Assembly (NCBI GenBank): GCA_022578605.1
Contig: MU394125.1
Span: 1-64,000 of the forward strand
Length of the DNA: 64,000 nt
Reading direction: 5' to 3'
Source of the DNA: Camillea tinctor
Lineage: Eukaryota; Ascomycota; Sordariomycetes; Xylariales; Xylariaceae
In this document: positions 1 through 64,000 of the stretch, piece by piece
Layout: every line of letters starts with the position of its first letter
Numbering within the stretch: the stretch's first letter is position 1
Made by a program: the position numbers and the translations under genes
Notes under the pieces: model-generated
What the model saw: only the letters and a program-made list of their open reading frames with translations
Told to the model about the DNA's origin: nothing
Database searches by the model: none

Positions 1-1125
1 ACCCACTTTGCCAAGAAATCTCCCTTAACGATAATCTCTCCATAACGATACAAAGTGTGTGTTTTTTCATATCGTTATGGAGAGGGTTTACTGTATGAGC
101 AGTACGTAGGAATGCCTTGCAGACCGCTGGACCCAGCTGGTAGGTTAGGTATTAGTTACTCCCCCACTATGTATCCACTTTTACTGATTTTACGTAGGAA
201 CACTAATAAGTTAGATAGCAGACTATGGATGCTAGGTATCAAGTAGTAAAACGTCTGCCTTACAATCTTGAAGTTTAGGGGGTTGGCTGGCCAGGATCAG
301 AGTGATCTACTTCTATTATCTTGAAACTAAATTTAGATAAAAATATAATGCAATGCTAAGAAATAGACGACGAGAAACGAAAATACTATAGAGAATAAGA
401 ACCCTTTAGATTTAGTGTTGCTTAGACCAGTCATTTTATAGAACAACCTGAATTGTAATGTAAATAGGTACATAACCTACATAGTATGTAAGTAGTGTAC
501 TACTAAGTAGGTAAGTACAGAGTTGTAAGAGGAATATTGATTGTATTCACGTGACAGTACCTACCATAAGTAACTTTATTTGAGTTGATCTACGGAGTAC
601 TTAAGTAAATGATTCACGTTCACTTAATAGTGTACAGGAATACTTACCCGACATGTGTTCCGTAACCTACTAACTTAATACACTAAATTCCTGCAGATGG
701 CCATTGGGTCTCTTCTCCCTTTCTTACCGGACCGTTTCTTACCTCTCTTACCCCCCTTCTTTCTCCACTAAAACCCCATGCGAACGCTCATTAGCCTATC
801 AAAATCAAGCCCTCTTTTTCTTTTTTTCCTTCTTTTTTCTTTCCCTTAAACCTAAAAAAGGAGGGCTACTGTGTGAGTAACCGTATTCATAACTTAGTTA
901 CTTTACCCTACCTACCTAGTAACCCATTACCCAGAACCCATTACCCATTACCCATTCAACCCCACACACCTTTCAACATTATACGACAAACAGGACTCTT
1001 CCTTGCAAGTCCCTCCCTCACCTCTAGAGTACACGATGATCGAAGAGTACTGCAATTGATCGAAACTACCTCATATCTAACAAGTTGGGTTCTCGTTTCG
1101 ACTTGCCCACCCAATTTGACCAACT
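1..1125. other. intergenic / 5' leader
   Basis: No gene is supported here. The first 900 bases are AT-rich with many taggta-type words and a perfect inverted repeat near the left edge. From about 770 to 860 there are pyrimidine runs. Positions 921-957 carry a short imperfect array of cccatta units. The last 200 bases are probably the 5' leader of the gene starting at 1126. Confidence 0.5.
36..84. repeat. perfect 15-bp inverted repeat (hairpin)
   Basis: The arm ctctccataacgata (36-50) is exactly complementary to tatcgttatggagag (70-84), with a 19-base loop. A related hairpin with the same arm core lies at 16172-16217. This could be a small inverted-repeat element or the end of a transposon relic. 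No target-site duplication was established. Confidence 0.6.
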
Positions 1126-2978
1126 ATGGAGTCAGCCCCCCTGATAAAGGTATGTGACAAGAACATCGTCTCCTCTTCTTCTACCCCTTGGCGATATATT
1201 TCCTTCATTTCCTCCCTCATTTCGAACCAAGAGCACTGATCGATGAGCCACCACCACTACCACAGGCCCACGACCACGCGAAGGCTGCCTCAACCGCCAC
1301 CCATACCGCCGACACCACCGTTGCCATCAATGAGCATACCAGAGCCGCCGGCGAGTTCGCTAATGCCGCCAAGAACACCACCAGCGTTGAGGCTCTGCGT
1401 ACCTTGAAGCTGCTTGAGCAGCACCACCAAAGGCTGTCCGAACTCCTCCAGGCTCCTCTGAAGCCTTCTTCGGCCCAGCCAGCCTCCGAAAATGACAGTC
1501 AGGTAGAAGAGAAGGATGACGCCGGTTCGGCTGCCACCCCTACTACTGCATCTGGGAAATCCGACACGACATCCGATGCTTCGAGCGAGAAGAGCGTGCC
1601 TCCCATGCCGACTCTAACCAAGCAGCCGCGGTATCCCTCGCGAGATCTCGGCGCGTCCATCGCCAGCAACCTAGCTTCCGCGCGTGGTATCCGTTCCAAA
1701 TACCGCTCCCAGCCATTAAGTCCGAGCGTCTCTAATACCGAAGCCCCGGGCAATATGGAGGCTGCATCACGGCGAGCGAGGTCGCGAACCAAGATGCAGA
1801 ACATGCTAGAGAATTCGGATAAGCCTAGTGCTGCCTCCATTCCCGAAAAGCCAGCCAGTTCAAGCGATAAGCTAGCCACTAGTCCCCAGTCCACATCGAG
1901 CGATGAGGGCTTCTCTCGCTTCTACAGCGCCTTCGGGAGCATCATTAACCGGATCTCGGCCCCTCTCGCTTTTGCTGGACTCCCCCTTATCAACGAGGAA
2001 CAGCAACAGCCGTCTGAAGAGCCAGTTCCGGCTCCGGTTGCTGAGCCACCAGTTCAGAAAAGGAACAGACTAAAGCCCTCGCCCGCCGTTGTCGCTGAAC
2101 CCGATCTACGAAAGATTTATTCCAAGGCCGCCCTCAGAGCCGTAACTCGCGATGGCCAGTTTACGAACGACTCTTTCTATGTAGTCCCCACGAGCGGCCA
2201 CACCGCCACGTATGCGAGTATCCTAACATATGCAGACAAGGAGAAGCGCCGCATGGGCACATCGGGCATGCACGGCGATGTTAGCAGCATCCCCGAGGAC
2301 GCGGACGAGGACGACTTTGTCGACGCTCGCGAGTCTCAAGTGCCGCCGTCACTACACTACTCACCATCGATGCGGAAGCGGGGAGCAGGTCCGAAAGGCT
2401 TTCACCATCAAAATTCATCATCCGCATCTGCTCCCTCGGAAAGGGACCTCAATAACCTAGTCGAAGAGCTCTACCTAGAGAACAAGAGCTTAAAAGACAT
2501 GCTCGACAAGCTCAGCAAGCGCCTCCACGCTTTTGAGTCCATGTCGCAGAATTCGGGCATGCGACTCGCTGAGAGTATGAGGCTCATGCGTCCGGGATCG
2601 CCATCTACTCAAGCCACTACTGCTGCCGCTGCTGGCACCACACCTAAACAACAACCAGGAGGAGGCGGGGGTATGACGGCAGTAGAAGAAACGCTACTGA
2701 AGGAAAACCGCGAGCTGAAAGAGCAGATGACGACACTGTCGAGGCAGAACGAGGACCTGGAGAAGAACTATAATAAAGTCAGGGCGAACCTCCTGAGGTA
2801 TAGGGAGAGGTGGGATCAGCTCAGGGCAGGGGCCAAGGCGAGGAGGATGGGGAACCCGAGCGGAAGTTCGAGCACGAGTGTCTCGACGGTGCAACAGCAA
2901 GGGTTAGGAGGGGGAACGGTGGGTGCTGGCTCGGAGAGCATCGATGAGTCGGGGTTGAGGTCGCCTATTCTGAGTTGA
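1126..2978 (+). CDS. MIT-like N-terminal / coiled-coil fungal protein
   Basis: Two exons are inferred: 1126-1149 (eight codons, MESAPLIK) and 1266-2978, giving 578 residues. The donor is GTATGT at 1150 and the acceptor CACAG ends at 1265; the intron is phase 0. The open frame continues upstream of 1266 but has only a TTG there, so the spliced ATG model is preferred. After splicing, the first 70 residues are Ala/His/Glu-rich helices resembling a microtubule-interacting-and-transport (MIT) helical hairpin. Residues of about 75-290 are Ser/Pro-rich and probably disordered. Two coiled coils follow, at about 401-430 and 478-545 (heptads around LYLENKSLKDML and LLKENRELKEQM). The tail is Gly/Ser-rich. 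MIT domains usually bind ESCRT-III tails, so an endosomal or cytoskeletal adaptor role is possible. The function is unproven and the MIT call is by eye. Confidence 0.7.
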
Positions 2979-3801
2979 GGTGATTTATATGGATTCCTTC
3001 TACTTGGAAGTGAGAGGTCGAGAAAGAAGTGCATGGTTGAGCGAAGCAAAGAGCAAGAACAAGAGTCAATGTTTTATTCTTCCCATGATAGGGGGTTTGG
3101 ATCAGTGGATCGTTGGGGGTTATGCGGTTTACATATATATCATTATTATTACAACTATTATTATGCCTATGAGTTGAGTTGAGCTGAGTTGGGTTGAGCA
3201 GGCCATGCTTTTTTAATGGAATTTTTTATTTCCGGATTCTTAACTTTGCTCCTGTGTGTACTCAGTCACCTGAATGGGTTTTCCCCCCTTTCCGACCATA
3301 TAGGTTACCTAGATGTTCAAATAAGACTTTGAACTGACCTTATTAACTTGCCTCATTTGAAGTATGGTGTGGTTGTATTAATCTGTGCAGTTACATATCA
3401 TCTCCTATGCATATTGATGTATGTATGTATGCTTAAACCAAGACCAAGACTAAGCCGTGTAAACTTGAATCCAGAACAAGTCTCCTCGTACTCGCATATC
3501 TAGTCCACATATTCTACATATTCCAAAGGTTGAGGATACAACGGTCTCGTCGTCCCCGTGATGCTAAGCCTCTGCCCTCCCCTTGATACTCCTTCTGGAC
3601 CGTAGAAGAACTCCTTCCTTCCATCTATTCACTTATATAGACATATATCATTGTTATGTGTGCGTATTTATTATATACATTTTATATTTCCCGCATTTCA
3701 TATATGTTACCTATCTTTGTCTTTCTCTCTCTCTCTCCCTCTCTCTCTCTTAATCTCCTTGCCTACCTATTACTCCTCAAACCCCCTTCTTCCCTTTCCA
3801 C
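2979..3801. other. intergenic between convergent genes
   Basis: This is the 3' flank of the coiled-coil gene and of the dehydrogenase gene on the other strand. It has a gagttgagttgagctgagtt run near 3170, tgtatgtatg repeats near 3420 and a long CT-rich tract at 3720-3830. No gene is seen. Confidence 0.5.
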
Positions 3802-5337
3802 CTAGCCTCCCCCCTCTGCCCTCCTCCCATAAACCAACCCCACAACCTCCTCCCCAATCGCCAAACAGCTCGTCAGCCCGGGACTCTCAATGCCCAGCAA
3901 ATTCACCCACCCCGTGTACCCGTCCTCCTTCCTGATCCAAAAATCCACAAACCCCTTCCCCGCGCCCACCGCGCCCTCGCTCGCCAGCTTCGGCCGTATG
4001 CCCGCGTAGTCCGGCGCCAGCGCCGCCTCCTCCACCCCCGGCAGGTACCGGCGTATGTCCGCCAGCGCGCGCGGCAGCCGCTCGTCGCCCCGCACCGCCA
4101 GGTCGTCCGCCGAGGCCACCCACTCCACGTCCGGCCCGAAGCGCATGCGCCCCGCCAGGTCGAGCGTGAGGTGCGTGCCCAGGCCGCCCATGCCGGGGAG
4201 CGTGACGGGGTACACGAGCCGCGCGACGCGCGGCGTGGACGACGCGTAGCTGAAGTAGCTGCCTTTCGCGTAGTACAGGCGCGTGCGCCGCGGCGAGGAC
4301 GGCCCCACGATGAGGTTGTGGATGGCGGCCGCGCCGAGGCCGGCGCTGTTGATCAGCGTGGACGCGGTGATGGTGGCGGTTTCGCTTTCGGGGGAGGCGG
4401 GGTCGCGCACGGCGAGCCGCCACCCCTCACGCCCGTCGCCGCCGAGCGGCTCGACGCCTACGACGCGCGCGCGCAGCGCCGTCGTGCCGCCCGCGTCTTC
4501 GAAGTGCCCCCGCAGCGCGAGCATGAGCGCGTGCGAGTCCACGATGCCGGTCGAGGGGCTCTCGAGGACGCCTCCGGGGGCAGCATGCACGGCGGGCTCC
4601 AGGGCGCGGGCCTCGCGGTCGGGGACCCAGCGCGTGGGCACGTCGTCGCCGAAGGCCTTGCACGCCGCGTGCAAGCGCTCGAGGGCGTCTCGCTCGGCGT
4701 CGTTCTGCGCTACGATCCACTTCCCCGTGCGCGCGTGCGGCACGCCGTGCTGGGCGCAGAAGGCGTACAGGCTCTTCTTGCCGGCGATGCAGAGGCGCGT
4801 TTTCAGCGTGTCGGGGCCGTAATACAGACCCCCGTGGATGACCTCGCTGTTGCGCGAGGAGGTCTCGGTGCCGGGCTGGGCGTGCTGCTCTAGCAGGAGG
4901 GTTGTGCTGGAGGGGTCGGCAAGGGCGAGGGCGCGCGCGGTGGCGAGGCCGACTACGCCGGCGCCTATTACCTAGAGGGGAAAGGGGGTTAGTGAATTAG
5001 TCGGGGAGCTGGGGAGGGAAGGAGGAGGGGAAAGGGGTGGGTTTGGTAAGACGAGGTACTAGATAGGTTGTTCACTTGATCATGGGGATCCTCCCGACAT
5101 TAAGGGCTCGGAATAAGAAAGCCTTGCTTTGTAAAATATATAAAAACGCTAAAGCCAGATATATGATACGGGAGGAGTTAAGTAATAGTTTTAACTCACA
5201 GCATGCGTAAAATCAGTCCTCGCCGGCGCCGTGCTTGAGAACGAGCGTGGCAATAGTTGTTGTTGTGGCTCGGTTGCCCGCCGCCATATGGTAGCAAGGG
5301 CGCACTGGCGCCTCGTTGTGGTAGCGAGCAGATTCAT
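3802..5337 (-). CDS. L-2-hydroxyglutarate dehydrogenase-like FAD oxidoreductase
   Basis: Two exons are inferred: 5337-5200 (46 codons, starting MNLLATTTRR) and 4971-3802, giving 435 residues. The intron is 228 bp, phase 0, with donor GTGAGT and acceptor CTCTAG. The join produces DFTHAVIGAGVVGLATA, a Rossmann FAD-binding GxGxxG loop that spans the splice site. It is followed by SSRNSEVIHGGLYYGPDTLK, the signature region of the LhgO/L2HGDH branch of the DAO family. The C-terminus holds GIRPKL and NLLGIESPGLTSCLAI, also typical. L2HGDH oxidises L-2-hydroxyglutarate to 2-oxoglutarate. The Arg/Ser/Thr-rich first 40 residues fit a mitochondrial presequence. Exon 2 is strikingly GC-rich with mostly G/C-ending codons, unlike most neighbours. 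Another DAO-family hydroxyacid oxidase remains possible. Confidence 0.8.
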
Positions 5338-6251
5338 AGTATCTCCTTTTCCCCCTTTTCCGCGTGCCCCTTTTCTTCAATCTTTCCAGTCTAGCAGAAA
5401 TTATTCTTGCTTAGCAAAAATTTCCGCGTAAGACCAAGGAATAGAGAGAATATTGTTAAAGTAAAAGTAGATAGATCCGATTCCTCTCCTCTATCAGTAC
5501 GATGAATAGTACGCTCTAGGTATACCCGACTCAGGAAACGGGACCTCCGGCCAATGAGAAGGGAAGAAGACGACAATGGGAGAGAGAGAACTAAAGTGAG
5601 CGTTACTACAAAACGACAATAAAAACGACTACAGCCTGCCCAAAAGCCAGCCAAAGGGTCCCCTCTCACTATTTCTTTCTCTCTCCTGATCTCAATCTCC
5701 TCTCCAGCACTAACCTCCTAGCTTTTTGTATCTTGTCGTCGCCGTCGGTAGATACTAACAGCGTTCAGCTATCGTGAGGCGAGGTGGGATAAAATATGTG
5801 TATTCCCTCCCTCCCGTTCAAAGACTGTTATAGTTGTTTTCTCCTTTTCTTATTTCCCTCTGGCCGTTTGGAGATATCTAATCGTAAGTTATCGCGTTTT
5901 TACCTCCTCTCTCTCTCTCTCTCTTTCTTTTGTATCCAAGCTAGATTGGGTAACCTATACGTTTACCCGACTGGCTACGTATGTAAGTAAACCCCTCTAT
6001 CTTACACCACGTAGTACTTAATTAAAAGTTACGTATGTGGGATAACAAGATGAGAAGGTAGTGAGCAGGTGGGAGCCAATGAGTAGAAAGATAGAGAGAT
6101 AGAGAGATAAAAAGCTGGTAGATGTAGGTAGAAAGTGAATCGGCCCCGTAGGCATATTCCCGAAAATGACGCCATCCGCCCTAAACGCCCGGGGCCGGCC
6201 CCACTTATTTCTACTAATGTACTTAACCTAGGTTAGGTGTGTTATTTGTAG

Positions 6252-6293
6252 TAAATAAAGATAATATCAATATAAATAAAGATAATATCAATA
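6252..6293. repeat. two tandem copies of a 21-bp AT-rich unit
   Basis: The 21-base unit beginning taaataaagataatatcaat is repeated exactly at 6252-6272 and 6273-6293. A degenerate partial third copy follows. It sits in the most AT-rich part of the region. Confidence 0.8.
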
Positions 6294-6400
6294 TAAATAA
6301 AATAAATAATAGAAAATATTTTAACATATTTGAATAAGTTTTATATTAATCTTTTTATGTTGAGTTAAATTATAATAAATTACGGAGTAGAAATAAAAGA

Positions 6401-6560
6401 AACCCTTTATTTTCAGGTGTATCAAGCTATAAGGGGCTAATAACTATACTCCCTAGTTAACAACACTTAACCATTATACTATTTAGTTTAAACAGAAAGC
6501 ACATAAATGGAAAAAAGGCAAGGGAATGTATTGCTCTTGATATTCAACGCCAACTGTCTA
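6401..6560 (+). repeat. dispersed repeat, copy A (C-to-T enriched)
   Basis: This stretch aligns with 16336-16492 in the same orientation: both read cag(g/a)tgtat, then tccctag, then caacaac, aaccat and actatttagtt, and end near gccaactg. In the best block copy A reads agttaacaacacttaaccat where copy B reads agccaacaacccccaaccat. Four of the five differences are T in A against C in B, which resembles repeat-induced point mutation. The parent element is not identifiable. Confidence 0.6.
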
Positions 6561-7210
6561 GGTAAACAGTCTCAACGTGGGAGAGCTAGTCAGGTGCGAT
6601 ATGGGCCATGGTAGCTGTAATGGCACCGTTACGATCACCTGGTCTTTTCCATGACATCGCCCGACATGATTCCTACCTTATTTCCCTGAGCATGCTGTCA
6701 AGTATCAGGCTTTGTATGGCACCAAGAAGGCTACTAGATGTAAATTTCGCTTAGACTCTTATTTATGCAGCAGTCCATTTTCAACGATTATATCCACAGA
6801 ACCCTCCGTGATGTTGGATGCAAGAATCTAGGCAAACTCATAATCCGTCACGTTGTCGCCCGTGTTCTATTGCAGCGCAGGGGCATTATAGGTCTTTTGA
6901 GCATATAAGCTACCTGTCAAGGGTTAGGAAGGAACAAAGAAGGTTCTTGTGTATAGGTAACACTAACACCCATAGTTGTAGCCAGTTCCTCGCACAACGA
7001 CGTATTGATTACCTAAACAATTGTTTGGTTTCCTCATGACACAGCATATAGTTTTATGTCCTGCGGGCGAACTAGTCGCTGGTTTAAGGTTATGATTAAG
7101 TTATGTAACAACACTAAGTGTTGTAACAACATGAAAAGCGGCCAATGAATCTAATTCCTATGCTGGGTATAGGTAGTATAAACTAACCGGGAACAGGGGT
7201 TCATGCTATG

Positions 7211-10200
7211 TTATCCGCTATAACACACGTAGGGTATCCAATTCGCCTCAATAAGAGGAGCCTTTGGATGTGATCTTTTGAGTTTCAGGGTAGGTTCCCG
7301 CGGGTCTGTGCTCTGCACACCCATACTGACCTCCCCGGTAGTATGTTCCTTTGGAGGTGGAAAATGCTGTTCTGCCCATTTATCACGTAGACTTACGATA
7401 GCCTCGTGTAGCCCCAACGATACGGCGTCGTCCTTGTTACTCGATTCAGCGATAGCTTCGTAGACCTTTTCTGCTACCGCAACACAAGTTTTGTCGGAGA
7501 CTTGCCAGAACGTCCCAATGATATGGCGAAACCCCGAAAGCTGAAAAGCACTTATCAGGTGGATTCCTTCATCGACCAACTGGTCCATATCATTAGCACC
7601 CGTCAGACACGCTGAAAGGAAGCCAAGGAATGGTGTGCCCCGTTGGGAACTATTGTCTTGCAGATCGGCTACAGTTAAGAGTCCATCTTTGACTAGAAGA
7701 CCGCTTGCCGACGGATCTGTAGAGTGTGAAAGACCATGTCCAGCAAAATGGAATAACGAGCAATCTGCTAGTTGTGCCAGTACTTCCTTTTTGTTGGGGC
7801 AAGTCAGCTCTATAGGTTCGAGGCCGAGCTTTGGCGTAATCCCTCTTAGCCTCTGTATTTCCTCCTTAGCAAATGGGAGATCCTTCTGGCCAGGAGACTC
7901 TGGCATCCCGACTAGTACGGCTTTATGGTGATTCAGCAGGTCTGATTCAGGGGACCTGTGAGTTCTTGAAAAAACGAGTGCTCGCAGCGAGGCAGCGTAG
8001 ACTGACACCACTCGGCCTAGGACGGTTTTCGCGCGACAGCTGTGAACGCCCGCAGCATGAATCGGAAGGTAGCTCATCATTCCCGCCATAACCCACCATA
8101 CTTTGGGTAGGCTAGTTGGCGACGATTTATACTCTATCCCTAATGCTGTAAACACAGGTTCGGCAACTACATTCCATAGCCATTCCAGCATGAGCGCGTT
8201 GATACGAGGTCTCTCTGCCCTGAGCTTGTCTCTCCAACTTTTGATGTCTGGTTGTCTCAACTTAGACAGAGGTACGATGCGAATACCGCTCACTTTGTCG
8301 ATCAGAAAGGCATCGCAGCCACTCTGACTTTCGTTTAGTACCACAACAATATCATCGTGTATTACCTTGATTATTTCTTCTAAGGTGGGTGCATCAAGGA
8401 AACTTTTTGTTTCTGGGTGTGAACGGATGTCGTCTATAATCTCCCGAAGATCCTTCTCAGCATCGAAACGGTTCTGATATTTCTTTACCCAATCACTAAG
8501 TGTATCATCCAGGTGGTCGGGGCGAGGAATTTGTGTCATTTCCAGTTTCTCTTGGGCCGTCCTATATTTCGATGCCATCTCAGGACCCAGCATTGAGACA
8601 TCCATCCGCCGGCCGAGAGAAAAGCTCGCTATGACACCCCGACCAATTTCGAGCAATTTCAAGGCTTCATAAGGTTCAACTCCTACATTTAAAGCCACTG
8701 CCGCTGCCCTGCTGCTGATGCCACCCAAATGACTGAGCACATGTTGTTGGTCTAGCCGTGACAGCAACCTCGGAGTTACTACGAGAAACATATTAAGCGC
8801 CCCTCGCAAGAGATCCAATGATTCTTTCCAACGGCCCAGTGACTCTAAGATAGTAGCCCCTAGTTCTGCACCTGCAATACGAGTAATGGGCCGTCCATTC
8901 AGGCTGTTGAAGCTCTCAGAAAAGGCAGCAATAGTCTGCTCGCGATCGCCCTGTGTTTGGTGCTTAGTATGCTGATAGTGAGCTTCCAAGGCGTTACCGA
9001 GCGCAAAGAAAACATCCGCTCGTAGTATATGATCGTTTTTAAGATGAATGGAAGTATCAGAGAGGAGTTCAATGGCGCTGTTTATGTCGCTGATATTTTG
9101 CGATAGCGCGAAGCGGCGGCGAAGAGTATTGCCTAAATCAACAATAATCTGTACACGTTGTGGATCATCTGCTGGCATCTCTGCGAGATAGCGACCTAGA
9201 CACTCAATGCTCTCATCCATATCATTTCTTTTGGTATCATATCCGTCCAGAAGACTTCGAGCCATTAGCAGTCGACCCAGTGTTGCCACCATACGAACAT
9301 AGTCCGAGTGAGTCGGCAGCGTCTCTTTGATAGCACGACGCAGGAGATCAACAGCCATATCCGCATCGTCTCTTAATTTGAAGCGATTAAACCGATTGAT
9401 GTAAGAACCTGCAAGATGACTTAAACACGCTGCAAGGTCAGAGCCTGATAAATGCCCGGCATCGAGGACAGACTCCATCGACGTGATAGCCTGGCTGAGG
9501 TCCTCAAGGGCGTCGGTCCTGAAGTGTCGTAAGTTCAGATACGTGCTTAAATTTATCGCCATCTTCTTCTGGAATTGTAGCAGAGCCGGGCCATTCTTCA
9601 TTGCCCATGCTGTAATTTGAATGCCCAGATTCAGATCCTCGATTCTGTTAGTCTGGTCGAAACGGCGGCGAAGTGATGATCCAAGAGCTCCTGCTATCAA
9701 GGGCCTGCGATGGTCATCCTCGGAGACTAATGACATAGCCTCTTCCAGGGAAGCGATTGATCGAGTGACATCTACTGGATCACCGTAGACTTCGTATCGT
9801 GAGATAAGAATCTCTCCATAACTTCTCAGCTGGCTAGGTCGGTCCACGGAAGGAGCACTCTCTAAAACTTGCTCGAGGAGGCCGATGGACTCTTCGAGAC
9901 TGTTTTTATCGTCAGATTCCTTGAAATGTGAGAATAAGTTATCAGAGAGGATTGTCTTGATTCTCATTTGAATAACAGGGTGTATAGCAGGGAGCTCCAG
10001 TACTTGCTTCCCCAAAACGATTGCTTCTTCGACATCAGCCAAGTGCTTTTGATAGTGGAATCGCCGGGACAATGTCTGGGTTAAGGCCGATATCACTCTT
10101 TCTCGAAGAGAGGAATTCTGACATGTCTTCTGTAGAGCCAATTTAAGTGTCTCCAGCGCACGATCAACGTCATCTTTCGATTCAATTCTATCAGACCGTA

Positions 10201-11299
10201 GAAGTAACTGACTACCCAAGTAATATAGAACGTTGGGCTGTTCCGGATATTCATTGACAGCTTCTTGAGCGAGTTGTAGGAAGCGGTCTAGCTCAATTGA
10301 CGTTGCGTCCGATTTCAAGTATCGCGGCAGTACCCAAAGTTCGAGCTGGTGAAGAGCACGATACACAGGGTCGCTGCCTGTGGATTCCATGAGTGCCTGC
10401 GATTCTGCCATTGAGCTAATAGCATCTTTAAGCTCCTCAAAGCCCCCTGAGCTCACAAATTTATGGCTTAAAAGTAAGATCAGAATTGATTGCCTCTGTG
10501 TCCGGTCAGGATGAGTCCTAGGTGTGTTGTGCAAGGCCTCTTTCATTGCTTGTATTGCCTGGTTTATGGTATCAAGATCTTCCGAGTGTTCGAACCTGGC
10601 ATATAGAGCCATTGCTAACATGGAAAAGGCCATGGCTTTTCTTGGATTATTCGGTTCATGACGTTGGATGACCGTTGTAGCAACATGAACCGATTCAATC
10701 GCGTTACCTAAATCCTCAAGGTTTAACGCTGTGTTGGTATAGTATCGATCTAATAGCCAGCCACCCAAATTTAAGCATGTGTCTAGATTATTCAACGAGT
10801 TCTCGGGAGAGTTAAGTATAGCAAGTCGGGTGTGAGAAATAGCCCGATCGAGATCCTCTCTATTGCCGGTCTTGCCATATCGTAAGCCATGAAGGTGGCC
10901 AAGTGTATCACTCAACTTTACTCTCATGGGATCATCGGCTTGCAAGCCTTCAATAACTCTGCTACCCTCACTGATACCAAGCTCCAAATCAGATTCGTTT
11001 CTTGTGTGTTTGTAACGGTTCCCAACCATTGCGACGAGATCGTGAGTTATTGCAACTACCGAACGGCCTGCATTGTTACCCCCTGAGCCGTTCCGAGCAA
11101 GTTCCAGAGCCTGTTGTAATTTCTCGATTGACCTGGTTAAATACGAAATTTCAAGGTTGTTTTGGTATTGTTGAAAATCTAAGATTGCCTCATCGTGCAA
11201 CTGAGATGCTGATAGGGGAGGCGACATGGAGTCTCTGACCCTATCCTGTTCGAGCACCTCGGCTAAGTCAGGAGACATCGAGGCCATTTTGCCTTTCAT
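7211..11299 (-). CDS. TPR-CHAT protease (caspase-fold)
   Basis: This is a single uninterrupted frame of 1362 residues from the ATG at 11299; later in-frame ATGs (for example MASMSPDL) could also be used. Roughly residues 30-900 are helical repeats of TPR type, recurring as pairs such as LGNTLRRRFALSQNISDINS and AIxxxxxAL segments. The last 300 residues form a CHAT domain. The catalytic His is in HFAGHG (about residue 1188) and the catalytic Cys in FLSACLTG (about 1231), so the dyad is intact. The domain ends in WIPYVCYSG, a variant of the usual W-PY-C terminus. CHAT proteins are caspase/separase-clan cysteine proteases, often activated through their repeats. The substrate here is unknown. It is divergent from a C14 caspase-like gene with 432 bases between the two ATGs, which suggests co-regulation. 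Confidence 0.88.
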   Translation of the reverse strand: MKGKMASMSPDLAEVLEQDRVRDSMSPPLSASQLHDEAILDFQQYQNNLEISYLTRSIEKLQQALELARNGSGGNNAGRSVVAITHDLVAMVGNRYKHTRNESDLELGISEGSRVIEGLQADDPMRVKLSDTLGHLHGLRYGKTGNREDLDRAISHTRLAILNSPENSLNNLDTCLNLGGWLLDRYYTNTALNLEDLGNAIESVHVATTVIQRHEPNNPRKAMAFSMLAMALYARFEHSEDLDTINQAIQAMKEALHNTPRTHPDRTQRQSILILLLSHKFVSSGGFEELKDAISSMAESQALMESTGSDPVYRALHQLELWVLPRYLKSDATSIELDRFLQLAQEAVNEYPEQPNVLYYLGSQLLLRSDRIESKDDVDRALETLKLALQKTCQNSSLRERVISALTQTLSRRFHYQKHLADVEEAIVLGKQVLELPAIHPVIQMRIKTILSDNLFSHFKESDDKNSLEESIGLLEQVLESAPSVDRPSQLRSYGEILISRYEVYGDPVDVTRSIASLEEAMSLVSEDDHRRPLIAGALGSSLRRRFDQTNRIEDLNLGIQITAWAMKNGPALLQFQKKMAINLSTYLNLRHFRTDALEDLSQAITSMESVLDAGHLSGSDLAACLSHLAGSYINRFNRFKLRDDADMAVDLLRRAIKETLPTHSDYVRMVATLGRLLMARSLLDGYDTKRNDMDESIECLGRYLAEMPADDPQRVQIIVDLGNTLRRRFALSQNISDINSAIELLSDTSIHLKNDHILRADVFFALGNALEAHYQHTKHQTQGDREQTIAAFSESFNSLNGRPITRIAGAELGATILESLGRWKESLDLLRGALNMFLVVTPRLLSRLDQQHVLSHLGGISSRAAAVALNVGVEPYEALKLLEIGRGVIASFSLGRRMDVSMLGPEMASKYRTAQEKLEMTQIPRPDHLDDTLSDWVKKYQNRFDAEKDLREIIDDIRSHPETKSFLDAPTLEEIIKVIHDDIVVVLNESQSGCDAFLIDKVSGIRIVPLSKLRQPDIKSWRDKLRAERPRINALMLEWLWNVVAEPVFTALGIEYKSSPTSLPKVWWVMAGMMSYLPIHAAGVHSCRAKTVLGRVVSVYAASLRALVFSRTHRSPESDLLNHHKAVLVGMPESPGQKDLPFAKEEIQRLRGITPKLGLEPIELTCPNKKEVLAQLADCSLFHFAGHGLSHSTDPSASGLLVKDGLLTVADLQDNSSQRGTPFLGFLSACLTGANDMDQLVDEGIHLISAFQLSGFRHIIGTFWQVSDKTCVAVAEKVYEAIAESSNKDDAVSLGLHEAIVSLRDKWAEQHFPPPKEHTTGEVSMGVQSTDPREPTLKLKRSHPKAPLIEANWIPYVCYSG

Positions 11300-11731
11300 C
11301 CAGACAACTAGATATAGCAAAGCCCTATTTCTTGATTAAAATATGAAAGGGTTTGAAATTGTGTAGAGTTAGAAGAACCATCTTGGCACTGCGTCGGACA
11401 CATGTGAAATTCCAGCGCTCCATTTGAGGACTCCTAAATAATACTGCAGCCTGAAAGATCCTCGCACTCCGGGCGTCGACGGTTCGCTTACGTGGGGTAT
11501 AGTGATTGGCACCTGAATGTAATGTAACCATAAGAGGGAGCCTAGATATCCCGCTCGTCTGCTGTGCGCCAGTTATTCCTGAGAACATGCAGACAAGCCA
11601 TTGGCGTCCAAAAATTACCTTATATACCTGCTACTAAAGTCATTGTCGTCCCTCCCGCCGTTAACTCTGCTGCTGCAACCTATCTATGGAACTTGGCTTC
11701 AATATATCTGGTTTTAGTTACAAATCAAAGT
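11300..11731. promoter_or_regulatory. shared divergent promoter of the two caspase-fold genes
   Basis: This 432-base interval separates the start codons of the TPR-CHAT gene (-) and the caspase-like gene (+). The frame of the caspase-like gene stays open back to 11564 but lacks an ATG before 11732. No specific transcription-factor site is claimed. Confidence 0.6.
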
Positions 11732-13711
11732 ATGAGCAGTGCTCATTTTGCAATTCTTCTAGGTGTCGAGATACCCCGACACAGTCCTGATCATCCCCTG
11801 AGAGGTGCCGTCGAGGATGTCGTTGCTATTAAGCATTATCTCAGCTCAAGTTCAACACCAACTGACGTGACTGTATTGACGACCCAGTCTCCCAACACGG
11901 CTCACTTACCAACGTACGAAAATGTCGTCAAGGCTCTACAACATGTGATTCGGTGTGCTACCCGTGGCGATTACATTTATATTCACTTTTCTGGCCACGG
12001 GACTCGCATGAAAGATGGACTCGCTCTAGTATTATTTGATCCCGGCCCTCTTAGTTCGAAGTATTTGTATGGAGAGGTCTTAAGAAGTGCAATAAACCAG
12101 ATGGTGATAAAGGGGATGCTGGTTACCCTTGTTTTGGACTGCTGCTTTTCAGGGAGTGTCCTCCGTACCGGTCGAGCCCACCTTTCCGAAGTTCGATATA
12201 TCAAGTACGATCCTGCTGTTGACCATCATTCGAACCACGAGAACCCTTTCCTAAATGAAGACGAACACGATACAAGGGGCGCAAGCTTTTCATTGCCTCG
12301 AGGTAATGGGCCCGGTCAGCGACTCCTCGACCCAGACGGCTATACGGTCCTCTGCGCGTGCGACATGCACGAAGAAGCTTCCGAGATCGAGATTGACCGA
12401 GATAAATCCAGAGGAGCTCTCAGCTACTTCTTGCTGGAATCATTAGTGGCATTAAGAAAGCGAGGTGCGCAAGTCAGTCACCAATCGCTTCATCAGCACT
12501 TGCGGGCAAGCTTTCATGCCTACTACCCTCATCAGACGCCAATGATGTATGGAAGGAATGGTCTCTCATTTTTTGATGGACTCGCCCTACGTAGAGCCGT
12601 AAACCTCGTTTCTGCGTACCGTAATACGCAAGGCGACCTAGTCCTCGATGCTGGCGAAGCTCATGGAGTTCATGAGAGTGATGAATATGCGCTCTATCCG
12701 TTCACCACATTGGAGAACTTGGCCACACTAGCAAGAAATACGTATATCAAGTCGCGGGTCGTAGATGTCTGCCACCTGACATCTCAACTCCATATAGTCG
12801 ATCCTTCCGACGATATGAAGGTAGAGAACGGGTCAAGTTGGAAGGCAAAACTACTTACCTCCTTGTCACCCCATCGTGTGAAAATACGGCTAATGGACAG
12901 TATCACGAATAGTAACGAGCTAATGCAAGCTGCTTGCAGAAGCCCCTTTCTTAGCCTCACAAGGGAAGACAGTGGTAAACAAGCGGAGATTCATCAATAT
13001 CAATCACCCGCGCCCACCATATTCCAAGTTACTACTAATGGAGGAACCACTTACGAAGTACAAGACGAACTGGGAGTAAGCATCGCAAACTTACCCCCAC
13101 TTCACATTCACGGCAATGGCGCGACCCAGGCTCTGTTCAAGGCATTAGAACACATCGCCACGTATAAATTTTTCGAGAAGATCGAGAATCAGACGCCTAA
13201 TCCCAGATTTGAATCCTCATTTTCAGTCGACTGTCTTGGTCGGTTACCCAAATCTGATGGCTTCTACGAGGTTCCGGATGGGGAGTCTCTCTCGCTCACC
13301 TTTAAGAACCTAGACAATGTCGTCAAGCACTTGGTCATACTTAGTTTCAGTTCATCCTGGGAGATACGTAATCTCATTTATGACGCCGGGGAAGGGAGTA
13401 GCTTAGGTATTCCTCCCGAGGATGTTGAGGAATCCGGCGAGCTAGAACTGCCGTTGGAGATGAAAGTCCCGGACCACCTGCTAGCGCGAGGTTCGCGGCA
13501 GACCGAGGACATAGTCAAAATCTTCGTCACAAGCAAGCCCACATTGTTTCCGTTGATGCTCTTGCCTCGGATAAACGACGATGAGTTACGGGGACCCCAG
13601 AACGAAATGATAGAATACTTGAAGGATCTCATCTGGGGACTTTCTGAGATGAGAGGTGGCGACGAGGGAGAGTGGACTACGAAGACATTTCTCGTGCGAA
13701 CAAAACTGTAG
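11732..13711 (+). CDS. caspase-like peptidase C14 (metacaspase-type) protein
   Basis: The protein has 659 residues in a single exon. The ATG at 11732 (MSSAHFAILLGVEIP) places the caspase fold directly at the N-terminus; upstream there are only GTG-type codons in frame. The p20 core is complete: the first strand HFAILLGVEI, the catalytic His89 in IHFSGHGT, and the catalytic Cys138 in VLDCCFSG. The caspase domain runs to about residue 290. The C-terminal half is a separate region ending in beta-rich sequence (LSLTFKNLDNVVKHLVILSF and later DIVKIFVTSKPTLFPLML). It resembles the DUF4384-like accessory domains that follow C14 domains in bacteria and fungi. The inferred role is a cysteine protease with Lys/Arg or Asp preference not determinable here. 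It is paired head to head with the TPR-CHAT gene and tail to tail with a 100-residue gene. Confidence 0.88.
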   Translation: MSSAHFAILLGVEIPRHSPDHPLRGAVEDVVAIKHYLSSSSTPTDVTVLTTQSPNTAHLPTYENVVKALQHVIRCATRGDYIYIHFSGHGTRMKDGLALVLFDPGPLSSKYLYGEVLRSAINQMVIKGMLVTLVLDCCFSGSVLRTGRAHLSEVRYIKYDPAVDHHSNHENPFLNEDEHDTRGASFSLPRGNGPGQRLLDPDGYTVLCACDMHEEASEIEIDRDKSRGALSYFLLESLVALRKRGAQVSHQSLHQHLRASFHAYYPHQTPMMYGRNGLSFFDGLALRRAVNLVSAYRNTQGDLVLDAGEAHGVHESDEYALYPFTTLENLATLARNTYIKSRVVDVCHLTSQLHIVDPSDDMKVENGSSWKAKLLTSLSPHRVKIRLMDSITNSNELMQAACRSPFLSLTREDSGKQAEIHQYQSPAPTIFQVTTNGGTTYEVQDELGVSIANLPPLHIHGNGATQALFKALEHIATYKFFEKIENQTPNPRFESSFSVDCLGRLPKSDGFYEVPDGESLSLTFKNLDNVVKHLVILSFSSSWEIRNLIYDAGEGSSLGIPPEDVEESGELELPLEMKVPDHLLARGSRQTEDIVKIFVTSKPTLFPLMLLPRINDDELRGPQNEMIEYLKDLIWGLSEMRGGDEGEWTTKTFLVRTKL

Positions 13712-13787
13712 TGTAATTACAAAAATGTAGTCGAGGAGTTACTGTGACCTAGTCTGCTAAATGTATAGGTTACAAGATCATGCCCCT

Positions 13788-14149
13788 TTATCCAAATGGG
13801 TTGTACAAAGTCAATTCGCCTTCATTAAACAGCTGGCCACCCTTTGCAGCGCGTATACCATCCACAGAGAGACAATATTTCCCATTTTTCGCCTCGAAAA
13901 TGTAGTATGGCCCCTCTTGGGTCCCATTTACCGTGAGATATACCTGGTCAGCCGGTCGATATTTGTAGGCAATGCCATACTTGTCAACGTATGGACGTTT
14001 GCCATCTGCAGGGAAGACAATGACGGGTTTTGCATTACTTCAGTAGTGGTTTGTCAGCATGACCAAGTGTTCTACAGGGTTTCTTGACTTCCTTACTTGT
14101 CATTCTGCCCATATTCGGTAGAATCCGGGGTTTCTTGAGGATTGGACAT
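13788..14149 (-). CDS. small conserved-looking beta-rich protein, two exons
   Basis: Two exons are inferred: 14149-14097 and 14037-13788, giving 100 residues. The 59-bp intron has donor GTAAGG, a CTGAC branch motif and acceptor CTGAAG, and joins AA to T to keep the frame. The product starts MSNPQETPDSTEYGQND, a polar tail, and continues with a compact hydrophobic/aromatic alternation such as YKYRPADQVYLTVNGTQEGP and YYIFEAKNGKYCLSVDGI. This suggests a small beta-barrel of SH3/KOW-like size. It has no signal peptide or membrane segment. From memory it resembles small fungal proteins with a VYLxVxGxxEGPY core; I cannot name a family. Its stop lies 76 bases from the caspase-like stop on the other strand, and its start faces the DUF6594 gene. 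Confidence 0.7.
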
Positions 14150-14739
14150 TGTTGGAGCTTCGTAGGTGGTTGTCTTAGTGCGATATTGTGAGGAGACACT
14201 GCAGGAGAAAGGATAAGAGAAATTGATACCGAAAATTCGGCTGTAGAAATGTGTAAAGTGCAGTTGCAGAAAGGCTGTGCTGATTCGAGGGATGGCATTC
14301 CCTTTTTATGCAGGCTGTGGGAATAGATGCCCAACAAGTAGCAAGTCGCATCATCAGCCTGTCTTTGGCAATTTCTCTCCAGGTACCTGGGTATGGTTAC
14401 ATGTTAGGTATCGGTACAGTCTAGTATCACTAGTCACCTTTTACTATGACAAGTAACCTAGGTCATGCTTTTATTGATATTCTGATCCATCTCAACCTAT
14501 CATCTACCAGTACATACACAAACAATTTAACTACGCTATAATGGGACGCCTTGGTTTCTAGCCTGCTCAACAGACCAAACATATAAAATTATAAAGCCTT
14601 CTGTTCACGCAGTCCTAGTTTTAAAACATTATTTTAATTCCTAGTTCGCTGTCGTCTTTTCGGTCCGTCGTGTTCTATTTATTCTCTTTGTATATGGCTG
14701 AAATCATATCATATACCACGATCTCAAACCATACGCAAT
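14150..14739. promoter_or_regulatory. shared divergent promoter, small gene and DUF6594 gene
   Basis: This 590-base interval lies between two divergent ATGs. It is AT-rich towards the right end, with cctaggt words at 14396-14462. No defined operator is recognised. Confidence 0.45.
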
Positions 14740-15910
14740 ATGGCGAACCAGGCTTCACCTCCTGACATGGAGCTAGGAAACCTAGGCTCTGCGGATATTC
14801 GAGCACAACCCCCCTCGCGTGAGGTCATCGCAATTCGGCTCGGTAGGAGAGCACTTCAATTCAAACCCTTTTTGAGAAGAAAAGCTTCCAACAATACTCC
14901 TAAGCACAGAGCCAAAAGTCCGTTCCCAGCAATAATGTGAACCATCAGCCTGGGCAGACGCTAACAAGTATTGTATCCAGTCGAGGACTACCGAAAGGGG
15001 TACCCACGCTTTTCGGCACTCATGGCATCGCACGGATCATTTCATATATTTAGACGCTTTTCAAACTTGCGTGTTCGGTTGTTACTGTTGAAACAAGACA
15101 AGTTGAGCCTCTTGGAGTCGAGGCTTAATAAGATTGACCGTGAAGAGCCTTCGCCATTGTTCCTCGCTTGTAGCCGAATGGACCAAAGCGTGGAGCGTAC
15201 GGCTGTGCTCCAGGAAATCGAGAAGGCTCTGGCTACATACGGTGCGGCTTATATCTTGTTCTGTTTTATTTTGTCCTATTTTAGGACAAGAAATCGAATT
15301 CCAACGAGGAAGAAACACAATTTTAATGTGCTGTATAGACCAGTTGTTAGACCGTTGTCAAAGGGTTTTCTCGTTCGAGAGCCCCCGACCTCTGCATGTT
15401 TCGAGCATCGAAAACTGGCTTGAAGGAAATGCCTGCATTGCTAGAGATGAAACAAAATTTCTGGGCCACGAAGGCGATTTACTCACCATCGCACCCGTTG
15501 AGGATAGCGTTCTTCACTCTCTGGAACTATTTGTATCTTCCAGCCTTGCTTACTTTAAAAAGGTAATAATCTAGATTCAAACGACTGAGAATAATTTATA
15601 ATAACAAGAGTATTATTAGGGGCACCTACAAAACAGGTCAGGCGACGATATGGTTCACGTCTTTGCCAAAGGCTTCACCAACAGGGTAACCCGTGTGCTC
15701 CTAATGCCCTTGATCACTTTTATTCTCCTGGCGCCTATTATACTTTGCAACTCTATGAGCAGCTCAACAAACAGGCTAATAGTTTTGGTCTTTGCGGCTA
15801 TTGCATTTATCTCTGCCGTGTCATTTTTGACGGCCTCCAGACCTATCGACATAGCCACGTGCAGCGCAACGTACGACTTATATTCTAAATTACGTACTTC
15901 AAGTACATAA
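14740..15910 (+). CDS. DUF6594 family two-transmembrane fungal protein
   Basis: Four exons are inferred: 14740-14818, 14981-15241, 15339-15562 and 15620-15910, giving 284 residues. The donors are GTGAGG, GTGCGG and GTAATA; the acceptors are TCCAG (after GCTAAC), TATAG and ATTAG. The junctions restore family-like sequence: LEDYRKGYPRFSALMASH at the first, ATYDQLLDRCQRVFSF at the second, and FKKGHLQNRSGDD at the third. The N-terminal two thirds are helical (LLLLKQDKLSLLESRLNKID, then SSIENWLEGNACIARDET). The C-terminus has two hydrophobic segments, around ITFILLAPIILCN and LIVLVFAAIAFISAVSF, separated by a short polar turn. This is the usual DUF6594 layout and length. The molecular function of DUF6594 is not known to me. 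Its place beside two caspase-fold genes makes it a candidate membrane partner, which is inference only. Confidence 0.8.
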
Positions 15911-16171
15911 ATGAAAGCTGACTTCTGCCCAGATACCTGGCCGTTCTTATTGCGTTTATAAACAGTCCAACTAAGTCACAAGACTAGGCGGTGATCAAGC
16001 TGATCAAGCATGCTTACGATGATCATATTCCAAGACGTACCGAACTACCCCTTTTCCTGTCCCTTGCTGGTAACCCAGCGAATGAAATTAAGGAAGTGAT
16101 TCAAAATTTATTGCAACTTGAAATGTGGGATTACCATACCACTCTACAGCATTAAACTACTATAGTAAGCG

Positions 16172-16217
16172 CTTTATAACGATATACAAGAAAGTCACAG
16201 TTTATATCGTTATGAAG
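16172..16217. repeat. 14-bp inverted repeat (hairpin), related to 36-84
   Basis: The arm ctttataacgatat (16172-16185) faces atatcgttatgaag (16204-16217) with one mismatch, and the loop is 18 bases. It shares the arm core ataacgata with the hairpin at 36-84, and the loops are similar in length (18 and 19). Confidence 0.55.
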
Positions 16218-16335
16218 TAAGCATTGATGGAGAACATTATCGGAATAACTACATCTTTTTAATACAACGGCTTTTTTTTAATAAAAATAAACAGGGAAAA
16301 ACCCATATATAAATGTTAAACTGGGGATAGAGACG

Positions 16336-16492
16336 ACCCCCTATCCTCAGATGTATGAGGCCGTGAGGGACTAAGGACTATAGTCCCTAGCCAACAACCC
16401 CCAACCATCGCACTATTTAGTTATAAAGAGACATGAAAATAGAATGAAAATAAGAAGAACGTATTGACCTATGTAACTGCCGCCAACTGCTG
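16336..16492 (+). repeat. dispersed repeat, copy B
   Basis: This is the second copy of the repeat at 6401-6560, same orientation. It keeps C at most positions where copy A has T, so it appears the less mutated copy. Together the two copies bracket the CHAT/caspase/DUF6594 genes. Confidence 0.6.
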
Positions 16493-18051
16493 TGCATGAA
16501 ATGAAAAAAAAAAAAACTCCGTACTAACTTATAAAGCAACGCAATGTATACATCAAATTAAGGTGCCTATTTCCCCTAGTCCCTACGACAGTATATAAAA
16601 CTCGGAATATATATTAAAAATCCCATTAAGATATCATAACCATACAAAAAGATAAAATCTACAAGTGTTTCAGTATATAGCTTTACCACACCTCCATACT
16701 GCAACTATCACAGGGTTACACATACATGTATATATATATAAACACCCCCTACTATCTTCACCAACAGTCCTCCATCCCCTCCCCCCTCATACACCCACAT
16801 CACAACACCACCATCACGATGCCATCTACTACACCTCAATACCGCCATCCTCTTATCTCTCTCTACATCAACTACCTCACGCTACCTAACATGCTATCTT
16901 ACCCCCTAAAACCAGGTCTACATCGCATCAAAAAAAAATCATCACGAATGTACACGCCTTACTTACGCCTCACATCTAAATCACCACATTCCATTCCGCA
17001 TTTTTGAAAACCCTGCAACCTCCTCTCTTTTTCAGAATTGAGTGATCCCCAACGACTAATAATACACAATCCCCTACCCTAGCCTCACCTAGCCTTTGCA
17101 AAGTAAGTACCTAAGGTCAAAGCCAGTTCCCCTCGTTCAATCCAGTTCAATCCAGTGCAGTGCAGTGCAATACAAAAGTCCCGTCACAATTCCCATCCCC
17201 CGTATTTCATATCTGCCGAGTTCCAAAAACGAAAACAAATCAAACAGAACCGAAAAGGCAAAGAAAAGAAAAACCCCTGGTTCGTACCACTCTTATTTCT
17301 TGCTTATTCAGTGACTCCAGAAGGGAGAGGAAGTCCGACGAAAAAAAGAAAAAAATAGCAAACACCATCTCCTTTGGTTCTTCAACTTTTCTTTTCTTTT
17401 CCTCTCCTCTCCCTCGTTAACCACGAGCCCTACAAGAAACAATCAATTCCGATGCCCGACGCCGTCTAAAAGTACACGAAGAAAAGAAAAAAAAAAGAAG
17501 AAAAACCGAAGAAGAAAAAAAACAGCGTGATAAAGGGCAAGCCTTGTTTGTTCCAGTCTCTCAAATCATCTAACCTCGTTCCGCGAGCCCCAAAATCCTA
17601 CCTTGAGTTATCGTGCTTTCCCACAAAACCAACCGAAACCAGTCCCCGCGAGGACCAGAAGATCCAGCTGCCATGTCACAAGCCGGCCAGCTCTAGGAGC
17701 TTCTAAACGATCAGTCAGGCAGGTACACACTCTCGATGCGTAAGGTGGCAGGGCATCGATCGTGAAAGGGTCGATACTGTTTTGCGCGTAGAAGTGTAAA
17801 ACGGAAACGAAAAACGAGAAAAAGAAAAAGAGGAAGTAATAGTAAAACATGTTTCTCCTGGAGGATACTTATCGCCTACCAGTCCCGGAGGAAACAAACC
17901 CGGCCTCGTGAACGCCAAGCGTACCAACCGTGGAGAGGGGAAGAGAGATGGAGAGAATAGGGATGTCGGCCACGATCACATGGGTGGAAGTAATACCCAA
18001 CGCGACAAAAAGCAGTCTGCCATCTTCAAGTCACACACACACTGATATATC

Positions 18052-19361
18052 TTATTCGTCTTTTGCAACTTCGGGGGTCGCGGTAGCAGCCGGTACTGCT
18101 GCTACGGTGGACTGAGTGGACTGATTGGACTGATTGGAGCCCACTGTCGCGGCTGTAGTTCCCCCTTCTTCCGACGCAGATGTCGAGTAGGTCAAGTGCG
18201 AATGGTGCACAGGCTCTCTAGTAACCGATGTGCTGGCATGCGCCTCGGTGAGTTGCCGCTCTGTAGATATGTCAGTTAGCGCCGGAGGGACCAGTCTATC
18301 AACTGGTGTTAGAGGGACGGGCTTACCAAGCTCCCGGATGCGGTGGCGCAACATCTGGTTCTCGCGAACCAAGGATTGCGTCTCAGCTTGGTAGTAGGCG
18401 CTCTCGTCACGGACGCCGGACAAGTGAGGCTCAGCGTCGTTACTAATGGAGGTCGATCGCAGCCTGGGGGAAGAGGCACCTCGGCTAGGTGTCCTAGACC
18501 TGCGGTGGAGGGCATCGCGAGCTAGGTCGAAGGAAGACCGCGGGTGGGATACACTCGGCGATCGAGGAGTGGTACTCGAGGGGGCGGGAGCGGAGGGCGG
18601 CATGCCGGCGGTCGAGTGAGTGACGAAGCTGGATCGCTCTGATGTAGGAGTCGGGTCTTCAGCAGCTACAGTGCTCTGAGTCTGGCCTTGAGCGGCATTG
18701 AGTTGTTGTAGCTGTAGCTGCTGCTGGCGGATCATTTGTAGTAGTCGATTCTGTGGCATAAGTGCATTAATAGATGACTCCCCTTCTCACGATACACGTG
18801 TCGACTCACCACTTGTGCTTCCTGCTCGGCCTCAAGCTCCTGGTGAAGCTCACCCAAGCTTGGCGTCCGGTTGTGGTGGGGATCGCCGCCAGACAATAGA
18901 GGAGATGTAGCCATGGGCTGGGGGCTGATGGTCCGCTGGCTGCTGGCCCCTCCCTCTGCCACCATCTCACCGGGACCCGGAACGGAGGGATCGTTGAGTT
19001 GTAAATTCATCAGCACTGTGGATCGTCGTCGACCGGTCTGGGGGGATTGTCGCTGTCGGGACAAGGAGCTACTAGAGGAGCCTAGTTTATGTGATGTCAG
19101 TCAGGGAAAGAATAAAAGAAAAGAAGAAGAAAATAAGAAGAAAATAAGCATACGTCGGTTTGGTTCATGCTGTAGACCAGCATTCATAGTAGCAGCAGCC
19201 TGCAGGGAAATAGAGGCAGAACGGGGAGAGGGTGAGGGAGAATCACCACGAAGGGCATCTCCATTGCCGTTGGAAGTGGTCATGATGCGAGGATGTGGTG
19301 TAGTAGTAGTAGTGGTGGTGGCAGGTGTCGATGGCGGAAGTGAGTTAAGATCAGGAGCCAT
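18052..19361 (-). CDS. conserved-looking fungal Ser/Pro-rich coiled-coil protein
   Basis: Four exons are inferred: 19361-19154, 19081-18810, 18750-18327 and 18260-18052, giving 370 residues. The introns are 72, 59 and 66 bp, with donors GTATGC, GTGAGT and GTAAGC. The third intron is a multiple of three and contains no stop, so the frame is open through it. Removing it joins HRIRELG... into HRIRELERQLTEAHAST, a continuous coiled coil, with a GCTAACTGACATATCTACAG acceptor region; this argues that it is real. The protein starts MAPDLNSLPPSTPATTTTTT, then has RRRSTVLMNLQLNDPSVPGP and SLGELHQELEAEQEAQV. A Gln-rich helix (RLLQMIRQQQLQLQQL), a disordered Ser/Pro stretch and the coiled coil follow. 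I do not recognise a named family. No signal peptide or membrane segment is seen. Confidence 0.75.
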
Positions 19362-22300
19362 GTTGAGAAAGAAGGGGAGGAGGAGGAAGAGGAGGGTAGG
19401 TTGACGTCTTTTTTTTAGGGGAGAGACTAGGATTTGGATGATAAGGCTCTGATAGGTTCGACAAGAGGTTGTAGGTTGGTTACGTAGGTTGTAAGTTGGT
19501 GTAGGTTGATGTAGATGATACGAGGGGCGTTGGTTGGCGGGGGAGAGAGAAAGACGTGGGGAATGTCTTTTCTTGGGAAGTGGAGAAGAAGAAGAAGAAA
19601 CTAAAAGGGTTACAACAAATCAAATCGAGGGCGATCGAGACATTATGCCAGATCGTTCAGCTCAAGAAAAAAAAAAGAAAAAAGAAAAAAAACCCATTAA
19701 GTTAGGTTGTAGGTAATAATAAGGAGTACTAAATGGTGGTTATGGTTGTGATAATGGTGTAGTTGAACGAGGCTAAAAGGAATCCCGCTGGTAACTCAGG
19801 TGATGTCTGGTGATGGAGAATGGAAAACAAAGCTACGTCAGATGGTGGGGTGGAGAACCAGAACCTAGAGCATCCCTACCTTAGCCGAACCTTACAGTGG
19901 GCCACTTAGCCTATGAGCCGCAATCCAACATCACTTGACAGCGCAGGTTTACCTACTATACGCAACCTTATTTGTTCCATGTTCATACAATCAGTACACT
20001 CTATCCAGCACCATGCGCAAATCAATTAAATCATGATCCTTTCTCTCACCAGAATATAATAACTCGGTAAATAAATAAATTAATAAAAGTAAAAAAAAAT
20101 AAAGGGATACTTACGAAAAAAGAAAAGAAGAAGAAAAAAAATAACAAAGACAAATTTAGTCACCTATAGGCTATACCTAACCTAGGTAGATTTACAACTC
20201 AAAGAAAAACACATCAACAAAAACCACTTACAACATTTACGTACCTCAATGCATTATGTACGTAAACATACCTAACCTAACTACCTAGGTACCCAAGTTA
20301 CACATTCCGCCACTCCCATACCCTATCAATTGATTTAAATAAAATAATAAAAAGTACCTAAATAACCTTTGGTCCAGGCACCACGTAGTTGATACATTTT
20401 ATTATATCATTTGATAACACTTACAAAGTCTCCAACCTACAGAGCCGGCTTTTCGTATTACCACATACCTAGTACCTTTTTGCCTAGATTTTTGGAGTTT
20501 TTTTTACTACCTGCTGACCTGAACAAAGTTGGTCGAAGGATCGAACTTGAAAGCTACCTACTAAAGGCGAATAAAGTCGACCCAGCATCGTGTGTTGTAT
20601 TACCTACACTAGGTTAAGTACTTACGAACTTACATTCGGCTTACCACGGGCTACATCCCCATCTGCGCATAATTGATGATTATTGACATTATTATTGATT
20701 TTTTTTTCTGAAAGGAAATCAAAAAGAGTGTGACTAATAAAGTATTTCAATACTAAATAATAATAATAGTATTGTCTTACACTGCCCATTATTTTCACAA
20801 TACCTGCCTAGCCCGCCGCCGGCATTTCCGGCATTTCCTTTCATTGTTCCCCTCCGAGGTTCGGATTAGATGGTCCGAGAAACATCCAACCTACCAGTCT
20901 GCCTATGATAAACTAATACCTACGCATCAACTAGCAGAGACAGGCTGTGCCGGTGGTAGGAGTTGGCCGAAAGCGGCCTGCATTTTGTGCGCGCGCGCGC
21001 ATGTGACCCGTTCAACCTAGTCCCGAGCCGTAATATATACCCTCTCTAGGCAGTCTTGCTATAATCGCCACGGGTTGAAGGTTGTCCTAGGTTAACTAAG
21101 TCAGGCCAGTCAGCCCGTCCAGTCATTCGTTCAGCCACGTTGGTTCGCTAGACAGGTAAGGGGGTTAGCTTCCGTAGCCAATACATAGAACTAGACGCGT
21201 GACGTGGGTTTATACGGAGATGGGGATAGAGACAGGCCGGCGGGATATATTAAAACCAGGGTTGTACGTGCGTACGTATGTATATATTTCTGTGTGTGTG
21301 GTACATTGCGAACAAAACCGTTGACTCACTCACGGCGGGAAATATAAAAAAGAAAAGAGTCATCTCGCCATTCGGCATAGGCAATATCCATATACTGAGT
21401 AAATTGTCGCCCTGTATACAGGGCTAAACTAGACTAGTGGTATAAGACGTAAGGTGAGATCTAGGTTATACTAGGTGTCCACATAGACATGTGTATTCCT
21501 ATAGTCTACAGCTCATTGGTACCAGACTCGTGATAACTTCACGTCGTGGTACATACGTACAATACCTACGAAGTAGTCGCCTTCCACAAGCGTGCGTCAT
21601 ATATTGACCTATCCTTTTTCTATCATACCAACCACGAATCCCCCCCCCCCCCCAAAGTTCTGCTCTCGAATCAACCCCTGTCTTGGTTGTTTGTTCGTCC
21701 GCCTGGCGTACGACTCGATCTAGGTATGTCAGCTTATCGTTATTGTTCTACGGCCTTTGACATTCTAGCGAATCACCACCAACCGGGGTAGACGATCCAC
21801 AACGTGCTTAGCCTAGCACATAAGGGAGGAAAAGGGGTTTCTACCAATACTGTTGCTCCCTCGTCGTCGTGTTAGTCATCACATAACTGCTAAACTTGCT
21901 TGTTGGACAAGCTGCAATGCTAAGACAGCTAACGTAGTGTATACTTGATGACGTCCCGGGGCGGAGGATCAACAAATCACATGAAAGAGACACAGTGAAC
22001 AAAATTATGCACCTATATCTCAGGTACATGCGTTATAGGTAACAAAACCGCAGCACGTTAAACTTATCTTATTCGTCTTGTAGATAGACTTCATGCAATG
22101 CCCTAACTAGCATTTTGCAAACTTTCAAGTTTAACACCAGGCTCCTACGTAATAAGCTAACCACAAAGCCGTATAGAAAAGAACGGAGTCTGTTCTATCT
22201 GCATAGCAGGAGACCCGCGCTTCTCGAAATAAAGAACCGGCAGGACTCGTTTCAGGTGTATGTTAGTATTAGGAAAGAAGGGGGGGACCTCTCATGAATG

Positions 22301-25000
22301 GCCCGTAGTATAGACGTGCATCATAGGGCTATCTGGTTGGTCTTTATTCTGGGGAGGGCAGGGGAGAAGGGGGGTTACCTCATCCACCAGCCGTTCTTCC
22401 TCTCCCCTATTCCCCACAGGAGAGCACGAGGTTTTATGTATAGTGAAGAACGGTTTAAGGGTACAGCTGCAGCACAAGATGACAAACCCTACTTTACTGG
22501 AGTATACAGGCGCAGCATACAAGCTGTAAGGGGAAGGGATATGTCAAGCAGGCCCAGACCCAGACCTCAACGCCGCCTCCAGCGCCCCGTTCTTTCCTAG
22601 ATCAGGATGGCCTGTGTCGTGTTCTGGTATTAGACTTATTTGGACGTGCATACACCGGCAGAAGGGGAGGGGGGCTTATATTTGATTTGCTCCTGGGTAT
22701 TCCGCATTAGACACAGCGGTTCTGCACTGACATGCCGGGCCTATCCACCGAGGCCATGGGGCTACCCAGAAGGCGTCAATGGTAGGCCGTTTGTCTCAAG
22801 ACCACATCAGTTCTTGCATGGCGAAGCACGTGTCGTGTCAGGGATTCTCTCTTGGGAGGGGAGAACGTACGCACACACCGATTAGACCCGGGGAAAGCAA
22901 AACGCATCGGCAAGTGTCGAGTAGTGTAGCGTGGTGTAATGTATGTACAGTATCCTAACCAGAGTACGCACGATCCAAGGTTGGCAATAGTAAGGGGAGA
23001 TCCCTCATTTTAGCAGCCTTGAAACGGGGCTGAAGATAATCTACACTACCGACGGAGATTAACTATCTCTATATATGTATGTATACTACCTCAAGAGAGA
23101 CACAAATATAGCTCTGACTTAACTCGGAAGCGGTTATATGTTACATAGGTACCTAAGGCATATGATCTTTCATGTTGGACCACCGGAGGATTTTTTACAT
23201 ATCGTGAACCAAAACTATCTACATAAGGCAAATGAACTCATATATAATCTAAAATGAGAAAACCCAATCTATACTCTAGCATTACCACCAGACTAGCGGG
23301 CCACGGGAGAGCCCCCCGGAACTCCTCCCCTTTCTGGAATGCGTTTCGTCCGCCGCCGCTAGTATAGCTGTAGCTATAGCTATTGTAGCTAGTTTTTTTT
23401 AAGTCCCGGGTAACAAGCCTGCTACGGATATCCGAACGAACTACTTCTTAGTACGACGATGATCACGTTTTAACTAAGAGCGGGCGGCGCGTGGCAAAAA
23501 AAAAGTCGTCATTACCGATCGAGTTTGTTACTAACCTGGAATAAGTATGTTTTTTACTTTAATTGAATTTTACTTCACGGTAGAGGCTGGATGTGCTTTT
23601 GTTCTTGATGCCCAACGTCTCTTGATTATCCCAGCTTTTTTGTTTTGTTTTGTGAGATCGTCGTCCCCCGGTCCCCGATAACCCGGATCGATCGAAGATC
23701 ACAGGGGAATAGGCGAGCGGCAATGAGAGCCCCGGTGGTTGATGCTGTGACATCCATGATACCCTGCGCGCGCGGCCGAGGCAACTCTACACAGGTTTAT
23801 ATGTACATACTAATGTAGTAGCATATATGTATGCACGTATGTAGGTAGGTAGCAATGTAAATTTGTCCTACACTAGTGTGGTGTATCAATCTCTTCCTTC
23901 ACAGCCCTATCTGTGTATCATCGTCCTGAGCCCATCACCGCATCAAACTAACTTATATAGCACCACCTAGCTATTGTGTTTTATTTAGCGCCCGTACTTA
24001 CCCGGCGGACACTACTCTCTTAGTCGATGCCCAACGCTTGAAAAGAGGCGAAAGAAAGAGAAAAAAAAAAAAGAGAGAAAAGTAACTTGGCACATGAAGA
24101 GGTAATCACCGAAATCACTTTCCGTGATAACATAAGCGCGTGTTTTTGTTGATATTCTCTAATATGACCGCCCTAGGCTTTAGCTACTAACAAACCTACT
24201 CAATTACCATAAAATAACATAACAATACACATCTCCGATACTCCGTTTGCGGTCATCTGGACGGTGTAAAGGGAGAAAGGGAAAAAAAAAAAAAAGGGAT
24301 TGCCAGCTGTACAACTCGGGAAATTTGATGCTGTCGTGTCGCGCCCACTTGGAGAGGATCCTTCCCCCTTCTCCCCTCGGCCCACTCCGAAAAATCCGTG
24401 ATGACACATGATCGACAGATCATGAACTTTTTGCTTTTTCTTCCCTTTTCAACCCAGAAAAAAAAACATGGCGATGACGAGCTAGGCCGGGTGCCGGAAG
24501 GGAGACAAAAAAAAAACCCTTACCTACTTGCTCCATAGGTAAGCACATAAACCTACATACATATAGGTCAGATGGGGTATATGGCTTGTTCACATGATCG
24601 CAAGGGGTCTGGGGATAGGGAGAGGTCCGGCGGCCGGTTTTTACCACCGACTATCCCGAACCCTGACTTGCACACCGGATTTTAGTTGTGCTGTAGGTCC
24701 GTAGCATAACGCGCGAACAGACCGAGATGGAGACCTTGAGGTTATTTGGACGAGATCTTGCCCATCAAAAAAATAAAAGTGGGATTTACCTGCTTACGCT
24801 ATGTTTTGATTGTCCTTTTGATCACCGCCAACTTCTCTAATAAGGCGTATATGTGTGTTTATTATGGCCTACCAGTCAGAGAATGCACAAAAATTGTAAA
24901 ACAAGCCACCCCAGTTATTTTTTGCCATCTCTTGTGTACACTAGATAGGTTAGAAACACTGGTACCATAAGTTGACAGCTGAGCTAGAAGGTAGTATGTA
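19362..25000. other. gene-poor region, left half
   Basis: The first 350 bases are probably the 5' leader of the gene ending at 19361. Beyond that I can support no coding gene, tRNA or rRNA. The DNA is a mix of AT-rich stretches (20040-20420), acctaggtacc-like palindromes (20170-20300), a poly-C run near 21640, a (GC)n-like gcgcgcgcgc at 20990 and polypurine runs (24055-24080). Open frames here are short and overlap on both strands without consistent codon use. Confidence 0.45.
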
Positions 25001-25975
25001 TGCGTAAGTCGGTAAGTGGTATACCCCTGGCTGTCGTCTTACCGGAATATACATAAGGCTAAGTTGTATATGGGATAACAACTAGTATGCCGAGATTGGA
25101 CCAACAGACTTGACCCAGCCAGAAGGATAGCCTTGGACAAGTCGGAGTTATCGAGATAATTGATCACCACTTGGTATCTTGGCCTAACTGGAGGAGCTGT
25201 ACATTGTATGAGAGAGTGAGAGTAAAAGAGAGAAAGAGAGGACCACTCTCTGTAAATAGCATAAGGAGGAGTCCACTAAGATGATGAATGACTCGAACGT
25301 CCATCCGCAAAGCAAACTCCCCAGTTTTCACTGTTATTTTTCCTTCTCCTTCTACTGCCTTGCTTTTTTAGCGGTGGGCGACACGTTTTTTCTCCCCTTT
25401 TCTCCTCTTTTTGCAAATCTTTCAAAATTTGGCCTACCCATAACACCATCAACTATGGATGAGAAAGTGATGACGACTGGTGTGAGTTATGTGCCAAGGT
25501 CGAAAGGAGAACAGACCCGACCCAACCAACCAACCAACCGCCCGCTTTGATTTTCAAAAGAAGCCACCACCAGGAACCAAAAAAAGGCTCAAAGCTAATC
25601 AGCAGCAGCAGTAGTGTAGTTACAAGTTTGAGAAGAAAAAAAAATCAAATCGAATCCATAGAGGGACCCGATTTTCCTTGCGGGAAAACAGGGCTGGGCT
25701 TAGTTCACTTACACTACACTAGCGTGTAGAGGGCCGAGATACGCTACCTACATAGCAGCAGAGAGAGAGAAAAAAAAAGACAGGAGAGAGAGGCCAGAAC
25801 CACCAATCCCACCCGTAATTGATGGATTGCAGCTAAGACCAGGGCCAGCTTTCCGGTCCGTGTTTTGCCACTACTGCAGGAACCACAGTGGGGGGGCGGC
25901 GCGCCGGACGAAGAAAAAGTCAAGTCGACGCCACGAGGACCATCTTGAACTTTACGACAACATGACCGGCCCAGC

Positions 25976-26010
25976 TATGTATGTATGTATGTACGTATGT
26001 ATGTATGTGT
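25976..26010. repeat. (TATG)n microsatellite
   Basis: This is a run of tatg units interrupted by one tacg. A shorter tatgtatg run lies at 26056-26070. Confidence 0.85.
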
Positions 26011-26279
26011 ATCACATCCCTACTACCACCTACCTACACTGCTGCCCTACCAAGCGTATGTATGTATGCATGCTATGTAGGTTACCTATGTAATGTACCT
26101 AACGTATATAACATATAGACCTACCTACACTAGCGGAAGGGAAAACGGGACGGAGGAGGGGCGGGAAGGATTTATGCCTTGCCGAAGGGGGGAGGGGACA
26201 GGTTAACAACAGTTTAGTTGATTGGTCCCGAACGGCATTTGCATGCCAATATGTTATACTAACCTAGGAAGCTCGGCTT

Positions 26280-26302
26280 GTTTTTTTTTTTTTTTTTTTT
26301 TT
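26280..26302. repeat. poly-T tract
   Basis: A run of 23 T. Length in assemblies of such tracts is often uncertain. Confidence 0.85.
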
Positions 26303-26741
26303 GCTTTTCTTATTTTCCGTTATTTTTTTCTTCTCTCCCTACACTACTAGTGTTAATGCTTCCTGGTGCTGGTGGAGAGAGGGTATCGGAAACTTTTCCT
26401 AGTGCCTTGTCCCTTTCATCCCCTGTCTACCCGTTTTTTTTTTCTTTCGCGCCGGTTGATGGAAACTTGTATCCCTATCCCATTTAGCTTGATCTGTAGC
26501 TAGGCATGTAGCTAGATAAAAGTTTTTTTTTTCTTCTCAACGACCCAAAAAAAAGCCCTAGCCAGCCCAGCCCTGATTACCCGACTGCTCGGAGCCAGAC
26601 CAGGCCGTCCTTCTTGCTGACCAACTCTATGTATGTAACGTGCAGGATAGCTACTAACAGTAGTGGGTTAGTATGTATGTAAGGTGGCTCCCGCCTGCCA
26701 GGTCGAGGGCAAGGGAGATAATGACTGGGTGGATAGAGAGA

Positions 26742-26760
26742 GGGGGGGGGGGGGGGGGGG
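26742..26760. repeat. poly-G tract
   Basis: A run of 19 G, unusual for the surrounding AT-leaning DNA. Confidence 0.85.
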
Positions 26761-29700
26761 TCAGCGATATTGGCCAAAGCTGATTCGCATCTGCGTCCGT
26801 AATAATGGTTTTTCGAATAGATTCATGTACGTAGGTCCCCATGTATGATGTAGACTATGTAGAAAGGGAGGAGAAGGGTATGGGTTGGCCCGCCAAGGTA
26901 CATATACGAATATCATATTCATGTACTCTTCCTCCCTCCCTTTTGATGATAATGATGACGATGTCTCTTTCTCCTCTTCTTTAGCGCCGCCCCCCTCCCC
27001 TCATTACCGGGGCTGAGGTTGTATGACGAGAATGATGGAAGTTGAATGGAGTGGTATTATTAGCTGAGCTGAACTTACATTACATGCTATGTATGTAGCT
27101 GGCCGTTTTTGATGTACGACATCACACCGTGGAAACGTACAGCGTCCCGACCCGCGAGGAGACCCTACCTAACTTAGGCAGGTATTCTACTTCCCGCGTA
27201 CGTACGTGGAGTTCACCATTGATGTAAGTGCAGACGAAGAAATAAGACAGTTCGCGCAACGTACTTTAGACAGGAGAGGGGGGGGGCGACGGGAAAGACA
27301 ATTGTGTGATGCAGCTTTGCAGTAGTTTCTTTATCTATTGCCATTTTTTATTATTTTACTTTCTTTGCTTCGCCACTTTACGAACCATCTGACTGGGTGG
27401 TAGTACCTATTTGCGAGGAGTCTGAAGGATTGCGGTTCCTCGTGGCCCACGGTCAGGGGAAGGGCTTTTGAGCCTCTTCGCCGAGGGCTGCAGCACCGGA
27501 AAGCCGTTTGATTGGGCGCCCCCTCCTCGGCACTCCTCAAAAGCAGTGCAAATTACATACTTGTTAAGATCTCCCATCATCCATTCGCCTCTCGCTATTC
27601 TCTGGGAGGGAAGAAAAAGAAAAACAAGGGGTGACTAACTATCGATAGTCTAGATTTGCCTTCTTGCTGATGCAGGAAGTAGATCAATCTTTATGGGCTT
27701 TTGAGAAATAGTGGGAGGGGAGGAGGGGGGGGAGGAGGGGAGAAGGGATATAGATTGGATCTCTGAAATGTCGTGTAACTCGTGATAGGTGGTAATATTT
27801 GCAGAGGAGATGGGGGTAGGGAGGGAGGGAGGACGAAGGGGGGGAATGGGGTGAACCCATACGAGAACAGAACAATAGGCAGCTGGCATGGAAGAACCAG
27901 GTGTGCGACAATAGCTCGCAGTACACTCCCGAGACTTCACCTCACGGCACGGGAGGAGAGAATCCCGCTGACTGTCTGATTGACTAGATTGTCTATACGG
28001 CGATGAGACGACAAGATAGCCCCCTTTTCGGTTGTTTTATTCTTCTATCTCTCTTTGCTAACCACCCACCACCACCCCTTCTACTCCTCGCCTGCTTTTT
28101 TCTTCCGTGTCTTACTTTCTGTCTTCCCCATCTTCGTGTAAAGTCAGAACCGAAAAAAAGTGGCGCTTTTTCAATAGAAGGAATAATAAGCATTTAGGGG
28201 AAGAAATAGTTGAGACGAATCATGAAATAGGTAGAGCGCCGTAAGCGCTTTTCGCTTTTCTTCACCTCGACTCTTCGACTCCTCGTTTTCCTCTTTCGAG
28301 CAAGCTGCTCGTTGTTATCACTAACAACACGGACCTTGCCTGCTCGGCGACGTCGCGGAACATTTCCCGGGTAAGGGGATTTTGAGTTTTTTGAAAATTT
28401 CATTCCTGATGATGTTCAATGCTCATACATAAGATTCTGCGCACATACATACACCTACATACATTAAGTGGGCGTATGTAGGTACTTACAGAAAAAAAAA
28501 AGACATGCACGTACGCACATACATACCTACATACGATTTTCTTTAGTGTAATTGTACCGATTTTCTGCCTCCTGTCTTCTATCTTCCGCCGACTCCCCTA
28601 AAAACGCCATCTTGCCTCGTCTGTCTTACTTTTTTTTCTGTGTGTCTCTGTCGTATCTATTCCCCCCAATGAAAAACCCAAGCGCTGTGCTTATTATTCC
28701 ATAACGATTATCAAATAATTGGGCCAGGAAGAGAAGGAAAAAAATACAGTCGCTTTGATAGTTGCTCCCTCCCCTCCCCTCCCTAGAAGGGCAACTTGGG
28801 CAGACGATCGCCTAGCGGCGTTTATGTACCCTACAAGAAGCAGGCATGCCACTGGCGGTAACCTGTGCAGAGAGTTGGAGTTGGCCAATGGGGATTGCTT
28901 TCTAAAGTTACCATCGCGCTCTGACACGTCGTTGATTCGCTGCCTCTCCGTCTTTTTTCTCTCTCTCTTTGCGCCAGGGGGGAAGGGGAGAAGAGAAGGA
29001 GAAAGAGAAGGGAAACATGAGCGCGTTTCTTTTCTCTCAGGTCTGCAAACAAGTATATGTACACCAGCTACTTGGACGGGGGGGGAGAAAAAATTACCTT
29101 ACCCTTGTAAGCACGGGATGTGACAAGAAGAACGTGGTTGGGCAGTATTTTTTCTCTCTCTTTCCCTTCTTGCTCGTCTTAACAATCATGGCCTTCGTAT
29201 AGTAGATAGGTAATTGAAGCTGACGATAATTACCTATTTGCTTATTGAGCATATTATCCAAGAGAGAACACGACCTATCCGGAAATTTGCGGGGTAAGAA
29301 AGTCATCTTTTTTCTTTTCTTTTTCTTTCTCCATGAATATTGTAGGTTAGGTATGTACACCATGTACACCATGTATATCTCTTTTTCTTTTTCTTTCTTT
29401 TCCTTCTCCGTATGCATATGTATGTACATCAGGTACATAGATCACCTATGTACCTAGTATGTAGGAGTATCCGCATTCATCCCCCTTCTAAACCTCTTAA
29501 TCCCCCTTCCCCCATCCTTACAGATAGACGTTCCAGAGTCATAGGTAGGTAAAAAAAAAGAGTGTGTGCGCCGTGTCGGTGGTGAGGGATGCCGAATCCA
29601 CACTTTAGTAGCCAAAGCATATCACAGACCAACGGCACCCTTCATAAAACCCTCTCCGATCCCCCCGTTTTTTCTCCCCCAGTACGTACGCATACACACT

Positions 29701-30701
29701 ACACGATGTACCTCGGTCAAGATGATGATGGCAATAATAATAAAAATAAAACTAATCCAGATCACAGGGGGACCACCAAAAAAAGACGGTTGGTTATAGG
29801 CTTAGGTTTTAGTCATGGTCAACGTGAGAGGTCGCGTCGGGATATTTTGACATCTCGCGTGGAGAAGGTTCTTCTTCCCTTTTTGTTCTTTCTTTTGTTT
29901 TTATTACCTTTTTAATCTATTTGCGCTATTAGTGTATGCATACTATAGAGTATTCTCATACTCATTTTGGTTAGATATAGTTGTTTATCTACTAGACAGA
30001 CGTGGACCCAACTACTACACTATAACCTTGGATCAACTCTTTCTTCTTTGAGATGTCAAGAGTGTGAACGGGTGCTAGATCGGGCAGTGAGGGCCTAGTT
30101 TAGTATAATTAGGGTGGGGTGGTTGGTTTTTGGTGGTGAGGTTGGACCAAATATGGTAGTATTCGAGTTGATGAAACTGACCAAAATCTTTAAAATGTGG
30201 TGTGGTTCAGTTTTGGGCGGTTTGGTTTATTCGTGGTACGTTTGTAAGGGGTATGTGGTATGTGGTATGTACGCATACATGGCAAACAATGGTGGTGGTG
30301 ATGCTGTTGGTAGTGGTGTGTAAGTGCATACATAATGCCTATAGTATACATGACATACTTAATATACCTAATAATGTATGTGATGAGAATCGGATTTGGC
30401 TTGTAAGTGTTGTGACTATTGCTACTATTATTTTTATTTATCTTCTATTTTCCCCGGCGTACGGCGATCGATCCGGATCAGTGCCCTATCACCGATCGTC
30501 TCACGAAATTATTGATGTTATAGCCTTACCCGGTAGCTCGGACATACATCATTGCTAAGTAATAAAAATAATACGATTCCATAAGAGAAACCCCAAAGTT
30601 AAAGCAACTGGAATTAATAATGATTGTCAAGGGAAGTTGGAAGGGCATATGCACTTACATACCTGCATACACACACCCACATACATATACATATACCTAT
30701 T

Positions 30702-30724
30702 CACATACATACATACATACATAC
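30702..30724. repeat. (CATA)n microsatellite
   Basis: About five cata/taca units, preceded by related cacatacatatacatata sequence from 30675. Confidence 0.8.
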
Positions 30725-32321
30725 AATTGAGCTAGTGTATATGTACTGTATCTAGGTACGAGGTAGACAAACCCAAGATACCTAACGCATGGGCATAGAA
30801 TACCGAAATAGCGGGTGTAAGTACCAAGGGTTTGAGAGCTAAAAGTTTGGTGTACCCCCATCTTCATACCTTAGTGTCAAGGTCCTATACGCTACATACC
30901 ACATACCGCTCGCCGCGCCGGAAAGTTGCTTAGCACTTAGGTGGAAGGGGAAGGGGGGGAAACTGGGGGGTGGGATAGGTACCTGGTAAGGCAAAAAGAA
31001 AAGAAAGGGAAAAAAAAAAAAAAGAAAGAGAGATACCTGACAGGTCCTCGACCCACTCGGGTGCAGGGGCTTAAGGGTCTTTTTGGGCTCTTGTTTCGTG
31101 CGAAAATCCCTACCAACGTGGGTACCTACACTAAGTACCTTTACCTACCTTTACCTATCTTACAGGGCTTTCCCTTCCACCATTCCATTTTGCTTGCTAG
31201 TCTAAGCCGCTTCAAGGTTCCCACCTTCATCATGGTTCTCCCCAGCTAATCCCAATCCCGCCCACCTGTTTTTTTATCCTCTTAAATCCTTTTCTTCTTT
31301 TTCCCCATTGCCCAATGCCAGTCAGATGTGAGACCGCAAGGAAACATGCGACCCGGAAGGGCTAACATCTAGGTACCCTTCTGTGCACACCCTGCAACGC
31401 AACACGCTGCATGGCTAGGCCCTACCACACTTAACCACTTACACATACCTACACCAATACCCACTTACTTCTTATTACTGTATCGTTCGCCCGTTCATTC
31501 TTTAGAGTGTTATCTACCTGGGTTTGTCTTACTGCCTCTTTTCTCTCTCTCCTCTTTTTTTTACCCTGTTATCATTGTCATCTTCGTCGTTGTTGTCGTC
31601 GTCGATAGGCATCTGATGCCATGGTTATAGTCTTATCCCCTCGATTCGATTTAACTCTCGTGGAAAGGACCAATAGAAAGCTGTTCGCGACTACAGCTAT
31701 ACAATACATCAATACATCCATACATCAATCTATTTCTGCTTAGTACAGAACTAATAAGTCAAGTCTGAAAGGAAAAAAAGAAAAAAACATACCACCACCA
31801 CTGCATCTCTACTTACCATTACATACAAATACCATACGTACTTAATTCACTGTCACTGTCACCTCAAAATCACGGTTGTCCCCGGATCCTAAGATATCTT
31901 AGATTCCCACCAAGCCACGCGACTCGGGTCTTACACACACTATCACATCGGGTTATCTCTCCTCTACCTCGTTTATATTCACTTGACTCTCCCTTTCGAC
32001 CCCTCTCTCTGTCTCCCCTCTCCTCCTAGTAACCAACCAACCAACCGGGATCGCCATTGTTACTATTATTATTATTCCTGTTGTTGATACTCAGGCTTGT
32101 CGTTTGTTGGCCCTTCATTACACATGCCTGCACAAACCTCATTCCTCTCATCGTACCGCTCCCTATTCGCCCCTCATATGTTGCCCTGCTTCCCCACGGC
32201 GCACTGCGCATCCTCTTCTCATCACCCCATCTCTCATTAAGTATATTAGACTCTTAAGATATCACACTTCCCATACTCTCACCCCCAGTTATCCGCCACT
32301 GGCGTTAAAGAGCAGCCGGAT

Positions 32322-34748
32322 ATGGCCGAACCACCAGTTGTTGCCCAAAGAATTGGCACCTTCGAGAGACTTCAGGAGCGCTCCAACAGCATTCGAAGGG
32401 CAAGGCCGCCCAATATTACTATTGTCAAGGAAGAAGCCAGAGTACCACTGCGAACCCCCAAGCCGAAGCGGGAATCTAAAGTGGGCTTAAGGAATATATT
32501 CAGCAGGGCGAAGGCAGAGAAGGACGACAAGGGTGCCGACGGACCATCATCACTACGAGAACCACGATCTGGCGGACTGCGAGCCTCTCTGGCCGAGATC
32601 AGCCATTGGCCCTACAGAATTCACTCTGCGCGTTCAGAAGGATCTCTTCTCAGTCCACCCTCGACCATCAACAAGTCTCCTGGTACGCCTGATAGAATAG
32701 CCCAGAGAGCCGCGACCTGGAATCCACCACCCCTATTTCAAGTGTATCCCCAAGCAGTCAAACATGCTACGCTACCTACTTGCAATCTCCCTTTGGATGT
32801 CCTCGCTCGACTCAACGAAGCACAGAAGAATGCGAGTCTGCAAGACGAGCACACACAGAGCAGCTTTGCTCTGGACCAGATGAGCGAGCATGGGGTTGAG
32901 AAGAAGGGCGAATCGATGAGGAAGAGACATCGGATTGGTGGCTCAAAGTCTTCGCTGGATTGGACTGATAAGATATTTGTGCTGGTCACATCGGGATATC
33001 TGTTGCAGTACGCCGGAGAAGGGGCTTTTAATAGAGTGCCCGAGAAGATACTACAACTCACCAAGGACTCAGCTGCATACGCCAGCGACTTGATACCTGG
33101 ACGACATTGGGTTCTTCAGGTAGCGTCTACTACCGATGCTGAAGGAAACACATCCTCCGACCCCAAGTCTCTCAGGTCCAAGCTTTCTCTAAGACCGAAC
33201 GAGAAGAGACATGTTTCAAACATGCTACTGGTTTTTGAGGGCCCTGAAGCTATGGATAGCTGGCTCGCTATTCTGCGACGCGAAATCCAACTTTTGGGCG
33301 GGAAGAAGAAGCGTTCCGAGACAGGAATTCCCGACTCTGACGAAAGCGACACTAAGCTCAGAACGCAAACTAGCCAGCGAACACTTGTGGTCAGGGACCC
33401 TGAGCGCTTCTCCCGCATCATATCTCAGGATTTCTCGTACACACAGGAGAATGCTCTCGTCCCACCTATGGAGGACGACTTCGCCGCACCAGGTGAAAAC
33501 CGAACGTCACAGTCGACGCTAGATGATGGGTCTACTTCGGCTAGCATGATTTCTTCAGATGGCCTACGTCTCGATAGTCTTCGCGATAGTGGCAATGGTG
33601 TCAACCGACTATCATATGGATCTTCTGGTCAAAGAACAATCGGCTCGTCGCCGGCGTGTTCGCCTACTCGTGCGAGTTTCTCGAGTCAAGGAGAGGACCC
33701 GTTGAGCCTACCCACTATGTCGGAAGTTCGACTTCGCCCGAATGCTGCGGCGATATTGAACCGTCGGCAGTCGATGCGAAACATGATTCCCAACCTCGAG
33801 ATCCATGTCGAGAACGACACACGACCGCAGTCCATTGTATCGACATCGTCAGCTCACGAGGATGGACAGCAATATGTGCTATCCCCACCCAGCAACGTAC
33901 CTAATTTCAGTGTACCTCATCTAGCAAGCAAGCGTTATTCCTCGTCGAACCCTTCCTTGTCGCTAGATTCCGTGTCCGACCAGTCTCAGACGCCTGAACG
34001 TAAAGGGCCCATGAAGCTTGTTCGACGGCTCCCACCGACGGCTCGCCCCGAGTCCCGCCCGCTTTCCATTGTTGTTGATCAGCCTTCACCCAACGCCTCG
34101 CGCTCTCCCAAGTTTAGATCATTGAGCTCAACCCATAGTCCCACATGGAATGGTGCTAGCTCACCGACCACAAGAAAACCCCGAATTGGTAGCCCCTCTA
34201 GCTCGCATTTTCCTGGCCGCGGCTCAAGGCCTGTTCCCGAAGAAGGCGGTGAGACCGTGCCAACGGGCAGGACATCGGATCGATCCTACGATAGCACTCC
34301 AGAATTGGATCGGTTTGAAGCACCAGAGCGGATCCCAAGGTCTGCTTCGTCGATGTCGGGGAATATTAGAAGTTTTTCGACAACACCGACTCTGCGCCAT
34401 CCCCCTTCTAAACGGTCGACCTTTATGGCGGAAAGGTCATTCTCCAAGGCGTCCCGTTACGCCTTTGCTCGAAGGTCAGAGTGGGACTTGCCTAAAATCA
34501 GGGAACCAAACCTCCCTCCATCACCAACATGTACACCTTCACCGAAACGTTCAGTTCCATCTCTCCGAACTTACCCCCGAAGCTCATCCACGCAATTGCT
34601 GGGTGTAGAAAATCAATTCAAGGCGCTCGTGTCACGCAGGAGTATGCCTCAACTTGCCGAAGGACCGCCACCGGCCCCACCGCCAAACTGTGCGCTCCCT
34701 CCTATTCCTGGAAACCCTCCGAGCAAGCCTCGAGGCTTCAGGGCATGA
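32322..34748 (+). CDS. PH-domain protein with long disordered tail
   Basis: The protein has 808 residues in a single exon from the ATG at 32322 (MAEPPVVAQRIGTFERLQER). The N-terminal 130 residues are basic and partly disordered. A pleckstrin-homology domain occupies about residues 205-330: it opens with WTDKIFVLVTSGYLLQYAG, has a typical inserted loop (SSDPKSLRSKLSLRP), and closes with the C-terminal helix EAMDSWLAILRREIQLLGG containing the conserved Trp. From 340 on the sequence is Ser/Pro/Arg-rich with many SPS/RS motifs, and it ends in a proline-rich PPPAPPPNCALPPIPGNPP tract that could bind SH3 or WW domains. PH domains bind phosphoinositides or proteins at membranes, so a cortical scaffold or signalling adaptor is likely. 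The specific role is unknown. A 13-kb gene-free interval lies upstream. Confidence 0.85.
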   Translation: MAEPPVVAQRIGTFERLQERSNSIRRARPPNITIVKEEARVPLRTPKPKRESKVGLRNIFSRAKAEKDDKGADGPSSLREPRSGGLRASLAEISHWPYRIHSARSEGSLLSPPSTINKSPGTPDRIAQRAATWNPPPLFQVYPQAVKHATLPTCNLPLDVLARLNEAQKNASLQDEHTQSSFALDQMSEHGVEKKGESMRKRHRIGGSKSSLDWTDKIFVLVTSGYLLQYAGEGAFNRVPEKILQLTKDSAAYASDLIPGRHWVLQVASTTDAEGNTSSDPKSLRSKLSLRPNEKRHVSNMLLVFEGPEAMDSWLAILRREIQLLGGKKKRSETGIPDSDESDTKLRTQTSQRTLVVRDPERFSRIISQDFSYTQENALVPPMEDDFAAPGENRTSQSTLDDGSTSASMISSDGLRLDSLRDSGNGVNRLSYGSSGQRTIGSSPACSPTRASFSSQGEDPLSLPTMSEVRLRPNAAAILNRRQSMRNMIPNLEIHVENDTRPQSIVSTSSAHEDGQQYVLSPPSNVPNFSVPHLASKRYSSSNPSLSLDSVSDQSQTPERKGPMKLVRRLPPTARPESRPLSIVVDQPSPNASRSPKFRSLSSTHSPTWNGASSPTTRKPRIGSPSSSHFPGRGSRPVPEEGGETVPTGRTSDRSYDSTPELDRFEAPERIPRSASSMSGNIRSFSTTPTLRHPPSKRSTFMAERSFSKASRYAFARRSEWDLPKIREPNLPPSPTCTPSPKRSVPSLRTYPRSSSTQLLGVENQFKALVSRRSMPQLAEGPPPAPPPNCALPPIPGNPPSKPRGFRA

Positions 34749-35929
34749 TTCATGATGCATCATGACGGCTACTTTTTTTTTACCTTTTTCTTTTCTGCTT
34801 AAATATTGTCACTCTATTCATGTATATTGTTTATGCTCGTTACGACTATTGATGATGGCGTTTTCCGTTTGTACATAGAGCCATCTGCTGGAATAGCCGA
34901 GACGGGCATTATGGACGCCCTGCAGGCACGGCTGGATTTTTATACGTAAAAGGAGATACGAAGTGATACCACCGTGTTATGATATATACGATAGAGGACA
35001 TACATAGGAATGTACTAAACAAAAAAAGAACACTAGCCTCCCCCGGTGGAGCTTGCTGGTGATATTGTTTCTATGGTCAAGAAAACCCCGAAGAATAAAA
35101 AAAATAATAATCTAGACAATACCTATGCTTGTTGTGCCCTGGCTGTGATTTATGTGTGTCATGTGTACCTATGTAAGGGATTTAGATATGGATGATTGTA
35201 GTAGGTTAGTAGAGTCCGAGTCTAAGCAAGCCTGTATGGCAAACACGCTGCATTATATTAAATGCCATCACCCTTTAATGTTAAGAGGTTTCATGGTAAG
35301 GCTACAGGAAAGCGAGTTGAGAAGGTGAAAGGGAATAGTTACATAGTGAACTGTGACTTTAGTTCCTTCTATTAATACTAACAGTATGGTTATCAAGTAG
35401 TTGGTAGGTGTATGTAGGTATATAGGTAGATACCTAAGATAACCTCGGTGGCAAAGTCAATAACTTGGGATACCCCATTCAATATTCTTCTGAAAATGGC
35501 AATAATTCTTCAATTGGGCCAATAAAACCCTAGCAGAATCCATTAGGAATCGATGTACATGATCTAACAGTACATAATACATTACATACCTAGGTACTAC
35601 ACGTAAGATGGGATAGTGTTAAAACATGCAGATGGTGTGTAACTTAGAACTTCAGACTGAGAAAATGTGATAAGCTGATAAGAGCAATCGATAAGTACGG
35701 AGTAATAGTTTTTGTTTTTTTCGGGTTTAATGAATACTTAACTAGCGCGGGGCGAACTGCACGCCCCACACAGCGTTTTGGCTTAGAAAGTCAAGAATTA
35801 TTTCTGAATCGCAAAAATCATCCACAAATCCATTTCCCAATCAACCCACTACGATTTTGAGATTACCCCCGGTCACCCTACCGCACATACACCTAAAATC
35901 AGCTAAACCGAGGACCAAGATAACCGAAT
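34749..35929. other. intergenic between the PH gene and eIF3g
   Basis: AT-rich, with taggtatataggtaga-like words at 35400-35440 and acctaggtac at 35588. It should contain the 3' end of the PH gene and the eIF3g promoter. No gene is seen. Confidence 0.5.
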
Positions 35930-37046
35930 ATGGCTTCCAAGAACAGGTAGGCATTTTGCATGATAAATTCTTGATATTGCATCTTCTAGGCACGAACACA
36001 CGCTGACGGAGCAAAACGCTGGGAAAATACAGAGATTGGGCGGACGACGACGAGGGTGATGAGGTCACCGTCGAACTACCCCCTCCCCAGACGATCCAGA
36101 ACAAAGATGGCACCAAGACCACCATCACGTACCGCTACAACGAGGAAGGCCAGAAGGTGAAAACCACCCGGCGAATCCGCCTGGTGACGCACCGCGAGGT
36201 GGTGAACCCCCGCGTGGCCGAGCGCAAGACGTGGGCCAAGTTCGGGGTGCCGGAGAAGGAGAAGGACAGCCCGGGCCCGCAGATGGACACGACGTCGATA
36301 GGGGAGAACATCATCTTCCGGCTGAGCACCAACTGGCGCCAGGACACCAAGGACGAGGCCAAGGACCCCAACGCCAACGCTATGAAGGACAAGCTCAAGG
36401 ACAAGACGGTCAAGTGCCGCATCTGCAACGGCGAGCATTTCACCGCTCGCTGTCCGTACAAGGACACCATGGCCCCCGTCGGCGCCGAGGGCGCCGCCGG
36501 CGACGTGGCGGCCGGCATGGGCGACGACTTGTCGGCCGCTCAGCAGGGCGGCCCCGCCGGCAAGAAGGGCAGCTATGTCCCCCCCGCGCTGCGGAACAGC
36601 GGCGGTGCGGCGGGCGAGAAGATGGGCGGCAACAAGTACGGCGAGCGGGACGACTTTGCCACGCTGCGTGTGACGAACGTGAGTTTTTTTTTTCCCTCGT
36701 TCTTCTGCTCATCCATATCCCCGCTACCCTCCCCCCCCCCCTTTTCCTAATCTACACCACATAAAAATAGACAATAGCAAAAAAACAACATTACTGACTG
36801 AGAGTGTGAAAAACAATACAGGTCTCGGAGATGGCAGAGGAAGGCGAACTCCGCGACATGTTCGAGCGGTTCGGCCGCGTCACGCGCGTGTTCCTGGCCA
36901 AGGACCGCGAGACGGGGCTCGCCAAGGGCTTCGCGTTCATCAGCTTCGCGGACCGCGGCGACGCCGTCAAGGCCTGCAGCAAGATGGACGGGTACGGCTT
37001 CAAGCACCTCATCCTGCGCGTCGAGTTCGCCAAGAAGGCGGCTTAG
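35930..37046 (+). CDS. TIF35: translation initiation factor eIF3 subunit g
   Basis: Three exons are inferred: 35930-35946 (17 nt), 36033-36678 and 36822-37046, giving 295 residues, the usual eIF3g size. The first join (AG + A) gives [20 protein letters not shown], the typical acidic start. The zinc-knuckle-like [20 protein letters not shown] is followed by a Gly/Ala linker and SYVPPALR. The C-terminal RRM has RNP2 in [10 protein letters not shown], spanning the second intron, and RNP1 in [12 protein letters not shown], and ends [11 protein letters not shown]. eIF3g is the RNA-binding subunit of the eIF3 complex and acts in scanning and reinitiation. Donors are GTAGGC and GTGAGT. Exon 2 is very GC-rich with G/C-ending codons. 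The 17-nt first exon is easily missed. Confidence 0.95.
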
Positions 37047-38556
37047 GCTGCTGCTGCTGTGGTTATGGGAAGGGGCTAGAGGGTGTGGGAGGGGAAGGGA
37101 GAGGGGGGAAGGGAGGGGGTTTGCAGAGGACGATGATGAAGGCTATAGGGTGTGGGACTAAGAATAGGAAGCTCATGGTTATATTGGGCTGGGGGGCCTA
37201 TCGGCATATGATTGGGCTGGTTAGGTAGCGGAGGGTGTTGCATACGGATTGCGAAAGGGGGGGTACAGACACAAAAACAAAAATACAGCTTTGGGGCTGT
37301 TACGGTTTATACTGGTTCGGTTCGTTCTTTAAGGGGGGCGATTACAGACATACTTCCCCTTCGCAAAGTGATGACGTTTGCAATACAACTTTTTCTCTTT
37401 CTCTCTCGCATCAAGGCAATTCGGTCTTACCTTTAACGAGGATGATGAGATTGTTATATATGTGAACGTGTGCGTACTTATCACTTACATATTCAAGTCA
37501 CTGTTGTGTATATGTGAGGGAAGTTAAAGGAGGCCAAGTCATAAACTTTTGGAGTTTGATATTCAATACCTAGTCTTTTTTCTCTCTCCCCCTTTTTTTC
37601 GTTTAAGACTTTCTAAATAGAGTAATAGAGATAGCAACGCACACTTTTTTTTTTTTTTTTTTTTCAAAAAAGATAACATAAGAGGAAAATAAACTGACAT
37701 GAACAAAAAGGAAAAAGGAAACAAAACTGATGGGAAATATGACGAAGAAAGAAACGATATGATCCTATAGGTGAGGCTTTTCTGGTTTGTAGGAGATGAT
37801 GAGATACGAGACAGAAAAAAACAGAAACGAGGTATAGATGTGAGTTAATCGACAGTTGATGCCCGCTGTGGATTTTGCGAGGGTATTATATATTATGTAA
37901 GCGGTTAGATAGGATTGGAATATAGGTCGTTGATCAAGTTTCATGAATAAGGAAAATGGCCTCGTTACAAAAAGAAAAAAAATAAAAGGATCATGTCGTT
38001 TCTTTCGTGAGAAATGGTTTTTTGGGGGGGTCTTTCTTTGGAGGTGTTCGTCATATTTCGTAAGGGGGCGTTATTAATTTGGGTTGCATGTCTGTCTGTC
38101 CGCACCCACTCTTTCACGCTACTGGGAGGAAAGAGGGAAGGAGGAGACGGGATGATGGGCGGGGAGTTGTATTTAAACGAGTGTGAGTGAAGTCTGATAT
38201 CAGATCAGATTGTTTTTTTTTTTTTTTTTGGCTTGGTAAGGAAATGTCGAGTTGCGAGTTCGCGGAAAGAGAAAAATAGCGATAGAGATGATGGGGATCC
38301 GAAGCGAGAGGGATGGTCCCGGGATATGTAAAGGAAAATAACGAGTGTGTTTGTCTGTTGTTTGTCGGGAGCCTGACGGGGCTTGGTGTTATTGTTTTTC
38401 GGCTGATACTTTGGATGCGTATGCCGTTCGTTCGGCGGTTCGTTCGGTAGCAATCTTCGAGCGGAGGAGGATATATATATGTGTATATATATCATCGTCG
38501 TCCTTCCCTTCCTCCTTCATAACCCCCACATCTTCACCTTCACCTCCACATCTCTC
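37047..38556. other. intergenic between convergent genes
   Basis: This is the 3' flank of eIF3g and of the gene on the opposite strand. It has poly-T tracts at 37645-37664 and 38213-38229 and polypurine runs. No gene is seen. Confidence 0.5.
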
Positions 38557-39195
38557 TTAATACTTCCCCTTCCCCTTCCCCTTCCCCGCCGCCTTATTCT
38601 TCCACTTCTTATCCTTCACCTCCTCCTTCTTCTCCTCCTCGTCCCTGCTCCGTCCCGCGTCACGCTCCTCCTCCTCTTCGTCATCCACCTCACTATCCCC
38701 ATCCCCGTCCTCCGCATCGCTCTCCCCATCCTCGCTCCCCACCTCCGCCCGCCGCCTCGCGAGCTCCTCCTCCAGCCTCCTCTTCTCCTCGGCCTTGCGC
38801 TGGCGCTTCTTCTGCTCGGCCCGGCGCTTGCGCTCCTCGCCGCGCTCGCGCAGCAGGTACGGCGCCGCCCGCGCCACCTGCCACAGGCCCGCGAACCCGG
38901 ACCGCAGGTGCGAGAACGCCTCGCGGAAGTGGCCCCGCGCTTCGCCCAGCCCCGACCGCGCGATCGTGGCTTGCTTGCGCGCCCGGTACGCGCGCTCGGC
39001 TTTCTGCGCTTTGGCCAGCTGCTCCGACGCCGCGCGCCGGTTGGTGATGAGCAGGTTCTCCGTCCCCGACGTGCCCGGCCGGATGGCGGGCAGCGGCTTG
39101 TTGGAGGTTGGCGAGAGGGGCGGAGGCGTGGAGGGCCCGGCTTCGCCGCTGGAGGGGTTGCCCTTGGGCTTGGACATGCCGAAGAGGGAAGACAT
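38557..39195 (-). CDS. small charged coiled-coil protein of unknown function
   Basis: The protein has 212 residues in a single exon, ATG at 39195 (MSSLFGMSKPKGNPSS). Residues of about 1-45 are Ser/Pro-rich. Residues 45-115 are helical and Ala/Arg-rich (NLLITNRRAASEQLAKAQKA, then FSHLRSGFAGLWQVARAAPY). Residues 118-150 form a highly charged Lys/Arg/Glu coiled coil. An acidic run (DGDGDSEVDDEEEEE) and a Lys/Gly-rich tail (KAAGKGKGKGKY) close the protein. Codon use is strongly G/C-ending, like eIF3g next door, which supports a real gene. I do not recognise a family; a nucleic-acid or ribosome-associated protein is possible from charge alone. Confidence 0.7.
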   Translation of the reverse strand: MSSLFGMSKPKGNPSSGEAGPSTPPPLSPTSNKPLPAIRPGTSGTENLLITNRRAASEQLAKAQKAERAYRARKQATIARSGLGEARGHFREAFSHLRSGFAGLWQVARAAPYLLRERGEERKRRAEQKKRQRKAEEKRRLEEELARRRAEVGSEDGESDAEDGDGDSEVDDEEEEERDAGRSRDEEEKKEEVKDKKWKNKAAGKGKGKGKY

Positions 39196-41561
39196 GTGGG
39201 TGGTGTAAGTAGTAGGGTTAGTTTAGGCGGGGAGTGGAGGAGACAGAGGGAGAGGGTATTTGCGTGTAAAGTGGTGTGTATATTAGTGCTACCGAAGAGC
39301 GAACGAGGAAAAACAATGAGTGTGACTGAAAGAGTGTATGAGTGAGTGAATTCACATGGGAAGAAAAGAGGAGGGGAAGAGACTGGCTACGGATCAACAG
39401 CCGATTTATATTATATATATGTTCTCTCTGTCTGTCTGTCTGTTCGTCTGTTCGTCTATGTATGGATCCTATAAATATATCAGATATAGCAGATTCCTCG
39501 CTTGCGCTTGCTATTATTATCACGGTTCGCATGAATTAACGAGGGGGTGATGGGGTTTAGAACCCGGCCAGCCATGGGGAATTAAGGACAAAAAAGGGAT
39601 ACGGGCAGAGAGGGAAATCTCCCCTTCTCGGTTATCTCCTTTCTTTTTCTCCTTCTCCTCGTTCAATCTTCATTGGTATCCCTACCATGTTCCCCTGGTT
39701 CGACTCGGGGACGTGTATGAGTCAGGATGGTGAACCAATGATCCTCCTTCCCACCTGAAGAAACCGGCGCTAGAAGCGTTCTTCTGAAATTCCAGAATTC
39801 ATGCGCATCCTGGAAGACGCGAACCCTACGAGGCGTTACCTATGCGTAAGGTGTCAGGGGTGGTGAGAGCGTTCAGTGTCGTTTCGTTGATCAATGTTTC
39901 GAACGCATGAAAATCCAATCAAACGTGCTTTTCTTAGTGTGTTTTTTTTTCACCATCTTATATAGTAAGTAGAAGTAGTCTGGTTCTGCATCTACAACTA
40001 GAGAAAAAAAAGGTTTCTTTCCTTCATTGTATTTTATCTCTGATTAGGTAATTCAACGGTAACTCAATGGATAGCATGTGATATCCTTTATATCGACATA
40101 TTGATAATGTGCATGTGAGAATTGTTGGTATCGTTAGCGTAGGAGTCGTTGTTTATTGTTGAGCTATGTCTAGACCTTCACGTTTTACAACTAAGCGTTG
40201 GCCCATGGGGGGAGGTTTTAGTGTAGTTACACTACACTTATAGACTAACCTAACCTAAACGACTTTATAAGACTTGGGATGGGAAAAAAAGGCTAAAAGG
40301 CTTGGCGATCCCCACTAGAGCTTCCTGCTTGCTGTGTGTTTACCCCTCGAGTTTAAAGCAATTGCTATTTAAAGTATACAGTTGAAGGTTTGCATAGTTT
40401 ATGGTAGAATGTTACTTATTATGATTACAACGTGATGTTTTACTGTAACCTGGTTGGAGTTATTTTTTGTTACGGTTTTTTTTTTCCCGAACTAGACTGG
40501 AGAGTTAGTTATATGCGTAAGTATTGAGGTTATTGTATTATGTTATACAGGGCGTATCCCGTAGGCCCGAATCCGACCATGCAAGCTATGCTACATATGT
40601 GTGTGTGAGGAATGCAATGGAAACGTGCATGTGATTGTTGCCAAGTTGCAAGAGGTTAGGTAGGAGAGCTAAGCGAGTTTATGTATACCCCTCTCTTTTC
40701 ATCAATTGATTCTACCAGTAGCCAATGAGAAATCTAGGCTCTATTAACTACCAATCAAAATTGTCCTGTGAACCAATCAGAAACTCCCCTTGGTGTCGTC
40801 ATAGTTGCAAGACGACAACAGGGACAAAGTCAAACCATCCACCAGGAATTGCCGGTTGTAGCCAGCTACACATGACATCCATGGATTAGACTAAAAAGCG
40901 TAGAGTCAGAATTCCGAACTGACCAACAATTCCATCGGACAGGTTACACCCCTCCCCCTCTTTCTTGTCCCCCCACGCCCAGGTACCTGCTTGGTGAGTG
41001 CTACTGAACAACTTTACTTTCCCAGATTACTGCCTATGTAGGTACCTAATCAATTACACGGGTAATTCTTAGGTACTTCATGAATCCATCCCATCCCACT
41101 ATCTAGTAGTACTTAGCAACAAAATTTTTTATGATCTATTTATTTTTCCTTTCTTTTTTTCCGAACCTGTCATTTGCTACTAGTTAATAGGTATGTAAAC
41201 GGAGAAATAAAAATAAAATAAAATAAAATAAAAAAGACCAAGTCTCCAGAAATTCTCCTCATTTTTAAGGCAGTTGAAAAAGGTACTTAAGAGCTTGTAT
41301 TACCGTACCAGGTCCCGTGTGTTTTAAAATCTGATACTTTAAACCTTAAACCTTTTTGCCTTTTCTCCAACTTTCCCAATCCATTCATTCATTCATTCAC
41401 TTTTACTCACTTCAACTTATTCACCTTCTTCAACAACAAGGTCAACCCAGACGACCAAAACGTTCAACACGTTTTCGTCAACTCACTTATCCTATCCTAT
41501 CCCACCCTACCCTACTTATTATTATCTCGTTCTGCCTGCATAATCCAATCGGTTGCCAATC
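39196..41561. other. intergenic upstream of CHO2
   Basis: No gene is supported. The first 350 bases are the 5' flank of the small charged protein gene, with tctg repeats at 39427-39455. The right part is the likely CHO2 promoter with three CCAAT boxes (40722-40777). An aaaat-type run lies at 41207-41233 and a pyrimidine-rich leader at 41340-41560. Confidence 0.5.
40722..40777 (+). promoter_or_regulatory. cluster of three CCAAT boxes
   Basis: CCAAT occurs on the + strand at 40722-40726, 40751-40755 and 40773-40777, the last two in the extended form CCAATCA. They lie about 790-840 bases upstream of the CHO2 ATG. CCAAT is the core bound by the fungal HAP/CBC complex. Binding here is inferred. 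Confidence 0.45.
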
Positions 41562-44500
41562 ATGAGCTCTTCCCCAGACAACCCCTGGATCGACACCGGT
41601 GAGCTGCGTCGGAGACAAGCCCCCGAAAACGTGAATGGCGAAGATAACGACAACGCCCCTCATGCGCCTGCGAATGCGAATGCGGGGAATCGTGACCATC
41701 AGCACGACCAAGATGCAGCAGATGCAGCCCTAAAATCCAGGAAGACCTACGGTCGCACCCCCGACGGCACAGGTGAGTCTAGCCGAATACCGTCCCATCG
41801 TCGTGGGAATCTTGGATGCCCATGACATAATACTCCGGTCCTGTTCCCCTACCCTGCCATATTTCACTCTTCTTATATGTACTGCCAAGTAAAGGTATAC
41901 TTATATCTAATCTCATCACTCCCCTCGTGTGTTCTAGTCTTCATCGTTCCTCCTACCCATGACAGGATCACCCAGATGCTCGATCCCCGCGAGCCTAAGA
42001 ACGTAAGCGATATCATTGTCTTGGGCGTACTAGGCGCGCATATACTGCTTCTCTACCTATTACCCTCCACTCTGAGACGTCCGGTCTTTGCGGTTATCTA
42101 CTTGTTCTGGCGTGCTGCTTATAATGCCGGCCTTGGTATCCTTCTCCGCTGGCAATCCAATGACCACACGCTTGTCGTCTGGGCCCAGAAGTGGAAGCTG
42201 TTCGAGAAGCCCGAAACTGGCAAGAATCCGAGACCATGGCTCTACAACCTTCTCAAGCGCGAATCTGAGACCGAGATCACCCAGGATTTCGACTTTGAGA
42301 AGGCCCCCATTGAGTACAACACCTGGCTAGTCTACCGTCGTTTTGTGGACCTCGTCTTGTTATGTGACTTCGTCTCGTACTGCTTGTTCGCCATTGCCTG
42401 TGCCCATACGCCGGCTGGTGAATCTACCCTGGCCACGACTGGTCGATGGCTTCTTGGTCTTAGTGTGATTGGCTTCAACCTCTGGGTCAAGCTCGACGCT
42501 CTCCGCGTCGTAAAAGACTATGCTTGGTACTGGGGCGATTTCTTTTTCCTGGTTGACCAGGAGCTGACGTTCGATGGCGTCTTCGAGATGGCTCCACACC
42601 CCATGTATTCGATTGGCTATGCAGGTTACTATGGCATCTCTGCCCTGGCTGCGAGCTATGCTGTCTTGTTCATCTCCATTGTGGCCCATGCTGCCCAATT
42701 TGCCTTCTTAGTTCTTGTGGAGAATCCCCATATTGAGAAGACGTACAACCCTCCTGCTCCTCGCAAGCGTTCAGAGAGCCATAGCTTAAGTCAAGACGGT
42801 CTGACATCGGTTGATGCTACTTCTCCAGCTGTTCAGCAGCCAACTCCCGCACAGATACACAAGCTTATTGGCCTTAAAAATATCGATCTATTTCGGAATA
42901 TCGATTATTCGACCATTATGCTAGTTGTATACCTCGCTGTCCTAACCCTCGCTACGCCTCGGGGACCCCTATATCAGTCCTTGTTCGTTGCCCACGCTTT
43001 GGTATGGCGACTCTGGTTATCTGTCGGTCTAGGCTTTATTCTCCACCGGCAGTCTAACGATAAAATGTGGACGCGCCACTTCCTCAAATTCGGTGAAACC
43101 ACGGACGAAGCCTGGAGACAGTGGAAAGGAATGTATCATATTTCACAAGTTGTTTGCCATACTGCCTTCGTTGCCGCCTGTTGGAAGATGTACTCTATCC
43201 CGGAGGACTGGAATTCGGGCTACGTGATGCTTCGACACGTTATTGGCGCTAGTCTCGTCGCGTTGCAGGTATGGACAGCCGTGAGCATCTACGACTCACT
43301 TGGCGAGTTTGGCTGGTTCTTCGGAGATTTCTTCTTTGATCGTGGTGCCAAGCTGAACTATACTTCCATTTACCGCTTCCTTAATAACCCCGAACGCATC
43401 ATCGGCACTGCAGGCCTATGGGGTGCCGCCCTGATAACCTGGAGCAAGCCGGTATTCCTCCTAGCCATGAGCGGTCATCTCCTTACCCTTGGGTTCCTCC
43501 ATTTCGTGGAGCAGCCCCATATGCAGAAGATTTACGGCCATAGTCTGAGGGATGAAGCCGGCCTGACCAAGTTTATCAAGCGTTCACTACCACCACACGT
43601 AATGGAGTGGCAGTCGAGCGTGAACAAAGTTATGGACGAGACATCGAATTTCGTCGAGGACTTCTTGGATACAGCCCGTCCAAAACTGGCTGCTGGTGTT
43701 TCAACCATTGTGAGAGATACCTCGGCATTGTTCAACAAGTATCCTGCTCGTCTCACCCTCACGAAGCTGTCCCCTGATCTTGCAGGCTTGGATCCAAAAC
43801 ATTACTCCGTTTCCGTCGAAGGGCAGGTGTCTTCTGGTTCTGTGCTTATGGAAAGGTCTAGTGGCAAGGAAGGTACAGCTGGACGATTCCCTAACCAGCT
43901 GAAGACTCTCAGTTTTGAATATGGCGCACCGATCAAGGTAAAATGGACGGCCCCAGCCAACCATGGCAAGAAAGATTGGATTGGTCTCTATATGGTTGCC
44001 GACAACCGGTCACGAGAGGTTACGGAGCTCTCTTCTCTTGGTCGCTGGACTCCAACTGTACCTGGTCAATACGAGTCCACCACAATCGACAAGGGCATTC
44101 TCATCACAGATGAACCTGCTGGGAAGTCGGACGATTCGGGCGTCGATCTGGTTAGGGGTGAAATGGTCTTCTCAGGCGACAAGCTATGGTGGACGGAAGG
44201 CGTCTTCGAATTCCGATACCATCATGATGGAAACCACAATGTAATGTCCATATCACAACCGTTCGAGATACACATTAGCCGGTTCGACGATGAGGATCTG
44301 GAAATTGACAATCGCGGCGTGTACCAGAGCACCGTGGAGGCGGCTCTCTTGCCTGTGGTGCAGAACTGCCTCGACCGCGATCCTGACATTGCACCTAGCA
44401 CTGTGACTGAGCCTTGGGGCAGCCACGTCGAACGTGATGGTAAATATGCTAAGAGGATAGTTTACGCCATTCGACAGATGTTCGGTATCGAGTTCACGCC

Positions 44501-44719
44501 CGCCGTCGTACCTGCCGATGGCAATGTAAGGAACCTCACGTGGAGAATTTGCAATGCAAAGCAGGTTTTGGTAAGCATACGATACACGATCAGACTACTA
44601 CTTTGCAACAGGAAAAGTGACTAACTGGAGGGGTTCCTCCTTTCTAGGCACCATACAGCATGTCACGCTCTAAGGGAACGACGACGCCGTCAGCGGAGAG
44701 ACCGACGACTCCTTGCTAA
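41562..44719 (+). CDS. CHO2: phosphatidylethanolamine N-methyltransferase
   Basis: Three exons are inferred: 41562-41772, 41938-44570 and 44648-44719, giving 971 residues, normal for fungal CHO2. Donors are GTGAGT and GTAAGC; acceptors are TTCTAG in both. The first join gives [20 protein letters not shown], the conserved start of the membrane region. Two homologous membrane-embedded methyltransferase halves follow, each with a W-D/G-FF motif: [20 protein letters not shown] with [17 protein letters not shown] in the first, and [20 protein letters not shown] with [14 protein letters not shown] in the second. The C-terminal third is soluble and beta-rich ([20 protein letters not shown]). The enzyme carries out the first S-adenosylmethionine-dependent methylation of phosphatidylethanolamine on the way to phosphatidylcholine in the ER. 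The last exon encodes 23 residues ending TTPC. Confidence 0.96.
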
Positions 44720-47232
44720 CTCCTTTTCTACACAGCATATACGTATACTAAGTCTACAGATACATCGCCCGCCTGTTTCACCTCATCTTGAGGGCAATTA
44801 AAAGACTTTAGTTGAGTTACTCCCCCCTTTTCAGTAACAATGGAAAGGAAAGAAGAAAGAAATGATCCAATTGCTATTTGTATGCTGTTTTCTTCCTCTT
44901 CTGGGCGTGAAGCCTACTCGCTCTGTTACCATGCGCATAAGCAATTGGGTACCAGGTCTTCTACCTTTTTTTTTTATAAAGTGAAGACTAAAGAGCAGAA
45001 GGGGAATAACAAGCACAATGGCAAGCGAATTATTTGCGGGTCAAGTCTTAGTTTGCAATGAAAGAAAAAAAATATATGAGATATGTAACGGGGCCTTTAT
45101 ATAAACGAAACTAGCGTATGGTAGATACCTAGGTAGTTTTATATAATTTTCGCCTGAAACAAGAAAAATTAAGAAAACAGAAAATAACAATTCTAAAAAA
45201 AAAAAAGAAGAAACTTGCATATATAGTTGCTTTCCTGATCTTGGGAATAGGTGTAATCGATCATGCGTGTTTCTTTTGTGAAGTTAAAAGCAAGAAGGGG
45301 GTTTGCGTAAAAAGAGGAGGTGAGGGATGTTAAATTTAGGTTAGGTAAGTAAGTAAATCGTATGTACTAATGTAGAAGGGGTTGGAGAAGTATATAATCA
45401 GGTATGTCTATTGGGATAAAGTTAGGTAATAATATATACTTAGGTACCTATATATTACTTAAAGGATGAAAGGAGGGAAGGGAGGGGAGAGAAAAGAAAG
45501 GTTTAGTGTGAGGATAAGTAAAAAGGTAAAAAAGGGAGAGGGGAGGAGGAGGAGGAGGAGGAGGAGGGTGTTACAACAGGTGTTGGGCAACCCATTATAC
45601 CATGAGACCAAAAGGTTTCAAAGTTCTACAATGACCGAGTGGTTATTGCGGCTTTATATGGTTTACCAGCCTTGGCTGGGGCGTGACAGGGCTGTGTAAA
45701 AGAGGTAGGTTAGGTTGGGTTGGGTTGAATAAATAAAATAGATAGATAGATAGATAGATAGATAGGAGGCGGGGGGGGGGAGTATAGGTTTTCATTGAGG
45801 CTTGTTTACAGAACCTAGGTATATTAGGTAGGTAGTATATGTATAGGTTATTTTGTAACCCGTGTTTGAATACGTGTTTACGTTTGTATTTCCATCTCTT
45901 TTTTTTTCTCAGGTAGGCGACATATATCTAGTAGATAATGCAGAATGCCCCGTCGGCTTATGGAGTGCGGAAACTTTTAGATGATGCCTACCATTTCGAT
46001 TCCAGTACGTCAAAAGCCAGTCTATTATAGTTTATGAGCCTCCCCCCGCCCCCTTTTCTGGAATTCTTCTTTTAGCCTACGATCTAACTCAGTGCTTAGG
46101 GATCAATGTTTCGTTCACACCCCCACTGCCCCAGCTCTGAGGGATTGCTTTATCTCTTAGCAGGAAATGTGAGCTTAGGAGGGTATTTTATATACCGGTT
46201 CTGGGTATCCTCATCTTGGTAGCTTCCATCGTCATCGCCAATTTCATCATCACCTCTAGTGATCCAAATCAGCCCTCGTTGGTACGGGACTAAATAAACA
46301 AAAAAAAAAAAAAACCATTTCTTTGGGTATGCTGCCCTGTAGATAGATATTGCGCTGTATATCATCTTGTAGTTTACCCCCCGATTCGGACAATATCCTA
46401 CATTTATGTCGTTAGTCTAGTCAGCATACCGATATGTACCCACGAACCCTTTGTCCGTTCCGAGACTAGATGGAGCAGGGACGTAGTGCTCCAGATTTTA
46501 AACATAAACCTATAAGTGCCTTCTTCTCGACCACGACTCTACCTTTTTTACATAACCCCATTAACTATCTCTCCCCTTCTCTCTCTCTCTTTTTATATAT
46601 ATAATCTAAACAGATGCGGTAATGCACACCAAAAACCAACAAGCAGAAAGAATACAGCACAGAAAGGAAAGTAGAATAATGTTTGTATGTATAGGTAGGT
46701 TATATAAGTCTTACGTCCTGGCATCAATCAATCCCTGCTCTCCTTCTCTCCCTTGTCCCTTTGCCTTTTCCCTATTCCCCTTTCTTCCACCCCCTTCCTC
46801 TTTTCTCCTAACTTTTCTTTTTGAAAAAGTGCAGAAGAGAACAGAAAAGCCAAATACGAAAAAAACCAAAGCCGAAGCCAAAGTCAAAAAGCTTACGCCG
46901 ATGCCCCCCTCCCCCCTTTCTCCCCTCTTTCTTTCCCCTCCCTTCAGAAATAATAGTAGCCACAGCAATAATAATGATGATAATAGTAGTAGTTATGCAT
47001 ATGTTTATGTACTCCAAAACACCATTTCTCCCCCCGTTTTCCTCCGCGGAAACTTAAAAAGTGAAACCCAGAAAAAGGTTTCGGGAATGTCAAGTTTGTA
47101 AATTGCCCCAAACGCGCAGGACAAGACAGTGAAAAAACACACAAAAAGAAGAATTTTATCCTCACAGAACATAATAGAGCAGAATAGAATAGAGTGGGAT
47201 AGGGTAGGGTAGGGCAGGGTTAGGTAGGGGTA
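44720..47232. other. intergenic between convergent genes
   Basis: No gene is supported. It contains purine-rich runs (45460-45570), a (GATA)n run, poly-G and poly-A tracts, taggta words and CT-rich DNA at 46560-46950. A 159-codon open frame at 46622-47101 is low-complexity and is not accepted as a gene. Confidence 0.5.
45740..45765. repeat. (GATA)n microsatellite
   Basis: About six gata units followed by a gaggcggggggggggg run. Confidence 0.85.
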
Positions 47233-49801
47233 TTATCGAAGAGTGATATCCGGGAAGACTTTTCTTCCTTGGAGATTGATGCGGAACTCGTATATGCCAT
47301 CCTCAGCAGCGACGTAACTATATTAAAAAAAAGTAAGTATCAATTGCATTATCATTGTCATGCGTCCCAAAATGACAATATCAAGAATGTAGGAAAGAAA
47401 TTGGTTTTTTAAGCATAGAGAAAAAAGCCTCTCCCACTTACAGTATCCGTCCGTCCTCGCTCCAGCAGAGGCCAGCCGTATCGTCCGAGTGCTGCTGATG
47501 CTCGCGGCTGCCTACCCTACCACCGTACGTGCGGCGGAAGCCCGGCATATCGTCGTTCCAGACATCGCTGATGACGGGGATGGCGCGGCGGATGCGGCTT
47601 GATTCCGTGCGAGGAGGGTCGTGAACGGATCCACCACCGTTATCTCCACCGCTCATCGTGTACAAAGCTTCAAGATCGGCCCAGCCGGACGTGAGCCGTC
47701 CCGTCAGCCATGGGCTAGGGGAATCCCGTGATGTGCTCGAGCTCTCATTGTTGTTAGTACCATTGTTGTTATTCAGGCCTTGGGCCCTGTTCATGATCTG
47801 CGCGAAGTTATCCACGTTCTGAGTCAATGCTTGCATGATGGAACTCCTCCTCCGCGGCGTGGGAGCGCGCCTCTCGCGGTCTTGTTCGGGAGGGGTTTGG
47901 GTAGTCGCAGAGCGATGGTTCTCGCGGTTCTCGCGATTCCGATCACGTTCAATGATGCGTGTCAGCGTATCACGCTGCAAGTCAGTTAGAAGCTGATGTC
48001 TAAACGAGAACTCCCGCACCCGCGCTCTCATCATGCGAGGGGTCCCCTGGAGACTTACACGCTCAGCCCAGACCGACGATCTCCACGAAGCGCTTCCTCT
48101 CGCAGTCTGTTGCTCCCTTTGTTCCCTCTGATCACGTGCCTCGCGGCGCCGGCGCTCGTTCTGTACGGCATCCAGTATAGCTGTCTCCTCCGCTGTGAAT
48201 GGATGGTTAACCCTAGACGTCTCGGCTGCTTCGGGGTTAGGCAGCGGCCGTCCAGAGCTTGCCTGACTGAGAAGACCGGGCAGTGATGGCGAGCTCCCAG
48301 TGTTGCGATCGCTGCGAGGATCGAGAAGGCGTGGATCGATGGTACTCCGATCATTAAGCGAATAATGTTCAAAGCCGTCTTGATCATCAATAGAAACGAT
48401 TTGCCTCTGGGTGAAGTTGGTACGCGCATCCGCAATACCAATGCGGCCGCGATGCTCTGTCCAGGCCAGGAGGTCGTATGGGCCTGGAGAAAAGGCCATG
48501 TCCCTGACAGCGCCGTTGTCCCCGGGTGCCCGAGCAGAGTTGAAATAAGTAATCAAGGCATTCCTGTCGGGATCGGCCAGGGCGGCCACGTCGAATATCG
48601 ATATGTTGCCATACTGGGTACCTACAGCCAAGTATCTCCCGGAGGGGGAGAAGCAGGCGGCAAAGCTCCCTCGACAATCTGAAGTGTCTCTATTCAGCTG
48701 ACCCTTAAGCCGTATTCTCGGTAGCGGGACCCAATGGTAGGATTCTGCCCTCTTTCCCTTGTTGAGCGAACGCCGCATGTGCACATAAAGAAACGGGTCA
48801 TCGCAAATGGCAACAATAAGAGACCCGTCGGGGGAAATAACCGCTCGATTGACGCAGTCGGGGTATTCGATTTCGTCTATGGCCTCGCCATCTTGGAGAT
48901 GGACAACGGTAACCGTCTTGTCGTTGTTGGCTAGAACGGCCACGGGGAAGGTATAGCGACCGGGCCTGGGCGCATCCGAGGGGGGTCTTGGAGGTTGCCA
49001 GATGGTGATGCAATTGACCCGTTCGCTACCGAACTTATGGTTAAAGGCAGACCAAGTCTTGTGTGAACCGTTAATCCGCTCCACGATGCTGAGCATGTCC
49101 CGATGCAGCTGGGACATGGAAGCTTCGGTGACATTGGAAGATTCGAGCGAGTTGGCGGTGGAGCGGAAATCATTGGCTAGAGCATCGTCCGAAGCATCGT
49201 GCTGGGCGCCATCGTGAATAATAACAAACTCTCCGCTCTCGCCACCACAGCAGATATACCCGGCCTTGGCAACCAAGCACCTAGGGTGGAAAGAAATGAC
49301 CTTGATGGTCTCGCATTCGCGGGTGGTAGTGTTGAGTCGCGTAATATGGGTGTTGTTGATACCGGAAGGGAAGTAGACTATATCTTGGTGCTCAGCGCTG
49401 ATGAGAGAGCGAAGCTGCCAATGGCTAAAGAGAGAGACAGAGACAACACCAAGTTAAGTCAGTACTATGATCACATCTACCAGCCGTGGCTCGGGAAGGG
49501 AGAGGGGGCAGAGGGGACAGAAGACTGACATGGGGGCAACGGCAGTACGGTAATGCTTGCGACCCTGCTGGAGAAGCAGGTTTTCGGTTGGCCAGAGACT
49601 AGAAAGAACAAGGTAACCCAAGTTCAGAAGTCAGCAAGGGTCATCTTCGTATTCTCACTCACACACTCTCTCCCCCTTATCTGACGATGTTTATAGAGTA
49701 TCTACCAGGGAGGAGTAGTATTAATCGTAGTAATAGTAGGAGGAGGAGGGGGGTTTGCGCAGGGAGGGAAAATATTACCTGGCTTCCTCATCAACGGCCA
49801 T
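47233..49801 (-). CDS. DUF2415 WD40-like protein
   Basis: Five exons are inferred: 49801-49779 (23 nt), 49598-49530, 49424-48059, 47974-47442 and 47317-47233, giving 691 residues. Donors are GTAATA, GTCAGT, GTAAGT and GTAAGT. The joins give MAVDEEASLWPTENLLLQ, then TAVAPIHWQLRSLISAEHQD, and at the end EDGRILYVAAEDGIYEF. Residues of about 40-340 are WD40-like beta-propeller repeats (GYICCGGESGEFVI, ISPDGSLIVAICDD, FSPSGRYLAVGTQYGNISIF). The DUF2415 segment is RDMAFSPGPYDLLAWTEHRG. The middle is Arg/Glu-rich and disordered, and the C-terminus (AGLCWSEDGRIL) returns to a propeller blade. The third intron (48058-47975, 84 bp) is a multiple of three without stops and has a CTAACTGACTTGCAG acceptor, so it could be skipped or retained. 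DUF2415 proteins are fungal propellers of unclear function. Confidence 0.88.
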
Positions 49802-52224
49802 AATGCCAAGGGCAGATCTTACGAGAACAACAAGAGATCATCAAGTCGCATTCGTCATAGGTGCGCGCACACCATGTGCAAAGAAGAGGTTGATAAGAAG
49901 ATGGGCGAGGAGGAGGAAGAAGAAGGATGGAAGATGCAGGAGGTTTAGTATCGCCGGAATCGGTTGTTGAGCGGGAATTGCGTGCTGCTGGTGTTGCTGG
50001 TGCGAAGTAAAGTTACCCAGACTTGGAGACTAGGGGGACTTAGGAGCTGGAGCTGACAAAGATTGATTTGTTGGTCGATAGAGGAATGTGAGATGCACCC
50101 CCCCACGAATTCCTGAAATCTTATGCTATGTAGTCTAGGTAGGTAAAGGTCCAGGCCAAGATTTAGTTTAGGATAGTGTTTGTTGGTTGGGTTGGGTTTG
50201 TATCGTGGCGTGTCGTGTTGATGGTGTATAGTGGTAGGAGTAGTGATAGAAGTAGTAGGAGGTTAAAAAAAGAAAAAGAGAAAAAAAAAGAAAAGAGGTA
50301 AAAGGAGTGAACCAGCGGTGGTAATGGTTGGTGGTGTTACTACTGCTGGTGTTTGATTTTTTGGGGCAGTGGCGGTGGTGGTTTGAGGTTATGGTTGTTG
50401 TAATGGACTAAGAGTTGAACAATGATGAGGAAGAACAAAAAGGTTAATAGTAGGTGACATGGTTATATTATTACAAAGTATCTATAGGTCAAAGACAGTA
50501 TGGAGGCTACAAAAAAAAAAGTAAGGTTTCTGGGTCTGGAGCTGGACCGGGGGTTTATCATCAACCATCAATCAGATGACGTTTTAAAGCATTGCTTCTT
50601 TTTGGTCGCAATTGCCTGGATCGAAAAGTTTAACAGCCGCACTGGGCAGAACATATATATACTATGTACCTAGGTATGTACATTATTATAGGCAGGTAGG
50701 TAGTATACATGCAAATAGATACTTAGTGTGCTACATGAACCTGTTTTTTATTATTATTTTAAGGTTTTATGTACCTCGTAATGGTACAACAACCCTACCT
50801 AGGCAGTATTTTTTATTATTAAAACGTTTGAAAGAAGACAACAGACTTTGTCTTTGGATGTAATGACTGGCCGGCTGTAAGAAAGAGGTTATTAAACTAA
50901 GTTAACCTTATGTCAATTGATCTTTGTAATAAACAAGACCTTCCTAATGCAAACGCTTTTATAAAAGTACCCAATGGGGAATGCCGAGTACCTGAGTTAG
51001 GAAGGGCAGAAGCATACGTTAACCTGGGTTAGGTAGGTATCTACTTAAGAGTACTTACATGGAAGGTTAAATAAAAAGAAAGAAAAGGAGATAGGTATAC
51101 ACATACGATTTGTAAATACCTGCCTTGCCTTACCTAAGGTTAAGTAAGGTACTTTGCAGTATGTAGGTACACTATCTACACTAACCTAGGTACCTAGGTA
51201 TAGAGGTCCACTACCTATGTAGGTAGGTCTGTTGGTGTGGATCTTATGCAATGGGGAACTTTTACCTTTTTTAAATTTTTAAATGGGCAGACGGGTTAAT
51301 GGGGACCTCCATTGAATGCTTATGTAATGCTAGACCAGACAAGTCTAGATTGGATTACCTACTATCTCAAGTTTGAGCACTACACTATTACCTAGGTAAA
51401 ACCCCTCCTCTTGCAAACTAACTACCCCTCTTATATGCATAGTACGTCCATATCTTGTTGCGACACCACATGCACTTAACAAGTAGGATAAAAAAGGGCC
51501 AAAGGCGATATCATTATTTGACTTTACTCTTCTCTTTCATTCCATTTTCTTCTACAAACCACCATGCTAACTAACACCAATAAGACATGTACCTTATGCA
51601 AATGTTTAAGGTCATTGTATATACTATGTTGAGTTACTCCATTGACATATAGGTTATCGCAATACATAAGGTTAAAAAATACACGTAGATGTTATGTAAA
51701 TAGACCTAAGGTTAGGCATGTACTTGGTTGTGTAGTTGTAGTTGTAGTTGCCGTGCTCACGGTTAAGAGGAAATAGGTATGGCAAATTATCGCATTGTAC
51801 GTCATTTATCCCGTTATCAAGCAACCCGATAAACTCGATTGGGGAGCTGCGGGACAAGTGGGGTTGCTCATCCATGGGTTTTGGGGGGTTTTTTCCTTCA
51901 AAAATTTTCAAGCTCGTCTGCTATTGGCTGTAGACTAATTCTGCCGTGTCATACCGCCGCGGAGGAAGCTCTCAGAAATCTTCTATGCCCTTGAAAAATA
52001 CTCGCAGAGATTTTTTTTTTAAAACATTTGCCATCGTCACCAATAATAATTTTTCTTTTCTTCTTTCCCTTCCCCTCCCAAGAAAGAAGGAAAAAACATA
52101 GAAAAATAATCCCATCTGTACATTATATCTCCTCTTCCTTTTCTTCGTCTCATTCATTCCCTTCCACCGTCTGCATCCTTTTCCCTGCCGTTCCGCATTT
52201 GATATCTTCAAGCCGTTTCCCATC
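49802..52224. other. intergenic, divergent promoters of the DUF2415 gene and SSC1
   Basis: No gene is supported. 50000-50450 is rich in GGT/GTT repeats, and polypurine runs lie at 50262-50300. 50670-51420 has the densest run of cctaggta/taggtacc words in the window. 52020-52224 is the CT-rich SSC1 leader. Confidence 0.5.
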
Positions 52225-54467
52225 ATGTTGGCTTCGCGCTTTTCCAGAGCTGTAAGTCCCCTCATCTTCCCCTCTTTGCGCAAATCCCATACCCGGTAGA
52301 TTTCTTGCATTGATCATGCGCTGACCACCAATGTTCCTACACAGCTTCCACGAGCAGCCGCCACAGCGCCCCGATGGGCAGCTCCTCTGCGGAAACCTCT
52401 AGGTGCCAGTTTCGCTCGATATGAGTCGACGGAGGGCAAGGTCCAGGGTGCCGTCATTGGTATTGACTTGGGTATGTTGCCAATTGCCGGCGCGCTCTTT
52501 GCTTCTTTTGTTATTCATGCTAATTGTCAATCATAGGTACGACGAACTCGGCTGTTGCCATCATGGAGGGCAAGGTTCCCAGAATCATTGAGAACTCAGA
52601 AGGTAATAAAAAATCCAATCGCTTGGAATCCAACTTAAGAGCGAACACTCCGAGCTAACCAGCTTCAGGTGCCCGTACCACACCGTCCGTTGTTGCTTTT
52701 GCCCAGGATGGTGAGCGACTCGTTGGTGTTGCTGCTAAGCGACAGGCTGTCGTCAACCCCGAGAACACCCTCTTCGCGACCAAGCGATTGATTGGACGCA
52801 AGTTCACTGATCCCGAGGTTCAGCGTGACATCAAGGAGGTCCCCTACAAGATCGTCCAGCACACCAACGGCGATGCCTGGGTAGAGGCCCGAGGCCAGAA
52901 ATACTCTCCTTCTCAGATCGGTGGTTTTGTTCTCAACAAGATGAAGGAGACTGCTGAAGCCTACCTGAGCAAGCCTGTCAAGAATGCTGTTGTCACTGTC
53001 CCCGCCTACTTCAACGACTCTCAACGTCAGGCTACCAAGGATGCTGGTCAGATCTCCGGTCTCAACGTTCTCCGTGTCGTCAACGAGCCCACTGCTGCTG
53101 CTCTGGCCTATGGTTTGGAGAAGGAGGCTGACCGTGTTGTCGCTGTCTACGATCTTGGTGGTGGTACTTTCGATATCTCTGTCCTTGAGATCCAGAACGG
53201 TGTCTTTGAGGTCAAGTCTACCAACGGTGACACCCACTTGGGTGGTGAAGACTTCGATATCCGTCTAGTCCGTCACCTTGTTCAGCAGTTCAAGAATGAC
53301 TCTGGCATTGACCTATCCAACGACCGAATGGCTATCCAGAGAATCCGTGAGGCCGCCGAGAAGGCTAAGATCGAGTTGTCTTCATCTCTCCAGACCGATA
53401 TCAGCCTTCCTTTCATTACTGCTGATGCTTCTGGCCCCAAGCACATCAACACCAAGATGACCCGGTCTCAGCTCGAGAGCATGATGGATCCCCTAATCTC
53501 CAAGACGGTTGAGCCTGTGCGCAAGGCCCTCAAGGATGCCAACCTCCAGGCCAAGGATATCCAGGAAGTCATCCTTGTCGGTGGTATGACCCGTATGCCT
53601 AAGGTTTCCGAGTCGGTCAAGAGCATCTTCGGTCGTGAGCCCGCTAAGTCTGTCAACCCTGACGAGGCTGTCGCCATTGGTGCTGCTATCCAGGGTGCTG
53701 TTCTCTCTGGTGAAGTCAAGGACCTGCTGCTTTTGGATGTTACTCCTCTGTCGCTCGGTATCGAGACTCTCGGTGGTGTCTTCACCCGTCTGATCAACCG
53801 CAACACCACCATCCCCACCAAGAAGTCTCAGGTCTTCTCCACTGCTGCCGACTTCCAGACTGCTGTCGAGATCAAGGTCTACCAGGGTGAGCGTGAACTC
53901 GTCCGCGACAACAAGCTCCTAGGTAACTTCCAGCTGGTTGGCATTCCACCTGCCCACCGCGGTGTTCCCCAGATTGAGGTCACCTTCGACATTGATGCCG
54001 ACTCGATTGTCCACGTTCATGCCAAGGACAAGAGCACCAACAAGGACCAGTCCATCACCATTGCCTCTGGATCTGGTCTGTCGGATTCCGAGATTGAGCA
54101 GATGGTTCAGGATTCTGAGAAGTACGCTGAGGCTGACAAGGAGCGCAAGGCTGCCATTGAGGCTGCCAACCGCGCTGATAGCGTTCTGAACGATACTGAG
54201 CGGGCTCTCAACGAGTATGCTGATAAGCTCGAGAAGACTGAGGCCGATGGCATCCGAGAGAAGATCACCTCCTTGCGCGAGTTTGTGACCAAGAGCCAGG
54301 CTGGTGAGGGTACTGCTACCTCCGAGGAGATCAAGGCGAAGACGGACGAGCTGCAGATGGCCAGCTTGAACCTCTTCGACAAGATGCACAAGGCCCGCTC
54401 CGACTCTGGTGAGCAGCAGCAGTCTAGCAGCTCGGAGCCTAAGCCCGAGGATGAGAAGAAGCCGTAA
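52225..54467 (+). CDS. SSC1: mitochondrial Hsp70 (Ssc1-type DnaK chaperone)
   Basis: Four exons are inferred: 52225-52251, 52345-52471, 52537-52602 and 52669-54467, giving 672 residues, the size of fungal Ssc1. Donors are GTAAGT, GTATGT and GTAATA. The spliced N-terminus starts [20 protein letters not shown], an Arg/Ala/Ser-rich mitochondrial presequence of about 40 residues. The first ATP loop is [18 protein letters not shown], interrupted by the second intron. Other Hsp70 signatures are [30 protein letters not shown] and [13 protein letters not shown]. The substrate-binding region has [17 protein letters not shown] and [18 protein letters not shown]. The tail ends in a Ser/Glu/Lys stretch without an EEVD motif, as expected for a mitochondrial form. 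It drives protein import with the TIM23 motor and folds matrix proteins. Confidence 0.97.
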
Positions 54468-55137
54468 ATACCCTCTGAGAATACATAATTTCTCTTTTGA
54501 CTTATTTTGCATTCCTGGGCAAGGGGTTCGGTTACCAGCTCGGTGTTCCTGTACTTCAACCTGTATTCATATTTATCCCTCTTCACGAGTTAAGAGTTCC
54601 TGCTACGGCGATCATGTCTTGATATACATTCGTGGGCGGAAGGCGTTCTGAGATCAGGGGGGGAAAACAAAAAAGCTTGACCTACGAACTTGAGAAATTT
54701 CATGCAATCGGTGATGACGAATGGTATTGGGAGGTTTAGCTCATGATGATCGTGGCCTGTATATAAAATGTTTTTTTTTCTTGTTTTAAGGAACCAAAAT
54801 TAATATAAAAAACATCCCCCCTCAAGAGATCCTGCGTAACTCCACGGAACACCAATCCAATCACTTGTGAAGTAAATGAAAAAAAAAAAAGGCATGGGAC
54901 ATGTTTTCTTGTATAGAAACGTCTTGAAATCGATTATCAGTCTTCCCCATCTAACTCCTCTTACACGCAGCCCTTTTGACAGGTTTATCCCCCTATATTA
55001 AGATCCAATTTTGGGTATACAGCTAGCTGATTAATAAAAATAGTTAAGAGTTAAAAGCAGAAATATCACGACAAGGAACCCCCATCGTAATCAGCTATTT
55101 TCTCGTAGGGAAGGTTAGTTACGATGTATTATTATTA
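54468..55137. other. intergenic between convergent genes
   Basis: This is the 3' flank of SSC1 and of the multicopper oxidase. It is AT-rich with poly-T and poly-A tracts. It may contain the true last exon of the oxidase gene, because a GTGAGT donor at 55218 and an acceptor at 55095 or 55102 would give an alternative C-terminus. Confidence 0.5.
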
Positions 55138-58005
55138 TTATTGTTCCATGCATATATACATACATCCGAGAAAGAGGAAGAATTTGTGTGGTGTGTGAGA
55201 GAAAGGGGAGGGGAAGGACTCACCATAAGAAACCACCGGCCTCTCCTGCTGCTGCGCCGCCGCGCTGTCGCAGAAGCCCAGGCTGCGCTGCCGGGTGCTC
55301 GGGTCCATGCGCGCGACTAGGTCGACGAGATCGCTTGGGCGCTCGGCGAGGGAGAGGAACATACCGCCTGTTTTTGTTAGAGGGGGTTAGCTTGGAGGAT
55401 GTCGTTTTTTTAAAGGGGGGTGGTACGGGGGGGATAAAAGGGGGAAGGAGGGGGTGGGAGTAGGGTAGGAGAGAGGAGGAGAAGAAGAAGAAGAACTAAC
55501 CTTCCATGTGCCACGCCACGTGGCAGTGCAGAGCCCACACCCCCGGGTTATCGGCGAGGAAGCGGATCACCACGTGCGAGAAGGCGGGCACGGTGACGGT
55601 GTCGCGGCGCATGGGGTTTTCGAGGTTCCAGGTTGTGCCGGTCGTGGTGGTGTTATCGGACGAGGGGGAGGAGCCGTAGTAGCCTTTGCCCCAGCCGACG
55701 ATTTGGAAGGTGTGGCCTATTTGGGGGGGTTTTTTTTTTGGTTAAGGGGGGGCTGAAACTTAGGTGTGGGGGGGAGGTAGACGGGTTCCGGAATATGGAT
55801 GGGGGAAGTAAATGAATAACGTACCACTGTCCCTCACTGTTAGCATATCTTCTCACGTATTCAAAAAAGAGAAATACACACACAGACTATAAGACTATTC
55901 ACAAAAGAGGGGAATGAAGGGAGAAACGTACTGCAAATGCCACGGGTGCTCCATCGCATCCCGGGAATTAATCACGATCTGCGCACCTTTATCCGCGTCC
56001 GGGACGAGGAAAACTTGCTGGTTGAGGCCAAAGTCCCAGCTACTATACGAGTTATCCTCTTCGGGCGCGAAGTGCTGCTCCAGGGCCTTCCAGAGCGTCG
56101 CATTGTGCGGGAGGGGTGCGTACGCCGTCTATCCCATAGGGTTAGTTCTCAGCCAAGAGAGGGGAAAAAAGAGAGGGAAATAAGGGGGGGGGAGGGCACC
56201 TTATTGATGAAAATCCGATTCACATCCTGCGCCTGCCGGAACGCGTACTCGAAGTAATGGCTATTCGCCTCCGCGACCTCGTACGCCGGGACTTTTCGCA
56301 TCGGCTTCGGCGCATCAAACGGTATATCATCACACCCTTCCCAGACCTGCCCCCTCGCGCCGTTATTCTCCACGCCAAAGGGGTTACTCGTGTTCCCCTT
56401 GCTCCCGAGCGGGGCCGCGTCCAGCGGCACCCCCTCATACGCGAGAACCCCCGTGGCGGCGTAGGCGGCCGAGTCGGCGAGCCCGGCGCTCGTGTAGGGC
56501 GCGTAGGGGAGGAAGCAGGTCTGCGGCAGCGTGGCGCGGATGCGGTAGAGTCCGGGCTCCTGGTCTGCGGTTAGCAGCACGGAGGCGCGCTGGCCCAGGT
56601 TGAGGTACACGCCCCGCTGTGCGGGGATGGGCTCGATTTCGACGCCGTCGAGTTCCACGATGGTGAGCGTGTGGTTGTCGATGCTGAGCCAGTAGGAGAG
56701 GAAGCTGGAGGCGTTGATGAGGCGGAGCCGCACCGTTTGGCCGGCGCGCACGCGCGTCGTGTAGAGTTGGCCGCCGGTGCAGGGTGGGTTTGGCGGGGAG
56801 AAGGGGGGGTGTTGCTGCTTGTCTGCTGATGATGGTGCGGAGGATTCGGGGCCTGGGTAGGTGGTTGAGTTTACGGTGCAGTCGTAGGTGTGCTGCCCGT
56901 TTAGGAGGATGTTATCTGCGAGGGGCTCGACGCCGGATTCGAAGGGTACCCATTTGGAGGTTGGGTTGAGGTAACTCGTGAGTAGCTTTACACGTGTGTT
57001 GTGCTTAGGGTTAACATATGGTTCCAGGAAGGGGTAAGGAAGGGGGTTAGTGTGGGGGCAGGGAAAAGAGTTGTTTCTATATATTGGCAAAAAGATATGT
57101 TCTTCTACTCACGATAGACCCATACGTGTGATACACATCGGTGACGAACATTATCTTGTCGTCGTCCGTCTTCGGTACCATCTCCTCTGGATCATGAATT
57201 ATCTACCTAACGTTAACATCTTCTCTAGGTGAGCCGATAGGAGCAATGTGCGTTATCTGACAATTGGTCCGTACATGCCATCCGTATACTGCACCGAGAG
57301 GTGCGCGTGCCACCAGAATGTGCCTCTCTGATCGGCGACTTGGAACTCGTATGTGAAGTTTTGCCCCGGTGGAATCCCGCATTGCGAGACGCTCGTCACG
57401 CCGTCCATCCAAGTTGTCCGTTTCTGATCGATGCCGTGCCAGTGTATCGTCGTGCTCCAGTTCGCCATCATGTTATTCACGTGCACTCGGATTGTGTCGC
57501 CGGTGTTCGCCTCAATTAACGGGCCCGGCGACTGCCCGTTCACTAGGATCATCGGCTTCTGGAACCCATCGGGCGCCGCGTACGCTTGGGAGACGTTAAA
57601 CACGTACTCGCGCACCTGGGTCTCGTGGGATACCGTGAAATCGGTGTCAAGCTCTAGCTCTCTCGAGTTGATGAGCTTGTCGATCGGTACGACGTCGAGG
57701 TTTTCCGGAATCCCATAGTAACTACTCAAGTTGATAGGCGCAGAGGCGTACACGGTCTTGTATCGCGGCCATCCGAGCCCCAGCCCGAGCCCCAACGCTA
57801 GCGCTAGGATGCAAAAACATACGAGAGAGGTCACAAAGACACAGAGTGATACTGTTCTTCGCGGTCGCTTTTCCGAAGCGAAGGCTGGTAAACCGTTAGA
57901 TCTTTTCCATACCCTACTCGACCAAGACAGCTCAGGCCGTGGGCTGCCTTCGTTCTCAAACGTCATCAACCCGCTCGCACTGTTGGTAGACCGATGGCCT
58001 CGCAT
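55138..58005 (-). CDS. multicopper oxidase (laccase/ferroxidase-like) with N-terminal membrane anchor
   Basis: Seven exons are inferred: 58005-57262, 57202-57113, 57003-56200, 56128-55932, 55826-55825 (2 nt), 55716-55501 and 55367-55138, giving 760 residues. A basic cytosolic stretch of 50 residues precedes one hydrophobic segment (about 51-77, [18 protein letters not shown]), so it looks like a type II membrane protein rather than a secreted laccase. All four copper motifs can be read: HWHG near 188, WWHAH near 230, HPWHLHGH at 607-614 and HCHVAWH at 676-682. The third motif depends on the 2-nt exon; joining the flanking exons directly gives HLQ and then a frameshift. Multicopper oxidases couple one-electron oxidation of phenols or Fe(II) to reduction of oxygen to water. 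The substrate cannot be assigned. The C-terminus is uncertain: the frame reads to 55138, but a GTGAGT at 55218 may start one more intron. Confidence 0.87.
55825..55826 (-). other. putative 2-nucleotide internal exon of the multicopper oxidase
   Basis: On the minus strand the dinucleotide TG is preceded by GCTAACagtgagggacAG and followed directly by GTACGT. The flanking introns would be 105 bp (55931-55827, donor GTACGT) and 108 bp (55824-55717, acceptor AAATAG), sizes normal for this window. Including TG turns CA|GC into CAT GGC, that is His-Gly. This restores both the reading frame and the conserved copper motif HLHGH. Confidence 0.6.
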
Positions 58006-58315
58006 ATTGTAATACTAAAAAAGCAGATGAGTTTGCACAACATGATCTACAGAGAACCCCGAGGCTTCATATGTTCAATGAGGTTATGACAAGGGAGGGA
58101 AGTAATTTACGAGCCAGATATGCGATGTTCCAGAGCGCGTTCTAGTGAGACATCAGTAGCAAGACTTACCTTACATATCTACCCTAGATCGTTAATGGAT
58201 ACGATAAGATAAAACCTAGCCAGGGGGAGAAGGAAAAGCAAAAATGGACAGAAAGCATAGTCTGTTTATTAGAATTTCTTTATTGGTATAGGTAGCCCAG
58301 GGACTATGGGGTGGG
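58006..58315. other. short intergenic: promoter of the multicopper oxidase, 3' end of SRP68
   Basis: Only 310 bases separate the SRP68 stop from the oxidase ATG, both on the minus strand, so the oxidase promoter probably overlaps the SRP68 3' region. No specific motif is claimed. Confidence 0.5.
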
Positions 58316-60284
58316 TTATCTGCCAAAGCCAAACCACCCTTTCTTTTGAGGGGCTGCCGATTGGGTTGTTTCATCTTGAGCTTCCGCAGCGACAGCTGGT
58401 CTCTTCCCGGGGTATTCGATATAATTCCAGGCGGCATCGAAGAATAAAGGTTTCACCGGGATGGGCTCAACTTTAGGCGGATAGTCCACCAGGTTTGTCA
58501 AGTCTACATCCTCTGCCGGATATTCATTTAATCTCTGGACTAGAGGAGTCTTGATCTTCGTCCCGGCTGAGTTCGACTTTTCTTGTAGATTTTCGATCTC
58601 AACAATAGCACGGCTTCTTTGTAACTCCCCCTTGAGTAAATCATGAAGGAAAACAGTGTCGGCCTGACGAATCTCTATATTACGTGGAGATGAGTCTGAA
58701 GATGGGGATGAACTCTGGTTAGAGAAGTAGTTGATGGATCGCTGGCATTGGTCGAATGCGTGCTTGATGAGAGCTAGAGCATTTAACGACTGATTGCTCA
58801 GCGAATGCGAACGCGCAATGGACAGACATCTATAGGTGGGGGTTTAGTACTAGGTCTGAGACATGCATGGGATAGAAATGCAAGGACATACTTGAGGGCT
58901 TGAAAGTAGTTCGCGGCCGCCTCCAACTGCTGAAGTAGGGATTCGTCGGCTGCAACACCGGCCAGATCTTTGATTGACTCGATACTCTGCAAAGTCGAGT
59001 CGTAGAGAACAACCTTCTCTTTGAGACGTGCGATCTTCCTACCGGGAGGTTCTAGTTTCGGTTTCCGTGCGGTGGCCTCTTTCTTAGCTTTCCGGGTGGT
59101 ATTAGGGGCAGAGTCAAGCAGGGCCCCATCGTGCTCTCCGCTGAGGACCCTATTGCGACCAATCCTCCAGCTGATCATCTGATAGTTGACAGCGGTGCGG
59201 GTGATCTGAAGGCCCTGCATACGGGAGTCGTTCTGGGATACGCCCTCCTCTCTTAGCTCGTCGATGGCGCGTTTCGTAGCATCTGCAGCATCCTGGCTCG
59301 CTGTAAGTACTTCATCGTAGGCAGCGGCCATTTCCTTGGGCAGAACAACGTCCGAAGAAGCTAGCTTCTCAGCCAATCGAGAAATAGCAGAATCCGTGGA
59401 GGCTAGGGCGAGGGCGATGGCAGCATCCTCGATCTTCACTTCTCGACCCCTCCAGGTAATAGTCTGGGGCGCATTTTGGGCGCCAACTTGGCCTTGACTA
59501 GCATCTGAACCATTCTCCTGCAGCAATTCGGGTGCGAACTTGGTAACTCGGGACACTAGGGTTTCATCGGAAGAAGGGAAGGCTTTTCTGGCAATAGTGG
59601 GTATGGCCAAGGTGCGCGGGATCTTGCTCTGGTATGCAGCATATCGGATGGACGGGTCAATGGTCTCGGTCAGGAGATCCTTGAACAAGTCGGCTTTCAT
59701 AGAGGCGGCGAGGGCATTGTATACGATACGAGCGGTTGCATAGCTGCGCAAGCAAGACTCCCAACTACGTTTTTCGAACTCGGTGGCACCCCTGATCAAG
59801 GAGGCATAGGCTCGTGCCTCGAGAATATCGGTATCGTTGGCACGGCTGGCAGAGCTGTCGGACAAGAGCTCAGCGAGGTGCTCGGCAGTTCGAGCACCTT
59901 TGTCAAGTCGCGAGATGATGTGAGAGCGGGTTCGACCGGTGATGCCGTTTGCATCTGTGGAGTGGGCAGCTTTGTATCGCATTGCGTGGGCCCAGGCTCG
60001 CTCAGCCGTCAACAGGACGAGATGAAGATATCTTGTACGATCAGGTAGTTTAGCAGGATGGCATGTTAAACAGAGGTTCATGTTACCTACTCATGGTTTT
60101 CTGCTATTTGCTCAGCAGTCACAGAGCCTCCCTTGTTGGTAAACTTGCCCCGGTTCTTGGTCACGATGTTCAGCTTCTTCCGAGACTTGTGTAGCTTCTT
60201 GGCTAAGAGTCTGTGGTAGGTGGTGTAATCGCCATAAAGCAAGGCCTGGTTTCTTGCGGACACTACGAAATCGGTGATGTCCAT
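58316..60284 (-). CDS. SRP68: signal recognition particle subunit SRP68
   Basis: Three exons are inferred: 60284-60091, 60031-58892 and 58829-58316, giving 615 residues, normal for fungal SRP68. Donors are GTAGGT and GTATGT; acceptors are TACAAG and TATAG; the introns are 59 and 62 bp. The N-terminus has the basic RNA-binding tetratricopeptide-like region: SARNQALLYGDYTTYHRLLA, then KKLHKSRKKLNIVTKNRGKF and, after the join, AENHEYLHLVLLTAERAWAH. The mid region has WESCLRSYATARIVYNALA and ITWRGREVKIEDAAIALALA. The C-terminal part (KVEPIPVKPLFFDAAWNYIE, ending KKGWFGFGR) is the segment that contacts SRP72 in other species. With SRP72 it binds the S domain of SRP RNA and supports translational pausing and ER targeting. 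Confidence 0.95.
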
Positions 60285-61294
60285 GGTGACCTGCGGTGAT
60301 GCTCTGACAATGGTGATATTATTCTTTCTTGATTTTTAGAAATTCATCATCACTCTAGATGGGATGGTGGTTGGATCGAATTGGATTAACCCAGATAGAC
60401 AGGACAGAGTAGATTAACCTAAGTTGGTGTAAGATATTCGAATTGGGTATTAAAGTTCTCATTCGTTCGAAAGTTACTTGACATGGGGTCAAGCGACGTG
60501 GGGCTGGTGGGGTTAAGAAAGAGGAGCCCACCAGCCCGCCCATCCATTGTGGCTCAAGCATACCTACCCTGGCTGCTTACCTAGTTTGTGGCTTTAACTA
60601 CCTAGGTTTAGTCATCTAGCGTACAAGAGGTGTGAGACATGGCTGCATAGACCCCGCTGATGTCGTACAGATTGATAAGACATTGTGGCTTTACCACTTT
60701 GGCATTCCCACTCCCCCGTACCTATCGCCCGTCCCCGATATCCGACTTGTACCTAGTATCGGCTTTGTGTAAGTAAAATCTAATCGAGCTAGAACTAGTA
60801 CGGCTTGAACCAACTCTAAAAAAAAATTATTATACATCGTCATTATCCTCACTCTCTATCTTCTAGTGAACCTTCTCTCTCTATTATTTTATCTTATTTG
60901 CTTTACAAGTCAGGCGTTGTAGCCTTTTTACAACGTCTACTTGTTACTTACATGCAGACGAGAATAGATGTGATATGATCATTTCTTTTTGTACGTACCT
61001 TATGATTTACTTATTTTTACTTCTTTAGTATTCTTCGAGAGCTGGTGATAATCCCCCCCTTCTTCTCTCCCCTCAACTCAACTCTCGGCTCTCAATTCCA
61101 ATCTCTTGACACCCACTATAGCACTGCTGCTAACACATGTTCGACTTGAAGTTTCTTGTTTCATTTTATTTTCCTCTTCTTCATTGATCCCTACGATGTC
61201 ATAAAAAGACTTGCCTCCACTGCTAGTCGCGTGTTTTTTTGTCCACATCAGAGATTTTCATACGACCTGGCTAGTGCTTGTCAATCTTCCTCCA
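60285..61294. other. divergent promoter region, SRP68 and PPR gene
   Basis: No gene is supported in this 1-kb stretch. It has cctaggtt words near 60600 and CT-rich DNA towards 61080. The frame upstream of 61295 carries ATG triplets at 61138 and 61196 that lead to short frames, so they may be upstream ORFs or leader. Confidence 0.5.
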
Positions 61295-64000
61295 ATGCTG
61301 GAGAAGACTGCCGCTACCCTGGAACCATGCGGCTTTCAACGAGTTCTTCCCGGTTCGAAAAAGTCTCTGAGGGTATCGAGGCAGCTCCATACGGCCTTTT
61401 GGCAGCATGGGGCTGCTAACATTGAGCTCACCAACGCCTGGCAAGCTCTCATGCATGGAACAGCCGTCTTCAATCCCGACTCCGATCCCGACTCTAACCC
61501 TGAACAAGAGAGGAACAACAGCCTGCGTGCTTCTACCTTTCTTCTCGACTTTCTGTATCCCAGTGGTGCCATTGCCCTGATGCGTCGCCTAACCCCTAGT
61601 GTGCCTGAACGTTCCGAGAACCTCCGTTATGGGACGCCCTTTTCGAAAATCACCCCTCGTTTATATACCTCCTCCTCCCCCCGCCAGCAAATTCGAGGAC
61701 CCAAGTCCGGTTCTGAGTCCGAGTCCCAACCCGAGTCCCAGCCCAAGTCCCAGTCCATAGATGATGGTGAACAGCCTCCTGAATCCCAAGGCACTACACA
61801 ACTTTTAACTTCCGAGTCTTCCCCTGACCATGAGACTCCGGCGCCAAGCTCGGAAACTAATGAGCCTCCCGCCCAGCCTGACCCTGCTGAGGATAAAATG
61901 AATGAGTACGATCATGAGAGGACACTGGCTGATCTCCTGGTAGAGAGCAAAGATCCCGAAGATGCAAATCGTGTATGGTACCATTATAGGGCGCTTGGGG
62001 AGCAGTTGCAGGCCGCTCATCTTAACGGCGTGCTTCTCTTTCTCTCCCGGACCGGCCGGTTGTCCGACTCGTGGAAGATCTCTGAGCTATTTCATAAGTT
62101 AAACATGTCTTCTTGGACTGAGTTCATTTTTATCTCAGGTATCACCGCCGAGATTCATCTGCAAAACTTCGACCAAGCCCTTGGCATCTTTGTAAAGGGA
62201 TTAGAACACAAAGCCTTGGATACGTCTACCTTGGTTAACGCATTGGACTTGCTACTTGCCACCGCTCTAAGATTTCCCAGCCCAGATTTCTTGAGCAAGT
62301 TATGGAAATATTATCCGCAAATGGCTTCCAGGTTCGACTTTGAGGGCATTAACTCTGAAGGCATTGTTAACTTTGAAGCCATCGTCATCCGATTGAAACA
62401 ACTTTCCTCAGTACCCGGCCTCGCTGATAAAGCTTTTGCTTTCCAAGGATACGGCCCCGAGGTAATCGGAGATCTCGGGAGTGCCGACCTTACTTCTCAG
62501 GCGTTTGAGACCCTTCGGAAGATTATTGTCAGGAGAGCACTGGTCGAATGCACCGACGAACAGGTAATACCTCTTCTGCGGGTTACTAATGACCCGATGG
62601 CTTTCGAACAATTCCTGAAGTGGTCGGTTGTACGGAGGAAGAGGAAACTCGGAATCGATGTATACAACATTTACCGTGAACTTCCTGGGTGTACGCCAAG
62701 CCGCAACGTCCTGTATGAAATGTTCCGGGCTTACAAAACTATGAACGTGCCATTATACGCTAAGATCGCTGGGTTCGAACTTCTGTGGGGGGATTGGTAT
62801 AAATTTCATGAAGGGCCTAGCCGGAGAGCCTTGCAGAGATATCTAGCATTTTATGCTGCCGGCGGAAACAAGGAGCAGGTCCACAAGCTTTGGGCTTTAT
62901 ATATGGAGCTTGCACAGAAGGAAGAACCCGATACCGAATTCCCCATTCTCTCTGGCGACGACACTTTTTCGCATATTCTTCAAGTACATGCCGTCCTAGG
63001 TGAAGCAGATGAGGTTCAGCGTCTATTTGACGAGATTCCTGCCAAGTTTCGCATTAAACCAAATGCGCATTTGTGGAACATTCTCCTGAACGCTTACGCC
63101 AAAGCGGGGGATTACGACGGCGCCATAAATACCTTCGACAAAATCGTTGAGACTGGCAAGGCGGATAGGTACAGCTACGGGACGATCATGCAAATGGCTG
63201 GTAGAAGAGGGGACCTGGGTTTTACTGTGGATCTCTATCGGCGGGCGCGCAAGAGTGGTATTCTAGCGAATGATGCAATTCTCAGTAGTCTCATCGATGC
63301 CTATTGCCAGAACGGGGCCTTTAACGAGGCCCAGGACGTGTGCGTGCGCTCTGCAGAGAAGGGAATCATCGCAACCCGTATGTGGAATAAACTTCTCTAC
63401 CACCACGCGCTTCGTCGTGACCTTGGGAGTCTCAATAATGTGCTCAACATCATGGCTGAAAAGGACATTCCTTACAACGAATTTACTTACCAACAATTAC
63501 TCCTTGGGCTCTCGCTAAGCCGGCAATCTCAGCACGCCCTCCGTTTACTCGCAGTTGCTATTCAGGATCAGGTTTTCAAAGTAACCCCCGAGCATTTCTA
63601 CATCGTCATGGGAGCTTTGCTTAGGACGGGTGAGCCTGGGCCAGTGAAGCGTCTCCACAAGCTGATGATAGAATATGGATTCCCCAGCTCCTCCAATACC
63701 CTGTTCCGCTTCGCCCATGCCATCGGCCAGTGGACCAAATTGCCCCCGAATCAGAGATATCGTATGGCCGCGAAGGACTGGCTCGGGGAGTCCCTCCGAG
63801 CTTTCTACCAGATATATGGGCTTGATGCCCAGACCGGATTTCGCTTCGATCCGTCACCACCCATATCCCCCCCACGGCGTTCCGGACCGAGCGACCTTTT
63901 AAAATTTGGTCCCGAGCAACATCAATTCGGCGCAATGATCTACATGTTTACCCAATTCAAAGACTTGGTCCGCAGCCGGGAATTGATCGATCTCTATCGC
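61295..64000 (+). CDS. mitochondrial PPR protein, CYA-5-like, truncated by window end
   Basis: The frame is open without a stop from the ATG at 61295 to the window end (902 codons), so the gene is incomplete at its 3' end. It starts MLEKTAATLEPCGFQRVLPG, followed by KKSLRVSRQLHTAFWQHGAA, a basic, Arg/Ser-rich start that fits mitochondrial import. Residues of about 140-200 are a low-complexity acidic/Ser/Pro stretch. From about 210 there are helical repeats, and clear pentatricopeptide repeats appear around residues 560-760: AHLWNILLNAYAKAGDYDGA, YSYGTIMQMAGRRGDLGFTV and AILSSLIDAYCQNGAFNEAQ. The overall layout resembles Neurospora CYA-5 / yeast Pet309, which act in expression of mitochondrial COX1 mRNA. 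The PPR call is firm; the CYA-5 identity is from memory. Confidence 0.85.
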   Translation, partial: MLEKTAATLEPCGFQRVLPGSKKSLRVSRQLHTAFWQHGAANIELTNAWQALMHGTAVFNPDSDPDSNPEQERNNSLRASTFLLDFLYPSGAIALMRRLTPSVPERSENLRYGTPFSKITPRLYTSSSPRQQIRGPKSGSESESQPESQPKSQSIDDGEQPPESQGTTQLLTSESSPDHETPAPSSETNEPPAQPDPAEDKMNEYDHERTLADLLVESKDPEDANRVWYHYRALGEQLQAAHLNGVLLFLSRTGRLSDSWKISELFHKLNMSSWTEFIFISGITAEIHLQNFDQALGIFVKGLEHKALDTSTLVNALDLLLATALRFPSPDFLSKLWKYYPQMASRFDFEGINSEGIVNFEAIVIRLKQLSSVPGLADKAFAFQGYGPEVIGDLGSADLTSQAFETLRKIIVRRALVECTDEQVIPLLRVTNDPMAFEQFLKWSVVRRKRKLGIDVYNIYRELPGCTPSRNVLYEMFRAYKTMNVPLYAKIAGFELLWGDWYKFHEGPSRRALQRYLAFYAAGGNKEQVHKLWALYMELAQKEEPDTEFPILSGDDTFSHILQVHAVLGEADEVQRLFDEIPAKFRIKPNAHLWNILLNAYAKAGDYDGAINTFDKIVETGKADRYSYGTIMQMAGRRGDLGFTVDLYRRARKSGILANDAILSSLIDAYCQNGAFNEAQDVCVRSAEKGIIATRMWNKLLYHHALRRDLGSLNNVLNIMAEKDIPYNEFTYQQLLLGLSLSRQSQHALRLLAVAIQDQVFKVTPEHFYIVMGALLRTGEPGPVKRLHKLMIEYGFPSSSNTLFRFAHAIGQWTKLPPNQRYRMAAKDWLGESLRAFYQIYGLDAQTGFRFDPSPPISPPRRSGPSDLLKFGPEQHQFGAMIYMFTQFKDLVRSRELIDLYR

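Follow-up and report, generated by a model that had tools for sequence, protein, structure and literature searches.

A multicopper oxidase gene is located on the minus strand of the window (the whole 64,000-nucleotide stretch of Camillea tinctor DNA that was analysed), at positions 58005..55066. Its identity was established by matches, exon by exon, to the Pfam domains Cu-oxidase_3, Cu-oxidase and Cu-oxidase_2. The copper motifs HWHG, WWHAH and HCHVAWH are all present, and HPWHLHGH is present only when a TG dinucleotide is spliced in between exons 4 and 6. With the TG counted as an exon, eight exons encode a product of 735 residues with the three Pfam domains, in a frame that is otherwise open. 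The product carries a hydrophobic N-terminal stretch that, judged by eye, resembles a membrane anchor.

Exon 1 (744 nt, 57262..58005) begins with the start codon at 58005 and encodes HWHG, WWHAH and the Cu-oxidase_3 match. It is followed by exon 2 (90 nt, 57113..57202), exon 3 (786 nt, 56200..56985), which contains the Cu-oxidase match, and exon 4 (197 nt, 55932..56128), which ends in phase 2 with CAT TTG CA. Intron A (105 nt, 55827..55931) runs from GTACGT to CAG, the putative 2-nt exon TG occupies 55825..55826, and intron B (108 nt, 55717..55824) runs from GTACGT to TAG. Exon 6 (216 nt, 55501..55716) starts with GC CAC ACC and contains HCHVAWH and the Cu-oxidase_2 match; exon 7 (144 nt, 55224..55367) and exon 8 (29 nt, 55066..55094), which holds the stop codon, complete the gene. 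Exons 1, 2, 7 and 8 were defined by splicing and by comparison with P0001, the 737-residue protein deposited for C. tinctor. P0001 was reproduced only when exon 3 started at 56985, and the join at that position matched a strict pattern in 54 of 81 relatives and a loose pattern in 65 of 81. The remaining five introns measure 59, 127, 71, 133 and 129 nt, and the distance from the branch A to the acceptor in the gene's other introns is 9 to 25 nt.

The reading frame at 52659..54467 on the plus strand, which matches HSP70 (PF00012, E = 3e-256), is directed towards the 3' terminus of the oxidase. The upstream neighbour (58005..60090, minus) lies on the same strand as the oxidase, and its open frame stops at 58316. 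Its product is similar to the N-terminal half of fused models carrying PF16969, one of which, P0073, is named as a signal recognition particle subunit. In 23 of 120 homologues (the best 120 of 1148), proteins of approximately 1090-1300 residues unite PF16969 with the oxidase domains; in Camillea the two are separate. These fusions are probably products of annotation.

The junction between exons 4 and 6

The sequence elements described in the earlier note were all found at the junction on the minus strand. Exon 4 ends in CCGTGGCATTTGCA at 55932 and is followed directly by the donor GTACGTTTC. GCTAAC lies at 55844-55839, and a CAG ends at 55827, 12 nt past the last C of GCTAAC. The TG at 55826-55825 comes next and then the second GTACGT donor, in GTACGTTATTC from 55824. 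AAATAG ends at 55717 (TAG, 55719-55717), and the next exon, GCCACACC, starts at 55716. The intron sizes of 105 and 108 nt were likewise correct, and the region spans 215 nt including the TG. Complete introns with canonical sites therefore flank the TG on both sides (GTACGT...CAG-TG-GTACGT...TAG). The two donors are identical, the acceptors are CAG and TAG, and a candidate branch site CTAAC (55839..55843, branch A at 55840) stands 13 nt ahead of the end of the CAG. In intron B the branch-site candidate is TTAAC at 55745-55741. A run of ten A followed by seven C (55723..55739, minus) lies between this candidate and the TAG, and slippage there could alter the distance from branch site to acceptor.

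When exon 4 was joined straight to exon 6 and translated, the reading frame was lost and the conserved motif was broken. Inclusion of the TG, with the spliced junction reading CATTTGCATGGCCACACC, restored HLHGH and kept HCHVAWH in frame, as the earlier note had proposed. Retention of intron A, with or without intron B, led to an early stop, as did retention of intron B alone. Since skipping the TG shifts the frame and retaining either intron introduces an early stop, only the doubly spliced mRNA, among these products, encodes the full copper site.

The T of the TG completes a His codon as its third base and the G opens the following Gly codon, converting CA/GC to CAT GGC. Among the matches listed for the orthologue P0005, the two best homologues of solved structure have HPFHLHGH aligned to HPWHLHGH. 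In the laccase of Botrytis aclada, the T1 copper is bound by His426 and a type 3 copper by His431, with His429 placed at the type 2 position (PMC4220974). The Camillea motif has the same HxxHxH spacing as these three residues, and by mapping on that spacing the third His of HPxHxHGH would be a type 3 copper ligand. The Camillea gene differs from the described Botrytis laccase in its anchor-like N-terminal stretch, noted by eye, and in that the codon for the third His is split by intron A.

The degree to which the sequence dictates this solution was assessed by exhaustive search. Wherever its boundaries were set around the junction, a single excision never restored the motif. When all pairs of GT/GC-AG introns of at least 30 nt each were considered, exactly one two-intron solution restored it, and this was the TG exon. 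A further 103 in-frame two-intron combinations, among them one with an 8-nt exon, kept the downstream HTFQIVGWG, not the exact motif. In the genome a G follows the CA and an A stands before the GGC, so at least one pyrimidine has to be brought in from another position; and as only TG or CG restores His-Gly, there was little freedom to fit.

Chance occurrence was assessed with 20,000 dinucleotide-preserving shuffles of the region interior, with both introns required to be at least 40 nt. The bare arrangement AG-[TC]G-GT occurred in 844 of the 20,000 shuffles, in 59 when a GTNNGT donor was required, and in 19 with a GTRNGT donor, one of these 19 also having CTRAC. Requiring a YAG acceptor together with GTRNGT left 9 shuffles of 20,000, and adding a CTRAC branch site left none. 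The arrangement around the TG is more than chance. As the unique GT/GC-AG solution that restores the motif, and one with good splice signals, the exon proposed in the earlier note was supported, and on the sequence evidence the best reading is that the TG at 55826-55825 is very probably a real 2-nt coding exon.

The deposited model and other readings of the junction

P0001 differs from the product of the 2-nt exon only at the junction, where it has HLQDSGH in place of HLHGH. When GGACAGTG was placed in the position of the TG, the translation of the window matched P0001 letter for letter. The earlier note had held that gene predictors would not model so short an exon. The deposited model does, however, place a micro-exon here, one of 8 nt that yields HLQDSGH, so that gene predictors were not wholly blind to a micro-exon at this site. 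The candidate junctions are thus CATTTGCA-TG-GCCACACC, CATTTGCA-GGACAGTG-GCCACACC and the direct join CATTTGCA-GCCACACC.

The 8-nt exon of the depositors (55825..55832, with a GAG acceptor at 55835-55833) keeps the frame with GT-AG introns and reproduces P0001 exactly, and its presence in the deposited model counts against the 2-nt reading. If the mature mRNA carried it, two residues would be inserted, the third His would be lost, and the oxidase would be defective or altered, whereas the 2-nt exon keeps the copper ligand. The GAG lies only 7 nt past the branch A, short of the 9 to 25 nt seen in the gene's other introns; in contrast, the distance from the branch A to the CAG of the 2-nt exon is 13 nt, the same as in intron 3. 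GAG acceptors are rare in fungi compared to CAG or TAG, and intron 7 of the oxidase gene itself skips a GAG in favour of a TAG. In addition, the two-residue insertion was, by eye, unique to P0001 among 120 proteins (the best 120 of 1148). We consider it very unlikely that the 8-nt exon is the one used.

A lesion or assembly error was also considered, in which the junction has lost or gained bases, the true structure is one intron of approximately 215 nt, and the TG is coincidental. The A10 and C7 runs of intron B are of a kind prone to sequencing error, although they are intronic. With the other five introns at 59 to 133 nt, one of 215 nt would exceed every other in the gene, and the TG arrangement was rare by chance, with 9 of 20,000 shuffles when the branch site was disregarded and none when it was included. 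The same junction is also broken in models from other Xylariales genomes, and the number of such models, 11 of which seem to continue into a donor at this very position, makes a lesion private to this assembly less likely. Such an error is, on this evidence, very unlikely.

The remaining reading invokes a stwintron, in which an intron sits within a splice site of a second intron and the whole 215 nt would be removed in two reactions with no base retained. Stwintrons have been described in the Hypoxylaceae and Xylariaceae, families of the same order (PMC9024468, PMC12403724). Like the Camillea pair, they are two tightly linked introns that need consecutive splicing, but a stwintron splits a splice site and leaves no exonic base, while the Camillea pair keeps two bases between the introns, and each of its donors is an intact, uninterrupted hexamer. 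Stwintron removal amounts to excising one contiguous stretch, and none of the single excisions restored the motif. We regard this reading as extremely unlikely.

Three further origins or mechanisms were rejected. Recursive splicing at a ratchet point, with a 0-nt exon, does not fit AG-TG-GT, where two bases stand between acceptor and donor. An introner origin was discarded because the 215-nt stretch matched only itself in the genome in a search that skipped simple repeats and very common words. Neither intron appears to be a copy of the other, as their likeness over the full length was no better than that of shuffles (68 of 500 were as good).

The junction in related protein models

The best 120 of 1148 homologues, all deposited protein models, were compared. 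We take 81 of them, grouped by name, to belong to the Xylariales in the broad sense, and 39 to other groups; the placement of Camillea and Monosporascus was looked up. These models are not independent, as they come from related species and shared pipelines. At the DNA level, the Biscogniauxia marginata protein was scanned against viral and prokaryotic contig collections, in which no relative was found. HPxHxHGH was absent from 39 of the 81 Xylariales models, while HWHG was absent from 2, W-x-H-x-H from 1 and HCHxxWH from 9, and the patterns at three other junctions were missing in 5 (J1), 11 (J3) and 13 (J6) of the 81; models that end early after the TG junction contribute to the last of these figures. 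Among the 71 Xylariales models with both HWHG and HCHxxWH, HPxHxHGH was still missing in 30.

The left flank of the motif was kept in 35 of the 39 failing Xylariales models, with Q as the next residue in 21 and H in 14. In 11 of the 21 models that continue as HLQ or HMQ, the sequence reads Q, a residue with a TNN codon, and V, which corresponds to read-through of a CA/GTNNGT donor at the phase-2 position. The binomial probability of this count, at 1/64 for each model and ignoring relatedness, is 4e-15; one model, P0024, may represent a different join. QYVS was found in four of five Monosporascus models, as in Camillea's own intron A, and two of three Biscogniauxia models were broken (P0002 and P0004) with one intact (P0003). 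The donor of intron A thus seems to be common to species beyond Camillea.

In five of the failing Xylariales models, HLHG is followed by run-on sequence. Run-on after HG was also found outside the Xylariales, in P0096, P0108 and P0109, and P0109 reads HGTLY compared to HGTLF for intron B of Camillea. This suggests, from broken protein models, that B is the older intron and that A was added 2 nt upstream. Decoding the inserted residues of single models, such as the SGH endings and the HG with run-on, is suggestive only. Junction failures thus occur outside the Xylariales, less often: a looser contiguous pattern was present in 35 of the 39 other models, including P0096 with its run-on after HG, and the four mismatches were P0108 and P0109 (run-on after HG), P0114 (HLQGQ, with no insertion) and P0120 (HAQYF). 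P0114, from Colletotrichum scovillei and standing for a cluster of 23 sequences, reads HPWHLQGQNFQ, with Gln for the third His and no insertion. Its splicing could likewise have been misannotated there, or the ligand could have been lost naturally, and because of P0114 the third His is not invariant among the deposited models.

The 42 of 81 Xylariales models that are intact, including P0003, may come from genes of simpler structure. Within the C. tinctor genome the Cu-oxidase domain matched 13 places, the oxidase gene included, and the HxHG segment was uninterrupted in all eight paralogue loci examined. Taken over these models, it is plausible, at slightly below an even chance, that the 2-nt exon is an old feature of the Xylariales, in which A was gained 2 nt upstream of the older B, both were kept, and a near intron pair coexists across several families.

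Proposed stepwise splicing and known ultra-short exons

By analogy with the model put forward for the 1-nt APC11 exon of Arabidopsis (PMC4674806), the most likely mechanism combines intron definition with removal in steps. Introns A (105 nt) and B (108 nt) would each be recognised by intron definition. Only 2 nt separate A's acceptor from B's donor; simultaneous occupancy would therefore be unlikely, and two ordinary GT-AG reactions would take out the introns sequentially, whichever went first. Removal of A first would leave CATG/GTACGT, and removal of B first would leave GACAG/TGGCCAC; both should be usable. In the mature message, the TG would complete the type 3 copper ligand by turning CA/GC into CAT GGC. 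We infer the use of the TG exon by the spliceosome, the sequential order of removal and the conservation in relatives.

The earlier note had placed exons this short at or beyond the limit of splicing. This view is dated, since support exists for exons of a single nucleotide in both Arabidopsis (PMC4674806) and Fusarium (PMC12940212). In plants, they were described in APC11 and VPS55 (PMC4674806, PMC8831610). Like the Camillea exon, these lie between two ordinary introns, have been accounted for by intron definition and stepwise removal, and are absent from reference annotations; unlike it, they are plant exons of 1 nt that were tested experimentally. When the APC11 exon was changed to TT, splicing was incorrect in rice protoplasts (PMC4674806), which indicates that a 2-nt exon is not automatically tolerated.

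Nelson and Syed (2026) reported a 1-nt exon with read support in Fusarium CYP621A, termed the first in a fungal gene, and cited exons of 2-5 nt in Arabidopsis, Drosophila and human (PMC12940212). Both this exon and the Camillea TG are fungal exons of 1-2 nt within a conserved motif that bridge incompatible phases with GT-AG introns on both sides. The Fusarium exon differs in being 1 nt in a P450 gene, with 20 orthologues at the DNA level and reads in two species, whereas the Camillea exon is predicted from its genomic sequence. Exons of 3 nt have been mentioned in a fungus (PMC5639578). The phrase "2 nt exon" in PMC7725694 proved to be the wording of a deletion table and does not denote an exon of 2 nt. 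A term search of the stwintron paper PMC9024468 yielded no passage on micro-exons, and among the open-access papers listed, judged by title and start of abstract, no description of this exon or of another fungal 2-nt exon was found. Near intron pairs, in which introns of a gene family occupy two positions separated by less than 32 nt, are comparable to the Camillea pair, and their coexistence in one gene has been held very unlikely (PMC2891723). In Camillea, by contrast, the positions are 2 nt apart and both are occupied.

If the reading is correct, the TG is a fungal addition to the very short list of exons of 1-2 nt, located at a copper ligand, and the gene holds a natural example of a near intron pair whose two members coexist. 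It would also offer a direct test of stepwise, intron-defined splicing, in that the two single-intron intermediates can be distinguished. Many deposited oxidase models of the Xylariales, 39 of 81 of which lack the motif, may then be wrong at the active site. If the 2-nt exon is old in the Xylariales, annotation has failed for almost half of the compared models, and every active transcript would be spliced stepwise through a catalytic codon.
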